This document shows positions 1-38,518 of a DNA stretch of 38,518 nt, piece after piece. The notes under the pieces were generated by a model. The model made no database searches. It was not told where the DNA came from and worked only from the letters and a program-made list of their open reading frames with translations. Source of the DNA: a virus; the IMG/VR virus record IMGVR_UViG_3300037089_000531, positions 1-38,518 of that record. The stretch is one strand, 5' to 3'. How positions within the stretch are numbered: position 1 is the stretch's first letter; each line of letters opens with the position of its first letter. The position numbers and the translations under genes are program-made.

Positions 1-84
1 CAGGCACTAATATCGTCGCAATAGCCGCTGGAGCTGGTGCCACAACGCTTAACCTGGCCAATAACCAGGTTGCAGGCGCTGTAA
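1..84. repeat. 84-bp terminal direct repeat, left copy
   Basis: Bases 1-84 are identical to bases 38435-38518. The repeat lies inside a fibre reading frame that stays open and in phase when the two copies are superimposed. This is what a circular or circularly permuted genome looks like after assembly. A true short terminal repeat cannot be excluded, but such repeats normally lie between genes. Confidence 0.95.
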
Positions 85-812
85 ACGTGGGCGCTGGTAT
101 GACAACGGGTGTCATCACCGTCGGTGGTACAGCCCAAACAGGAACTCTGACGCTAGGTAGTTCGTCCGCTACGAATACCGTGGCGATAGCCAACGGTGCT
201 GGCGCGACCACAGTTAACATAGCCGCGGTTCAAGTTGCTGGCGCGGTTAACATCGGAACTGCGATGACGACTGGCACCATCGGTATCGGCGGCACAGGTC
301 TTCAGACAGGTACCATTACGATCGGTCCTGGAACGGGCGCACAGACAATCCAGATTGGTCATTCCACTGGTGGTAAGACGATTGCAATTGGCGATGGCGC
401 CGGGGCCAATGCTCTGGTGATCGGAAGCACGAATACAACTTCGGCGACCACGATCAACGGTGGTAGCGGCGGTATTGTGATTGTCCCAACGGCTGGTAAC
501 ATCAGCGTCGCACCTGTAACGGGATCGGCAGCATCGGCTAACATCACACTAAACGGCCGTCTATTCCAATCGACCCATACCGGTCTTACAACAGCTTCGG
601 CTGCATCACAGATCTTTGTCATCACCAACAGCGCTATCACAGCTACCAATAGCTCTGTGCAGGTGACAGCGGCTAACCTGGGCACAAACGACGCTCAGAT
701 GACCGTGACACGCGTAATTCCAGCTAACGGCACATTGACCATTACGCTGAAAAATAACGGGGCCGCGACCTTAAACGGTGACATACAGATCAATGGCTGG
801 ATCCTAAACTAA
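1..812 (+). CDS. Tail-fibre repeat protein, 3' part of a gene split by the window ends
   Basis: This is the C-terminal part of the protein that starts at 37816. Joining the two pieces over the 84-bp overlap gives one frame of about 476 residues. The piece is rich in Gly, Thr, Ala and Ile, with beta-repeat units of the form TGTITIGGTAQTGTLTLG. One clean 55-residue unit is encoded at 102-266 and a more diverged one follows from 267. The last 90 residues lose the repeat and look like a globular beta domain. Such proteins form trimeric tail fibres or adhesins; the role here is inferred from composition and from the adhesin genes that follow. No start codon belongs to this piece, because the frame is open from base 1. 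The stop at 810-812 is 10 bp before the next ATG. Confidence 0.85.
   Translation, partial: GTNIVAIAAGAGATTLNLANNQVAGAVNVGAGMTTGVITVGGTAQTGTLTLGSSSATNTVAIANGAGATTVNIAAVQVAGAVNIGTAMTTGTIGIGGTGLQTGTITIGPGTGAQTIQIGHSTGGKTIAIGDGAGANALVIGSTNTTSATTINGGSGGIVIVPTAGNISVAPVTGSAASANITLNGRLFQSTHTGLTTASAASQIFVITNSAITATNSSVQVTAANLGTNDAQMTVTRVIPANGTLTITLKNNGAATLNGDIQINGWILN
102..266 (+). repeat. 165-bp tandem coding repeat in the fibre gene
   Basis: Bases 102-266 encode a 55-residue unit that closely matches the preceding unit (38371-38518 continued at 85-101). The main differences are at third codon positions and a few residues, such as VGAGM versus IGTAM at the end. A third, diverged unit starts at 267. 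The two good units differ enough at the DNA level that the exact 84-bp terminal identity is not just a repeat-to-repeat match. Confidence 0.8.
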
Positions 813-822
813 GGAGCGACGG

Positions 823-1116
823 ATGAGCAGATCGACTAACCCGCTACTTAAGATAGATGCCAACTATAACCAGCTGCAAAATAGCTACGGGGAACTGAGT
901 TTCCGCGGGGACTATACCGGCACTAACCTCATCTACAAAGGCTATGCTAGGCCAGGCACCAACGATACGGGTGCGCTGTCCTGGCAGATAGCCAAACTAG
1001 CCTATGATGGTAGCAACAACCTCTTATCCATTAAATGGCCTCTGCTTGGCAATGGCCTAGGCGACAGCGGGTTTAATTACGACTGGAGCCAGAGAGCGAC
1101 ATATACATATGTTTAA
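823..1116 (+). CDS. Small conserved phage structural protein of the fibre block
   Basis: This 97-residue protein has no signal peptide or membrane segment. The pattern DYTGTNLIYKGYARPG, then WQIAK, then a C-terminal W-x4-ATYTY, resembles a small protein I associate with the fibre or neck regions of environmental phages. Its biochemical role is unknown to me. The start is preceded by AAGGAG, an excellent ribosome binding site. It overlaps the next gene by 8 bp (ATGTTTAA), which suggests translational coupling with the coiled-coil protein. A minor virion or fibre-associated role is inferred from position only. Confidence 0.75.
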   Translation: MSRSTNPLLKIDANYNQLQNSYGELSFRGDYTGTNLIYKGYARPGTNDTGALSWQIAKLAYDGSNNLLSIKWPLLGNGLGDSGFNYDWSQRATYTYV

Positions 1117-1969
1117 CGCAGAACTAGAAATCAAAAAGCTACAGGGTCAGATAGCCGCAATGGTCCGCAAGGACCAAGAAGATGATGACAAAATCGGTCT
1201 TATCCTAAGCATACGCGACGAAGTGACCCGCATACACGAGGCATGTCAAGTAGCTTTACAAGAGTTTAACCTGTGTCTCGCGGCTCATGGCGCAGCTCTT
1301 AATGATGTCGCTACAGCTACGATGGACTATGCACAAAAGCAGTGTTTGGATAGTCATGCCAATATCATAGACATAGCTAGGGGTCTTTCCGATCATAGAG
1401 ACTCTCTGGACAAAATGATAGAATCGCAGACCCTCCAGGACTCTAAGGTGATATCTCTTGGTATCCAGTGCATAGACCTGCGGGCCCAGCACGAGGATGT
1501 TTTGAACTTCGCTCATGATTCTATCCGCGATTTAGCGAGACAACTGCGAAGTCTTGAATCTCTTATCAAGAATTCTCAGGAGTCGACGGATCATATCGAA
1601 AGCACCTTGGTAGATCACAATATCCGACTATCCGACCTGATCAAAGAATCCAACGCTCAACATGGTCTTCTCACCGGTCACCTGATGACATCTGATATCG
1701 ATTCGGTCAATTTCAAAGAAAATGTCGTATCAAAGATAAATGAAGCGACATCGATCTTCGAAAACAAAGCATTCCGCATGATCATGGATATCAGGACTGA
1801 GGTCGAAAACACCGGTATGCCGTCAGTCAATCAGCGTATTGAAGCAGCCCAGACAGATATAGGGATGGCATCCCGAAAATGCGACCTAGCTGAAAAGCAG
1901 ATGGCTACTATGGGTCGCAAGCTTGAAGCACTAGATGTACGGATGAAAACGCTCGAACTACCCAGGTAA
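1109..1969 (+). CDS. Long coiled-coil protein of the fibre block
   Basis: The 286 residues are almost entirely helical in character, with heptad-like spacing of Leu, Ile and Met between charged residues and no Gly/Thr beta repeats, unlike its neighbours. There is no signal peptide or transmembrane helix. It could be a rod or trimerisation stalk, or a chaperone for the beta-rich fibres on either side. The ATG overlaps the upstream stop by 8 bp. I do not recognise a family; the structural class is seen, the role is inferred. Confidence 0.75.
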   Translation: MFNAELEIKKLQGQIAAMVRKDQEDDDKIGLILSIRDEVTRIHEACQVALQEFNLCLAAHGAALNDVATATMDYAQKQCLDSHANIIDIARGLSDHRDSLDKMIESQTLQDSKVISLGIQCIDLRAQHEDVLNFAHDSIRDLARQLRSLESLIKNSQESTDHIESTLVDHNIRLSDLIKESNAQHGLLTGHLMTSDIDSVNFKENVVSKINEATSIFENKAFRMIMDIRTEVENTGMPSVNQRIEAAQTDIGMASRKCDLAEKQMATMGRKLEALDVRMKTLELPR

Positions 1970-1972
1970 TTT

Positions 1973-3046
1973 GTGGTTCGCTGGGCCTATAATCCCTTTA
2001 CCAATAACCTCGATGAAGTTGGTATTTCAGGCCCGGCTGGCGGCGGTACGCCTGGGGATATAGCTGTTTTTGATGCCTCGGGCAATCTTGCCGATAGTGG
2101 CTTTGCCTTTCCTCTCACTGTTCCAGGCGGGGGCACCGGCGATATCGGTTTTACACCCTTCGCTCTTGTAACCGGCGGCACGACCAGCACCTCGAACCTG
2201 CAGAACGTTTCAGGGCTAGGCCTAGCCACCCAAGTCTTAACCAGCAACGGACCTGGACTCTTGCCCACATGGCAAGCTGGCGGTGGTGGCGGCGGTTCGG
2301 TTAGCACCCTCACAGGTAATTCTGGCGGGGCAATCAGTCCTACAGCTAACAACATCAATACTGTTGGTACAGGTAGCATTACCATCGCTGGCGCTGGAAG
2401 CACGCTCACCACGCAGCTAACGGGCCTTACCAATCACGATGTGCTTGTAGGTGCCGGAACAGCCACCATAACTAGTGTAGCACCATCAGCTACCTCAGGG
2501 GTGCCGCTCATTAGCCAAGGCGCTGCAGCTGATCCTTTATTCGGCACAGCTACCGTACCTGGTGGCGGAACAGGTGCAGTTACATTAACTATTCACGGGG
2601 TATTGCTTGGCGAGGGCACGGGCGCCATTGTAGCTACCACAGCCGGTTCGACGGGCCAGGTCTTCATGGGCGCTACCGGCGCTGACCCGGCCTTCACCAG
2701 CACACCCACTTTTGCTGGCGCATCTACCTTCACAGGTTCCGTGACGTTAAATGGCGGCCTGATTGAGAAGCTCACTACAACCGCTGTCAGCTATCAGGTC
2801 CTTGTCACGGACGTGATCATCGGCGTGACCGACACCACAGCCGCCAGGACCATCACAATGCCCAACAGCGGGCTTCTAGCAGGCCAGCGCTGGACGATCA
2901 AAGACCAGAGCGGGGGAGCTGCTACCCATGCTATTACCATCGCTGGCAACGGAGCCAACATCGATGGCTCGGCTAACCAGACGATGAACACCAACTACGG
3001 TTCGGTGGATATCTACACTGACTCGACAAACTTCTTCCTGGTGTAA
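1973..3046 (+). CDS. Tail-fibre/adhesin protein with GGTG repeats
   Basis: The start is GTG, three bases after the previous stop. The N-terminus (VRWAYNPFTNNLDEVG) matches a short head domain common in phage fibre proteins. It is followed by a glycine-rich linker (about residues 100-108) and two modules beginning TVPGGGTG, at about residues 48 and 195, separated by Thr/Ser/Gly-rich beta sequence. The end (about 275-357) is a non-repetitive beta domain ending NFFLV, typical of a fibre tip. It is likely a virion fibre involved in host binding. Assignment rests on composition and the repeat pattern. No enzymatic motif is visible. Confidence 0.8.
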   Translation: MVRWAYNPFTNNLDEVGISGPAGGGTPGDIAVFDASGNLADSGFAFPLTVPGGGTGDIGFTPFALVTGGTTSTSNLQNVSGLGLATQVLTSNGPGLLPTWQAGGGGGGSVSTLTGNSGGAISPTANNINTVGTGSITIAGAGSTLTTQLTGLTNHDVLVGAGTATITSVAPSATSGVPLISQGAAADPLFGTATVPGGGTGAVTLTIHGVLLGEGTGAIVATTAGSTGQVFMGATGADPAFTSTPTFAGASTFTGSVTLNGGLIEKLTTTAVSYQVLVTDVIIGVTDTTAARTITMPNSGLLAGQRWTIKDQSGGAATHAITIAGNGANIDGSANQTMNTNYGSVDIYTDSTNFFLV

Positions 3047-3048
3047 GG

Positions 3049-3591
3049 ATGGCATTTAATCTGCCACGAAGAGAGGTTCTGCTAAGCAGCCAAACAGCCT
3101 CCAGCAATGCCAGCATAGCTTTCACCTCAGTCATCACAGCTAACTTCAGTACCTATCTCGTCAAAATCAGAGATATGGTGCCTCAGACAAATTCCACAGC
3201 TCTATGGCTCACGTTTAGCACAGACAACGGCGCGACATATCTATCCGCCAACTACAAATATGGTGGATTCTTCAACAATGATGCGGCTGCTACGGGGACT
3301 TCTGGCTCCAGCAATAGTGCAGCTCAGATCGTGCTCTTTGGAGCGATTGCTTCAAACGTATCTTCTAGCGGTTGGTCAGCTGATGTGATGCTGTATGATA
3401 TGAACGCCAGTGCCACATGCCTCCCTAAGGTGAGCACCAATATAGTCTACTACAGCTCTGCGCCTAATGCTAATATAACGCGTAGTTCCGGTATGAATAC
3501 CGCCGGATTAATTACAGCTGTCAAATTCGCCATGTCTTCAGGAAATATCGTCAGCGGCACATTCCGCATCTACGGGCTATATGAGGCATAA
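3049..3591 (+). CDS. Receptor-binding/fibre paralogue 1 of 3
   Basis: This 180-residue beta-rich protein is the first of three adjacent paralogues. Shared landmarks are an N-terminal LLSSQTAS-type segment, IxFTSxITxxF, a central FSTDNGATYLSANY motif and a C-terminal FxMSSGNIxSGTFxxYG. I recognise the pattern from uncharacterised phage virion proteins near tail fibres. Lack of a signal peptide fits a virion component. ATG follows the previous stop directly (TAAGG then ATG), and the gene ends in a TAATG overlap with the next copy. Function is probably surface display or host recognition; this is inferred. Confidence 0.75.
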   Translation: MAFNLPRREVLLSSQTASSNASIAFTSVITANFSTYLVKIRDMVPQTNSTALWLTFSTDNGATYLSANYKYGGFFNNDAAATGTSGSSNSAAQIVLFGAIASNVSSSGWSADVMLYDMNASATCLPKVSTNIVYYSSAPNANITRSSGMNTAGLITAVKFAMSSGNIVSGTFRIYGLYEA

Positions 3592-4127
3592 TGGCATATA
3601 AGGTTAAGCAAGAGCTTGTAACACTCCAGACATTGACAGCCAGTGCTAGCGCGACATTAAGCTTTACCAGCTTGATCACTTCCAATTTTAATGTTTATGC
3701 TGTCAAAGGGCGAGACATAGTCTCTGCGACCAATAATACTCTGCTGAGGATGACGTTTAGCACAAACAATGGCTCAACATACCTGTCAACCAATTACCAG
3801 TGGGCTTTTAGGGTGGGTGATAGCGCAGGCTTTCAAGGTATCGTTAGCGGCACAGCCAGTAATGCGGTGGAGATCAAAGACGCAGTTTCAAACGTCTCCA
3901 CACGTGGACTTTCCTTCGATATGCTTATCTACAATCTCAATAGTGGAACATTCAGCCCCAGCTGTATGTGGTCTGCCGGCCATTATGATAGCAATGGTAA
4001 CAATTCGGTTGTACAAGGCTATGGGGCCAATACTACGACCACGGCCATTACGGCGTTGCGTTTCCTGATGTCCTCAGGAAATCTCACCAGCGGGACATTC
4101 ACCCTTTACGGAGTGCAATACGTCTGA
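3591..4127 (+). CDS. Receptor-binding/fibre paralogue 2 of 3
   Basis: This 178-residue protein is homologous along its whole length to its neighbours: SASATLSFTSLITSNF near residue 20, FSTNNGSTYLSTNYQW near 65 and FLMSSGNLTSGTFTLYGVQ at the end. It diverges most in the middle (about 85-130), which would be the exposed variable part. Start and stop are shared with its neighbours by 1-bp overlaps (TAATG, TGATG), so the three copies are probably translated together. The role is inferred as for paralogue 1. Confidence 0.75.
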   Translation: MAYKVKQELVTLQTLTASASATLSFTSLITSNFNVYAVKGRDIVSATNNTLLRMTFSTNNGSTYLSTNYQWAFRVGDSAGFQGIVSGTASNAVEIKDAVSNVSTRGLSFDMLIYNLNSGTFSPSCMWSAGHYDSNGNNSVVQGYGANTTTTAITALRFLMSSGNLTSGTFTLYGVQYV

Positions 4128-4657
4128 TGGCTTATGGATTCCCTAAATCATATGTTCTGTTAAGTAGACAGACGGCCTCCAATAGCACTACGATTGACTT
4201 TACGTCACTCATGACGACCGCATTCCAGACCTATAAGGTCGAACTGCAGAACATCATTCCGGTGACCACCACCGTAAAACTCCAGTTGTTGGTTAGCACA
4301 GACAACGGTAGCACCTGGGTAGCCACAAACTACCGCTGGGCGAACAACAACATCGATAGTGCAGCTACTAACGCGAGCTCCGGTAGCACGTCAGACAGCT
4401 CGTGGCAAATAGCATCTGCAATACCTAATAGCGCATCTGGCAGCCTCTCAGGTGAGCTGATACTCTATGACATGGAGAATGGCACCTTCGTGCCTAAATT
4501 CAGCAGCTCCACAGTCTACGGCGTGACGCCAACTTCCGGTTGGATGAGTGGCGGCGTGCAGACGAGCGTTACAGCCATCACAGCGATACGGTTCCAGATG
4601 TCCAGCGGTAATATCAGCAGCGGCACCTTTGTCCTTTACGGAGTCACCGAACCGTAG
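4127..4657 (+). CDS. Receptor-binding/fibre paralogue 3 of 3
   Basis: This 176-residue third copy has SNSTTIDFTSLMTTAF near residue 18, VSTDNGSTWVATNYRW near 65 and FQMSSGNISSGTFVLYGV at the C-terminus. The centre is serine-rich and unlike the other copies. An intrinsic-terminator-like structure follows the TAG stop, so the triplet may end a transcript segment. The domain is a single beta-rich unit without enzymatic motifs. Confidence 0.75.
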   Translation: MAYGFPKSYVLLSRQTASNSTTIDFTSLMTTAFQTYKVELQNIIPVTTTVKLQLLVSTDNGSTWVATNYRWANNNIDSAATNASSGSTSDSSWQIASAIPNSASGSLSGELILYDMENGTFVPKFSSSTVYGVTPTSGWMSGGVQTSVTAITAIRFQMSSGNISSGTFVLYGVTEP

Positions 4658-4671
4658 TAAAGTTGTTTTTT
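4634..4671 (+). terminator. Possible intrinsic terminator after the paralogue triplet
   Basis: CTTTACGG (4634-4641) can pair with the bulged complement CCGTA/AAG in 4652-4662 around a 10-nt loop. TTG and six T follow (4663-4671). The stem is modest and bulged, so termination may be partial. Confidence 0.4.
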
Positions 4672-4685
4672 AACCACGAGCTACC

Positions 4686-6239
4686 ATGGCACAACAGTTT
4701 GGACTCCCACCGCGCAACAAAGACACCCGAGACTATATCGGGCGTGGTATCGCTGCCACACCGACAGTGCAAGCGCCGCGCGATCCCGTAGATGCAAGTG
4801 ATCTAAAATATCCCATCCAGTGCCTCTGGCGAAACACAGTCACACAGGTCGAGTGGATTCTAGCAGGCTTCATCAGCGGTAATGCCAACTGGATTAAGTT
4901 CACCGGCGGCGGTAGCGGCCCGATGATTATGTTCATCGGAGGCGCTGGTACAGCCGGTACGTTCCCAGTCACTGCTACTAACGCAGGAAACATACTACTA
5001 ACATCGACTGGTTTGACCATCGTCATAACGGGCGTTGCCGGCCCAGGTGTTGGCCAAAATACGCTTAACTTTGACATAGCCGGCAGCGGCGGACCTGCGA
5101 TAGAAAATATAACACTGGATGCCCACACAGCCCCGGGCACTAACCCGGTCATTCCAACAGCCGGTGGTATAACGATTCTAGGGACTATCGTCGCAGCGCA
5201 TTCCAAGCCCATCCGTACTGACAGCTTAGCGGCCAACGCATTCAACATCGAAGCGCAGTTAACCACCACATCGACCTCAGGCGCTAAGACCATCAACAAC
5301 GCAGGTATGGCTAGCTTCGACAGCACAGCCTTCACCGTCGACGCAGCCACGGGCTTTGTAAGCCTGTCAACTGGCGTAGGTCCTGTCACGACAGCCTTCC
5401 AACTCGATCAGGGCGCTAACGTCGTCCCCAACAGCTCTGGCGTGGTCCAAGTGCATGGAACGACAGCCTCAGCCGCTGGTGTGCCAGTCTTCACGGCTAA
5501 CATCGGCGCTAATGAGTTCGAAGTAGCAGTGCAGCTGACCACCACAAGCGCTATTAGTGCTGTAACAGACGCAGGTTTGGCCTCCTTCAACAGCGCCGAT
5601 TTCACCGTAGATGGGAATGGCCGCGTAACACTAATTGGAAGCGGCGGAGCGCCCATACAGACAGTCACAGGCGATAGTGGCGGAGCGCTTAGCCCTACAG
5701 CGGGTAACTTCAACTTCGTCGGCGCTACCGTAGCCAACGGCACAGACTCCAAGCCAGTATTCTTCAAAGGCGCAGGGAGCACAGAAACCCTCGATGTGCA
5801 GTTCGCAGCGGCTAACGCCACTTCAGTGGGCACTAAGGCCGGATTAGCATCTTTTGATAGCAATGGATTCACCGTCGATGCCAATGGCTTTGTAGCCCTA
5901 GCAGGAACCGGAAGCTTAATATGGGTCAACCAGACCGCAGATCTAAACCCACTGGTTAAAGCACATGCCTACCAGGCCAACAAAGCAGGTACCGCAGCGG
6001 CCTTGACGTTGCCCACGGGAGCCACCTTCGGCGACACAATCAGGGTGCAGGGCTTCGGCGCTACCGGCTGGGTGCTTAATGCTGGTGTCGGTCAGACAAT
6101 CATTGTCGAAGCTAAAGCCACGACCGTAGCGGGCTCTGTGACATTTACAAACGCAAACGATTATATCCAAGTGACGGCCAGTTCCACAACCACGACATGG
6201 TTTGCAACAGCCCATGGCGGTAACCTAACGGTGGCATAA
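4686..6239 (+). CDS. Large tail-fibre protein with repeated FTVDANG modules
   Basis: This 517-residue protein has an N-terminal region (about 1-75, with DLKYPIQCLW and a later W-x2-F) that parallels the start of the split fibre gene at 37816 (DIKYPIGTIW), so the two probably attach to the same virion site. The middle holds three repeats of about 85-100 residues, each ending in AG[ML]ASFxSxxFTVDxxxGxVxL. The last 120 residues form a distinct beta domain. Repeats of this kind are widespread in phage fibres. The gene starts after a possible terminator and overlaps the beta-helix gene by 1 bp (TAATG). A long antisense frame in the same stretch is a codon-bias shadow. Confidence 0.85.
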   Translation: MAQQFGLPPRNKDTRDYIGRGIAATPTVQAPRDPVDASDLKYPIQCLWRNTVTQVEWILAGFISGNANWIKFTGGGSGPMIMFIGGAGTAGTFPVTATNAGNILLTSTGLTIVITGVAGPGVGQNTLNFDIAGSGGPAIENITLDAHTAPGTNPVIPTAGGITILGTIVAAHSKPIRTDSLAANAFNIEAQLTTTSTSGAKTINNAGMASFDSTAFTVDAATGFVSLSTGVGPVTTAFQLDQGANVVPNSSGVVQVHGTTASAAGVPVFTANIGANEFEVAVQLTTTSAISAVTDAGLASFNSADFTVDGNGRVTLIGSGGAPIQTVTGDSGGALSPTAGNFNFVGATVANGTDSKPVFFKGAGSTETLDVQFAAANATSVGTKAGLASFDSNGFTVDANGFVALAGTGSLIWVNQTADLNPLVKAHAYQANKAGTAAALTLPTGATFGDTIRVQGFGATGWVLNAGVGQTIIVEAKATTVAGSVTFTNANDYIQVTASSTTTTWFATAHGGNLTVA

Positions 6240-7570
6240 TGACAACAGGACAAGCTCTCAGCACAAACACCTTCGGCGTAGCTAAGTGGGTCGTAAGCGC
6301 CGATGCCACCCAAGGCACCCATACCACGATTGGAGCGGCCCTAACCAGCGCTTCTAGCGGTGATACGATCTATATACGGGATGGAACCTACACAGAGAAT
6401 CTTACGCTAAAGAACGGCGTAGACATATGGGGAGAAGGAATTAATACGACTATAGTCGGTAAGCTGACCATGACAGCGACCGGCGGGGCGCAATATTACA
6501 ATTTTAACCTCAGCACGAACTCTGACAATATCGTATCGGTCACCGGCTCCAACGTAGTCGCTCTAACATTTATAAATTGTTATCTCACATGCTCGAATAA
6601 CAATGGAATAGTATTAAATAATTCTGGGACAAACACAGCGATAAATCTTATAAATTGTTTTATCTCAAATGGACCAAATTTCGCTGTCTTTACGGTGACC
6701 AATGGTATCATGCTGATTCAAAACTGTACATGGAATGATCTTTCAGGTCTCATAGTCAGTAATGGAGTCTCTAGCATAGCTGTAGGTACACTTCAAATAG
6801 AAAACTGTTTTATAGCTAATGGGCTCTCCGCAACCGGCGGAACGATAAATATCTACAATTCCACCGTGGACCAGGGATCGAAGAACGTCACGGCCATCAC
6901 GAATAATGGTGGAACCGTTAATTCCTACGGCTGTACATACAAAGCGGGATCTGCTTCTGGCATAACGGTGACATCTGGGACATTCAACAGCTATGACGAT
7001 ATTGTCGAAAGCTCCAATACGAATGCTATCACTGGAGCTGGAACAATAAATTATGTTGGGACGAAATTCTCAGGATCGTCTGTCAAGATCAACACGACCA
7101 CACAAACCGGCGGGCAAGTGCAGGGCGGCGTCAACGGCAATGCCATAGCAGCCGGTTTCGTTGGTCAAATCATTAGCGCCACCATCGGTTCTCCAGGTAG
7201 TGCGTTAAATGCTTCCACTGTAACAAATGTGACATCAATAACGCTAACGCCAGGAAATTGGGATATCAGCGGTGTGGTCGGTTATCATGCGACCACCAAT
7301 GCTACAGGAAATACCGGCTTTGGCGCATGGCTATCTGCAACCACCGCATCGCAAGCACCATTGGATAATATGAGTTCCGTGGGGATAGCCGGAGCGGGGG
7401 TGACGCCTCTATCAGCTGGTTCAGGAAGTGATATAGTTATCACGGCTGGCCCTTCAAGAGTATCTATAGCGGCTAATACCACCTATTATTTAAATGCTAA
7501 CTGGAGTCAGACCATAGCCACCGGTGTCATATCTGCGTATGGTATGATCAGAGCGATAAGGGTGGGCTAA
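6239..7570 (+). CDS. Right-handed beta-helix tail adhesin/spike
   Basis: In this 443-residue protein, residues about 30-62 (SSGDTIYIRDGTYTENLTL, then GVDIWGEG) are the classic first coils of a pectate-lyase-like parallel beta-helix. Repeated coils with N-C-x-I/F and Asn/Ser/Thr turns run to about residue 285. The C-terminal 145 residues contain LTPGNWDISGVVGY and a closing YGMIRAIRVG, like the compact trimerising head domains at the tips of phage fibres. Such helices may bind or cut surface polysaccharide; no catalytic residues can be assigned. The middle coils are more AT-rich than the neighbours, which suggests modular exchange. It overlaps the next gene by TAATG. Confidence 0.85.
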   Translation: MTTGQALSTNTFGVAKWVVSADATQGTHTTIGAALTSASSGDTIYIRDGTYTENLTLKNGVDIWGEGINTTIVGKLTMTATGGAQYYNFNLSTNSDNIVSVTGSNVVALTFINCYLTCSNNNGIVLNNSGTNTAINLINCFISNGPNFAVFTVTNGIMLIQNCTWNDLSGLIVSNGVSSIAVGTLQIENCFIANGLSATGGTINIYNSTVDQGSKNVTAITNNGGTVNSYGCTYKAGSASGITVTSGTFNSYDDIVESSNTNAITGAGTINYVGTKFSGSSVKINTTTQTGGQVQGGVNGNAIAAGFVGQIISATIGSPGSALNASTVTNVTSITLTPGNWDISGVVGYHATTNATGNTGFGAWLSATTASQAPLDNMSSVGIAGAGVTPLSAGSGSDIVITAGPSRVSIAANTTYYLNANWSQTIATGVISAYGMIRAIRVG

Positions 7571-7788
7571 TGTTTAGCATATTCGCAGCATTCATGATCA
7601 TCATCGCTTCGCTCGCTTTAGTAGACTGCACCCTAGTGACTCACGAAGATGTGCGCACGATGGAAATGATCGACAGGTCAAACAAACAAATCAAATCACT
7701 GGATGAATCACATGTTAGATGCACTGAAAGCCCTGTTTCTCAAAGAGACGTCACTGGGTGCCATGGGGCATATATTCAGCACCGTTGA
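7570..7788 (+). CDS. Small membrane-anchored protein
   Basis: This 72-residue protein has an N-terminal hydrophobic stretch (about residues 3-19, FSIFAAFMIIIASLALV) followed by a charged helical region (about 24-48). The sequence around Cys20 (LVDC) is a poor lipobox, so a simple membrane anchor is more likely. It follows the last fibre gene by a TAATG overlap, a common position for lysis genes, and its topology would suit a holin or spanin subunit. That is inference. Its last third overlaps the next reading frame and may be only loosely constrained. Confidence 0.55.
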   Translation: MFSIFAAFMIIIASLALVDCTLVTHEDVRTMEMIDRSNKQIKSLDESHVRCTESPVSQRDVTGCHGAYIQHR

Positions 7789-7894
7789 AGAGCTCCTGGT
7801 AATCGTAGGCGAAGACTACCTCAAGGACAAGAGCACGAAGAACGCTGCCATTGATGCTATATGCCAATTGCTCCAGCAACACAAAGACGCATGA
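7712..7894 (+). CDS. Small helical protein of unknown function
   Basis: About 60 residues beginning MLDALKALFLKETSLG, amphipathic and helical, without a clear membrane span. Start 7712 is preferred because GGAT lies 8 nt upstream; an in-frame ATG at 7703 is possible. It overlaps the end of the previous gene in another frame by 77 bp, and its own stop overlaps the next start (ATGA). A frameshifted single gene with the preceding frame is an alternative. Confidence 0.55.
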   Translation: MLDALKALFLKETSLGAMGHIFSTVEELLVIVGEDYLKDKSTKNAAIDAICQLLQQHKDA

Positions 7895-8001
7895 ACCAGC
7901 TTGCAGGTAAGCCAGAGCCAGAAGATTGGCTTACGATGTTTATGTTCGCGATCATAGTATTCGCGATCGGCTGCTTCGTAGGATGGGCAGTCTCGACGTG
8001 A
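7891..8001 (+). CDS. Single-pass small membrane protein
   Basis: This 36-residue protein has a short polar N-terminus and one hydrophobic helix (about residues 16-34, FMFAIIVFAIGCFVGWAV). Its start overlaps the preceding stop by 4 bp (ATGA). It sits with a second anchored protein and a lipoprotein directly after the fibre genes, so a lysis-accessory role is possible. No family is recognised. Confidence 0.5.
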   Translation: MNQLAGKPEPEDWLTMFMFAIIVFAIGCFVGWAVST

Positions 8002-8068
8002 ATCTAGGTCATATTTGTCATGACGTGGATTTGCTACAACTGATATAGCTAATACAAGGAAGAATTTC

Positions 8069-8230
8069 ATGAAATATTTATGCGCTTTGTGCCTCTTGAT
8101 GTTGTTGTCGGCCTGTATGCTTTCGGTAGTGAGCAATTCAGGTTGCGACAATGGCCAAGACGATGTAGATATGGATGAGAAACCAGATACACAGCTAGAA
8201 GCTGTATTACAACCCAAAGGTTTAGGATGA
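8069..8230 (+). CDS. Small lipoprotein
   Basis: This 53-residue protein has a clear type II signal: a hydrophobic N-terminus ending in the lipobox L-S-A-C with Cys16 as the lipidation site. The mature part is short and acidic (DDVDMDEKPD). The start is preceded by AAGGAAGA. The stop overlaps the next ATG by 4 bp. It could be an outer-membrane spanin subunit or a superinfection-exclusion lipoprotein. It lacks the proline richness of Rz1, so I do not assign it. Confidence 0.65.
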   Translation: MKYLCALCLLMLLSACMLSVVSNSGCDNGQDDVDMDEKPDTQLEAVLQPKGLG

Positions 8231-8442
8231 CCCGTATAGCACATAAAGGCGAGCCGCCTAAGTTTCCCTCCTCAAAGAAGCCTAAGAAGGGTGTGAGACA
8301 TCCCGGATCCGCTAAAGGCGTAGAGGAAGCGGACCCAAAGAAACAAGAGAAAACGGCGCTGAAGGAAGGAAAGAAATCCGGTCAGAAGATGGCCACAGCT
8401 GCTAAAGTGGAGATTATGAGTGGCAAAAAAAAGAAACGGTAA
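8227..8442 (+). CDS. Lysine-rich basic protein
   Basis: This 71-residue protein is strongly basic throughout (KKPKK near residue 18, KKKKR at the end), with no hydrophobic core pattern. The composition suggests nucleic-acid binding or a disordered protein. It overlaps the lipoprotein stop (ATGA). The next gene starts inside its 3' end in another frame. Confidence 0.6.
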   Translation: MTRIAHKGEPPKFPSSKKPKKGVRHPGSAKGVEEADPKKQEKTALKEGKKSGQKMATAAKVEIMSGKKKKR

Positions 8443-8593
8443 AGTCGAAAAAGTGATGCACGAATGGAAAGAAGGATCACTTCATAGCGGCTCCAAGAAA
8501 GGCCCCAAAGTCGAAAACAAGAAGCAAGCTGTCGCTATAGCTCTCTCGGAAGCTAGAAAGGCCGGAGCTAAAATTCCTAAGAAGGGCAAGTAA
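8420..8593 (+). CDS. DUF6496-like small basic protein
   Basis: This 57-residue protein contains MHEWKEGSLHSGSKKGP followed by KQAVAIALSEARKAG, the pattern I associate with DUF6496-type proteins of phages and plasmids (function unknown, probably nucleic-acid related). The GTG at 8420 has GGAG 7 nt upstream; an ATG at 8456 would cut the basic N-terminus and lacks a comparable site. The 5' end overlaps the preceding gene out of frame and the stop overlaps the next start (TAATG). A degraded second copy lies at 8840-8953. Confidence 0.7.
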   Translation: MAKKRNGKVEKVMHEWKEGSLHSGSKKGPKVENKKQAVAIALSEARKAGAKIPKKGK

Positions 8594-8829
8594 TGACGTG
8601 GATGGCTGGCACAAACAACGTTTGGTTAAATGGCGTCCATATGATCAGTATAGCCATATATCCAAACTGTCCAACGCCAAGCATCCCAAATCCAACCGGA
8701 TTTTTTATCAATATTCGATTTGTGGACGGATTCACAACGACGATAGATAATATAGAATCTGTGGAAGAGGCTAAAAAAATGGTAGACGAATTCCTACAGG
8801 GCGATAATGCATTGGGTCATATTGGATAA
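8593..8829 (+). CDS. Unknown small protein, first copy of a duplicated gene
   Basis: This 78-residue protein has no membrane segment. The pattern W-L-N near residue 12, a central beta-like FFINIRFVDG and a helical end (SVEEAKKMVDEFL) recurs in the protein at 8953-9186 (W-I-N, YVIFDI, TQEDARKWLLESL). The two are therefore paralogues in a duplicated two-gene unit. It is coupled to the DUF6496-like gene by a TAATG overlap. Function unknown. Confidence 0.65.
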   Translation: MTWMAGTNNVWLNGVHMISIAIYPNCPTPSIPNPTGFFINIRFVDGFTTTIDNIESVEEAKKMVDEFLQGDNALGHIG

Positions 8830-8839
8830 TGGTTGACAA

Positions 8840-8953
8840 CCATTAGAGTTCGCCAATCTAGATATGGCCGAAGGGAAAAAATAATCTCAAGCGGTCGCAA
8901 TAGCCCTAAACGTAGCCGGAAAGTCAAACAAGAAAAAGAAAAAGGCAAAGTAA
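8840..8953 (+). pseudogene. Degenerate second copy of the DUF6496-like gene
   Basis: In frame with the TAA at 8951-8953 the sequence reads SQAVAIALNVAGKS plus a lysine-rich tail, clearly parallel to KQAVAIALSEARKAG in the gene at 8420. An in-frame TAA at 8882-8884, next to a run of six A, interrupts it, and the conserved MHEWKEG segment is not recognisable. The distal junction (AAAGTAATG) matches the intact copy. This looks like decay after tandem duplication. Confidence 0.55.
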
Positions 8954-9186
8954 TGCATTGGGTTATCACTCCAGCTGGATCCTGGATCAATTTGGCCCAG
9001 GCCAGAGAAATAGAAACCCTCCAAAGAGACGGCGTCTGGGGTATATATGTTATATTTGACATAATAGAGACGGCAGACGAAGGCGCCCTGTCCACGATCA
9101 AGATAGAGCGCTGCTGGCGCGAACGATTCGAAACGCAGGAGGATGCTAGAAAATGGCTATTGGAGTCCCTCCCCAAACGAGCATAA
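8953..9186 (+). CDS. Unknown small protein, second copy of a duplicated gene
   Basis: This 77-residue protein is paralogous to 8593-8829: W-I-N near residue 12, a beta-like centre and a helical end TQEDARKWLLESL. The frame is open upstream to a TTG at 8833, but that stretch belongs to the decayed DUF6496-like copy. The ATG at 8953 sits in the same TAATG junction as the first copy and has AAGG about 7 nt upstream. Function unknown. Confidence 0.65.
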   Translation: MHWVITPAGSWINLAQAREIETLQRDGVWGIYVIFDIIETADEGALSTIKIERCWRERFETQEDARKWLLESLPKRA

Positions 9187-9360
9187 AGGCAAATAGCCGA
9201 GCTGACCGAAGCAGAAAGAGAACCAACAATAGTCGAAATAAAGGAATATGTTTAGATAGATAAGAAAATCAAAAAGGCTGAGAAGGACACCAAAAGTCTT
9301 CTGAAAGCCGATGTCAAACAGGATAAGCTTGTCAAAAAGCTAAAGAAGAAAAAGAAATGA
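9187..9360 (+). pseudogene. Interrupted lysine-rich reading frame
   Basis: The frame after the TAA at 9184-9186 reads QIAELTEAEREPTIVEIKEY, then TAG at 9253-9255, then a highly charged stretch (DKKIKKAEKDTKSLLKAD) ending KLKKKKK with TGA at 9358-9360. No good start codon exists after 9186. The coding quality on both sides of the TAG suggests a lysine-rich gene that has lost its start and acquired a stop. Its stop overlaps the next start (ATGA). Confidence 0.35.
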
Positions 9361-9569
9361 AAGCAGCACCCGCCCAGTACACCGTAAACGGTCCATACAA
9401 AGGCCTGAAAGAGACTGACTCCGTGCCGCCCGGTCACCTACCAGGCATGACAGCCTTCGAGCAGAGGCTAGTAATGCAGGAGAGACAGGAGAGGGTCGAT
9501 GCGCATGACAGATATGCCATTGGCCTACAAGGACGGGATGGCGGACCTAAGCCACACGACCCTTTATGA
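9357..9569 (+). CDS. Small hydrophilic protein, last gene before the terminator
   Basis: This 70-residue protein is rich in Pro, Gly, Arg and Gln and has no membrane segment. AAAGAAG and an ATGA overlap with the upstream frame support the start. It is the last gene of the rightward unit that begins with the fibres; a strong terminator lies 78 bp downstream. I recognise no family. Confidence 0.55.
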   Translation: MKAAPAQYTVNGPYKGLKETDSVPPGHLPGMTAFEQRLVMQERQERVDAHDRYAIGLQGRDGGPKPHDPL

Positions 9570-9647
9570 AAACTGTTTTTTAAAATGATGTCTCGCTGAT
9601 AAGGTGGGGATGTCCAAATCATGACAATCCTATTGGTGTTAGTTAGG

Positions 9648-9679
9648 CGGGGAGGCCGCACACCTCCCCGTCGTTTTTT
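9648..9679 (+). terminator. Strong intrinsic terminator
   Basis: CGGGGAGG (9648-9655) pairs perfectly with CCTCCCCG (9663-9670) around a 7-nt loop. TCG and six T follow (9674-9679). It ends the rightward late/small-gene transcript just before the convergent recombination operon, whose last stop is at 9681. The opposite side of the stem has no T-run, so it is directional. Confidence 0.85.
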
Positions 9680-9680
9680 A

Positions 9681-10472
9681 TTATGCTGCCTTCTTCTTAC
9701 GCCACTTGTCAAAATTAGCTAAAAAATCGCCCGTATTAGTCACCCCTTTGGCCTTTACCTGCTCAGGGGTAATCTTCCAAAACTTACTTACACTATCAAT
9801 ATAGGCTTCCATAACAGCCGGATCGATGCTCTCAGGCATAGCATCAGCAAAACGCCTCGTGACATCATCTGGTACCTCTGGAAGCTGAAGATCAATAGTT
9901 ACCTCAGCCTTAGCAGCTATCTCATCTTTAGGTGGATTATAGGCCTGTTCCATCTCCTCCTTAGTGTAAATACCACTAAGCTCGGCCGGAAAAGCCTTTC
10001 TCAGTGCACATGCCTCAGCGCACTTACCTAGCATGATATGGCCCTTCGTTGCCCACATAGATGTAGGAGCCTTTTCCTTGGTCAAAGCAACATACTCAGT
10101 GTAATAGGCTGTTGCGCCTATCTCATGCCACGTTCCGTCCGGCGTCTGCTTCTTAACATACGATGTAGCAGCTACCAGACGTCCATTGTCATCATAGACA
10201 TATACAGTCTCTTTACCAGGGCTGTAACGCCCCGTCCTGTCAGCGATAAGGCGATAACCGTCTATACCCGTCTGAATGCCCATGACTTCCTTCTTAAGGC
10301 TGGCATCCCACCTCTTAACGGCATAGATCTGTCGCATAAAGGGATCCAGACCTGTGCGTTTACACGCATGTACGAATAGCTCAAGCTCATCATCGCTAGA
10401 ACCGCGACAGATAGTGCGCTTGATCAACTCCACCTTATCGCTATTGATCTCAAAAATTGCTGGTTGCATCAT
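9681..10472 (-). CDS. bet: Bet/RecT-family single-strand annealing protein
   Basis: This 263-residue protein matches the lambda Bet family. The conserved N-terminal half has SSDDELELFVHACKRTGLDP, then QIYAVKRW, MGIQTGIDGYRLIADRTG, and later KGHIMLGKCAEACALRKAFP. Bet anneals complementary single strands and works with a 5'-3' exonuclease in phage recombination. The exonuclease gene is immediately upstream and overlaps by 4 bp (ATGA). The start ATG has GAGGTGGA directly before it; a second ATG follows at once. The C-terminal 80 residues are more variable and end KKKAA. It is the last gene of the leftward operon. Confidence 0.92.
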   Translation of the reverse strand: MMQPAIFEINSDKVELIKRTICRGSSDDELELFVHACKRTGLDPFMRQIYAVKRWDASLKKEVMGIQTGIDGYRLIADRTGRYSPGKETVYVYDDNGRLVAATSYVKKQTPDGTWHEIGATAYYTEYVALTKEKAPTSMWATKGHIMLGKCAEACALRKAFPAELSGIYTKEEMEQAYNPPKDEIAAKAEVTIDLQLPEVPDDVTRRFADAMPESIDPAVMEAYIDSVSKFWKITPEQVKAKGVTNTGDFLANFDKWRKKKAA

Positions 10473-11122
10473 TCCACCTCTATCGTTTTAGGCTTTAGCT
10501 TAAGAAATTTGTAACAATGTAGCGCGCTGAAGAAGATAGACTCAGCCTGCGCTAAGCTGTCAACCATGTTAGGGATCGCTTTAGATCCGTCTTTACGTAA
10601 CCTTAATGTCATAGCGTTACTGACGAAATTGGTCGGCTCAGTCTCTCTCAGCAGATACCTATAGCCTCCAAGCTGGATATCCCAGGACCGATGCTTAGCA
10701 CTACTGGTCTTAAGATCGACGAGAGTCAACCCATCGATATCCTTAAGCTTAACAAGCAAATCTATCTGACCGGTGATCATATGAGTTTGACAGTATCGAC
10801 GCGTCTCCATCTCAAAGATCTCAACGATATTGTCCTTCGCCCAGGTCTTAAAGCTGTCAAGGTAGCCCTCGTATGCAGCTGGATAACCCGACACGATCAA
10901 ACCGCTTAGGTAAGCCTCGCACAGCCTATGCACATCTTTCCCACGCTTGGCGGCAGCAGCTAGCACATCCGCGGGAATTGACGTAAAATCAGTAAAGAGG
11001 TTAGCTATGTTCGTGACTCGAATGAAGTTTGTTTCCTCACTCTTCATAGATCCATCATCCTGAATTTCACCGTCTGCGGGCCTAACCGCAGGCGGTGTTT
11101 TATTTAAGCCGTCTGTTTCCAT
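10469..11122 (-). CDS. PD-(D/E)XK recombination exonuclease (Bet partner)
   Basis: In this 217-residue protein RGKDVHRLCEAYL carries His65 of a GxxxH helix, TGQIDLLV supplies Asp121, TLVDLKTSS supplies Asp136 and Lys138, and WDIQLGGYRYLL supplies Gln150 and Tyr154. These are the RecB/Cas4/YqaJ-like nuclease motifs in order. It probably resects double-strand ends to give substrate for the annealing protein encoded just downstream. Start 11122 has AAGG 5 nt upstream and overlaps the preceding gene by 19 bp; an internal Met at about residue 26 is a possible shorter start. The first 30 residues are polar and probably disordered. Confidence 0.85.
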   Translation of the reverse strand: METDGLNKTPPAVRPADGEIQDDGSMKSEETNFIRVTNIANLFTDFTSIPADVLAAAAKRGKDVHRLCEAYLSGLIVSGYPAAYEGYLDSFKTWAKDNIVEIFEMETRRYCQTHMITGQIDLLVKLKDIDGLTLVDLKTSSAKHRSWDIQLGGYRYLLRETEPTNFVSNAMTLRLRKDGSKAIPNMVDSLAQAESIFFSALHCYKFLKLKPKTIEVE

Positions 11123-11352
11123 GGGACCTTCTTCTCGATTTGTATGCGCACATCCGGCGCAGGCATTTTGACATCTAACATATAAGCCAAACGGTCCAAA
11201 TCATCCTCAAATTGCTCGATGTCGGGATCAAGTGTGTATAAGTTCTTGATGAGAGCTTTCATATAGGCCCTCATCTCTTTCAGATCAGGCATATCCTCCT
11301 GCATCTGGTTAACAGCACATACCTCATCATAGTCTAGATATTCGCGTTCCAT
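11104..11352 (-). CDS. Small acidic helical protein of the recombination operon
   Basis: This 82-residue protein is acidic and rich in Met, Leu and Asp, with two predicted helices (about 10-40 and 45-65) and no membrane segment. It overlaps the exonuclease start and follows the upstream gene with a 1-bp gap. It could be a partner or inhibitor of host nucleases, as in other Red-like operons, but no family is recognised. Confidence 0.6.
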   Translation of the reverse strand: MEREYLDYDEVCAVNQMQEDMPDLKEMRAYMKALIKNLYTLDPDIEQFEDDLDRLAYMLDVKMPAPDVRIQIEKKVPWKQTA

Positions 11353-11353
11353 G

Positions 11354-11536
11354 TTAAACCCCTACCTGTTGATTCAGTAACCACTCGTTCCAGTATTCGT
11401 CCTCTTGGGCGCAGATGGCATCTTCCGCCAAGTGGATCATTTCCTGCTGATCCTTGCACCATTGCTCCAGCCGATCAATGCTGGTCTGCATCACTCGCAG
11501 CTTGTATCTGATCTCCGATGCCTCGTTTTGTGTCAT
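11354..11536 (-). CDS. Small coiled-coil protein
   Basis: This 60-residue protein is helical with heptad-like spacing (IRYKLRVMQTSIDRLEQW) and a Trp/Glu-rich end. It sits between two other small genes in the leftward operon with 1-2 bp gaps. GAGG lies about 10 nt before the ATG. Unknown function. Confidence 0.55.
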   Translation of the reverse strand: MTQNEASEIRYKLRVMQTSIDRLEQWCKDQQEMIHLAEDAICAQEDEYWNEWLLNQQVGV

Positions 11537-11538
11537 GG

Positions 11539-11757
11539 TTAGCTCGCCTCACTCATTTCGTAAGAATTCTTGTATAGTTCTCGAACTTGATCTTCGCTTA
11601 GACCCCTAGCCGTTAAATGGTGAATAACATTCAGTCTTTGACGGATTTTTATCATATCGCGTAAGTGCTCGATCGTACGTATGCCATGATAAATCATCTC
11701 CATCTCTAGCTTGATCAGCTTGTCCGCACCCATTATATCGTCTACACTTGCATTCAT
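11539..11757 (-). CDS. First small gene of the leftward recombination operon
   Basis: This 72-residue helical, charged protein ends in a region (LTARGLSEDQVRELY) that resembles a short helix-turn-helix or helical hairpin. GGAGGA lies 4-5 nt before the ATG, the best ribosome site in the operon, as expected for a promoter-proximal gene. It is the first gene behind the leftward promoter at 11807-11835. An overlapping frame that runs to 11872 is a shadow. Confidence 0.6.
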   Translation of the reverse strand: MNASVDDIMGADKLIKLEMEMIYHGIRTIEHLRDMIKIRQRLNVIHHLTARGLSEDQVRELYKNSYEMSEAS

Positions 11758-11786
11758 CAGATCCTCCGTTGACGTTTAACCGTTTG

Positions 11787-11835
11787 TCCTGTACCGTATA
11801 CCTTTCAACATACAGGATCGTGGATTTAGGAACAA
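11787..11835 (-). promoter_or_regulatory. Leftward promoter with overlapping operator-like inverted repeat
   Basis: On the minus strand, TTGTTC (11835-11830), 17 bp, then TATGTT (11812-11807) forms a plausible sigma70 promoter for the recombination operon. TCCTGTA (11787-11793) and TACAGGA (11811-11817) form a perfect 7-bp inverted repeat 17 bp apart with a GTATAC palindrome between them. The right arm overlaps the -10. The adjacent helix-turn-helix protein is the natural candidate to bind it. This is inferred from layout. Confidence 0.5.
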
Positions 11836-11863
11836 GAAAATAAACTCCAATCAGGAAAAATAA

Positions 11864-12085
11864 GTGATTCATCCATTAAAAAAATACATTCTACTCAACG
11901 AAATCCCCATCAAAGACTTTGCCAAAACACTCGATATCTCCAAGGGCACGCTTTACAACATCCTCGAGCAAGGGCTAGATATGCGCCTAAGTCTTGCCAT
12001 GCGCATAGAGAAGCTCACCTTCGGTAAGGTCACATGCGAGGACCTAATGAAGGGTGTGCGCCACCGCGACAACCATAAAGATTAA
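11864..12085 (+). CDS. Helix-turn-helix regulator (Cro/YdaS-like)
   Basis: This 73-residue protein contains a helix-turn-helix (about residues 13-35: IPIKDFAKTLDISKGTLYNI) and a following helix, the size of Cro-type and YdaS-like regulators. GTG start with AGGA about 8 nt upstream. It is transcribed divergently from the recombination operon, with an inverted repeat between them, so it probably controls the early switch of one or both units. There is no CI-type long repressor or integrase, so a lysogeny role is unproven. Its last 42 bp overlap a convergent small membrane-protein gene. Confidence 0.75.
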   Translation: MIHPLKKYILLNEIPIKDFAKTLDISKGTLYNILEQGLDMRLSLAMRIEKLTFGKVTCEDLMKGVRHRDNHKD

Positions 12086-12157
12086 AAGGATCGTCCCAAA
12101 GACGAATCCGAGCACTATCAGGTCCAATTTGCCACCATCTGGCTTATCTGATTTCAT
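12044..12157 (-). CDS. Small leftward single-pass membrane protein
   Basis: This 37-residue protein has a polar N-terminus (MKSDKPDGGK) and one long hydrophobic helix (about residues 11-33, DLIVLGFVFGTILLIFMVVAV). AGGGA lies 6 nt before the ATG. It overlaps the 3' end of the regulator gene on the opposite strand. The clean hydrophobic helix and ribosome site support a real gene; no family is recognised. It might belong to the leftward early unit or act at the host membrane. Confidence 0.5.
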   Translation of the reverse strand: MKSDKPDGGKLDLIVLGFVFGTILLIFMVVAVAHTLH

Positions 12158-12168
12158 GTATATCCCTG

Positions 12169-12186
12169 TAAATTAATAATTTGTCA
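12169..12186 (+). promoter_or_regulatory. A/T-rich plus -35-like element, site 1 of 5
   Basis: GTAAATTAATAATTTGTCA ends at 12186, and CATCGGTAAGGCTG begins 22 bp after the T of TTGTCA. The same kind of A/T tract joined to TTGNCA-like sequence occurs at 25037, 25794 and 37754, with a looser match at 19829. All are on the plus strand and upstream of a gene block. Here it precedes the rightward replication unit. Promoter function is inferred. Confidence 0.4.
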
Positions 12187-12287
12187 CGCTAGAATCCGTT
12201 GTCATCGGTAAGGCTGAAATTACTATCTCAAAAATTAAACAATATTTATAGCTTGGTGGTTTCTTAATCATTTTTTTGAGGCCGCCT

Positions 12288-12554
12288 ATGGATGATCGAT
12301 TCATCAGTCAGACCGCTCTACTTCTCATCTCGGAGAACTGCTCCAGGGCACTTTCAACCTATTTAATCTGCCACAAACACTCCGATCAAGATCACTTCCT
12401 TCAAGTCACAAAAGACCAGATAAACATTGACGAATCACTGTCATGGACGAAGTTCAAAAATGACCTCAAGGCATTATCAAGACAAGGATTACTCGAATGG
12501 ATAGATCAAGACGACGACACCATAAATATCACACTATCGGAATGGGACCTCTAA
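12288..12554 (+). CDS. Small winged-helix-like protein
   Basis: This 88-residue protein has a helical start (FISQTALLLISENCSRALST) and an end that reads like a winged-helix recognition helix and wing (KFKNDLKALSRQGLLEWI, then a beta pair INITLSEW). It may be a DNA-binding replication accessory. ATG at 12288 has GAGG 6 nt upstream; a TTG at 12276 is in frame but has no ribosome site. It overlaps the next gene by TAATG, first of a three-gene replication group. Confidence 0.6.
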   Translation: MDDRFISQTALLLISENCSRALSTYLICHKHSDQDHFLQVTKDQINIDESLSWTKFKNDLKALSRQGLLEWIDQDDDTINITLSEWDL

Positions 12555-12886
12555 TGCAGTTTATCGTGTGTGGTAAGTGCCATGATGAGCTCCAGGAGGC
12601 TAATCCAATATTGGTTAACCTATGGATTCACATATGCCGGGCGTATCTCAAAACAGGTCTGCCCTATAGAGGTATAGACTTTTTTGTGGACGTCGCCACG
12701 TACAGGATTATGCCCTCAAGCGAAACGCTTAATGACAAGCTGATACAGCTCGAACAGATGGGTTATATTCTCACCACCGAAGACGACATGGGCGTGCTGA
12801 TCAAGCCCCTTGGCCTATGCGTAGAGACAGTCAACCCTAATGGCGAAGAGAAAGAGTTCGCATGGTTTTGCCCGCTAGATCATTGA
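12554..12886 (+). CDS. Winged-helix-like protein with CxxC motif
   Basis: This 110-residue protein begins MQFIVCGKCHDEL, a possible half zinc site, and ends EFAWFCPLDH, which could supply further ligands (Cys, His). The centre (NDKLIQLEQMGYILTTE) has the helix-then-wing character of small replication proteins. ATG at 12554 is chosen because of the TAATG overlap; the frame is open further upstream only inside the preceding gene. The replisome-organiser gene follows 12 bp later. The role in replication is inferred from neighbours. Confidence 0.6.
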   Translation: MQFIVCGKCHDELQEANPILVNLWIHICRAYLKTGLPYRGIDFFVDVATYRIMPSSETLNDKLIQLEQMGYILTTEDDMGVLIKPLGLCVETVNPNGEEKEFAWFCPLDH

Positions 12887-12898
12887 TCAAGGAGTTTT

Positions 12899-14005
12899 AT
12901 GCAGCTTGAAAGGGATGTTCTGGCGCTTAATGGCGAGCTTGATATAAAAAAGAAGCCCGGGGCGGAAACCCCGGGCAAGTCTGCTAAGACGGGTGATATA
13001 GTACCCCCCATATTAGCAGAACCGCCTTATCACGCAAGTGATAAAAATACTTTACAGGCGACTACTGCTATGTCAAATCATAACGATACCGGATTCACCA
13101 AAATAGCCAATAGTCTTAGGGATCATCCGGCTTACAGAACCGCTAAGCCCAAACACCGCTATATATTTTTGGAACTTCTCTTGCGGGCGGCTTGGGAACC
13201 CACGACTTATCCCTATTATGGCATTGGTTATCCTCAAAAAAGGGGGCAAGTATTTTTTACCATTAGAGGACTGGCAAAGGAGCTAACTTGGGAAGGCACG
13301 GCCGAAGATAAGATAACCAGGCACGATATTGACGGATGTATAACCTTTTTTTCGCGGTGCAAAATGCTCGGACAGGAGCTCGGACACCCCTTTAGTGCTA
13401 TAACTATCTTATATTCATCGTTTTGCGACGAAGAAAAGATTTATGGTCGGACAGGAGCTCGGACAGAGCTCGGACAGAGCTCGGACAGTCTTAAAGATAT
13501 CTTAGATACTAAAGATAAGAAGAAGAGGGGGAGGGAGAGGAAAGCCGCTGGCGCGGCCACCCCCCCACCGGATTCTTCGAAACTCTGTTTTGGAGAGGAG
13601 GGTCTCGTAAAACTCACTCAGGTTCAGTACGAAAAACTTCTAGCTGAGGTCGGTGAGGAGGGAACGCAATGGATGATTCAAAAGCTTGGCGCTAAGATAC
13701 CTAACATCGATAAAGCGTACAAATCACACTTCCACACGATGTGTAAGACCGGATGGGTTCGAGATGAATGGATAAAACATAGTCAAAATGGCATCCAAAC
13801 CGCTAAGGCAAAGAGATATACGGTCCTAGATTTATTCCGTGAATATAAATTTCCAGAATCGTTTGATGAGTGGGTCGTTGGGTTTGGTATGGTCAAGGGG
13901 AGGGCTCACGGAAGCGGCGGCAGCACGGAATATTCTTTTCTAATCGATGACATCGAAACGGCGCGCCAATGGCTGGATAAACGAAAATACATTATCAGAC
14001 GGTAA
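12899..14005 (+). CDS. Replication initiator/replisome organiser carrying origin-like repeats
   Basis: In this 368-residue protein, residues about 58-160 (FTKIANSLRDHPAYR, then RYIFLELLLRAAW, GQVFFTIRGLAKELTW) look like the winged-helix N-terminus of phage initiators. Residues about 235-300 (VKLTQVQYEKLLAEVGEE, then a Y-x-SHFHTMCKTGW region) match the C-terminal part of phage replication proteins. AAGGAG lies 4 nt before ATG 12899. The first 57 residues look unconserved and overlap a predicted antisense RNA. An alternative ATG at 13071 starts at the conserved domain but has a poor ribosome site. Direct repeats and an AT-rich tract at 13366-13525 lie inside the gene, as the origin does in lambda O. 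It is probably early and essential. Confidence 0.75.
   Translation: MQLERDVLALNGELDIKKKPGAETPGKSAKTGDIVPPILAEPPYHASDKNTLQATTAMSNHNDTGFTKIANSLRDHPAYRTAKPKHRYIFLELLLRAAWEPTTYPYYGIGYPQKRGQVFFTIRGLAKELTWEGTAEDKITRHDIDGCITFFSRCKMLGQELGHPFSAITILYSSFCDEEKIYGRTGARTELGQSSDSLKDILDTKDKKKRGRERKAAGAATPPPDSSKLCFGEEGLVKLTQVQYEKLLAEVGEEGTQWMIQKLGAKIPNIDKAYKSHFHTMCKTGWVRDEWIKHSQNGIQTAKAKRYTVLDLFREYKFPESFDEWVVGFGMVKGRAHGSGGSTEYSFLIDDIETARQWLDKRKYIIRR
12946..13042 (-). ncRNA. Predicted structured antisense RNA in the initiator gene
   Basis: On the minus strand a consensus -35 TTGACA (13076-13071), 16 bp and TAAAGT (13054-13049) predict a start near 13042. The transcript would fold into three successive hairpins: TTATCAC/GTGATAA (13044-13027, the first bases may precede the start), TCTGCTAA/TTAGCAGA enclosing GGGT/ACCC (13020-12980), and GCCCGGGG/CCCCGGGC (12976-12955). 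The last is followed by TTCTTTTTT (12954-12946), a good intrinsic terminator. It is complementary to the translated 5' region of the initiator mRNA. By analogy with lambda OOP and plasmid copy-control RNAs it could limit replication. All signals are seen in the sequence; expression is not shown. Confidence 0.6.
13049..13076 (-). promoter_or_regulatory. Minus-strand promoter for the antisense RNA
   Basis: Perfect TTGACA (13076-13071) with a 16-bp spacer to TAAAGT (13054-13049), directed away from the initiator reading frame. A matching terminator lies about 100 bp downstream and nothing else is encoded on this strand nearby. Confidence 0.55.
13366..13525 (+). repeat. Iteron-like repeats and AT-rich tract, candidate replication origin
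   Basis: GCTCGGACA occurs at 13366 and 13378. Then TCGGACA recurs at 13447, 13459, 13470 and 13481, three of these as the full GAGCTCGGACA. Spacing is 11-12 bp, about one helical turn. Because 11 is not a multiple of three, the copies are read in different frames, so the repetition is kept at the DNA level. Directly downstream (13488-13525) is an AT-rich tract with TTAAAGATA, TTAGATAC and CTAAAGATA, like a DNA-unwinding element. The layout matches lambda-type origins inside initiator genes. Confidence 0.7.
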
Positions 14006-14184
14006 AACGGGTTAAAACATGGTCAAATATGCAAATTGAGGAACCAATATGGAAGCCGCATGGCCTAATTTCGCATTCCTATGGGTCTAGAATAGCGCAA
14101 AACGATCATAAGGTCTTCCGCTAGGTTTTAACACAAGATGGGGCATCCTATTCAAAATGTATCGAAATGGAAAATGGAGAAAAT

Positions 14185-14562
14185 ATGGCAAAAAACACGA
14201 AATCAGATGATCAGGTCGAACGCAAATGGGGAATTTATGGCCGGAATGGTGCGGTGGTAAAAGTCGATAACAAATTCGTTGCCTACATCGAAACGGAGTT
14301 TTCTGACAGGGAACGCAATCAGGACGGCGACAGTCCAACACAGGAAATGGGTGACATCGTAGCCAAGGGCGATACCCTAGAAGGGGTTGTGGAGGATCTT
14401 ATAGATCTTTGTTATGAACTGTTCGGGTTCACGGACGAACTGCAATCAAAGCTAGCGCACGTGATCAAGGAGAAGGATGAAAAGCTAGAAAAAATGAGAT
14501 ATAGCGGTACGGTCGTGTCTAATCATGAGAGCAAAAACTACGAGATTCATAACAATTGGTGA
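14185..14562 (+). CDS. Unknown acidic protein upstream of rusA
   Basis: This 125-residue acidic protein has a beta-like start (GIYGRNGAVVKVDNKFVAYIE) and a helical C-terminal half (LEGVVEDLIDLCYELF, then SKLAHVIKEKDEKLEKM). ATG 14185 has GGAGA 4-5 nt upstream; an in-frame ATG at 14167 lacks one. The 179-bp gap before it holds no gene I can support. It precedes the resolvase gene by 7 bp and may be a recombination or replication accessory. Confidence 0.6.
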   Translation: MAKNTKSDDQVERKWGIYGRNGAVVKVDNKFVAYIETEFSDRERNQDGDSPTQEMGDIVAKGDTLEGVVEDLIDLCYELFGFTDELQSKLAHVIKEKDEKLEKMRYSGTVVSNHESKNYEIHNNW

Positions 14563-14569
14563 GGTCGGA

Positions 14570-14947
14570 ATGTTTGAGGTAGAAATCGAAATGGACTTGC
14601 CTTCGTCGGCAAATATGCACGAACATTGGTACAGCAAAGCCAGGTTACGCAGACGGAAGTTCCAGGCATGGCAAATTCAAATGGCTCTATGTAGGCTGCA
14701 TGTCCCGCGCTATCTTCCCTGCATAGTGACGTTCACACGCATATCACCCCGCATGCTAGACGATGATAACCTCCCATATGCATTTAAATACATCCGTGAC
14801 CTACTCGCTGAATACATCATCCCTGGCCTAGCGCCAGGCAGAGCAGACGGCGACCCACAAATCACGTGGAGATATGCCCAAGAAAAGGGAAAGCCCAAAC
14901 GCATTAGGATTACGATTGAACAAAAGGAGACAGGTTCAGTAAGTTGA
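14570..14947 (+). CDS. rusA: RusA-family Holliday junction resolvase
   Basis: This 125-residue protein, of the family's usual size, has PSSANMHEHWYSKARLR at the N-terminus, the acidic cluster LDDDNLPYAFKYIRDLLAE (Asp64-Asp66, with Asp about 78) and a later RADGDPQITWRYAQEKG. These are the metal-binding Asp positions and order of RusA, a dimeric endonuclease that cuts four-way junctions symmetrically. In a phage it resolves recombination intermediates before packaging, which fits the exonuclease/Bet pair at 9.7-11.1 kb. Start 14570 has GAGG 5 nt upstream; the frame extends to 14525 only inside the preceding gene. Confidence 0.9.
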   Translation: MFEVEIEMDLPSSANMHEHWYSKARLRRRKFQAWQIQMALCRLHVPRYLPCIVTFTRISPRMLDDDNLPYAFKYIRDLLAEYIIPGLAPGRADGDPQITWRYAQEKGKPKRIRITIEQKETGSVS

Positions 14948-14986
14948 ACGAAGTTCCGGAAAAAAAAGAGTATCATCCAAGGAAAA

Positions 14987-15004
14987 GAGTGTTGCCTAAC
15001 ACTC
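14987..15004. other. Intergenic hairpin between rusA and the next gene
   Basis: GAGTGTT and AACACTC form a perfect 7-bp stem with a GCCT loop. AAATTT follows on the plus strand and TTTT on the minus strand, so it is a weak terminator at best. It lies about 40 bp before the GTG start at 15043 and next to a 17-bp element repeated at 19519. Confidence 0.4.
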
Positions 15005-15013
15005 AAATTTGCG

Positions 15014-15030
15014 GTATCCATATGGTGGAC
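15014..15030 (+). repeat. 17-bp leader repeat, copy 1
   Basis: GTATCCATATGGTGGAC here differs by one base from GTATCCATACGGTGGAC at 19519-19535. Both copies are intergenic, 13-35 bp upstream of a small gene. Possibly a regulator binding site or a duplicated leader. Confidence 0.5.
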
Positions 15031-15042
15031 AGGGGAGACTAA

Positions 15043-15258
15043 GTGACTGACAAAGAGATATTTGAAAGATATCCGTTTTGGCTTGAAGCCGTATATGCCG
15101 ACGCGCCAGATGCTGGTTGCGTAGTAGGTTATCCACTCGCCATAGGACGGGATACAACCTTGGCCCAGATGATAAAATCTGGAGCTGGCATGAATCTGAA
15201 ATTCAACCTTTGGGAATACACAAACAAAACAGCAGGAGAAGGAAAAACATTATGCTAA
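15043..15258 (+). CDS. Small hypothetical protein
   Basis: This 71-residue soluble protein is rich in aromatic residues near the start (IFERYPFWLEAVYAD). The GTG start has AGGGGAG 6 nt upstream, an excellent site. It overlaps the next gene by 7 bp. It is the first gene of a long series of small overlapping genes running to the terminase. No family recognised. Confidence 0.6.
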   Translation: MTDKEIFERYPFWLEAVYADAPDAGCVVGYPLAIGRDTTLAQMIKSGAGMNLKFNLWEYTNKTAGEGKTLC

Positions 15259-15716
15259 CAGAAGACCCCACGGCACCCGTCACGAATCAAGACGAAGACA
15301 TGCCAAATCAAATAAATGTGTTTAATGTGCAGTTGACAATGTATCAGGGGAGACTTTTAACCGTGGGAGAATACTCTCAGATATACGGCGAATGGGAAAG
15401 AAAGAAAAAAGAAGCGCTCGCAGCTCAGGATGTCCACGCCGTAGAGGCAGTACCACAGCTGAAGGAAGTTGCGGATTGGCCCATGGAATCGGGATATCAT
15501 CCAGAGATTCCACAAGTTGAGAATCGGCCTACTTCGGCGGGATATAACCCAAAGATTCCAGAAATTGGGAGTGTTCCACCCGACATCTTAACGCAATATC
15601 CAGCTTTCGTAATTCGTGAACTCATCGACGGCTACAAAACTGATGAAGATGCCAAGTCCCTATACCAACGCCTAGAAAGGATCGACCAATGGGTCAATAA
15701 GCAAAAAGAGGTTTAG
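15252..15716 (+). CDS. Hypothetical protein with internal proline-rich repeats
   Basis: The protein has 154 residues. A short N-terminal polar region is followed by VGEYSQIYGEWERKKKEAL, then repeated segments SGYHPEIPQV and AGYNPKIPEI, and a helical end (VIRELIDGYKTDEDAKSLY). The ATG at 15252 has AGAAGG about 8 nt upstream; the frame is open further upstream only inside the previous gene. Function unknown. Confidence 0.6.
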   Translation: MLTEDPTAPVTNQDEDMPNQINVFNVQLTMYQGRLLTVGEYSQIYGEWERKKKEALAAQDVHAVEAVPQLKEVADWPMESGYHPEIPQVENRPTSAGYNPKIPEIGSVPPDILTQYPAFVIRELIDGYKTDEDAKSLYQRLERIDQWVNKQKEV

Positions 15717-15719
15717 AAT

Positions 15720-15878
15720 ATGTGCGGCGATAACCTAATCACGTTTGGTTTGGTGTCAATCTGGGAAAAGATATTCGGGCGCATCATGGGGGCCATCATT
15801 CTTGTCTCTTTTGCAAGCATGATTGCAATGTTCCTATGGGCGCTTTATTTAACGATTACGGAGAGGTTCTATGGATGA
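15720..15878 (+). CDS. Small single-pass membrane protein
   Basis: In this 52-residue protein one long hydrophobic helix (about residues 23-45, MGAIILVSFASMIAMFLWAL) is flanked by KIFGR and TERFYG. The stop overlaps the next ATG by 8 bp (ATGGATGA). A membrane role such as holin-like or exclusion is possible but not supported by any motif. Confidence 0.55.
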   Translation: MCGDNLITFGLVSIWEKIFGRIMGAIILVSFASMIAMFLWALYLTITERFYG

Positions 15879-16158
15879 GGGGCCATGGCCAACGAATAGT
15901 CGAACCGGAGACACCAGGCTTCCATCCGCTCATGAGTTAAACTCGATGTCCTGTGACGAGATAATACGCAGGCTGCCTAAACCCATCCCTCGGGATGGGA
16001 AATTCTATCGAGCTTGGGATCGTGATCATGGGGCGGTAGAGATCTCTTATCAGGAATATCATAAGGATTTCACCGTGACCGGTTCGGCCAGTGCTCCAGA
16101 AGATAAAAGGATTGTTCGATGGCAAGACGAATTTGGAGTGTGGCATGACGTGGATTAG
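15871..16158 (+). CDS. Small hypothetical protein
   Basis: This 95-residue soluble, mixed charged protein starts MDEGPWPTNSRTGDTR and has a Trp/Asp-rich end (RWQDEFGVWHDVD). GAGAGG lies about 5 nt before the start. It overlaps both neighbours and is followed by three DUF551 genes. Unknown function. Confidence 0.55.
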   Translation: MDEGPWPTNSRTGDTRLPSAHELNSMSCDEIIRRLPKPIPRDGKFYRAWDRDHGAVEISYQEYHKDFTVTGSASAPEDKRIVRWQDEFGVWHDVD

Positions 16159-16399
16159 CATATACGAAGGCCTTCCGGAAGAATCGAAAGAAGTGCTCGT
16201 TCTGATAGAAACCCCTTCGATAAATTTTGGAACATCCCGTTCGATAGATCTAGGACAATGTTTCTATGCCGGAAAGCCAAGGAAAAGCAAGTGGTCATTC
16301 AACACGGAAGCGAGCATAGATAACGATTACGACGAAGAAAACCGCAAAGTGACCCATTGGTGTGACATTCCACCATTACCAGAGTCCCCTAATGTATAA
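16145..16399 (+). CDS. DUF551-family protein, copy 1 of 3
   Basis: This 84-residue protein has the DUF551 frame: an N-terminal W-I-S-I-x-E-x-LP segment, then EVLVLIE, and a C-terminal VTHWxxxPPLPExPN. DUF551 proteins are common in phages and prophages; their biochemical role is unknown to me. The start lies inside the previous gene's 3' end (ATGACGTGG). The stop overlaps the next copy's start by 8 bp (ATGTATAA). Confidence 0.8.
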   Translation: MTWISIYEGLPEESKEVLVLIETPSINFGTSRSIDLGQCFYAGKPRKSKWSFNTEASIDNDYDEENRKVTHWCDIPPLPESPNV

Positions 16400-16586
16400 A
16401 TGGATTAGCGTCAAAGAGCGTCTCCCAATGGAACACCGGCGGGTGATAATATATGGTGCAGAGGGCGATTCATGCTGGGTGGAAATGGCGTATCTTAAAG
16501 ATAACGAATGGCGGATGGATAACCAGCACTTTCCCGTGGAAGAAGCAACCCACTGGATGCCGCTCCCGGAGCCGCCTAATGAATAA
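16392..16586 (+). CDS. DUF551-family protein, copy 2 of 3
   Basis: This 64-residue protein has WISVKERLP at the start, RVIIYG, and EATHWMPLPEPPNE at the end, the clearest DUF551 match of the three. The end codons contain GGAG 7 nt before the ATG of copy 3, so its PEPPN tail doubles as the ribosome site for the next gene. It shares 8-bp overlaps at both ends. Confidence 0.85.
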   Translation: MYKWISVKERLPMEHRRVIIYGAEGDSCWVEMAYLKDNEWRMDNQHFPVEEATHWMPLPEPPNE

Positions 16587-16785
16587 ATGGATTAGTGTAA
16601 AAGACAAAAAGCCGGACAACGACTGCCTGGTCTACGTCTGCAATAGTCGTTGGGGCTGCGAATGCTTCCTTGCGATTTACAACAAAAGAGCCGATGTATG
16701 GAAGCAGAATGCTCCCAATCTCTACAGCCAGCCATGCATCGATGTTACCCATTACATAGAATTACCGGGGCCAGTTATTGAATAA
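16579..16785 (+). CDS. DUF551-family protein, copy 3 of 3
   Basis: This 68-residue protein has WISVKDKKP at the start, CLVYVCNSRWGCECFLAIY in the middle and DVTHYIELPGP at the end. It has diverged from copies 1-2: extra Cys residues, and Tyr in place of Trp in VTHW. It overlaps copy 2 by ATGAATAA and the following gene by TTGAATAA. Confidence 0.75.
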   Translation: MNKWISVKDKKPDNDCLVYVCNSRWGCECFLAIYNKRADVWKQNAPNLYSQPCIDVTHYIELPGPVIE

Positions 16786-17113
16786 AGATAAATATAAGCC
16801 ATGCTGCGAGATGAGATGCCTAGCGCGTGGATGTAAGATGAGAGAAGCCGGGGCGTGCTATTGCTGCTGTAGGCTATTGGATCATATCTGGATGCTGGAA
16901 CATGTGACGGAGGCGGATAGCTGGATATTTGCAAGAGGATGTCAGATCATACCCCCTGGTGATTTTCGCGATCGATACATAGCCGATATGACGCCAGAAC
17001 AGAAAGCGGATGATCTACTCTTTCGCACAGTCGATGCGCCTAAGATGCTAGCCGAAGCAAAAAAGCGACTCAAGGAATACGTCATTGATCCGGAGCCGCC
17101 TAATGACGACTGA
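16778..17113 (+). CDS. Cysteine-rich protein, possible zinc-binding
   Basis: In this 111-residue protein the first 35 residues hold nine Cys (CCEMRC, RGCKMREAGACYCCC), suggesting one or two metal sites. The remainder is helical and ends DPEPPNDD. The TTG start is favoured because TTGAATAA repeats the 8-bp overlap pattern of the previous two junctions. The tail codons again place GGAG 7 nt before the next ATG. Function unknown; zinc-dependent DNA or protein binding is a guess. Confidence 0.6.
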   Translation: MNKDKYKPCCEMRCLARGCKMREAGACYCCCRLLDHIWMLEHVTEADSWIFARGCQIIPPGDFRDRYIADMTPEQKADDLLFRTVDAPKMLAEAKKRLKEYVIDPEPPNDD

Positions 17114-17192
17114 ACAACATATACTCCTTTGCTTATGTGGTACGTTAATCGGCATATTCACTGCGCGGGTATATCTGGCATTTAGGAAATGA
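17103..17192 (+). CDS. Very small membrane peptide
   Basis: This 29-residue peptide has a hydrophobic centre (ILLCLCGTLIGIFTARVYLAF). The start uses the CCGGAGCCGCCTAATGA junction, which also precedes DUF551 copy 3. The stop overlaps the next start by ATGA. Coupling at both ends supports it despite the small size. Confidence 0.45.
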   Translation: MTTEQHILLCLCGTLIGIFTARVYLAFRK

Positions 17193-17299
17193 AGATAATA
17201 GTCTTATCGCTCATCACACCCCTAGTGGTTTTTGGTATCTGTTTCGCATATTGGCAGGCATGGAAACTCATAAAGGATTGGTGGGAGGGAGATATTTGA
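17189..17299 (+). CDS. Small membrane peptide
   Basis: This 36-residue peptide has a hydrophobic N-terminal helix (IIVLSLITPLVVFGICFAYW) and an amphipathic Trp/Lys-rich tail. It overlaps the previous stop (ATGA) and the next start (TTGA). The purine run GGGAGGGAG near its end is the ribosome site for the next gene. Confidence 0.45.
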   Translation: MKIIVLSLITPLVVFGICFAYWQAWKLIKDWWEGDI

Positions 17300-17733
17300 T
17301 AAACATCGAATCTTATTGGGTGCCTGAATCGACAATACTCAAGAATCCCCATTCGCAGCTTAGCTTTTGGCAGGATATGAATGAAAACGGATGGGAACTC
17401 CTAAACTCCTACGGAAATATGAGTGATTTCTCGGCGTATCATTGGGAATCGGTCGAATCCTCCGATACATATCTTCTTCATGTTCAAAACACCGATTTTT
17501 TTGATTTTTTCATCATCCCAGACAAGTTACGGTTTTTCGTAGAACTGTGGATTCGATCAAATGTGCCCAGCAAAAAAGATCGCCGAGACTGCGTTAATGG
17601 AAAATGGCAACATCAATTGGAACAGGGATGGTTTGACAATCCGCATAGATGCCAGGGCATACCATGTAAACAATGTATGGAGCAATATGATAAGTTGCCG
17701 AAAGACAAAATTGCGGGAAAACTGATCCTATAG
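17296..17733 (+). CDS. Hypothetical protein with C-terminal Cys cluster
   Basis: This 145-residue soluble protein has many aromatic residues (WESVESSDTYLLHV, then FFDFFIIPDKLRFFVELW) and a C-terminal H-x2-C-x4-C-x2-C arrangement (HRCQGIPCKQC) that could bind metal. The TTG at 17296 is chosen because it overlaps the upstream stop by 4 bp and has GGGAGGGAG 4 nt before it; no ATG is available in the right place. It is followed by the terminase pair. Confidence 0.55.
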   Translation: MINIESYWVPESTILKNPHSQLSFWQDMNENGWELLNSYGNMSDFSAYHWESVESSDTYLLHVQNTDFFDFFIIPDKLRFFVELWIRSNVPSKKDRRDCVNGKWQHQLEQGWFDNPHRCQGIPCKQCMEQYDKLPKDKIAGKLIL

Positions 17734-17762
17734 GTATGGTAAAGAAAAACTTGAGGGTCTAA

Positions 17763-18236
17763 ATGCCAGCGCCAATGTATCAGACCTACACTAATGGAAA
17801 TAAAGGTGGCCCAGGTGGCTTAGCCGATTATACAGCCGAAGATATCCCCGGATTGGTGGATAATCTGGTAGCTTGGACCGAACTGCCTGATTCTATAGTG
17901 TTTAGAAAATGGGCTGCTATTCATGGATTTAGTTATGATACTATTACCAATTTCTGCAATAAGTATGAAGTGTTCCGACGCGTTTATCATAAATGTAAGT
18001 ATATAGTTGGTTGTAGAAGAGAAGAAATGCTTGCCAAAGGTGAACTAATTGGTAAACTAGCTGAGAACTATCATGCGCTATATGATCCTGAATATAGAGC
18101 ATGGCTCAAAGAGCTTAAGTCGGACGCGGCAGAGGTCAAAGCCCAATACCTCGCTATGACACGCGGAACAATGAACGCAATCGTACAGGATAAGCCAGTT
18201 GGACCAACAGATAGTGGAACTACCATATCATCCTAG
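17763..18236 (+). CDS. terS: Terminase small subunit
   Basis: This 157-residue protein lies immediately before and overlaps the large subunit by 38 bp. Residues about 40-75 (SIVFRKWAAIHGFSYDTITNF) look like the DNA-binding helix-turn-helix of small subunits. A charged helical region (about 88-135, REEMLAKGELIGKLAENYH) would form the oligomerisation core. TerS rings recognise the packaging start and stimulate TerL. GAGG lies 6 nt before the ATG. Assignment rests on position, length and the helix-turn-helix, not on a specific family signature. Confidence 0.7.
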   Translation: MPAPMYQTYTNGNKGGPGGLADYTAEDIPGLVDNLVAWTELPDSIVFRKWAAIHGFSYDTITNFCNKYEVFRRVYHKCKYIVGCRREEMLAKGELIGKLAENYHALYDPEYRAWLKELKSDAAEVKAQYLAMTRGTMNAIVQDKPVGPTDSGTTISS

Positions 18237-19515
18237 GTGGTACCAAGAAGAATTCGAATCTGCCCTATTCCATGGTAAGCGCCGGGCATACCTACTCTAT
18301 CACCGTAAGGCTGGAAAAGATATAGCCTGCTGGGCATTCATGATCAACTGTGCCATAGCCGATAGAGCCGCAGCTTACTATTACGTATTCCCCAGTTACA
18401 ATCAGGGTAGAAAAGTTCTATGGGATGGTATTGACCAGGATGGCAAGCGGCTGCTGGATTATATACCTGTCGAATGGGTGAAGTCCAGGAACGCTAGCAT
18501 GATGAAGATAGAGCTTGTTAATGGCTCGCTCATTCAGATAGTGGGATCAGACGACCCCGACAGCTTGCGCGGTCCTAACGTCTATGGCGCTGTGTTCTCC
18601 GAATATGCGGTGCAGAACCCGAGGGCATGGCAAGAGGTCGTAGGCCCTATGATCGACGCGTCTAAGGGCTGGGTGATATTCAATACCACGCCACTTGGCA
18701 AGAACCATGCATATGATCTGTGGACTACAGCCCAGTTCCTCAAGGATTCGTGGTATACCAAAAAGCTTACAATCGATGACACTGGCCTTATCGGTCAGGA
18801 TGTGCTGGACCAACGTCGAGCTGAGGGTATCAGCGAAGAGGTTATCCAGCAGGAGTATTATTGTTCATTTGACAGAGGGATAGAGGGGTCATATTATGGT
18901 AAGATTATCACTGACGCTCGTCTGGCTGGCCGCATTGGTCGTATCACTTACGAACCTCGATCAACCGTTAATACTTATTGGGACATTGGTTACGGCGATT
19001 CCACTGCTATTGTATTTACGCAAGACGTAGGTACAGAACATCGCATAATCGATTACTATGAATGCAGTGGCGAGGGCATAGCCCATTACATTAAACACCT
19101 ACAGAGCAAGCCTTATGTATACGGGAAGCATTATATGCCTCATGACGCTGGTTCCGGGAGTGTCCAGACCGGAATGTCCCTTCAGCGGACGGCATCTGAC
19201 CTGGGCCTTTCGGCTGTTGTTTTGCCTCGTTATGATTTCGGAGTGGGTATAGAAGCCTGCCGTTCGATGCTTTCGACAGCCTATATCGACGAGATCAAAT
19301 GCAAGCACCTCATCAAATGCCTGGAGAACTACCATAAGAAATACAACGAGACGCTGAATGTCTATTCTGACAGCCCGGTGCATGACTGGTCGTCTCACGG
19401 GGCTGATGCTACGCGCTATTGCGCTTTGGCTAGGTTAGCCTATGGCAAATCAACCGGCGCTGGTCTGACGCCTGAGAAGATCAAAGAGATGCGAATCAAG
19501 AATAAAGGCTATTGA
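18199..19515 (+). CDS. terL: Terminase large subunit (ATPase-nuclease)
   Basis: In this 438-residue protein YHRKAGKDI (His35-Asp41) is the deviant Walker A found in many phage terminases. YGAVFSEYA (Glu135) is Walker B plus catalytic Glu. FNTTPLGKNHAYD is a likely coupling motif. The nuclease half has YWDIGYGDSTAIVF near residue 262, MPHDAGS near 313 and HDWSSHGADATRY near 396, giving the acidic metal ligands of the RNase H-like fold. It packages DNA through the portal and cuts it. The TTG start overlaps TerS out of frame, with AGGA about 9 nt upstream. Length is normal, so it is intact. Confidence 0.95.
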   Translation: MDQQIVELPYHPRWYQEEFESALFHGKRRAYLLYHRKAGKDIACWAFMINCAIADRAAAYYYVFPSYNQGRKVLWDGIDQDGKRLLDYIPVEWVKSRNASMMKIELVNGSLIQIVGSDDPDSLRGPNVYGAVFSEYAVQNPRAWQEVVGPMIDASKGWVIFNTTPLGKNHAYDLWTTAQFLKDSWYTKKLTIDDTGLIGQDVLDQRRAEGISEEVIQQEYYCSFDRGIEGSYYGKIITDARLAGRIGRITYEPRSTVNTYWDIGYGDSTAIVFTQDVGTEHRIIDYYECSGEGIAHYIKHLQSKPYVYGKHYMPHDAGSGSVQTGMSLQRTASDLGLSAVVLPRYDFGVGIEACRSMLSTAYIDEIKCKHLIKCLENYHKKYNETLNVYSDSPVHDWSSHGADATRYCALARLAYGKSTGAGLTPEKIKEMRIKNKGY

Positions 19516-19518
19516 TGT

Positions 19519-19535
19519 GTATCCATACGGTGGAC
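19519..19535 (+). repeat. 17-bp leader repeat, copy 2
   Basis: GTATCCATACGGTGGAC matches 15014-15030 with one difference. It is followed by a palindromic TAACGTTA (about 19547-19554) and by the small gene at 19569. Confidence 0.5.
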
Positions 19536-19568
19536 GTAGTAGACCCTAACGTTAAGGATTAGAGACTT

Positions 19569-19784
19569 ATGAAAACCTATAGAGTTTGGTACAAGAAGAG
19601 TCAGATGTGTGCCATGGATGTAAACGCAAACACTCCTGAAGAGGCGCGCGTTGTGGGCAGCAATCTAATAACTAAGGATATGCCATTCGATTGTGTCCTC
19701 GACGAAGTTATTGACTTCGATCAGGTCTTGGAGCCCGATTTGTCCAATCTACTTTGGCGTTGTGAAGGTCCGCTAAAGGGGTGA
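19569..19784 (+). CDS. Small hypothetical protein between terL and portal
   Basis: This 71-residue soluble protein begins with a beta-like strand (MKTYRVWYKKSQMCAMDVNA) followed by a helix starting TPEEAR and an acidic end. The pattern resembles small phage proteins with a ferredoxin-like or ubiquitin-like fold, but I name no family. AAGGATTAG lies upstream of the ATG. It is followed by a control-like palindrome and the portal gene. Confidence 0.6.
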   Translation: MKTYRVWYKKSQMCAMDVNANTPEEARVVGSNLITKDMPFDCVLDEVIDFDQVLEPDLSNLLWRCEGPLKG

Positions 19785-19825
19785 TTCTTTCCACAAGATA
19801 TTCCCTAAATCCCAGCCTTTGCTAG

Positions 19826-19849
19826 AGTGTAAATAAATATTTTTACACT
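19826..19849 (+). promoter_or_regulatory. Palindromic A/T-rich element ahead of the portal gene, site 2 of 5
   Basis: AGTGTAAA (19826-19833) and TTTACACT (19842-19849) form a perfect 8-bp inverted repeat with an 8-bp AT spacer, flanked on both sides by CTAGAG/TAGAG. It includes GTAAATAAATATTTTTAC, a looser version of the motif seen at 12169, 25037, 25794 and 37754. It lies 9 bp before the portal start. It may be an operator or a late promoter element. Confidence 0.45.
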
Positions 19850-19857
19850 AGAGGCAT

Positions 19858-21942
19858 ATGGCTTACGAATTCGTCCACTCGCTTAAGAAAGAAATCGATG
19901 AGCGTTGGAAGGAGTCGCAGCCGCTATTTCAGCAATGGTGGTACGAGGCTGATCTAGACACCAAGATGGTGACGGGCCAGCAAGACTATTGGAACACATT
20001 CTATAACATAAATACGCGCAACACGAAAGTCTTGATGTTTAACAAGATGTTACGTGTGCACAACATGATCGGTGGCTATCAGCGTAAGAACCGCATGGCC
20101 ACGATTGTCACAGCGCGTCACAACGATGATGAGCAGACGAGCACAGATCTTAGTGAGGCGATGCTGTGGGCGCATGAGGATGACAACACCTATGAGAAGA
20201 TAAGCCAGTGCTTTGACGGGTCCAATATCACAGGACTTAATCTTTTAAACGTCTGGATGGACTACAGGGAAGACCCAGAAAATGGTGCTATCAGAACCGC
20301 TAGGATCCCTTTTAATGCCTTTTTGATGGACCCCTACTGGACACAGTCTGACCTCAGTGATTGCGACTGGATATGGACACGAAGATACCTCTCCAGGGCG
20401 CAGGTATTATCGCTGTTTCCTGACCTCAAGAATGACCTTTCACAGCTATCTAAAGGATATTCGACTAAGGATGGGCGGTTCCAGTTTCTGGCCCAGAACT
20501 GGTATCAGTATCAGCAGGAGCTTTATGCCTATGATGAGTATTGGAAGCGCGATTACAGGCCAGTAAGAAAGGTTCTAGACCAGAGTAGCGGTGAGGTGAT
20601 AGACTGGAATGGCACGCGCGATCAGTTTGAGCTATTCAAGCGCTTCAATCCCAATGTCAAACTTATCAAAGCTATGAAGCCGACGGTGCGTATGCACTGC
20701 TTGATCAATTCCAACGTGGTCTACGAGGAACAACAGCCTTTTGGCATAGACAGGTTTCCGTTCGTGCCGTTCACATGTTACCACTTTCCGGAAGTGCAGA
20801 ACTATAGCTATCGCTATATGGGCATCGCCAGAAATATCAGAGATTCGCAGATCGAGCTGAATCGTCGCCGTAATCTCATGCTAGACATATACGACTCGCA
20901 AGTCCAGTCAGGCATGATTGTTAAAGAGGATGCCCTGGTAAACCCAGAAGATGCTTTCTTGCAGGGGCCCGGACGCGTTCAGTTCGCCAAGCAGACAGCT
21001 AATCTACAAGCCGATTTCATGCCTATTCCGCCTCCTAACATACCTTCAAGCATATTTCAGCTTGAGGAGATGCTCGACGCGGAGATAATGTCTATCGCTG
21101 GCGTTAACGAAGAGCTATTTGGTGAGGGAGGAGGCAAAGGTGAGGATCCTTCAGGCTTGTTACATAAGCTGCGTATGGGAGCGGCTCTGGTATCGCTACA
21201 GGGTGTCTTTGACCGGCTGGATCAGGCCCAGATGCAGGTGGGGGATATTTTTCTTGATCTTATGCAAGCTAATTTTAGCAAAGGAAAGATGCGAGCCATC
21301 CTTGGACGCGAGGTCAGCGATGAATTTGAAGATACTCGGTTCCTCAAGTATCGCTGCAAAACGGAAGAGGGATTGCTCACTACGACCCAGCGTCAATTGG
21401 AATTTACTCAGGCGGTCTATCTCAAGCAGATCCTGGGCGATGCTATGCCAAACGAGTTCCTCGTCGACAAAGCCACTATCCAAGGTAAAGCTGAGCTAAA
21501 ACAAATGATTCAGCAGCGTGAGCAGCAGATGATGCAGATGCAGCAGGCGCAGGCGCAGGCTGAGCTTGAGCAGAAGCAGATGCAGTCACGTCAGCTTGAG
21601 AGCGTGGCACAAGCTAACTTTGCTTCAGCGGATGAGCGTAAGACACGTGCTATATCGAACATTGGCTTGGCTAAGGAACGCAGCAGCCAAGCTATGCATG
21701 ACAGGGCCGCAGCTGCCCTTGACAATGCTAAAGCATTCAAGGAGTTAAGCCAACTCGATGAGTCGAGGCTAATGGAGATGGCGCGGTTTATTATAGAGTT
21801 GCAAGATAGACAGAAGATGTCCGCTGGCGGGGAAGAAGGCGACTCGGCTGAGGCATCAGCAGCTGATACAGCCTCGATCGACCAAGCTAACGATGAGTCG
21901 AAGGCCAAGCAAGATATGGCAATGCAGGGTGGAGGGCAGTAA
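19858..21942 (+). CDS. P22-like portal protein
   Basis: This 694-residue protein is close in size to P22 gp1. It has an N-terminal helical part (WWYEADLDTKMVTGQQDYWN), VLMFNKMLRVHNMIGGYQRKNR near residue 60, and a central region with DYREDPENG, IPFNAFLMDPYW and SDCDWIWTRRYLSRAQV. A helical segment with YMGIARNIRDSQIELNRRRN follows near 320, then a Gln-rich coiled C-terminus (about 540-600, QQREQQMMQMQQ) like the P22 portal barrel. It forms the dodecameric DNA channel at the capsid vertex. GAGG lies 5 nt before the ATG. The C-terminal 60 residues are Ala/Ser/Asp-rich and probably disordered. Confidence 0.9.
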   Translation: MAYEFVHSLKKEIDERWKESQPLFQQWWYEADLDTKMVTGQQDYWNTFYNINTRNTKVLMFNKMLRVHNMIGGYQRKNRMATIVTARHNDDEQTSTDLSEAMLWAHEDDNTYEKISQCFDGSNITGLNLLNVWMDYREDPENGAIRTARIPFNAFLMDPYWTQSDLSDCDWIWTRRYLSRAQVLSLFPDLKNDLSQLSKGYSTKDGRFQFLAQNWYQYQQELYAYDEYWKRDYRPVRKVLDQSSGEVIDWNGTRDQFELFKRFNPNVKLIKAMKPTVRMHCLINSNVVYEEQQPFGIDRFPFVPFTCYHFPEVQNYSYRYMGIARNIRDSQIELNRRRNLMLDIYDSQVQSGMIVKEDALVNPEDAFLQGPGRVQFAKQTANLQADFMPIPPPNIPSSIFQLEEMLDAEIMSIAGVNEELFGEGGGKGEDPSGLLHKLRMGAALVSLQGVFDRLDQAQMQVGDIFLDLMQANFSKGKMRAILGREVSDEFEDTRFLKYRCKTEEGLLTTTQRQLEFTQAVYLKQILGDAMPNEFLVDKATIQGKAELKQMIQQREQQMMQMQQAQAQAELEQKQMQSRQLESVAQANFASADERKTRAISNIGLAKERSSQAMHDRAAAALDNAKAFKELSQLDESRLMEMARFIIELQDRQKMSAGGEEGDSAEASAADTASIDQANDESKAKQDMAMQGGGQ

Positions 21943-21989
21943 TTACGGTCGTCTCAAGGCGGAACCTGACCTATTTAACTATAAAACAG

Positions 21990-21998
21990 TGGTATAAT
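21990..21998 (+). promoter_or_regulatory. Extended -10 promoter
   Basis: TGGTATAAT is a perfect extended -10 (TG-N-TATAAT). No good -35 is seen, which extended -10 promoters can do without. The expected start near 22005 leaves about 16 nt before the ATG at 22021. It lies just after the portal gene. Confidence 0.6.
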
Positions 21999-22020
21999 GT
22001 GGCCAACCCCGAGGTGCCTT

Positions 22021-22344
22021 ATGATGCCAGGATCGATAAAGGCGCAAGCCGATGTCAAGGCCTCCGAATCATGCAACTGTATGTGCTGCCTTCCCCGTTG
22101 GATGACCCCTAAGAGCAGCCCAGGAAAGGCATCTAACGCTGAAAGGCGTAAAATATCTAAAGTATCAGAAGAGTCGCTAAGGCTAAACGAAGCGGCGATA
22201 AAGCCTCACCCTCCAGCTTTCTCGCCATCGGTAACGCAGGTGCGGAGGCTAACGCCAGAGCAGAGATCTAAGGCATGGGAAACGATGCTAGCTGAAGTGG
22301 TTGATAGGACAGCTGATCCTATTCTTGGGCAGCAGCCGGGGTAA
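22021..22344 (+). CDS. Independently promoted cysteine-containing small protein
   Basis: This 107-residue protein has an N-terminal CNCMCC cluster (about residues 19-24), then a basic, helical middle (NAERRKISKVSEESLRLNE) and RRLTPEQRSKAWETML near the end. The frame is open from 21997, but ATG 22021 has GAGG 6 nt upstream and fits the TGGTATAAT promoter. The 3' end overlaps the convergent gene at 22319-22495 by 26 bp. Its own promoter and position at the edge of an accessory block are moron-like. Function unknown. Confidence 0.6.
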   Translation: MMPGSIKAQADVKASESCNCMCCLPRWMTPKSSPGKASNAERRKISKVSEESLRLNEAAIKPHPPAFSPSVTQVRRLTPEQRSKAWETMLAEVVDRTADPILGQQPG

Positions 22345-22495
22345 TATATATCACAAATTCATCCTCTTTTCTATTCTCTATTTTGAATTCCTTGGCTTGT
22401 AGCAACCGCTTAACATCCGCCCTGTCCAAGGCTATTGGCCCAGGATATTTGCGCGGCGTATAAATAAATTCAGCATGCGGCTCTTTTTCACTCAT
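22319..22495 (-). CDS. Small hypothetical protein, last gene of the leftward island
   Basis: This 58-residue charged protein has a helix (LDRADVKRLLQAKEF) and a final beta-like stretch (DEFVIYITP). The ATG overlaps the phosphoesterase stop by 8 bp (ATGAGTGA), and the phosphoesterase tail places GGAG 7 nt upstream. The frame extends upstream only inside that gene, so the longer version is rejected. Confidence 0.55.
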   Translation of the reverse strand: MSEKEPHAEFIYTPRKYPGPIALDRADVKRLLQAKEFKIENRKEDEFVIYITPAAAQE

Positions 22496-23177
22496 TTGGC
22501 GGCTCCGCTGCTTGGGAAGAAGCCTTTTCATATGTATCAGACAAGGATTTGGATATATCGGCCCGTATTGTTTTTCCACGTGGCTTATAACTCTCATCAA
22601 CATAGCTTGCATTGATGAATAATGTATTATTGAATGGCAGAACCTGACAACCAGAGCCATGGATATGCCCAAATACATGCAGCTTGGGCTTGATCTCTAA
22701 TACCTTTTCTCTCAGAGATTCGCTTCCTACGCGCCCATGAGGGCATAGATCGAGTATTCCATATGGTGGGCAGTGAGTGATCAGAATATCGGTGCCGCCT
22801 GGTATTTGGTCCCAGTGATGTTTTAACGTATAGTCTCCATGTTTGGTAAATGCCATGGCCTGCTTATTCTGACCATTGAACCTAGCTGTCCAAGGGCTGC
22901 CCCAGATCTTTAGTCCATGGAATTCACAACCGGAATCCTCCAGATAGACAATACCGAGATCCGGAAAGTCGAAGTCGATGCTCTCCTCTATCTGCTTATC
23001 GTGATTACCGCCAACGATGATCTTCATTTCATATTTTTGATCCTCTAGCCATTCCATGAACTCCATATACTGAGTGGATTCATCTCTAGCTGTGAGATCC
23101 CCGGCTATGATCAGCAGATCGCCGCCGTGCATCTTAGGATAATAACCATGCAGGTCGCTTGTGCAGTCAATGATCAT
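22488..23177 (-). CDS. Calcineurin-like metallophosphoesterase
   Basis: This 229-residue protein carries the full two-metal phosphoesterase signature in order: DLHG (Asp8, His10), GDLT (Asp27), GGNHD (Asn58, His59), THCPP near 134 and FGHIHG near 170. It probably hydrolyses a phosphodiester or phosphomonoester. The substrate cannot be read; nucleotides, cyclic nucleotides or RNA ends are options. If it cleaves a cyclic-nucleotide signal it could counter host defence, which is speculation. It overlaps the preceding gene by 4 bp. The tail AEPPNE encodes the ribosome site of the next gene, as in the DUF551 cluster. Confidence 0.9.
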   Translation of the reverse strand: MIIDCTSDLHGYYPKMHGGDLLIIAGDLTARDESTQYMEFMEWLEDQKYEMKIIVGGNHDKQIEESIDFDFPDLGIVYLEDSGCEFHGLKIWGSPWTARFNGQNKQAMAFTKHGDYTLKHHWDQIPGGTDILITHCPPYGILDLCPHGRVGSESLREKVLEIKPKLHVFGHIHGSGCQVLPFNNTLFINASYVDESYKPRGKTIRADISKSLSDTYEKASSQAAEPPNE

Positions 23178-23473
23178 AGTCGTTTCCAGTGGTAATAGGG
23201 CACGAAGAATGGATCGTCATTCGCTAGATAACTGCTATCACACCTTTGACATTCGTATGTCGCCACTATCATGCCATCCATATAGATCTGAGCTGCGGCA
23301 TGAGCATGTAGAGCGGTAGATAGAGCGGTTAGCACTCCCAGACATGCCTTAAGGGTGCCAGGACCGGGCCAGTCGAACTCATAACCATCCTTTTCTTTGA
23401 TAACGAGCCCCCAGTTATGATCGGCGTGGTAATTAACTTCATCGGGCGAGACTTCCTTTTTCTTTCTAGGCAT
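23174..23473 (-). CDS. Hypothetical protein with Cys pair
   Basis: This 99-residue protein has a basic N-terminus (MPRKKKEVSPDE), an Ala-rich hydrophobic middle (about 45-62, LGVLTALSTALHAHAAAQIY) and YECQRCDSSY, a CxxC that may bind metal. It overlaps both neighbours by 8 and 4 bp. Unknown function. Confidence 0.6.
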   Translation of the reverse strand: MPRKKKEVSPDEVNYHADHNWGLVIKEKDGYEFDWPGPGTLKACLGVLTALSTALHAHAAAQIYMDGMIVATYECQRCDSSYLANDDPFFVPYYHWKRL

Positions 23474-23819
23474 GCTTATGATCCTTGCACCATGAAGAAA
23501 GGCCCCTCTCGCGATATTGCTTAGCGAGCATTATGTTCCGCATTTCGCATCTGCAATAACAGCCCTCATGATCCTCTGGAGGGCACTTATCGCATTTCGG
23601 TGATATCTCACATTTACACTGATCTAGGAAGTTTTGTAGTTGCATGCAATATTCCTCGTAGTATTCATCCCTGCTGCCACATTTGAGAATGTGGTCGGTG
23701 CCGTTTTCCAGCCTAAATTTGTTTAACAGATCATGGATTTGTTCTCTGATATCGTCACATGAGTAGACGATTCGACCTTGTTCTGTATAGGCAGCCAGTT
23801 TACACGTCCCTTTAGTCAT
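23466..23819 (-). CDS. Cysteine-rich hypothetical protein
   Basis: In this 117-residue protein Cys residues cluster at about 66-92 (CKCEISPKCDKCPPED, then CYCRCE) with a further Cys near the end (SSWCKDH), consistent with one or two zinc sites. The N-terminal half is helical and charged. Eight-bp overlaps at both ends (ATGCCTAG, ATGACTAA). No known family. Confidence 0.6.
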   Translation of the reverse strand: MTKGTCKLAAYTEQGRIVYSCDDIREQIHDLLNKFRLENGTDHILKCGSRDEYYEEYCMQLQNFLDQCKCEISPKCDKCPPEDHEGCYCRCEMRNIMLAKQYRERGLSSWCKDHKHA

Positions 23820-24024
23820 TCAGGATATAATGCAGGTTAAGCGCATCCCTAATCTGCATAAGCGTTTGATCTTCCTTCTCGCTTATATCCTCCCCGTATT
23901 TGAGCCTATTACGAATGATATTATTAGCGGCCTCGATTGCGGCATCAAACTGCTTAGCTCTCAGGCATAGGTCCAGATGAAGGGAATCGTCCTCGAAATC
24001 GAACTCAAGCGTCACTTTTGTCAT
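23812..24024 (-). CDS. Small acidic helical protein
   Basis: This 70-residue protein begins MTKVTLEFDFEDDS and continues with long helices (AIEAANNIIRNRLKYG). A short strand followed by helices recalls small phage proteins with a helical hairpin. The start at 24024 overlaps the end of the previous gene by 20 bp; a longer frame to 24102 lies within that gene. Unknown function. Confidence 0.55.
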   Translation of the reverse strand: MTKVTLEFDFEDDSLHLDLCLRAKQFDAAIEAANNIIRNRLKYGEDISEKEDQTLMQIRDALNLHYILND

Positions 24025-24250
24025 CGCGGAACCCCAAGTGCGTGCGTATATTTCGATTGATGTAGTCGATTGCCATTTCGATTTCAGAATCGGACGCGCC
24101 ACGATCTTTTGTAATGGCCATTGTCACGCGGGTTACGATAGTCATCACAGTTATTAGATGAGCATTCGTCATCTCCCTCGACTCAGCCTCACGCCATATG
24201 AATTTGGCAAACTCTCTTAATTCTTCGTCGCTCTTCTCGTATTTATCCAC
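24005..24250 (-). CDS. Small helical protein
   Basis: This 81-residue, mostly helical protein (EELREFAKFIWREAESR, then IEMAIDYINRNIRTHLG) has no membrane segment. The GTG start has AGAGGA 4 nt upstream and an 8-bp overlap (GTGGATAA) with the regulator gene upstream. Unknown function. Confidence 0.55.
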   Translation of the reverse strand: MDKYEKSDEELREFAKFIWREAESREMTNAHLITVMTIVTRVTMAITKDRGASDSEIEMAIDYINRNIRTHLGFRDDKSDA

Positions 24251-24701
24251 GTTTCCTCTCTATGTATCGGTCTTTGTAGCGAGGATCCTTCTTATATTCC
24301 TCGATGGCATCATCGATGATCTTACGATAGCGCATAACAGACGGCTTATCAAAGATCAGAGAGCCGTTCTCACGCCTCGCTGGAAGCCTTTTAGATTTGA
24401 TCAGTCGATTGATATGTTGCCGCGTATATCCAAGCGTATTATTGACAAATTCCCTGTCACAGGTATCTCTGAACTCGGCTTTCATAATAAGACCGGGGGG
24501 CCATTGCCGCTTATACCGCGATTCCTGATATGCCTTTAGGTCATCAATATGGATAAAATGATCCGCGCCAATCTTTTTCGATTTGATACGGCCGATCGAT
24601 ATAGCCATATAGATAGCCGATTTAGTCAAGCCAAGGAATCGAGCGGCTTGGGTACCATTGAGGTACTCGGTGTTATCCTTATTGCTCCAGTGCCTCGGCA
24701 T
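24243..24701 (-). CDS. Tandem excisionase/MerR-like DNA-binding protein
   Basis: This 152-residue protein has two winged helix-turn-helix units of the excisionase (HTH_17) type. One is at about 13-58 (YLNGTQAARFLGLTKSAIYM, then KKIGADHFIHIDDLKAY) and one at about 84-130 (FVNNTLGYTRQHINRLIKS, then LIFDKPSVMRYR). Two such units in one chain would bind a bipartite site. With no integrase present, a role as transcription regulator of this leftward island is more likely than excision. It overlaps the preceding gene by 23 bp. Confidence 0.75.
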   Translation of the reverse strand: MPRHWSNKDNTEYLNGTQAARFLGLTKSAIYMAISIGRIKSKKIGADHFIHIDDLKAYQESRYKRQWPPGLIMKAEFRDTCDREFVNNTLGYTRQHINRLIKSKRLPARRENGSLIFDKPSVMRYRKIIDDAIEEYKKDPRYKDRYIERKRG

Positions 24702-24969
24702 ACATGTCTAATCCTTGTTTCATTTTTACACAGAGTTTATCAACCGAATCATCGCGTTCTGATTTACTTCTAGCGGGATCGATCATCGATACTACCAATG
24801 ACGTCAAAATTACCGCGACCATGGACTGCCCATCGTTGTTTAACTCTCCATCTTCTCCTAGGAAGTCTGGAAACGACTGTTCGACGGCCACGGCAAGCAG
24901 TTTAATTACCAGGGAACCAGCAATTTGTAGGGCGATGTCTTGATCTTCAGTCATATCTAATCTGTCCAT
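24679..24969 (-). CDS. First gene of the leftward island, hypothetical
   Basis: This 96-residue protein has two weakly hydrophobic helices (IALQIAGSLVIKLLAVAV and MVAVILTSLVVSMI) separated by an acidic loop (DFLGEDGELNNDG), and a charged helical end. It could be peripheral or membrane-associated, or a helical bundle. The ATG at 24969 has GGAG 8 nt upstream; a second Met is 5 codons in. The frame is open to 25257, but that part overlaps the promoter region. It lies behind the leftward promoter at 25030-25053. Confidence 0.55.
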   Translation of the reverse strand: MDRLDMTEDQDIALQIAGSLVIKLLAVAVEQSFPDFLGEDGELNNDGQSMVAVILTSLVVSMIDPARSKSERDDSVDKLCVKMKQGLDMYAEALEQ

Positions 24970-25025
24970 GAGGGGCGCTCCGTGCTGTATTGAGATTCTT
25001 ATCCACACTAGCCAAAGATCAGAAT

Positions 25026-25076
25026 TTTCTAGAAGTAAAATAAAAACTTGCCAAGTTGACCTCTCCCCCATAGGAT
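25026..25076. promoter_or_regulatory. Divergent promoter region between island and capsid operon, site 3 of 5
   Basis: On the plus strand TTGCCA (25048-25053), 17 bp, then TAGGAT (25071-25076) precedes the gene at 25129. On the minus strand TTGGCA (25053-25048), 17 bp, then TAGAAA (25030-25025) faces the island. The two -35 boxes share the near-palindrome CTTGCCAAG, so one bound factor could affect both directions. AAAATAAAAACTTGCCA here is a copy of the A/T-plus-TTGNC motif. Confidence 0.5.
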
Positions 25077-25128
25077 AAGGCTGTAAACAAATTGCTTTAC
25101 ATAGGGTAGAGCAAGTGTAGGAGGATAC

Positions 25129-25386
25129 ATGTCTTATAAAGACGGCAAGCACAAAAGCCATGGCGTAAGCCAGAAATCCCCCATGCGGTCTGACCCAGAT
25201 AGGGGCAACCCAATGGTGGAGGGCGAAATGTCCTTCGATAAGGGATATGAGACGCAACTCGGTAACGAGTCGCCTTATTTCCCCGAACGACGGATGAGAG
25301 GCAACGACTATCCAAAGCTTCAGAATGAAATCAAAGCTCGGGATAAGCGCAAACTCGAATCAGGTAAATTTACCAAGATTGCCTAG
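25129..25386 (+). CDS. Small conserved-looking protein, first gene of the capsid operon
   Basis: This 85-residue basic, hydrophilic protein (MSYKDGKHKSHGVSQKS, then LGNESPYFPERRMRGNDY, ending KLESGKFTKIA) has no hydrophobic core, suggesting a disordered or DNA/virion-associated protein. AGGAGG lies 5 nt before the ATG, the best ribosome site in the region, implying high expression. It is adjacent to 25387 without a gap. Unknown function, probably virion-related from its operon. Confidence 0.65.
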   Translation: MSYKDGKHKSHGVSQKSPMRSDPDRGNPMVEGEMSFDKGYETQLGNESPYFPERRMRGNDYPKLQNEIKARDKRKLESGKFTKIA

Positions 25387-25791
25387 ATGATTTTGCCAAC
25401 ATACGAGACGTCCGGTCAGGAACTTGGTGAGACAAGAGCCGCTATGGCCAAGGGGCTCATGACGTACCTTGAGGGTATTATCAACAAGTATTCGCATTGG
25501 GATGAGAAATATCACGTTCTCATACATGCGAAACCGTTTCCTGGACAGCGCAACATGATTAAGCAGAAGTTCGTCATCGTGCCGCCGAAGTATGGTAAGC
25601 CGCCGATGATGCTAAGTTGCCTCCTTTTCGGGGTGGATAACAAATCAGGTAAGCTGACGCTCGAATGGGCTCTTCCTGGCGACTGGCCAACATGGTCTGT
25701 CGGTGGGACAAATGAACCGGTACCCGAAGTGATAGCCTCTATTGACAAGAGCGGCATCAAATATCGTTATGACTCGCTTCTTGCGGTCTAG
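25387..25791 (+). CDS. Hypothetical protein preceding the scaffold
   Basis: In this 134-residue soluble alpha/beta protein a helix (RAAMAKGLMTYLEGIINKYS) precedes strands with YHVLIHAKPFP, QKFVIVPP and LTLEWALPGDW. It starts right after the previous stop (TAGATG). Its place before scaffold and capsid suggests a head-assembly role; I recognise no family. Confidence 0.6.
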   Translation: MILPTYETSGQELGETRAAMAKGLMTYLEGIINKYSHWDEKYHVLIHAKPFPGQRNMIKQKFVIVPPKYGKPPMMLSCLLFGVDNKSGKLTLEWALPGDWPTWSVGGTNEPVPEVIASIDKSGIKYRYDSLLAV

Positions 25792-25792
25792 T

Positions 25793-25812
25793 GTTAAATA
25801 AAAATCTTGTCA
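25793..25812 (+). promoter_or_regulatory. A/T-rich plus TTGTCA element ahead of scaffold, site 4 of 5
   Basis: TTAAATAAAAATCTTGTCA (25794-25812) closely matches the element at 12169. Two direct copies of ATGGGCGTA follow (25827 and 25839) before the scaffold gene. A clear -10 at normal spacing is not visible, so a factor-dependent promoter is possible. Confidence 0.4.
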
Positions 25813-25876
25813 CCCGCCGCCGGGGTATGGGCGTATAAATGGGCGTAACGTGATGGTCGCCACTCACAAGGATAAT

Positions 25877-26584
25877 ATGACAGACGACGTTAGAGATGAG
25901 GTGCAGGCGGAAGAGATTCAGCCTGAAGTGGAGCAAGATGCGGTAGATCAGCAGAGCGTTTCCACAAGACCTGACACGAACTGGCAGGAGGCCAGAGGTG
26001 TTATGGCGTCCCAAAAGGCGCTAATCGAGGCCAGAGAGGCCGAGATACAGGCACTTAGAGCGCACCTAGCGTCGGTAGCGAGAGCACCGACAACTGTCCG
26101 GGAAGAACCCGATGAACTCGACGAACTCGACGAGTCAGAGGTTGCAACCGTTGGGCAGGCAAGGAAACTGGCCTCCAAGCTAGCCAAAAAGGAAGCTAAG
26201 GAGATAGTCGAGCAGTACATGACCAAGCATACTCTCATCTCCGATGAGGAACGCATGCGGGGCGAGAACGACGACTATGACTACGTGCTAGAGAATTTTG
26301 CTATCCCCCTCATCAAAAAAGATCCAGCCCTCGCGCGGATTGTGCAGACATCGAGAAACCCGGCACAGAAGGCGTATCAATTGGGAAAGCTATCAGATGA
26401 TTACGTTGAGCAGTCAACCAAACAGCAGGTAAGCCCTAAAGCGCAAAGGATTTTGAAGAATGCTTCAAGGCCAGTTAGTGCTAATGCTATTGGTGCACCG
26501 CTTAAGAACCAGGCTGAGGACTTCTCCAAGCTGAGCGCACAGGATGTGTGGTCGATGTCGCAGAAATACGCTCGGGGCGCTTAA
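25877..26584 (+). CDS. Scaffolding protein
   Basis: This protein of about 235 residues lies directly before the major capsid gene. It is highly charged and helical, with an acidic N-terminus (DDVRDEVQAEEIQPEVEQD), coiled stretches with EARAEIQALRAHL-like heptads, a DELDELDESE cluster near residue 80 and a basic C-terminus. These are the usual traits of tailed-phage scaffolds, which direct capsid assembly and then leave. ATG 25877 has AAGGA 5 nt upstream; a GTG/ATG pair at 25850 is an alternative. Confidence 0.75.
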   Translation: MTDDVRDEVQAEEIQPEVEQDAVDQQSVSTRPDTNWQEARGVMASQKALIEAREAEIQALRAHLASVARAPTTVREEPDELDELDESEVATVGQARKLASKLAKKEAKEIVEQYMTKHTLISDEERMRGENDDYDYVLENFAIPLIKKDPALARIVQTSRNPAQKAYQLGKLSDDYVEQSTKQQVSPKAQRILKNASRPVSANAIGAPLKNQAEDFSKLSAQDVWSMSQKYARGA

Positions 26585-26602
26585 AACCTTAGAGGGTAGC
26601 CA

Positions 26603-27553
26603 ATGACCATTACGACAACTAATGCTCTGCCAGCGCCTGTACAACAGTGGTTTGACAACGTTCTGCTTTCCAGACCGATGCCAAAACTCATACACAAACA
26701 GATGGCACTCAAGAAAGAGTTGCCACCTAATAGTGGTCGTACAGCACGTTACCGGAGATATACTAACCTTGCGACAGCAACCGTGCCATTGCCCGATTCG
26801 GGCCTGACACCTCCAGGACAGGTCCTGAACGCTGTTGATATCGATGCTAGACTCGATTGGTATGGTACTTATGTCACCATCACCGACCAGGTCATGTTCG
26901 TTAACCAGGATCCGGTATTAAATCAGACCGTTTCGCTCCTTGCACAGTCAATGCGTGAAACGGAAGACCAGCTGACACGCGATATGCTTGCGTCTACAGC
27001 GTCGATCTTCAACTGCGTAAACGGTATCAATGGGGACAACCCAACCGAGCAAAGTAGGGCCGATTACGATGCCGTTGTTATTCAGCTCCTGAACAATGAC
27101 GCCATGATGATCAGTGATAATATCGAAGGAACCCTACGCTTTGGCACAGCTCCAATTCGCGAGGCGTTCTGGGCCATGATGAATACACAATATTTGGATG
27201 ACCTTGAAGCGGTCACCGGCTTTGTGTCACAGGCCGATTACGGTTCGAACAAAAACGTACTTAACGCCGAATGGGGCTCTGTCGGTAACGTCCGGGTACT
27301 TTATTCATCCAGGGGTTCGGTATCGGCCAATGCGTCGCTCAATGGTAACAACATTGCGAACATCTTCATTACGGGCCAAGAAGCTTATGCCTGCGTTGAA
27401 CTGACGCGCGCGACGGCTGAATTCATCTACACACCTCCAGGTGGACCTACGGATCCGCTCCGCAGACTCCAGCTCGGCGCGTGGAAGATGGCACAGGTAC
27501 CAAGGCTCCTAAACGACGCGTGGTTATTCAACCTGCGCGCAACACATAGTTAA
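26603..27553 (+). CDS. Major capsid protein, N4-gp56-like
   Basis: This 316-residue protein has KELPPNSGRTARYRRYTNLA near residue 35, then DIDARLDWYGTYVTITDQV, and NQDPVLNQTVSLLAQSMRET followed by QLTRDML. This is the layout of the N4-gp56-type HK97-fold capsid family. The C-terminal part (YACVELTRATAEFIYTPPGG, then LRRLQLGAWKMAQVPRLLND) also fits. GAGGGTAG lies 5-10 nt before the ATG. With the scaffold gene upstream and the portal at 19.9 kb it completes the head module. Confidence 0.88.
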   Translation: MTITTTNALPAPVQQWFDNVLLSRPMPKLIHKQMALKKELPPNSGRTARYRRYTNLATATVPLPDSGLTPPGQVLNAVDIDARLDWYGTYVTITDQVMFVNQDPVLNQTVSLLAQSMRETEDQLTRDMLASTASIFNCVNGINGDNPTEQSRADYDAVVIQLLNNDAMMISDNIEGTLRFGTAPIREAFWAMMNTQYLDDLEAVTGFVSQADYGSNKNVLNAEWGSVGNVRVLYSSRGSVSANASLNGNNIANIFITGQEAYACVELTRATAEFIYTPPGGPTDPLRRLQLGAWKMAQVPRLLNDAWLFNLRATHS

Positions 27554-27562
27554 GGAGAACGT

Positions 27563-28585
27563 ATGCCATTTGCAGAACATTTCATGCTTCAAGGTACAGT
27601 GACAGCACCGGCTACATTGCCAGGCTCACTGAACATCAACCTGGGATTCCTACCCACTAAGGTCGAGCTGATCAACCGCACAGAAATCGGTGACGCCAGC
27701 GCGAACGAGGTTTGGGAAAGAGTCACATGGAACGCCGACTTCGGATCGGCTAATAACTACGTGGAATGGCATACAGCCTCCTCCACCGCTATGAACGTGT
27801 CAAACGTTACAGCGAACGGTATTAGCCTATACGACGGCCTACAGAGCGTCCTACTAGGTACATTGCAGTCAGGTACCATCATCACGAAAGCTAACCCAGC
27901 GGTGGTAACAGCCACAGCGCACGGTTTGCAGACGGGTGACGTGATCTTGATGAGCCAAAACGCTGTTATGACACAGCTTGGCGGCCTTTCGTTCGTTGTC
28001 ACAGTGACAACAGCGAACGCGTTTACAATCCCAATCAATACCAACACGGCTGCTTTCACGCAGGAAAGTTCGTTCAAGTTCCGTAAGATTATTGTAGGTG
28101 CGTTGTATTACCCAACCCGACACACGATCTCGAACATCACCCAGGCTAACCCCATGGTGATATCGACTCTGACAAACCACGGTTTGACAGTAGGTCAACA
28201 AGTTCGTATCCGTGTGCCTGTTGTGTTCGGTATGAAAGAGGCTAACAATCTTCAAGGGATTATATCGGCTGTGACGCCTACCACCATGACATTTGGTGGA
28301 CCGTATAAGTCGATCGATTCTACGAACTTTACAGCATGGGCATGGCCGGCTACCACTAAGGTACCGTTCACTCCTGCTATTATCGTTCCAGAAGGTTCAG
28401 GCCCAACACCGTTTACATTCGGAAACATCACGTATGACGTCGACGTACTTGATGACGCGACCGTAAACAACCAGTTCCAAGGGTTTACCATTGGAACAGG
28501 TCTACTTCAGACAGCTACCGGGGCTGTCATTGGCGTTGTAGCCAGTGACGTGATCTCCTGGACTGCATGGAGAGGCGACCTTTAA
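27563..28585 (+). CDS. Head decoration/structural protein with two beta modules
   Basis: This 340-residue protein starts 9 bp after the capsid gene, with AAGGAG before the ATG. Two modules resemble the FCCH-like beta fold seen in phage structural proteins: residues about 112-165 (VVTATAHGLQTGDVILMSQ, ending ANAFTI) and about 193-245 (VISTLTNHGLTVGQQVRIR, then VTPTTMTFGG). The N-terminal part is a separate beta domain. It is probably an abundant virion protein, such as capsid decoration, because of its position and expression signals. The second half is homologous to 28640-29074. Confidence 0.75.
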   Translation: MPFAEHFMLQGTVTAPATLPGSLNINLGFLPTKVELINRTEIGDASANEVWERVTWNADFGSANNYVEWHTASSTAMNVSNVTANGISLYDGLQSVLLGTLQSGTIITKANPAVVTATAHGLQTGDVILMSQNAVMTQLGGLSFVVTVTTANAFTIPINTNTAAFTQESSFKFRKIIVGALYYPTRHTISNITQANPMVISTLTNHGLTVGQQVRIRVPVVFGMKEANNLQGIISAVTPTTMTFGGPYKSIDSTNFTAWAWPATTKVPFTPAIIVPEGSGPTPFTFGNITYDVDVLDDATVNNQFQGFTIGTGLLQTATGAVIGVVASDVISWTAWRGDL

Positions 28586-28594
28586 ACAAACTGA

Positions 28595-28620
28595 CGGGAG
28601 GGGGTTAAAATCCCCTCTCG
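28595..28620 (+). terminator. Hairpin after the capsid/decoration genes
   Basis: CGGGAGGGG (28595-28603) pairs with CCCCTCTCG (28612-28620) with one G-T pair, around an 8-nt AT-rich loop. Only TTATGT follows, so it may act as a partial terminator or an RNA-stabilising 3' structure that raises capsid mRNA relative to distal genes. Confidence 0.5.
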
Positions 28621-28639
28621 TTATGTAAAGCGGAATTAC

Positions 28640-29074
28640 ATGCACCCAGTCAATCCAATGCCACTGCCCTACTATGATCTGAGAGGAAGGATCGTCACGA
28701 ATGTAACACAGGCAAGACCGCCCGTTGTCACTACGAGCGTCAACCACGGCTATACGAGCGGTGAGGCTATCAGGATGGTGATACCAAAGCCATTCGGTAT
28801 GACACAGCTCACAAACCGCATATTCGTGATAGAGGTATTATCACCCGTGACCTTCAGTCTCTATGTAACCCTTGTGCCAGAGGAAGTACCTATGGACACA
28901 ACCAAGTTCGACCCATTCGTCCTAGCAACAGGACTCCAGCCGCAGGTAGCCAGTGTGACGCCTGTCGGGGCATCGCCGATACTACCGCCCGAGCCAGGCA
29001 ACATAAGATTTTTCATCACAACGCTAGATGATCAGACACAAAACACCCTCGTACAGAGTGGAGGAACCATATGA
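28640..29074 (+). CDS. Structural protein paralogous to the decoration protein C-terminus
   Basis: This 144-residue protein aligns with the second half of the 27563 product: VTQARPPVVTTSVNHGYTSG against the QANPMVISTLTNHGLTVG region, then PFGMTQLTNRIFVIEVLSP, a D-T-T-x-F segment and a late LDDQTQNT. A partial gene duplication is the likely origin. It overlaps the next gene by 4 bp (ATGA). Probably a minor head or neck protein; inferred from position. Confidence 0.7.
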   Translation: MHPVNPMPLPYYDLRGRIVTNVTQARPPVVTTSVNHGYTSGEAIRMVIPKPFGMTQLTNRIFVIEVLSPVTFSLYVTLVPEEVPMDTTKFDPFVLATGLQPQVASVTPVGASPILPPEPGNIRFFITTLDDQTQNTLVQSGGTI

Positions 29075-29454
29075 CACAGATCCTCAAAGTTACGCCCCAA
29101 GGCAGCATCCACTATGCTGGCAAAGCCATTAACAAGACGCCGGTCAACAAAGATTCCATCGAAGCCATGACACCTGAAAAGGACAAAATGGTCCGTGGGA
29201 TGTTCAAAAATAATGAGACGCCTGGGCAGCCTGGCACAGTCAACATGCGTCTTTACAAAGGTCAACAGCCCTTCCGCGAGGTAATGGAAGATGGCGGGAT
29301 GTACACCATTCCCTTGTCAGTCGCAAGAGCGATTAACCTGATGATTCGTTATGAGAAAGATAAGCACATGCTTGACGAAAAGGGCAATTCGATCAAAACG
29401 CGTGACGTGCCAGTGCAACGATATTCATTCGTTTCAATGGATTTCCAAGCATGA
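29071..29454 (+). CDS. Head-neck region hypothetical protein
   Basis: This 127-residue soluble, basic protein has a beta-rich middle (GTVNMRLYKGQQPFREVME) and a helix (VARAINLMIRYEKDKHML). It ends with the aromatic VPVQRYSFVSMDFQ. It is coupled by 4-bp overlaps on both sides and sits where head-completion proteins usually lie. No family named. Confidence 0.6.
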   Translation: MTQILKVTPQGSIHYAGKAINKTPVNKDSIEAMTPEKDKMVRGMFKNNETPGQPGTVNMRLYKGQQPFREVMEDGGMYTIPLSVARAINLMIRYEKDKHMLDEKGNSIKTRDVPVQRYSFVSMDFQA

Positions 29455-30506
29455 CAACTGTCTGGAACCTAGGGAGGCTGAGGTATGCGATCCGCAAGAT
29501 CACGGGCAAGCTTGATGTTACCCAGATTCCCGACTCTAGCAATGCAGCTTTCCCCATATCGGCTACCAATCCTCCGGGGATCGACGATTACATCAATGAC
29601 TTTTATTTATATGACTTTGATGAACATCTTCGGACCTTGGCTCTCAAGGATTGGTACTATTTTGAGACGACGCCGAATTTGTCGACATATAACTTGCCGA
29701 AGAACTACTTCACAGCTGAAGGACCTATCTACATCGATGGATATCAGATAGCTTGGCACCAAAGCCCGGACATCTTTCTTCGTATTTGGCCACAGCTGAA
29801 TTTCATCCAGAACGGTATCGTCATAACAGATGGTATCAACTCCACGTATAGCTTCGTATTGCAATCAATACCGATACAGCAGGGCACGGTTGTCATTGGT
29901 ACAACGCCAGCACAGCCAGCGCTGGTAGCGCAGCTAGAGACGTTCACAGATCCACAGCCGTTCGATATGTTCATGGCTGAGGTAGCTCTGATAAGCAGTA
30001 ACGTAATTAACGTGACACCAGGGACAATCAATTACCTTACAGGTCAGGTAACGATCAACTTCACAAGCGTTCCGCCACCTGGTTTCAAGGTCAATGTGCA
30101 CTATTATCCCTATGTCGCTAGCCGATCCCGCGACTGCCTGTTTTTCCAGCAGCAGTTCAACTTCAAGCCCATACCGAACGACGTCTATCAGGTCAAGGTA
30201 ATGGTATACCAGCAGCCTACAGCAGCTATCCTAGGCAGCCAGACGGTCACGCGAGACCAGTTCCAGCAGTCGAGTGATATGCCGACGTATAGTGAATGGT
30301 GGCAGGTTATAGCCTACGGCGCAGCGCTTAAGATCTTCATCGAAGACAGCGATCACGAGCAATACCAGGCCAACCTAGGTTACTTCGAGCAGGCGAAGGT
30401 TCTCGCGCAACGTAGAGCTCTGAAGCAGCTGAGCAATCAGCGCATACCGACTCTCTATTCGCAGAACTCAGGTAATTCTTCATGGCCAATATTCCCATTT
30501 TACTAA
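29451..30506 (+). CDS. Tail-tube/head-tail connector protein (P22 gp4 or T7 gp11-like)
   Basis: In this 351-residue protein the N-terminal helical part (LRYAIRKITGKLDVTQIP, then YINDFYLYDFDEHLRTLALKDWYYF) and the C-terminal helix EWWQVIAYGAALKIFIEDSD followed by YFEQAKVLAQRR are typical of podoviral tail adaptors that bind below the portal. The middle contains beta segments. The nozzle-like gene at 31145 is its expected partner. Assignment is from pattern and gene order. Confidence 0.7.
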   Translation: MTTVWNLGRLRYAIRKITGKLDVTQIPDSSNAAFPISATNPPGIDDYINDFYLYDFDEHLRTLALKDWYYFETTPNLSTYNLPKNYFTAEGPIYIDGYQIAWHQSPDIFLRIWPQLNFIQNGIVITDGINSTYSFVLQSIPIQQGTVVIGTTPAQPALVAQLETFTDPQPFDMFMAEVALISSNVINVTPGTINYLTGQVTINFTSVPPPGFKVNVHYYPYVASRSRDCLFFQQQFNFKPIPNDVYQVKVMVYQQPTAAILGSQTVTRDQFQQSSDMPTYSEWWQVIAYGAALKIFIEDSDHEQYQANLGYFEQAKVLAQRRALKQLSNQRIPTLYSQNSGNSSWPIFPFY

Positions 30507-30515
30507 GAGGTCTCT

Positions 30516-31145
30516 ATGGCATTTAATAACGCGATTCCCCAGCCGACAGACCTGATATCGACTAGCCAGAATGATCTTTTGGTGAATAATCAGGCGCTTA
30601 CCAGTGAGTTTGGTCTAGATCTCGGCCTCCATATTCTCACTACAGCGGCGACGGATCCGACTACTACAGCCGCGCAGATAGCTATCTATGCCAAAACCAT
30701 AGGCGCGAACCTCCATTTCACAGTGCAGCCGCAGAGCGAAACGAACGCTGATGGCAAGCCCCGAATCCAGATGGAATCGTTTAACCCTATTGCACCTTTA
30801 GCTTTGGGTGGTAATGGCCCCAACCTTATTGCCGCTGCTACTAGCGGGTGCAGCTTTCTAGCGGCCTTTGCCGGTACGCCGCTCGCGCCCAATGGTATCT
30901 TGATCCAATGGGGTAGCTCTGGGAGTATCTCGGTTTTATATCCTATAGTATTCGCGCCAACAGGTGCCGCCGGGTTTCAGCCTATCGTAGTATGCACGCC
31001 AACAGCTAACGTGCCCAACCCGCCAGGCTCATCATCTAACATACCTTATATCTCGGCTGGACCGACCAACACAGGTTTTACATTCCGCAACCAGCAAGGC
31101 AGCTCATCCAGCTTCTGCTGGGTCGCTATAGGACCGGCTAGCTAA
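30516..31145 (+). CDS. Tail fibre-type protein with gp53-like C-terminal domain
   Basis: This 209-residue protein has an N-terminal helical/linker region (about 1-90) and a C-terminal domain beginning APNGILIQWGSSGSISVLYP, then GFQPIVVC, and ending SSFCWVAIGPAS. This matches the compact gp53-like domain at the tips of many phage fibres. It lies between the two tail-tube genes rather than in the main fibre cluster and overlaps the next gene by TAATG. It may be a tail-proximal receptor-binding or tip protein. Confidence 0.75.
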   Translation: MAFNNAIPQPTDLISTSQNDLLVNNQALTSEFGLDLGLHILTTAATDPTTTAAQIAIYAKTIGANLHFTVQPQSETNADGKPRIQMESFNPIAPLALGGNGPNLIAAATSGCSFLAAFAGTPLAPNGILIQWGSSGSISVLYPIVFAPTGAAGFQPIVVCTPTANVPNPPGSSSNIPYISAGPTNTGFTFRNQQGSSSSFCWVAIGPAS

Positions 31146-32878
31146 TGTATGAACCGAAGCTAATAGCACCATATAAGTCAGGCCTTATCCAGTACTGGAA
31201 GCCTTGGCTCATCGGTGACGACGCTTTTGAAATGCTACAGGATGCCTATTCCTATCGCGGATCGATCAGAAAGCGGGAGGGATCACGCCTCCTTACGACG
31301 ACATCTCCATCTATCCCGGCGCCGGTGCAATGTCTTCCTACGTTTATCCTGCCAAACTCGCTCGATGAGCAACTCCTAGCGCTTAATCAGACACAAGCAT
31401 TCCTATTCAACACTGCCGGTAGCGTATTTAACAACATCAGTTTATACAGCGATGCCTCTCCCGTGCTATGGACGGGGGGAATAGATGACTATTTTTGGTG
31501 GACTAACTTTGCTGGCGCGCTATGGATAACCAATAACGTTGACATAATGCGTTTTTGGAACGGATCAGCCGGGACAGGCTGGTCAAACCAGCTCTTTCCC
31601 ATAGACGCTACAAACTTCGTATTCAAAACCAAGCTTGTGATAGGTTATAAGGGCAGATTGCTTCTCCTGAACACCTCTGAGGGCACAAACGCGCCTGGCA
31701 CGAGATTCGCTCAACGCGCTAGATGGTGTCAGCTTGGCACACCATTCGTAACAGATACCGATGGCGCTCCTGCTATAGCTCTGCCGCCGGGTCAGACATC
31801 GGACAATAATGCCTGGAGAACGGACATACCGGGTAAAGGGGGATTTCTCGATGCTGACACAAGCGAATCGATCGTTTCATGCGCTATCATCAATGACGTA
31901 CTGATCGTATTTTTCGAACGGTCCACTTGGCGCTTGCGTTTCACCGGTTCGCAGATCCAACCCTTCATCTTCGAGCGTATCAGCGTAGAATTCGGCTCTG
32001 AGTCACCTAGAAGTACCGTTATCTTCGAAAATGCCGCCTACACGTGGTCTAGAAACGGATATATATCCGCCGATACTAACACCGTTAGGCGTATCGACCA
32101 ACAAGTGATCGACCAGGCACAGGATATCTATACGGGACCTGGCGTCAGTCTCGGTGTACGGGTCAACGCAATTAGAGATCTAAACAAACAATTCTTTTAT
32201 TGGGCCTACCAGGCTGACAACCAGGCTACAGCTGTTACACCAACGAACATATTGGCATATAACTATCTTGAGGATAACTGGGCTATAACAACGCAGGCGT
32301 TCAAATGTTTCGGTAGATACAAAGCCTTTTCCGATGTTAGATGGCAGGACCTCACTGTGTCATGGGAGAGCACGAATGTAGCGTGGAACAACGCAATCAA
32401 CGTGCAGGGCGATCCGTTCATCGTCGCGGGAAACAAAGATGGCGATGTCGTCGTTGTCTTTGAAGATGACTCAAACGATGACTGGAGTTTTGCATCGCAG
32501 GGGCAAGTTAACTTCAATTTCGATGTGCGCACGGCTAGATTTAACCCCTATATAGCGCAGGGGCAGAGGGCTAGACTAGCCTACGTAGATATCTACTGCA
32601 CTGCGATCGATGCTGGACAGATCAGTCTGGATCTTTTCATCAACGACAATACTGACAATCCAGTAGCGACTAAACTGGTTAACATGGGCAATTCAGCGCT
32701 GGCTACCAGCTCAGCCTACTACACGCGCGTATTCCTCGGCGTGACAGCCTATATGCATCAGATCAGGCTATACCTCAGTCCCGCCCAGCTAGCCAACACC
32801 GTCACCGGTAAGGCTAAGGTAGAGATTCAGGGGATACTCGCTTGGACAGCTCCAGCAGGAAGGATTAAGAACCTATGA
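31145..32878 (+). CDS. Tail nozzle/tubular protein B-like
   Basis: This 577-residue beta-rich protein has repeated W/Y/F-rich blades (DYFWWTNFAGALWITNNV, VIVFFERSTWRLRF-like segments, KQFFYWAYQADNQ) consistent with the beta-propeller of P22 gp10 and T7 gp12 nozzle proteins. The C-terminal 110 residues form a separate domain. It should close the short tail below the connector. Overlaps of 1 bp upstream and 4 bp downstream show tight coupling. I infer the fold from composition and order. Confidence 0.7.
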   Translation: MYEPKLIAPYKSGLIQYWKPWLIGDDAFEMLQDAYSYRGSIRKREGSRLLTTTSPSIPAPVQCLPTFILPNSLDEQLLALNQTQAFLFNTAGSVFNNISLYSDASPVLWTGGIDDYFWWTNFAGALWITNNVDIMRFWNGSAGTGWSNQLFPIDATNFVFKTKLVIGYKGRLLLLNTSEGTNAPGTRFAQRARWCQLGTPFVTDTDGAPAIALPPGQTSDNNAWRTDIPGKGGFLDADTSESIVSCAIINDVLIVFFERSTWRLRFTGSQIQPFIFERISVEFGSESPRSTVIFENAAYTWSRNGYISADTNTVRRIDQQVIDQAQDIYTGPGVSLGVRVNAIRDLNKQFFYWAYQADNQATAVTPTNILAYNYLEDNWAITTQAFKCFGRYKAFSDVRWQDLTVSWESTNVAWNNAINVQGDPFIVAGNKDGDVVVVFEDDSNDDWSFASQGQVNFNFDVRTARFNPYIAQGQRARLAYVDIYCTAIDAGQISLDLFINDNTDNPVATKLVNMGNSALATSSAYYTRVFLGVTAYMHQIRLYLSPAQLANTVTGKAKVEIQGILAWTAPAGRIKNL

Positions 32879-33432
32879 GTTCATTTATCCCGCCTTATAC
32901 AGAGTTTGGTTATCTACCGCCTGAGTTCCAGATACCAGAGGATGATAAGCAACTGCGTGAGTTCATCGCCCAGCGCGAACGTATGACAGCCGATCTGCTC
33001 AACGCCAAGACAGCGGGTCAGTACGAGACGTTTTCCGAGGCACTCAATAGTAGCGATGATAAAGCCGAGGGTTATGGCGAGACCGTCACAGCGGAACGCT
33101 GGTTTAGCGAAGGCGATAACATCAAAAAGCGCGACTGCTTTCGTAAGGTGATCAACTTCGGCGCATTGCCCAATTCGGGTGTTAAAACGGTTGCACATCA
33201 CATAAAGATGGACGATGGGACGAATATCCTGGTGACACAGATGGTAGATATAAGAGCTGTCGCATGGGATCCGACCATAGGCGGCGAACTGGCTATCCCT
33301 TTACCTTACGTCGACCCGGCGGGAAACAATGTCGCGATAAGCCTTGATAAGACCAATGTCATCATCACCACATCTAGCAATCGCTCAAATTACACCAAAT
33401 GTTATGTTGTCCTTGAATATCTAAGGACCTAA
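32875..33432 (+). CDS. Virion protein of the tail region, function unknown
   Basis: The N-terminal 80 residues of this 185-residue protein are charged and helical. From about 85 on, FRKVINFGALPNSGVKTVAHHI introduces a beta-rich domain like those found near the ends of phage fibre or tail proteins. It ends with CYVVLEYLRT. It overlaps the nozzle gene by ATGA. A tail-fibre attachment or tip role is plausible. Confidence 0.65.
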   Translation: MSSFIPPYTEFGYLPPEFQIPEDDKQLREFIAQRERMTADLLNAKTAGQYETFSEALNSSDDKAEGYGETVTAERWFSEGDNIKKRDCFRKVINFGALPNSGVKTVAHHIKMDDGTNILVTQMVDIRAVAWDPTIGGELAIPLPYVDPAGNNVAISLDKTNVIITTSSNRSNYTKCYVVLEYLRT

Positions 33433-33443
33433 AGAGAGGATCT

Positions 33444-34028
33444 ATGGCCAAGCAAAAATTTAGACCCAACATGCCTCCCCACCTGATGAAGCTCTATGAG
33501 CAGATGGTGAACGGCGGAGGACTAGGAGCCGATCCGCTTTACCAGGGTGGTAAGTCACACCTTCAGGGCATACTAAACAACGAGCCCGGGTCATTTGAAG
33601 CATTTGAGGCCCCATATAAGCGCCGGTTTGAGCAAGAGACAGTTCCCGGCCTGGCCAATCAGTTCGCTAGCTATGGCACAGGCGCTGGAGGATTAAAAGG
33701 TTCTGGCTTCTATGGCGCGCTAAGCTCAGCTGGTGCAGGTCTAGAACAAGACCTAGCGTCCATGAGAGAAAACCTCAAAATGCAAGCCGCTCAAATGGCC
33801 CCAGGATATGCTAAAGGGCCTATGGATCAGCTAATGGAATGGCTGCAGATGAATCCTTACGATGTGGAACAAGAGCAACAGCCTTGGTGGCAGGGGGCGG
33901 CTGAAGGAGCCGTTCAGGGAGCAGCCACAGCGTTTGGCGGTCCGATTGGTACTGCTGCGTCAGGTGCCGTTATAGGCGGCGCTAAGAACCTTATGAACAG
34001 ACCACAACACAGGCAGTTCAATGGCTAA
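33444..34028 (+). CDS. Probable internal virion/ejection protein 1
   Basis: In this 194-residue protein the middle (SFEAFEAPYKRRFEQETVPGL, then GTGAGGLKGSGFYGALSSAG and LASMRENLKMQAA) is a pattern I associate with internal virion proteins of short-tailed phages. The C-terminus is Gly/Ala-rich (GAAEGAVQGAATAFGGPIGT), typical of membrane-active ejection proteins. GAGGA lies 4 nt before the ATG. It is the first of three adjacent genes that could build the ejection apparatus, like P22 gp7, gp20 and gp16. Confidence 0.6.
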   Translation: MAKQKFRPNMPPHLMKLYEQMVNGGGLGADPLYQGGKSHLQGILNNEPGSFEAFEAPYKRRFEQETVPGLANQFASYGTGAGGLKGSGFYGALSSAGAGLEQDLASMRENLKMQAAQMAPGYAKGPMDQLMEWLQMNPYDVEQEQQPWWQGAAEGAVQGAATAFGGPIGTAASGAVIGGAKNLMNRPQHRQFNG

Positions 34029-35499
34029 AATCAACGCTTCCATCCGTCCAACACTGCCGACTGTAGGTCAAGGTATTGGTAAGGCTATCGGCCGTGGGCT
34101 AGAAGAGAGCTTGCCAGAAGGCGCACGCCAAGCATTCCATCAAAGCAAACTCCAGGACGCTTTTGATGACCTAAAGAATAATCCGTCTGGAAATTTCATG
34201 GAGGACCTAGCGCGGATTGCTCCAGTGCTAGCTACCACGCCTGGCGGATCTCAGCTGCTTGGTGAGCTGGCTCCTCTATTAGCTAACAGAGCCAGAAGCC
34301 AGGTCTATACTAATGAAGGTGGCGGCGAGGCGGAAGGTCGTGGGTCGGCAGGTCCGGGGCGAGGGGGAAATCAGCGATTGACCGGTCAAGGAATGGAACA
34401 GGCTGGACAAGTGGCAGCCCCTGGCAACCCAGATAAGTTTCTGAACCCTCAAGACACAGCCTCAGCAGAGACAACTTTCCCACAGCCGACCACCCCACAG
34501 GACTTCCTACCTGAAATGTCCTATGCTGAAAAAAAACAGATGCATCTCGACACGATGAAAAGGCTAGAACAAGCGGGTCAACCAGACGATCCAATGGCGG
34601 TGTGGAATTACGTCAACGAAGAAGCTAGGCAGATCACCGATCAAAATAACCGGCTACGTGAGCAGCAAAAAGACATCAAAAACTCCCAGGATATAGTCAC
34701 ATCGGGTGTAGTCACACGGGCTGATAATCTTGGAATGCTCAAGGAGCCGGAAGATCGTACCGTGATAAGCAAATTGGCGCTAGAAAACAAGAACGCCCCG
34801 GATAGCGAAAAAGCTTGGGAGGCCGTTCGTACAGGTTACAGAGATTTTAGTAATGCTCGTAGCGGTCTAGAACGTATGTATACCGTACCGGGCCCGATTG
34901 ACAAGTTTTATCGGAAAGTATTGGGTAGCTACAAAGATAAAGAGCAGGCGTCCAAAGATGCTCAACGTGGGCTGGATCACTATCGCAAACACGGTTTATA
35001 TGATGAAGCGAGAAAGCTTCTCACAAACGATATAGGCCTTGGTGCTGAAGACACAGAAGAATGGCTATTTCCGCCTACACCTGGACAGAAAAAACAGCTT
35101 GATAACTTTCCTAAGAATAACAAAAAGGTGCTGCGCCCGGGAGCTTTATTAGATCTGAAACCTTCGAGTGGAAAAACCATGGAGCAGCGGAATGAATCGG
35201 AATTTCCCGGCGAAGCATTTCAGCTGGATCAACCACAATTCGAGAAGTTTAAAGATGAATTAGGTCGTATGGTGTCCGGCCGTGACAATGAACCCATCAA
35301 TCTCATATCGCTGCGCGGGCGGCTCAACCAAGATAAGAAATATGCTTGGCAGGACGTATCTAAAGCTATCAACGAACTAATAGATGAACAGCGTTTCACC
35401 CCGAATATCGAACAGGAAAAACAGCTTAAAGTCATCCAGGAAGCCCCAATGCCAGGTTTAGCCCAGATGTTCGATTTCATGCTTAAAGGGACTAAGTAA
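34021..35499 (+). CDS. Probable internal virion/ejection protein 2
   Basis: This 492-residue protein has a Gly-rich start (GQGIGKAIGRGLEESLPEGA), then a disordered Gly/Pro/Gln segment (about 95-165) and long charged helices (about 170-420). No lysozyme or transglycosylase motif is visible. The size and place after ejection protein 1 suggest an injected virion protein. It overlaps the previous gene by 8 bp (ATGGCTAA) and the next by TAATG. Confidence 0.6.
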   Translation: MAKINASIRPTLPTVGQGIGKAIGRGLEESLPEGARQAFHQSKLQDAFDDLKNNPSGNFMEDLARIAPVLATTPGGSQLLGELAPLLANRARSQVYTNEGGGEAEGRGSAGPGRGGNQRLTGQGMEQAGQVAAPGNPDKFLNPQDTASAETTFPQPTTPQDFLPEMSYAEKKQMHLDTMKRLEQAGQPDDPMAVWNYVNEEARQITDQNNRLREQQKDIKNSQDIVTSGVVTRADNLGMLKEPEDRTVISKLALENKNAPDSEKAWEAVRTGYRDFSNARSGLERMYTVPGPIDKFYRKVLGSYKDKEQASKDAQRGLDHYRKHGLYDEARKLLTNDIGLGAEDTEEWLFPPTPGQKKQLDNFPKNNKKVLRPGALLDLKPSSGKTMEQRNESEFPGEAFQLDQPQFEKFKDELGRMVSGRDNEPINLISLRGRLNQDKKYAWQDVSKAINELIDEQRFTPNIEQEKQLKVIQEAPMPGLAQMFDFMLKGTK

Positions 35500-36986
35500 T
35501 GCTTCCACTCGTCCAGCAGATGCTAGCTATAGGTTATACAGCTAAGGTAATACTCGATTTTGTCTCTAAGAAAGTCGATAAGCTCGCCCCAGCTATCCAA
35601 AATGCTAGATCTACTGGACATGATGATGACTCAATATTGAAATTCCTTTCCGGTAAACTCCCCAAAGGCCAGAAAGCTCAAGAGCAAGCCAAAGCCAAAC
35701 TGACGGACAATGAGGCTTATCTTAAGAAGATTGGCTTCAAAACCAAAGGTGAGCGCGAAGAATCCCGCAACAAAGCACTAAAAGGGGCCTTGCAGGTCGG
35801 ATCGGCGGCTTTAGGTGCATATGGAGCATACAAAGCATATCAGGGCTTCCAAGGCTCTAAAGCGCTAAATGGAGTGATCCAGGCAGAAGCGCAGCCAGCT
35901 ACATCGATGGCTGAAGCCGAAACTATTGATATAACTCCAGGGGGCGCGGTCAATGCGCCTAAGAGATTGCCTAATCAGCAACAGCAATTGGCAGGTCCCG
36001 CAGCTCCTCCGCCTCAGGCAGATCCACAAGCTCCACCGCCTCCGCCCCAAGCGCCAGTGGCTCCTGTTCCCACGGGCCCAGATCCCGCTGATCTGTTGAA
36101 TCAGATGGGGATGCTACAGCGTGTCGATAACCTAGCGACGCGCAATCCGCCCGAAACCATCTCAGCATTGGTCAAACAGATCCTGACACCGGGACAGAAG
36201 AAGTTCCTCAAGGAACAAAATCTAGATCTGGATCAGGTGATCAATGACTACATAAGCACTAAACCGGCAGAGCAACCCCAAGCGCCTCAGGAATCAGGCA
36301 TTGATGCGTTAGCGGAAGCATCGGCGGTGCAGCCAACCCAAACTTCAGTTCAAAATGGGCCTTTAGCGACATCTCCGCCTCAAAAACCGCCTCAAACTGC
36401 CCCACCTTTAGGGCGAAATGCCCTTATTGAGCCAATTTCAGAGCCACAAGGCCCCGCACCGGGTCAGCTGGCTACTCTGCCTAGGGGCGATATAGGTGAA
36501 ATCGAAGAGATCAAGAACGGCATTGCGACAGTCAACATAGATGGTAAAAAGCACAGGGTCAAGCTAGGCGATCTAGGACTCGAGCCACCAGAAGCTGTTG
36601 AGTTAGTTCACCAGATCCTACAGATCCCAGAAAGCGAACGTTCGACCGCCATGTCGTGGTTCGGATATGATCCAGGTACCAGGCGCCTAGCCGTACAATT
36701 CCATACCGGTAAATTGACCATATATGATGACGTGTCACCAGAGAAAGCTGCTAAAATAGCCGAAGGGGCAACAGCGAAGACTACCGGACAGAATGAATAT
36801 GGCGAGCATACGGAAGGTCAGGTGGATAGCCGCGGTGCAGCCTTGATACTTGAAATAGTAGCCGATCCGAAGTATAAGAGAGCGGCAAAAGGACAACCCA
36901 AAAATGCCAACTACCAAACCTATGAAACAATCTATGACTTCTGGGAAAAGCTCAGGAAAAAGCCAAAGCGGAAGCCCAAAGCTTAA
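35499..36986 (+). CDS. Probable ejection protein 3 with C-terminal KTSC-like domain
   Basis: The protein has 495 residues. The N-terminal 110 residues are helical and basic, followed by an Ala/Gly-rich hydrophobic stretch (about 95-125, GALQVGSAALGAYGAYKAYQ) and a long Pro/Gln/Ala-rich linker (about 130-330). A small beta module at about 335-360 (NGIATVNIDGKKHRVKLGDL) is followed at about 380-430 by TAMSWFGYDPGTRRLAVQFH, then KLTIYDDVSPEKA, which resembles the KTSC domain. The end is basic (KLRKKPKRKPKA). It may be an injected protein; the KTSC role is unknown. It converges with the leftward genes. Confidence 0.6.
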   Translation: MLPLVQQMLAIGYTAKVILDFVSKKVDKLAPAIQNARSTGHDDDSILKFLSGKLPKGQKAQEQAKAKLTDNEAYLKKIGFKTKGEREESRNKALKGALQVGSAALGAYGAYKAYQGFQGSKALNGVIQAEAQPATSMAEAETIDITPGGAVNAPKRLPNQQQQLAGPAAPPPQADPQAPPPPPQAPVAPVPTGPDPADLLNQMGMLQRVDNLATRNPPETISALVKQILTPGQKKFLKEQNLDLDQVINDYISTKPAEQPQAPQESGIDALAEASAVQPTQTSVQNGPLATSPPQKPPQTAPPLGRNALIEPISEPQGPAPGQLATLPRGDIGEIEEIKNGIATVNIDGKKHRVKLGDLGLEPPEAVELVHQILQIPESERSTAMSWFGYDPGTRRLAVQFHTGKLTIYDDVSPEKAAKIAEGATAKTTGQNEYGEHTEGQVDSRGAALILEIVADPKYKRAAKGQPKNANYQTYETIYDFWEKLRKKPKRKPKA

Positions 36987-37128
36987 TCCAGCAATAATTG
37001 AGACTCTGATGTTTGCTCAGAAGCGTCTAGCTTCTTTGAGTAAGAAAGCAGATAAGGGGTCTCAAAAGTCGTCCCCACAGAATCAGATAGTTCCAAAGCC
37101 ATCTCCTCAGCAATCGCGTAATGCGTAG
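36904..37128 (+). CDS. Possible small Ser/Lys/Pro-rich protein (antisense conflict)
   Basis: This 74-residue protein starts inside the end of the KTSC-containing gene. It has a Ser/Lys-rich N-terminus, a short helix (PAIIETLMFAQKRLASLSKK) and a Gln/Pro-rich tail. AAGGA is 10 nt upstream. A hairpin starts 2 bp after its stop. It conflicts with the leftward frame 36983-37186, which overlaps it on the other strand; both cannot easily be fully used. Confidence 0.4.
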   Translation: MPTTKPMKQSMTSGKSSGKSQSGSPKLNPAIIETLMFAQKRLASLSKKADKGSQKSSPQNQIVPKPSPQQSRNA

Positions 37129-37186
37129 CGTCCACCTCCTGCCGGAGGTAGACGTGTTTGTGAAAGATAAAGCTGTATCTAGCCAT
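36983..37186 (-). CDS. Possible small protein ending the leftward membrane-gene unit
   Basis: This 67-residue protein has an aromatic N-terminus (MARYSFIFHKHVYLRQE) and an acidic helical remainder. Its start is coupled to the tiny membrane peptide by TAATG, and its stop sits exactly at the end of the convergent structural operon. These features make it slightly more likely than the overlapping rightward frame. No family. Confidence 0.45.
   Translation of the reverse strand: MARYSFIFHKHVYLRQEVDATHYAIAEEMALELSDSVGTTFETPYLLSYSKKLDASEQTSESQLLLD
37130..37153 (+). terminator. Hairpin at the end of the structural operon
   Basis: GTCCACCTCC (37130-37139) and GGAGGTAGAC (37144-37153) form a 9-bp stem with one mismatch and a TGCC loop. 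GTGTTTGTG follows, so the T-tract is weak. It lies 2 bp after the stop of the rightward frame 36904-37128. Confidence 0.4.
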
Positions 37187-37242
37187 TAATTGTTACCTGG
37201 CCAGAAAAAGAATAATGCTGCAAGTAAAATCCATACACACAT
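37186..37242 (-). CDS. Tiny membrane peptide
   Basis: This 18-residue peptide (MCVWILLAALFFFWPGNN) has AAGGAG 5 nt before the ATG and a TAATG overlap with the next frame. The strong ribosome site and continuous hydrophobicity support expression. It resembles the very small membrane peptides found in lysis or exclusion regions, but no family is assignable. Confidence 0.45.
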   Translation of the reverse strand: MCVWILLAALFFFWPGNN

Positions 37243-37267
37243 AACGACTCCTTGTTTCCTCGTTTAA

Positions 37268-37462
37268 CTAATTCTTATTCCCATATTTTTGACACGCAAT
37301 CATCATCTCAATGCGAGTGTTGATGCGATCTAGACTATCTAGCCTGTCTTCGACACGAGACAATCTAGCGTGTAGACCGCCTATCTGATAAATCACGATT
37401 AATGACAACACGACCGGTGAGATCATCAATATCCAGAATATCGGCTCTAATCCACTACCCAT
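37268..37462 (-). CDS. Membrane-anchored coiled-coil protein
   Basis: In this 64-residue protein one membrane helix (about 8-26, IFWILMISPVVLSLIVIY) is followed by a heptad-rich coiled coil (LHARLSRVEDRLDSLDRINT). AAAGG lies 7 nt before the ATG, which overlaps the previous stop by 8 bp (ATGGGTAG). The topology matches XhlA-like or spanin-like accessory lysis proteins. Confidence 0.6.
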   Translation of the reverse strand: MGSGLEPIFWILMISPVVLSLIVIYQIGGLHARLSRVEDRLDSLDRINTRIEMMIACQKYGNKN

Positions 37463-37679
37463 TCTTATACCTTTCTTCTAATGTGCACATACGGCCGTGG
37501 AAATCCTTCATTTCATTTTGGATATCCATTTGCCATCCTTCTACTTTGGCGGCAAACGCATTCATCTTGGCATCCGTACGATCTTCGAACGATTTCATAT
37601 CTTGGCGCATCCAGCCAATCAACGACACGTTGATAGCAGATATACCAAACAGAATCACCAGTACTTGAATCCAATCCAT
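37455..37679 (-). CDS. Membrane-anchored coiled-coil protein, first of the leftward unit
   Basis: In this 74-residue protein an N-terminal hydrophobic helix (about 4-23, IQVLVILFGISAINVSLIGW) is followed by a charged coiled coil (MKSFEDRTDAKMNAFAAKVE and on to EERYKNG). GGGGG lies 5 nt before the ATG. It pairs with the next protein in architecture, so the two may form a membrane complex, possibly lysis-related. A longer frame up to 37773 is out of phase and rejected. Confidence 0.6.
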   Translation of the reverse strand: MDWIQVLVILFGISAINVSLIGWMRQDMKSFEDRTDAKMNAFAAKVEGWQMDIQNEMKDFHGRMCTLEERYKNG

Positions 37680-37753
37680 CAGAACCCCCTTTCTTATCCT
37701 CAGAATGACACATCATCCATATCCTGACAAGAGCAAGACTTTTCTTTAACACT

Positions 37754-37770
37754 AAAATAAATATTTGACT
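37754..37770 (+). promoter_or_regulatory. A/T-rich plus TTGACT element ahead of the fibre operon, site 5 of 5
   Basis: TAAAATAAATATTTGACT belongs to the same motif as at 12169, 25037 and 25794. It lies 46 bp before the start of the fibre operon at 37816. On the opposite strand TAGTGTTAAAGAAAAGTCTTG (read leftward from about 37756) resembles the 25789 element and faces the membrane-protein genes. TTAAAC at 37786 is a possible -10 at short spacing. Confidence 0.4.
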
Positions 37771-37815
37771 CATAGTGGGCTCACCTTAAACGAGCAATCC
37801 TAACCGGGGAAAAAT

Positions 37816-38518
37816 ATGACAGGCCGTGATCCACTACCAGTAAAATTGGGCTATCTTGGCGTCAGAGCGACTCAGCCGCCAAACGTAATTAAAGCAGCAA
37901 GAGCACCAACAGCCAATGATATCAAATATCCCATTGGGACTATCTGGATCAACACAGCGGCAGGAGCTGCATATTTCCTAACGGCATTGGTAGCCGCATC
38001 CGCTACTTGGTCACTTAGCGGTGCAGGAGCGACGGGCGCAGTCATCGGGCTGACCGGCGATGCTGGTGGACAACAGGTGCCAGATGGCGGCGGTAATTTC
38101 AATATTCTAGGCACAGCCAACCAGATCACCACGACAGGTACAGCTAATACCGTAACATTCAGTATACCCTCGGCCTTCACGGTCCCCGGTAGCCTAACAA
38201 CCACAACTACTCTAACTGTTCCGGGCGCTGTTTTGCTAGCCACCACAGGCGCTAGCGTTAACGCAATTGGAAACACTACTGGTGCGACATCACTAACTGA
38301 GCGAGTCGGTACAGGTAACTTCTCACTCGACGGCGTAGGCGCATCAACATTCGCGGTTGGAGCTTCGACCACTACTGGCACATTGACATTAGGTGGCACA
38401 GCGCAAACAGGCACTATCACTCTAGGTAGCTCGTCAGGCACTAATATCGTCGCAATAGCCGCTGGAGCTGGTGCCACAACGCTTAACCTGGCCAATAACC
38501 AGGTTGCAGGCGCTGTAA
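37816..38518 (+). CDS. Tail-fibre repeat protein, 5' part of a gene split by the window ends
   Basis: The ATG has GGGGA 6 nt upstream. The N-terminal 70 residues (VKLGYLGVRATQPPNVIKAA, then NDIKYPIGTIWINTAAGAAY) resemble the start of the fibre at 4686 and are probably the virion-attachment domain. A Gly/Thr-rich beta segment follows, and the 55-residue repeat starts at 38371. The frame is open to the last base and continues in phase at base 85, giving about 476 residues in total. It is the first gene of the fibre operon. The antisense frame at 37872-38495 is a shadow. Confidence 0.85.
   Translation, partial: MTGRDPLPVKLGYLGVRATQPPNVIKAARAPTANDIKYPIGTIWINTAAGAAYFLTALVAASATWSLSGAGATGAVIGLTGDAGGQQVPDGGGNFNILGTANQITTTGTANTVTFSIPSAFTVPGSLTTTTTLTVPGAVLLATTGASVNAIGNTTGATSLTERVGTGNFSLDGVGASTFAVGASTTTGTLTLGGTAQTGTITLGSSSGTNIVAIAAGAGATTLNLANNQVAGAV
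38435..38518. repeat. 84-bp terminal direct repeat, right copy
   Basis: Identical to bases 1-84. See the left copy; together they indicate circularity or terminal redundancy. Confidence 0.95.

Follow-up and report, generated by a model that had tools for sequence, protein, structure and literature searches.

The replication initiator gene of a phage with a P22-type portal is probably preceded by a genuine antisense unit of the lambda OOP kind, which would restrain the early transcript at the initiator. The window, meaning the whole viral record IMGVR_UViG_3300037089_000531 (38,518 bases), carries on its minus strand at 12946-13076 all the elements that an earlier note on this DNA had listed: a promoter, three stems, a GC-only terminator and a U-tract. 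The position of the cassette is conserved across distant phages, and its sequence turns over while the pairing is kept. From these observations we infer that the unit is transcribed and that its RNA dampens the early transcript at the junction of the upstream gene and the initiator.

The kind of unit is known; what sets the sequences apart as a variant is the promoter embedded in a dyad, the modular spread over unrelated initiators and the probable overlap with coding sequence. Tentatively, we suggest that replication-linked antisense units of a class not described before are widespread in uncultivated P22-portal phages. In this class the -10 box of the promoter would itself form an arm of a conserved dyad, the module would move without regard to the family of the initiator, and some of the units would be overlapped by a coding extension of the initiator. 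If this is true, one stretch of DNA would encode both a protein and its antisense regulator in some phages.

The phage and its relatives

Besides the P22-type portal, the window phage, which is known from metagenomic sequence only, has genes for a large terminase and a major head protein, as well as RecT and exonuclease genes on the minus strand. Its gene order is lambdoid, with a regulator, a gene in the position of cII and an initiator containing the origin. A small repressor-like HTH gene (11864) and another small gene (12276) are followed by a small C..C (zinc-ribbon-like) gene that occupies the position of lambda cII (12554-12886, plus strand) and for which a Pfam search returned no match. 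A C..C gene of this type also stands before the cassette in most of the related contigs (designated by L-numbers) L095, L033, L088, L089, L081, L133, L134 and L135. The initiator is a plus-strand open reading frame of 368 amino acids (12899-14005) that matches the PHROG families DnaD-like helicase loader (8.7e-7) and replisome organizer (2.6e-4). As the earlier note had stated, origin-like repeats lie inside this gene, namely five iteron-like copies of the type GAGCTCGGACA (13364-13488, plus strand) that presumably mark the origin. Tandem repeats of the type ATAGTATTTG are found in L098 at about 4600-4700, in the leader before the initiator, and are perhaps iterons outside the gene.

Since the initiator evolves fast, relatives were gathered via portal and terminase, and their initiators were then located by iterative profile search. 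Terminase and portal of the distant relatives are about 40-60% identical; the initiators are about 16-35% identical pairwise and barely alignable, and some belong to unrelated families. Among the cultivated phages in the collection no relative of the window initiator was detectable by DNA or protein, and a blastn search of the cassette against the phages in the collection gave no sequence similarity. No cassette relatives were found in plasmids. Two host scans with terminase alignments over 84,980 bacterial and archaeal genomes yielded no relative, a single-protein scan with L089 returned its own contig alone, and the divergence within the initiator alignment A4 was too great to scan with a pattern derived from it. 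The only near-identical viral contig found, L001/L024, has zero differences from the window across 12552-13880 and is therefore uninformative on the cassette. L001 is otherwise about 2% different, which points to either a recent exchange of the initiator region or a very strong constraint over this 1.3 kb.

Promoters, stems and terminators before the initiator

The promoter named in the earlier note, here P1 (13076-13049, minus strand), consists of TTGACA (13076-13071), a 16-nt spacer and TAAAGT (13054-13049) and overlaps the ATG at 13070. It has the best promoter score in the window leader, a score reached by 0.5% of leader shuffles. It is not, however, the conserved promoter: a P1-like TTGACA-15-TAAAGT occurs among the relatives in L128 only. 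The conserved promoter, P2, lies about 40 nt nearer the terminator (13037-13010, minus strand) and combines TTGCGT (13037-13032), a 16-nt spacer and the extended -10 element TGC-TAATAT (13015-13010), with a predicted start at about 13003. Written as a motif its window form is TTGCGT-16-TGCTAATAT, and the antisense motif TTG-N17-19-GCTANNAT stands immediately before the initiator starts of L033, L081, L089, L095, L121 and L133. The motif is present in 7/12 leaders used to define it, and outside this set it recurs about 12-37 nt upstream of the initiators of L119, L134 and L135; a whole-locus scan gave 86 matches in 3.2 Mb of strand, a background of 0.0027 per 100 nt. When the leaders were scored for sigma-70 promoters, a distance of 37-59 nt separated the start codon from the -10 box of the best or second-best site in most relatives. 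P2 is a middling sigma-70 match whose score is reached by a third of shuffles. P1 and P2 may both be functional. Transcription from P2 to the terminator would give an OOP-like antisense RNA of about 55-58 nt (12946-13003, minus strand), and use of P1 one of about 97 nt starting at 13042.

The stems follow one another on the minus strand. The first, with 7 bp (TTATCAC-TTGC-GTGATAA, 13027-13044), is evident from sequence and fold and overlaps the P2 -35 box; TTATCAC/GTGATAA was not seen as a constant element in the relatives. The second, 'hairpin 1', is a long imperfect inverted repeat (12980-13020) whose outer arms TCTGCTAA/TTAGCAGA pair over 8 bp and whose 5' arm holds the P2 -10 box. The third is the intrinsic terminator stem GCCCGGGGTTTCCGCCCCGGGC (12955-12976), with GC-only arms GCCCGGGG/CCCCGGGC of 8 bp and about -19 kcal/mol, followed by the U-tract TTCTTTTTT (12946-12954) at the predicted RNA 3' end. 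Three consecutive hairpins, as proposed earlier, are present in the DNA but may not exist in the RNA, since a transcript started at P2 would include neither the first stem nor the second stem's 5' arm. The accompanying claim that this strand encodes nothing else holds in that no open reading frame of at least 50 aa lies within the span, although a 58-aa frame ends at 13073.

The 97-nt predicted RNA folds at -44.5 kcal/mol (z -5.3), and 0/200 shuffles fold as well. The plus strand reaches z -5.7, so folding alone picks no strand, and the cassette is assigned to the minus strand because the U-tract is found there only. Promoter-like sites number 15 in the surrounding 15 kb, below the 25.7 of shuffled sequence, and the 16 terminator-like sites are about as many as chance gives (14.0), so that outside evidence is needed; the terminator at 12955-12976 is among the three strongest in this region. 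On its own the window sequence is suggestive, and it is the comparison with relatives that lifts the cassette above chance. An Rfam scan of the window returned no match at gathering thresholds, and since a scan of lambda itself gave no match naming OOP either, Rfam cannot decide OOP membership. Below threshold, the terminator and the preceding stem (12949-13022, minus strand) resemble the Rhodobacter RNAs SorX (RF02784, 33.4 bits against a threshold of 46.6) and SorY (RF02651, 24.6 against 111). Both identities were rejected, the overlap being largely, and probably, one of generic terminator shape.

Most relatives have an antisense intrinsic terminator upstream of the initiator start, usually at 76-112 bp. 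The distance is 94 bp in the window (counted from the ATG at 13070), 97 in L095, 96 in L026, 76 in L033, 102 in L088, 100 in L081, 112 in L121, 96 in L128 and 82 in L133, and it is larger in L098 (172 bp) and L061 (252 bp). Scanning 200 nt upstream of each gene with fixed criteria, we found an antisense terminator at 10/20 initiators and at 21/957 other genes of the same contigs. The Fisher p value of 3e-11 is approximate, because the 20 initiators include L134, which was found while studying the cassette, and four have hand-curated starts. Sense terminators were found by the same scan upstream of 0/20 initiators. Strict detectors miss some terminators that are visible by eye (L089, L135), and those of L089, L059, L134 and L135 were accepted by inspection; a convincing antisense terminator is absent at 5/20 initiators (L034, L075, L119, L126 and L138). 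In L133 and L134 the leaders are 80% identical, the initiators are unrelated and the terminator stems differ by compensating changes. These two related phages share the cassette at this identity (L133 7238-7352, L134 2845-2962), with the unrelated initiator gene coming right after it.

In most relatives, too, a long inverted repeat carries the P2 -10 box in its left arm and provides right-side partners for positions -8 to +10. Pairing is kept while the sequence changes, with 3-5 standard pair types in many columns. The pairs were tabulated fold by fold from individual folds and not by a covariance model, because MAFFT misaligns the arms of such divergent leaders; the counts consequently lean towards the fold. 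Upon transcription from P2 the left arm would fall outside the RNA, so that the repeat would function either at the DNA level, as an operator-type dyad, or as a hairpin, formed in the sense leader or in an RNA started further upstream, for example at P1. Folding energies do not favour one of the two strands, and hand counts of G-U wobbles (6 favouring the antisense strand, 2 the sense strand) are not decisive. Of all parts of the cassette, the inverted repeat is the one explained least.

Probable coding sequence through the cassette

The window initiator frame begins with a 57-codon N-terminal extension (12899-13069, plus strand) that runs through the cassette and has an AAGGAG Shine-Dalgarno sequence in front. 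Alignment A4 suggests an alternative start at the ATG 13070-13072 (MSNHNDTGFTKI...), and homology of the relatives to the window initiator starts near residue 58-64, that is, near this ATG. The extension looks coding by its codon usage: it scores 0.252 per codon, compared with a mean of 0.296 for true frames and -0.166 for wrong frames, and 0.3% of wrong-frame windows reach its score. A similar extension of the L081 initiator scores 0.26 per codon, based on a small training set. Judging from codon usage, protein-coding sequence and the antisense unit probably overlap in the window phage and in L081. The earlier placement of the cassette inside the initiator gene is therefore likely to be right for these two phages, and it is limited to them because initiator homology begins near ATG 13070; in most relatives the cassette lies in the gap before the initiator.

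Known antisense units and the proposed mode of action

Most work on OOP RNA concerns lambda and P22, and there is still dispute about what the RNA does in replication. Scanning lambda (L003) for terminators and promoters, we found that an antisense terminator precedes O by 57 bp and that a promoter overlaps the start codon of O; P22 has an annotated oop promoter and terminator at the corresponding place. The P22 oop RNA, with 63 nt, has been observed by sequencing (PMC13397905). The antisense orientation, the intrinsic terminator and the comparison with lambda OOP, all proposed in the earlier note, are supported by many relatives as well as by lambda and P22. As in lambda, a short antisense unit sits between the cII-position gene and the initiator, with the promoter overlapping or just before the initiator start, the terminator lying 57 bp upstream in lambda and 94 bp upstream in the window, and iterons inside the initiator gene. 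P22 oop shares the antisense orientation and a terminator upstream of the early replication genes, but is antisense to c1 and has the small orf48 between oop and gene 18.

By its sequence, the window unit is antisense to the early rightward transcript directly upstream of the initiator, and has a predicted promoter of its own and an intrinsic terminator, but it does not overlap the 3' end of a cII (or c1) gene. In lambda, the final 52 bases of cII are covered by OOP (PMC5869508), whereas about 60 nt separate the end of the predicted window RNA, at 12946 or above, from the stop of the upstream gene at 12886. OOP-type RNAs of lambdoid phages are characterized by a length of 60-80 nt; the window RNA is predicted at 58 or 97 nt. 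Further differences from lambda are the long dyad containing the -10 box and the initiator frame running through the cassette. Plasmid copy-control antisense RNAs, such as CopA of R1 and the Inc RNA of IncI, had been named as a second precedent. Like these, the window RNA would lie antisense over a replication-initiator leader, and coupling of a leader frame is possible; unlike them, it has no homology found in plasmids and no attenuator-type sense terminator. A copy-control role of the plasmid type is only an analogy.

We propose that RNA polymerase would start on the minus strand before the initiator, probably at P2 (13037-13010) and perhaps also at P1 (13076-13049), proceed for about 55-97 nt against early rightward transcription and come to a halt at the intrinsic terminator (12976-12955) without reaching the upstream gene. 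The RNA would pair with the leader, and in the window phage also with the extended initiator frame, exposing the transcript to double-strand cleavage of the RNase III type, and head-on interference, which has been reported for lambda pO, would limit transcription that enters the origin. Simple occlusion of the start at 13070 is excluded because the RNA covers neither the start codon nor the region just before it. With an RNA ending about 60 nt past the upstream stop, the cII-directed action of lambda would not be exactly copied, but restraint of the early transcript could be.

How this restraint would work admits a variant in which interference matters and the RNA is a by-product, the convergent unit throttling rightward transcription into the origin. 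In lambda, pO activity lowers pR transcription and supports replication, a pO mutation increases pR-driven transcription past pO and impairs replication, and oop RNA leaves the stability of the O-P mRNA unaltered (PMC3985674). This variant also fits with the conserved positions of promoter and terminator next to an unconserved RNA sequence, and with a cassette that stays when the initiator gene is exchanged (L133/L134). Yet a cis-antisense RNA need not keep its sequence, as target and RNA change together, and conservation of the inverted repeat hints at something beyond a promoter; we regard a mere by-product as a reasonable possibility, though not the expected one. It is unlikely, in our view, that the RNA instead acts on the translation of a leader frame which is coupled or fused to the initiator, in the manner of R1-type and IncI-type plasmid copy control. 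In favour of such control are the coding-like initiator frames of the window and L081 and the AAGGAG before ATG 12899, and in L095, L033 and L088 a separate open frame crosses the cassette, ending 8 nt inside the initiator. However, frames of this sort exist in part of the set only (none in L026, L089, L121 and L134), most are without a clear Shine-Dalgarno sequence and some are expected by chance.

Two further explanations dispense with a dedicated RNA or with the antisense strand. The terminator might only stop unwanted leftward transcription, with the inverted repeat serving as an operator for a phage regulator. The repeat does span the P2 -10 box as an operator would, folding leaves the selected strand unspecified, and some relatives have antisense terminators upstream of recT/exo as well; but in most relatives a promoter within a narrow range of positions points at the terminator, and lambda and P22 make a real RNA from the corresponding place, which leaves this account rather improbable. 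Alternatively, the structure might belong to the leader of the sense mRNA and serve antitermination or processing, for instance, with incidental antisense features; this idea draws on the sense strand folding about as well as the antisense strand. We consider it very improbable given the U-tract on the antisense side, the lack of sense terminators in the scan and the conservation of the antisense promoter.

Under the preferred reading as an OOP-like unit, its presence before unrelated initiators, in phages without a close cultivated relative in the collection, indicates that the arrangement is under selection and not a peculiarity of lambda. Selection would be for control of the early transcript or of replication. 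The natural variants, differing in spacing, with a swapped initiator or with a fused frame, offer a means to separate RNA action from promoter interference.

Apart from the initiator leader, strong terminators antisense to the recT/exo operon were observed in L081 (3705-3731), L088 (3714-3741), L095 (4064-4098) and L097 (479-506), and in the relatives they stand 58-83 bp upstream of the recT starts. The window has a strong terminator antisense to recT/exo at 11068-11097 (plus strand), near the 5' end of the exo gene. These terminators possibly belong to a second antisense unit, located in the leftward operon.
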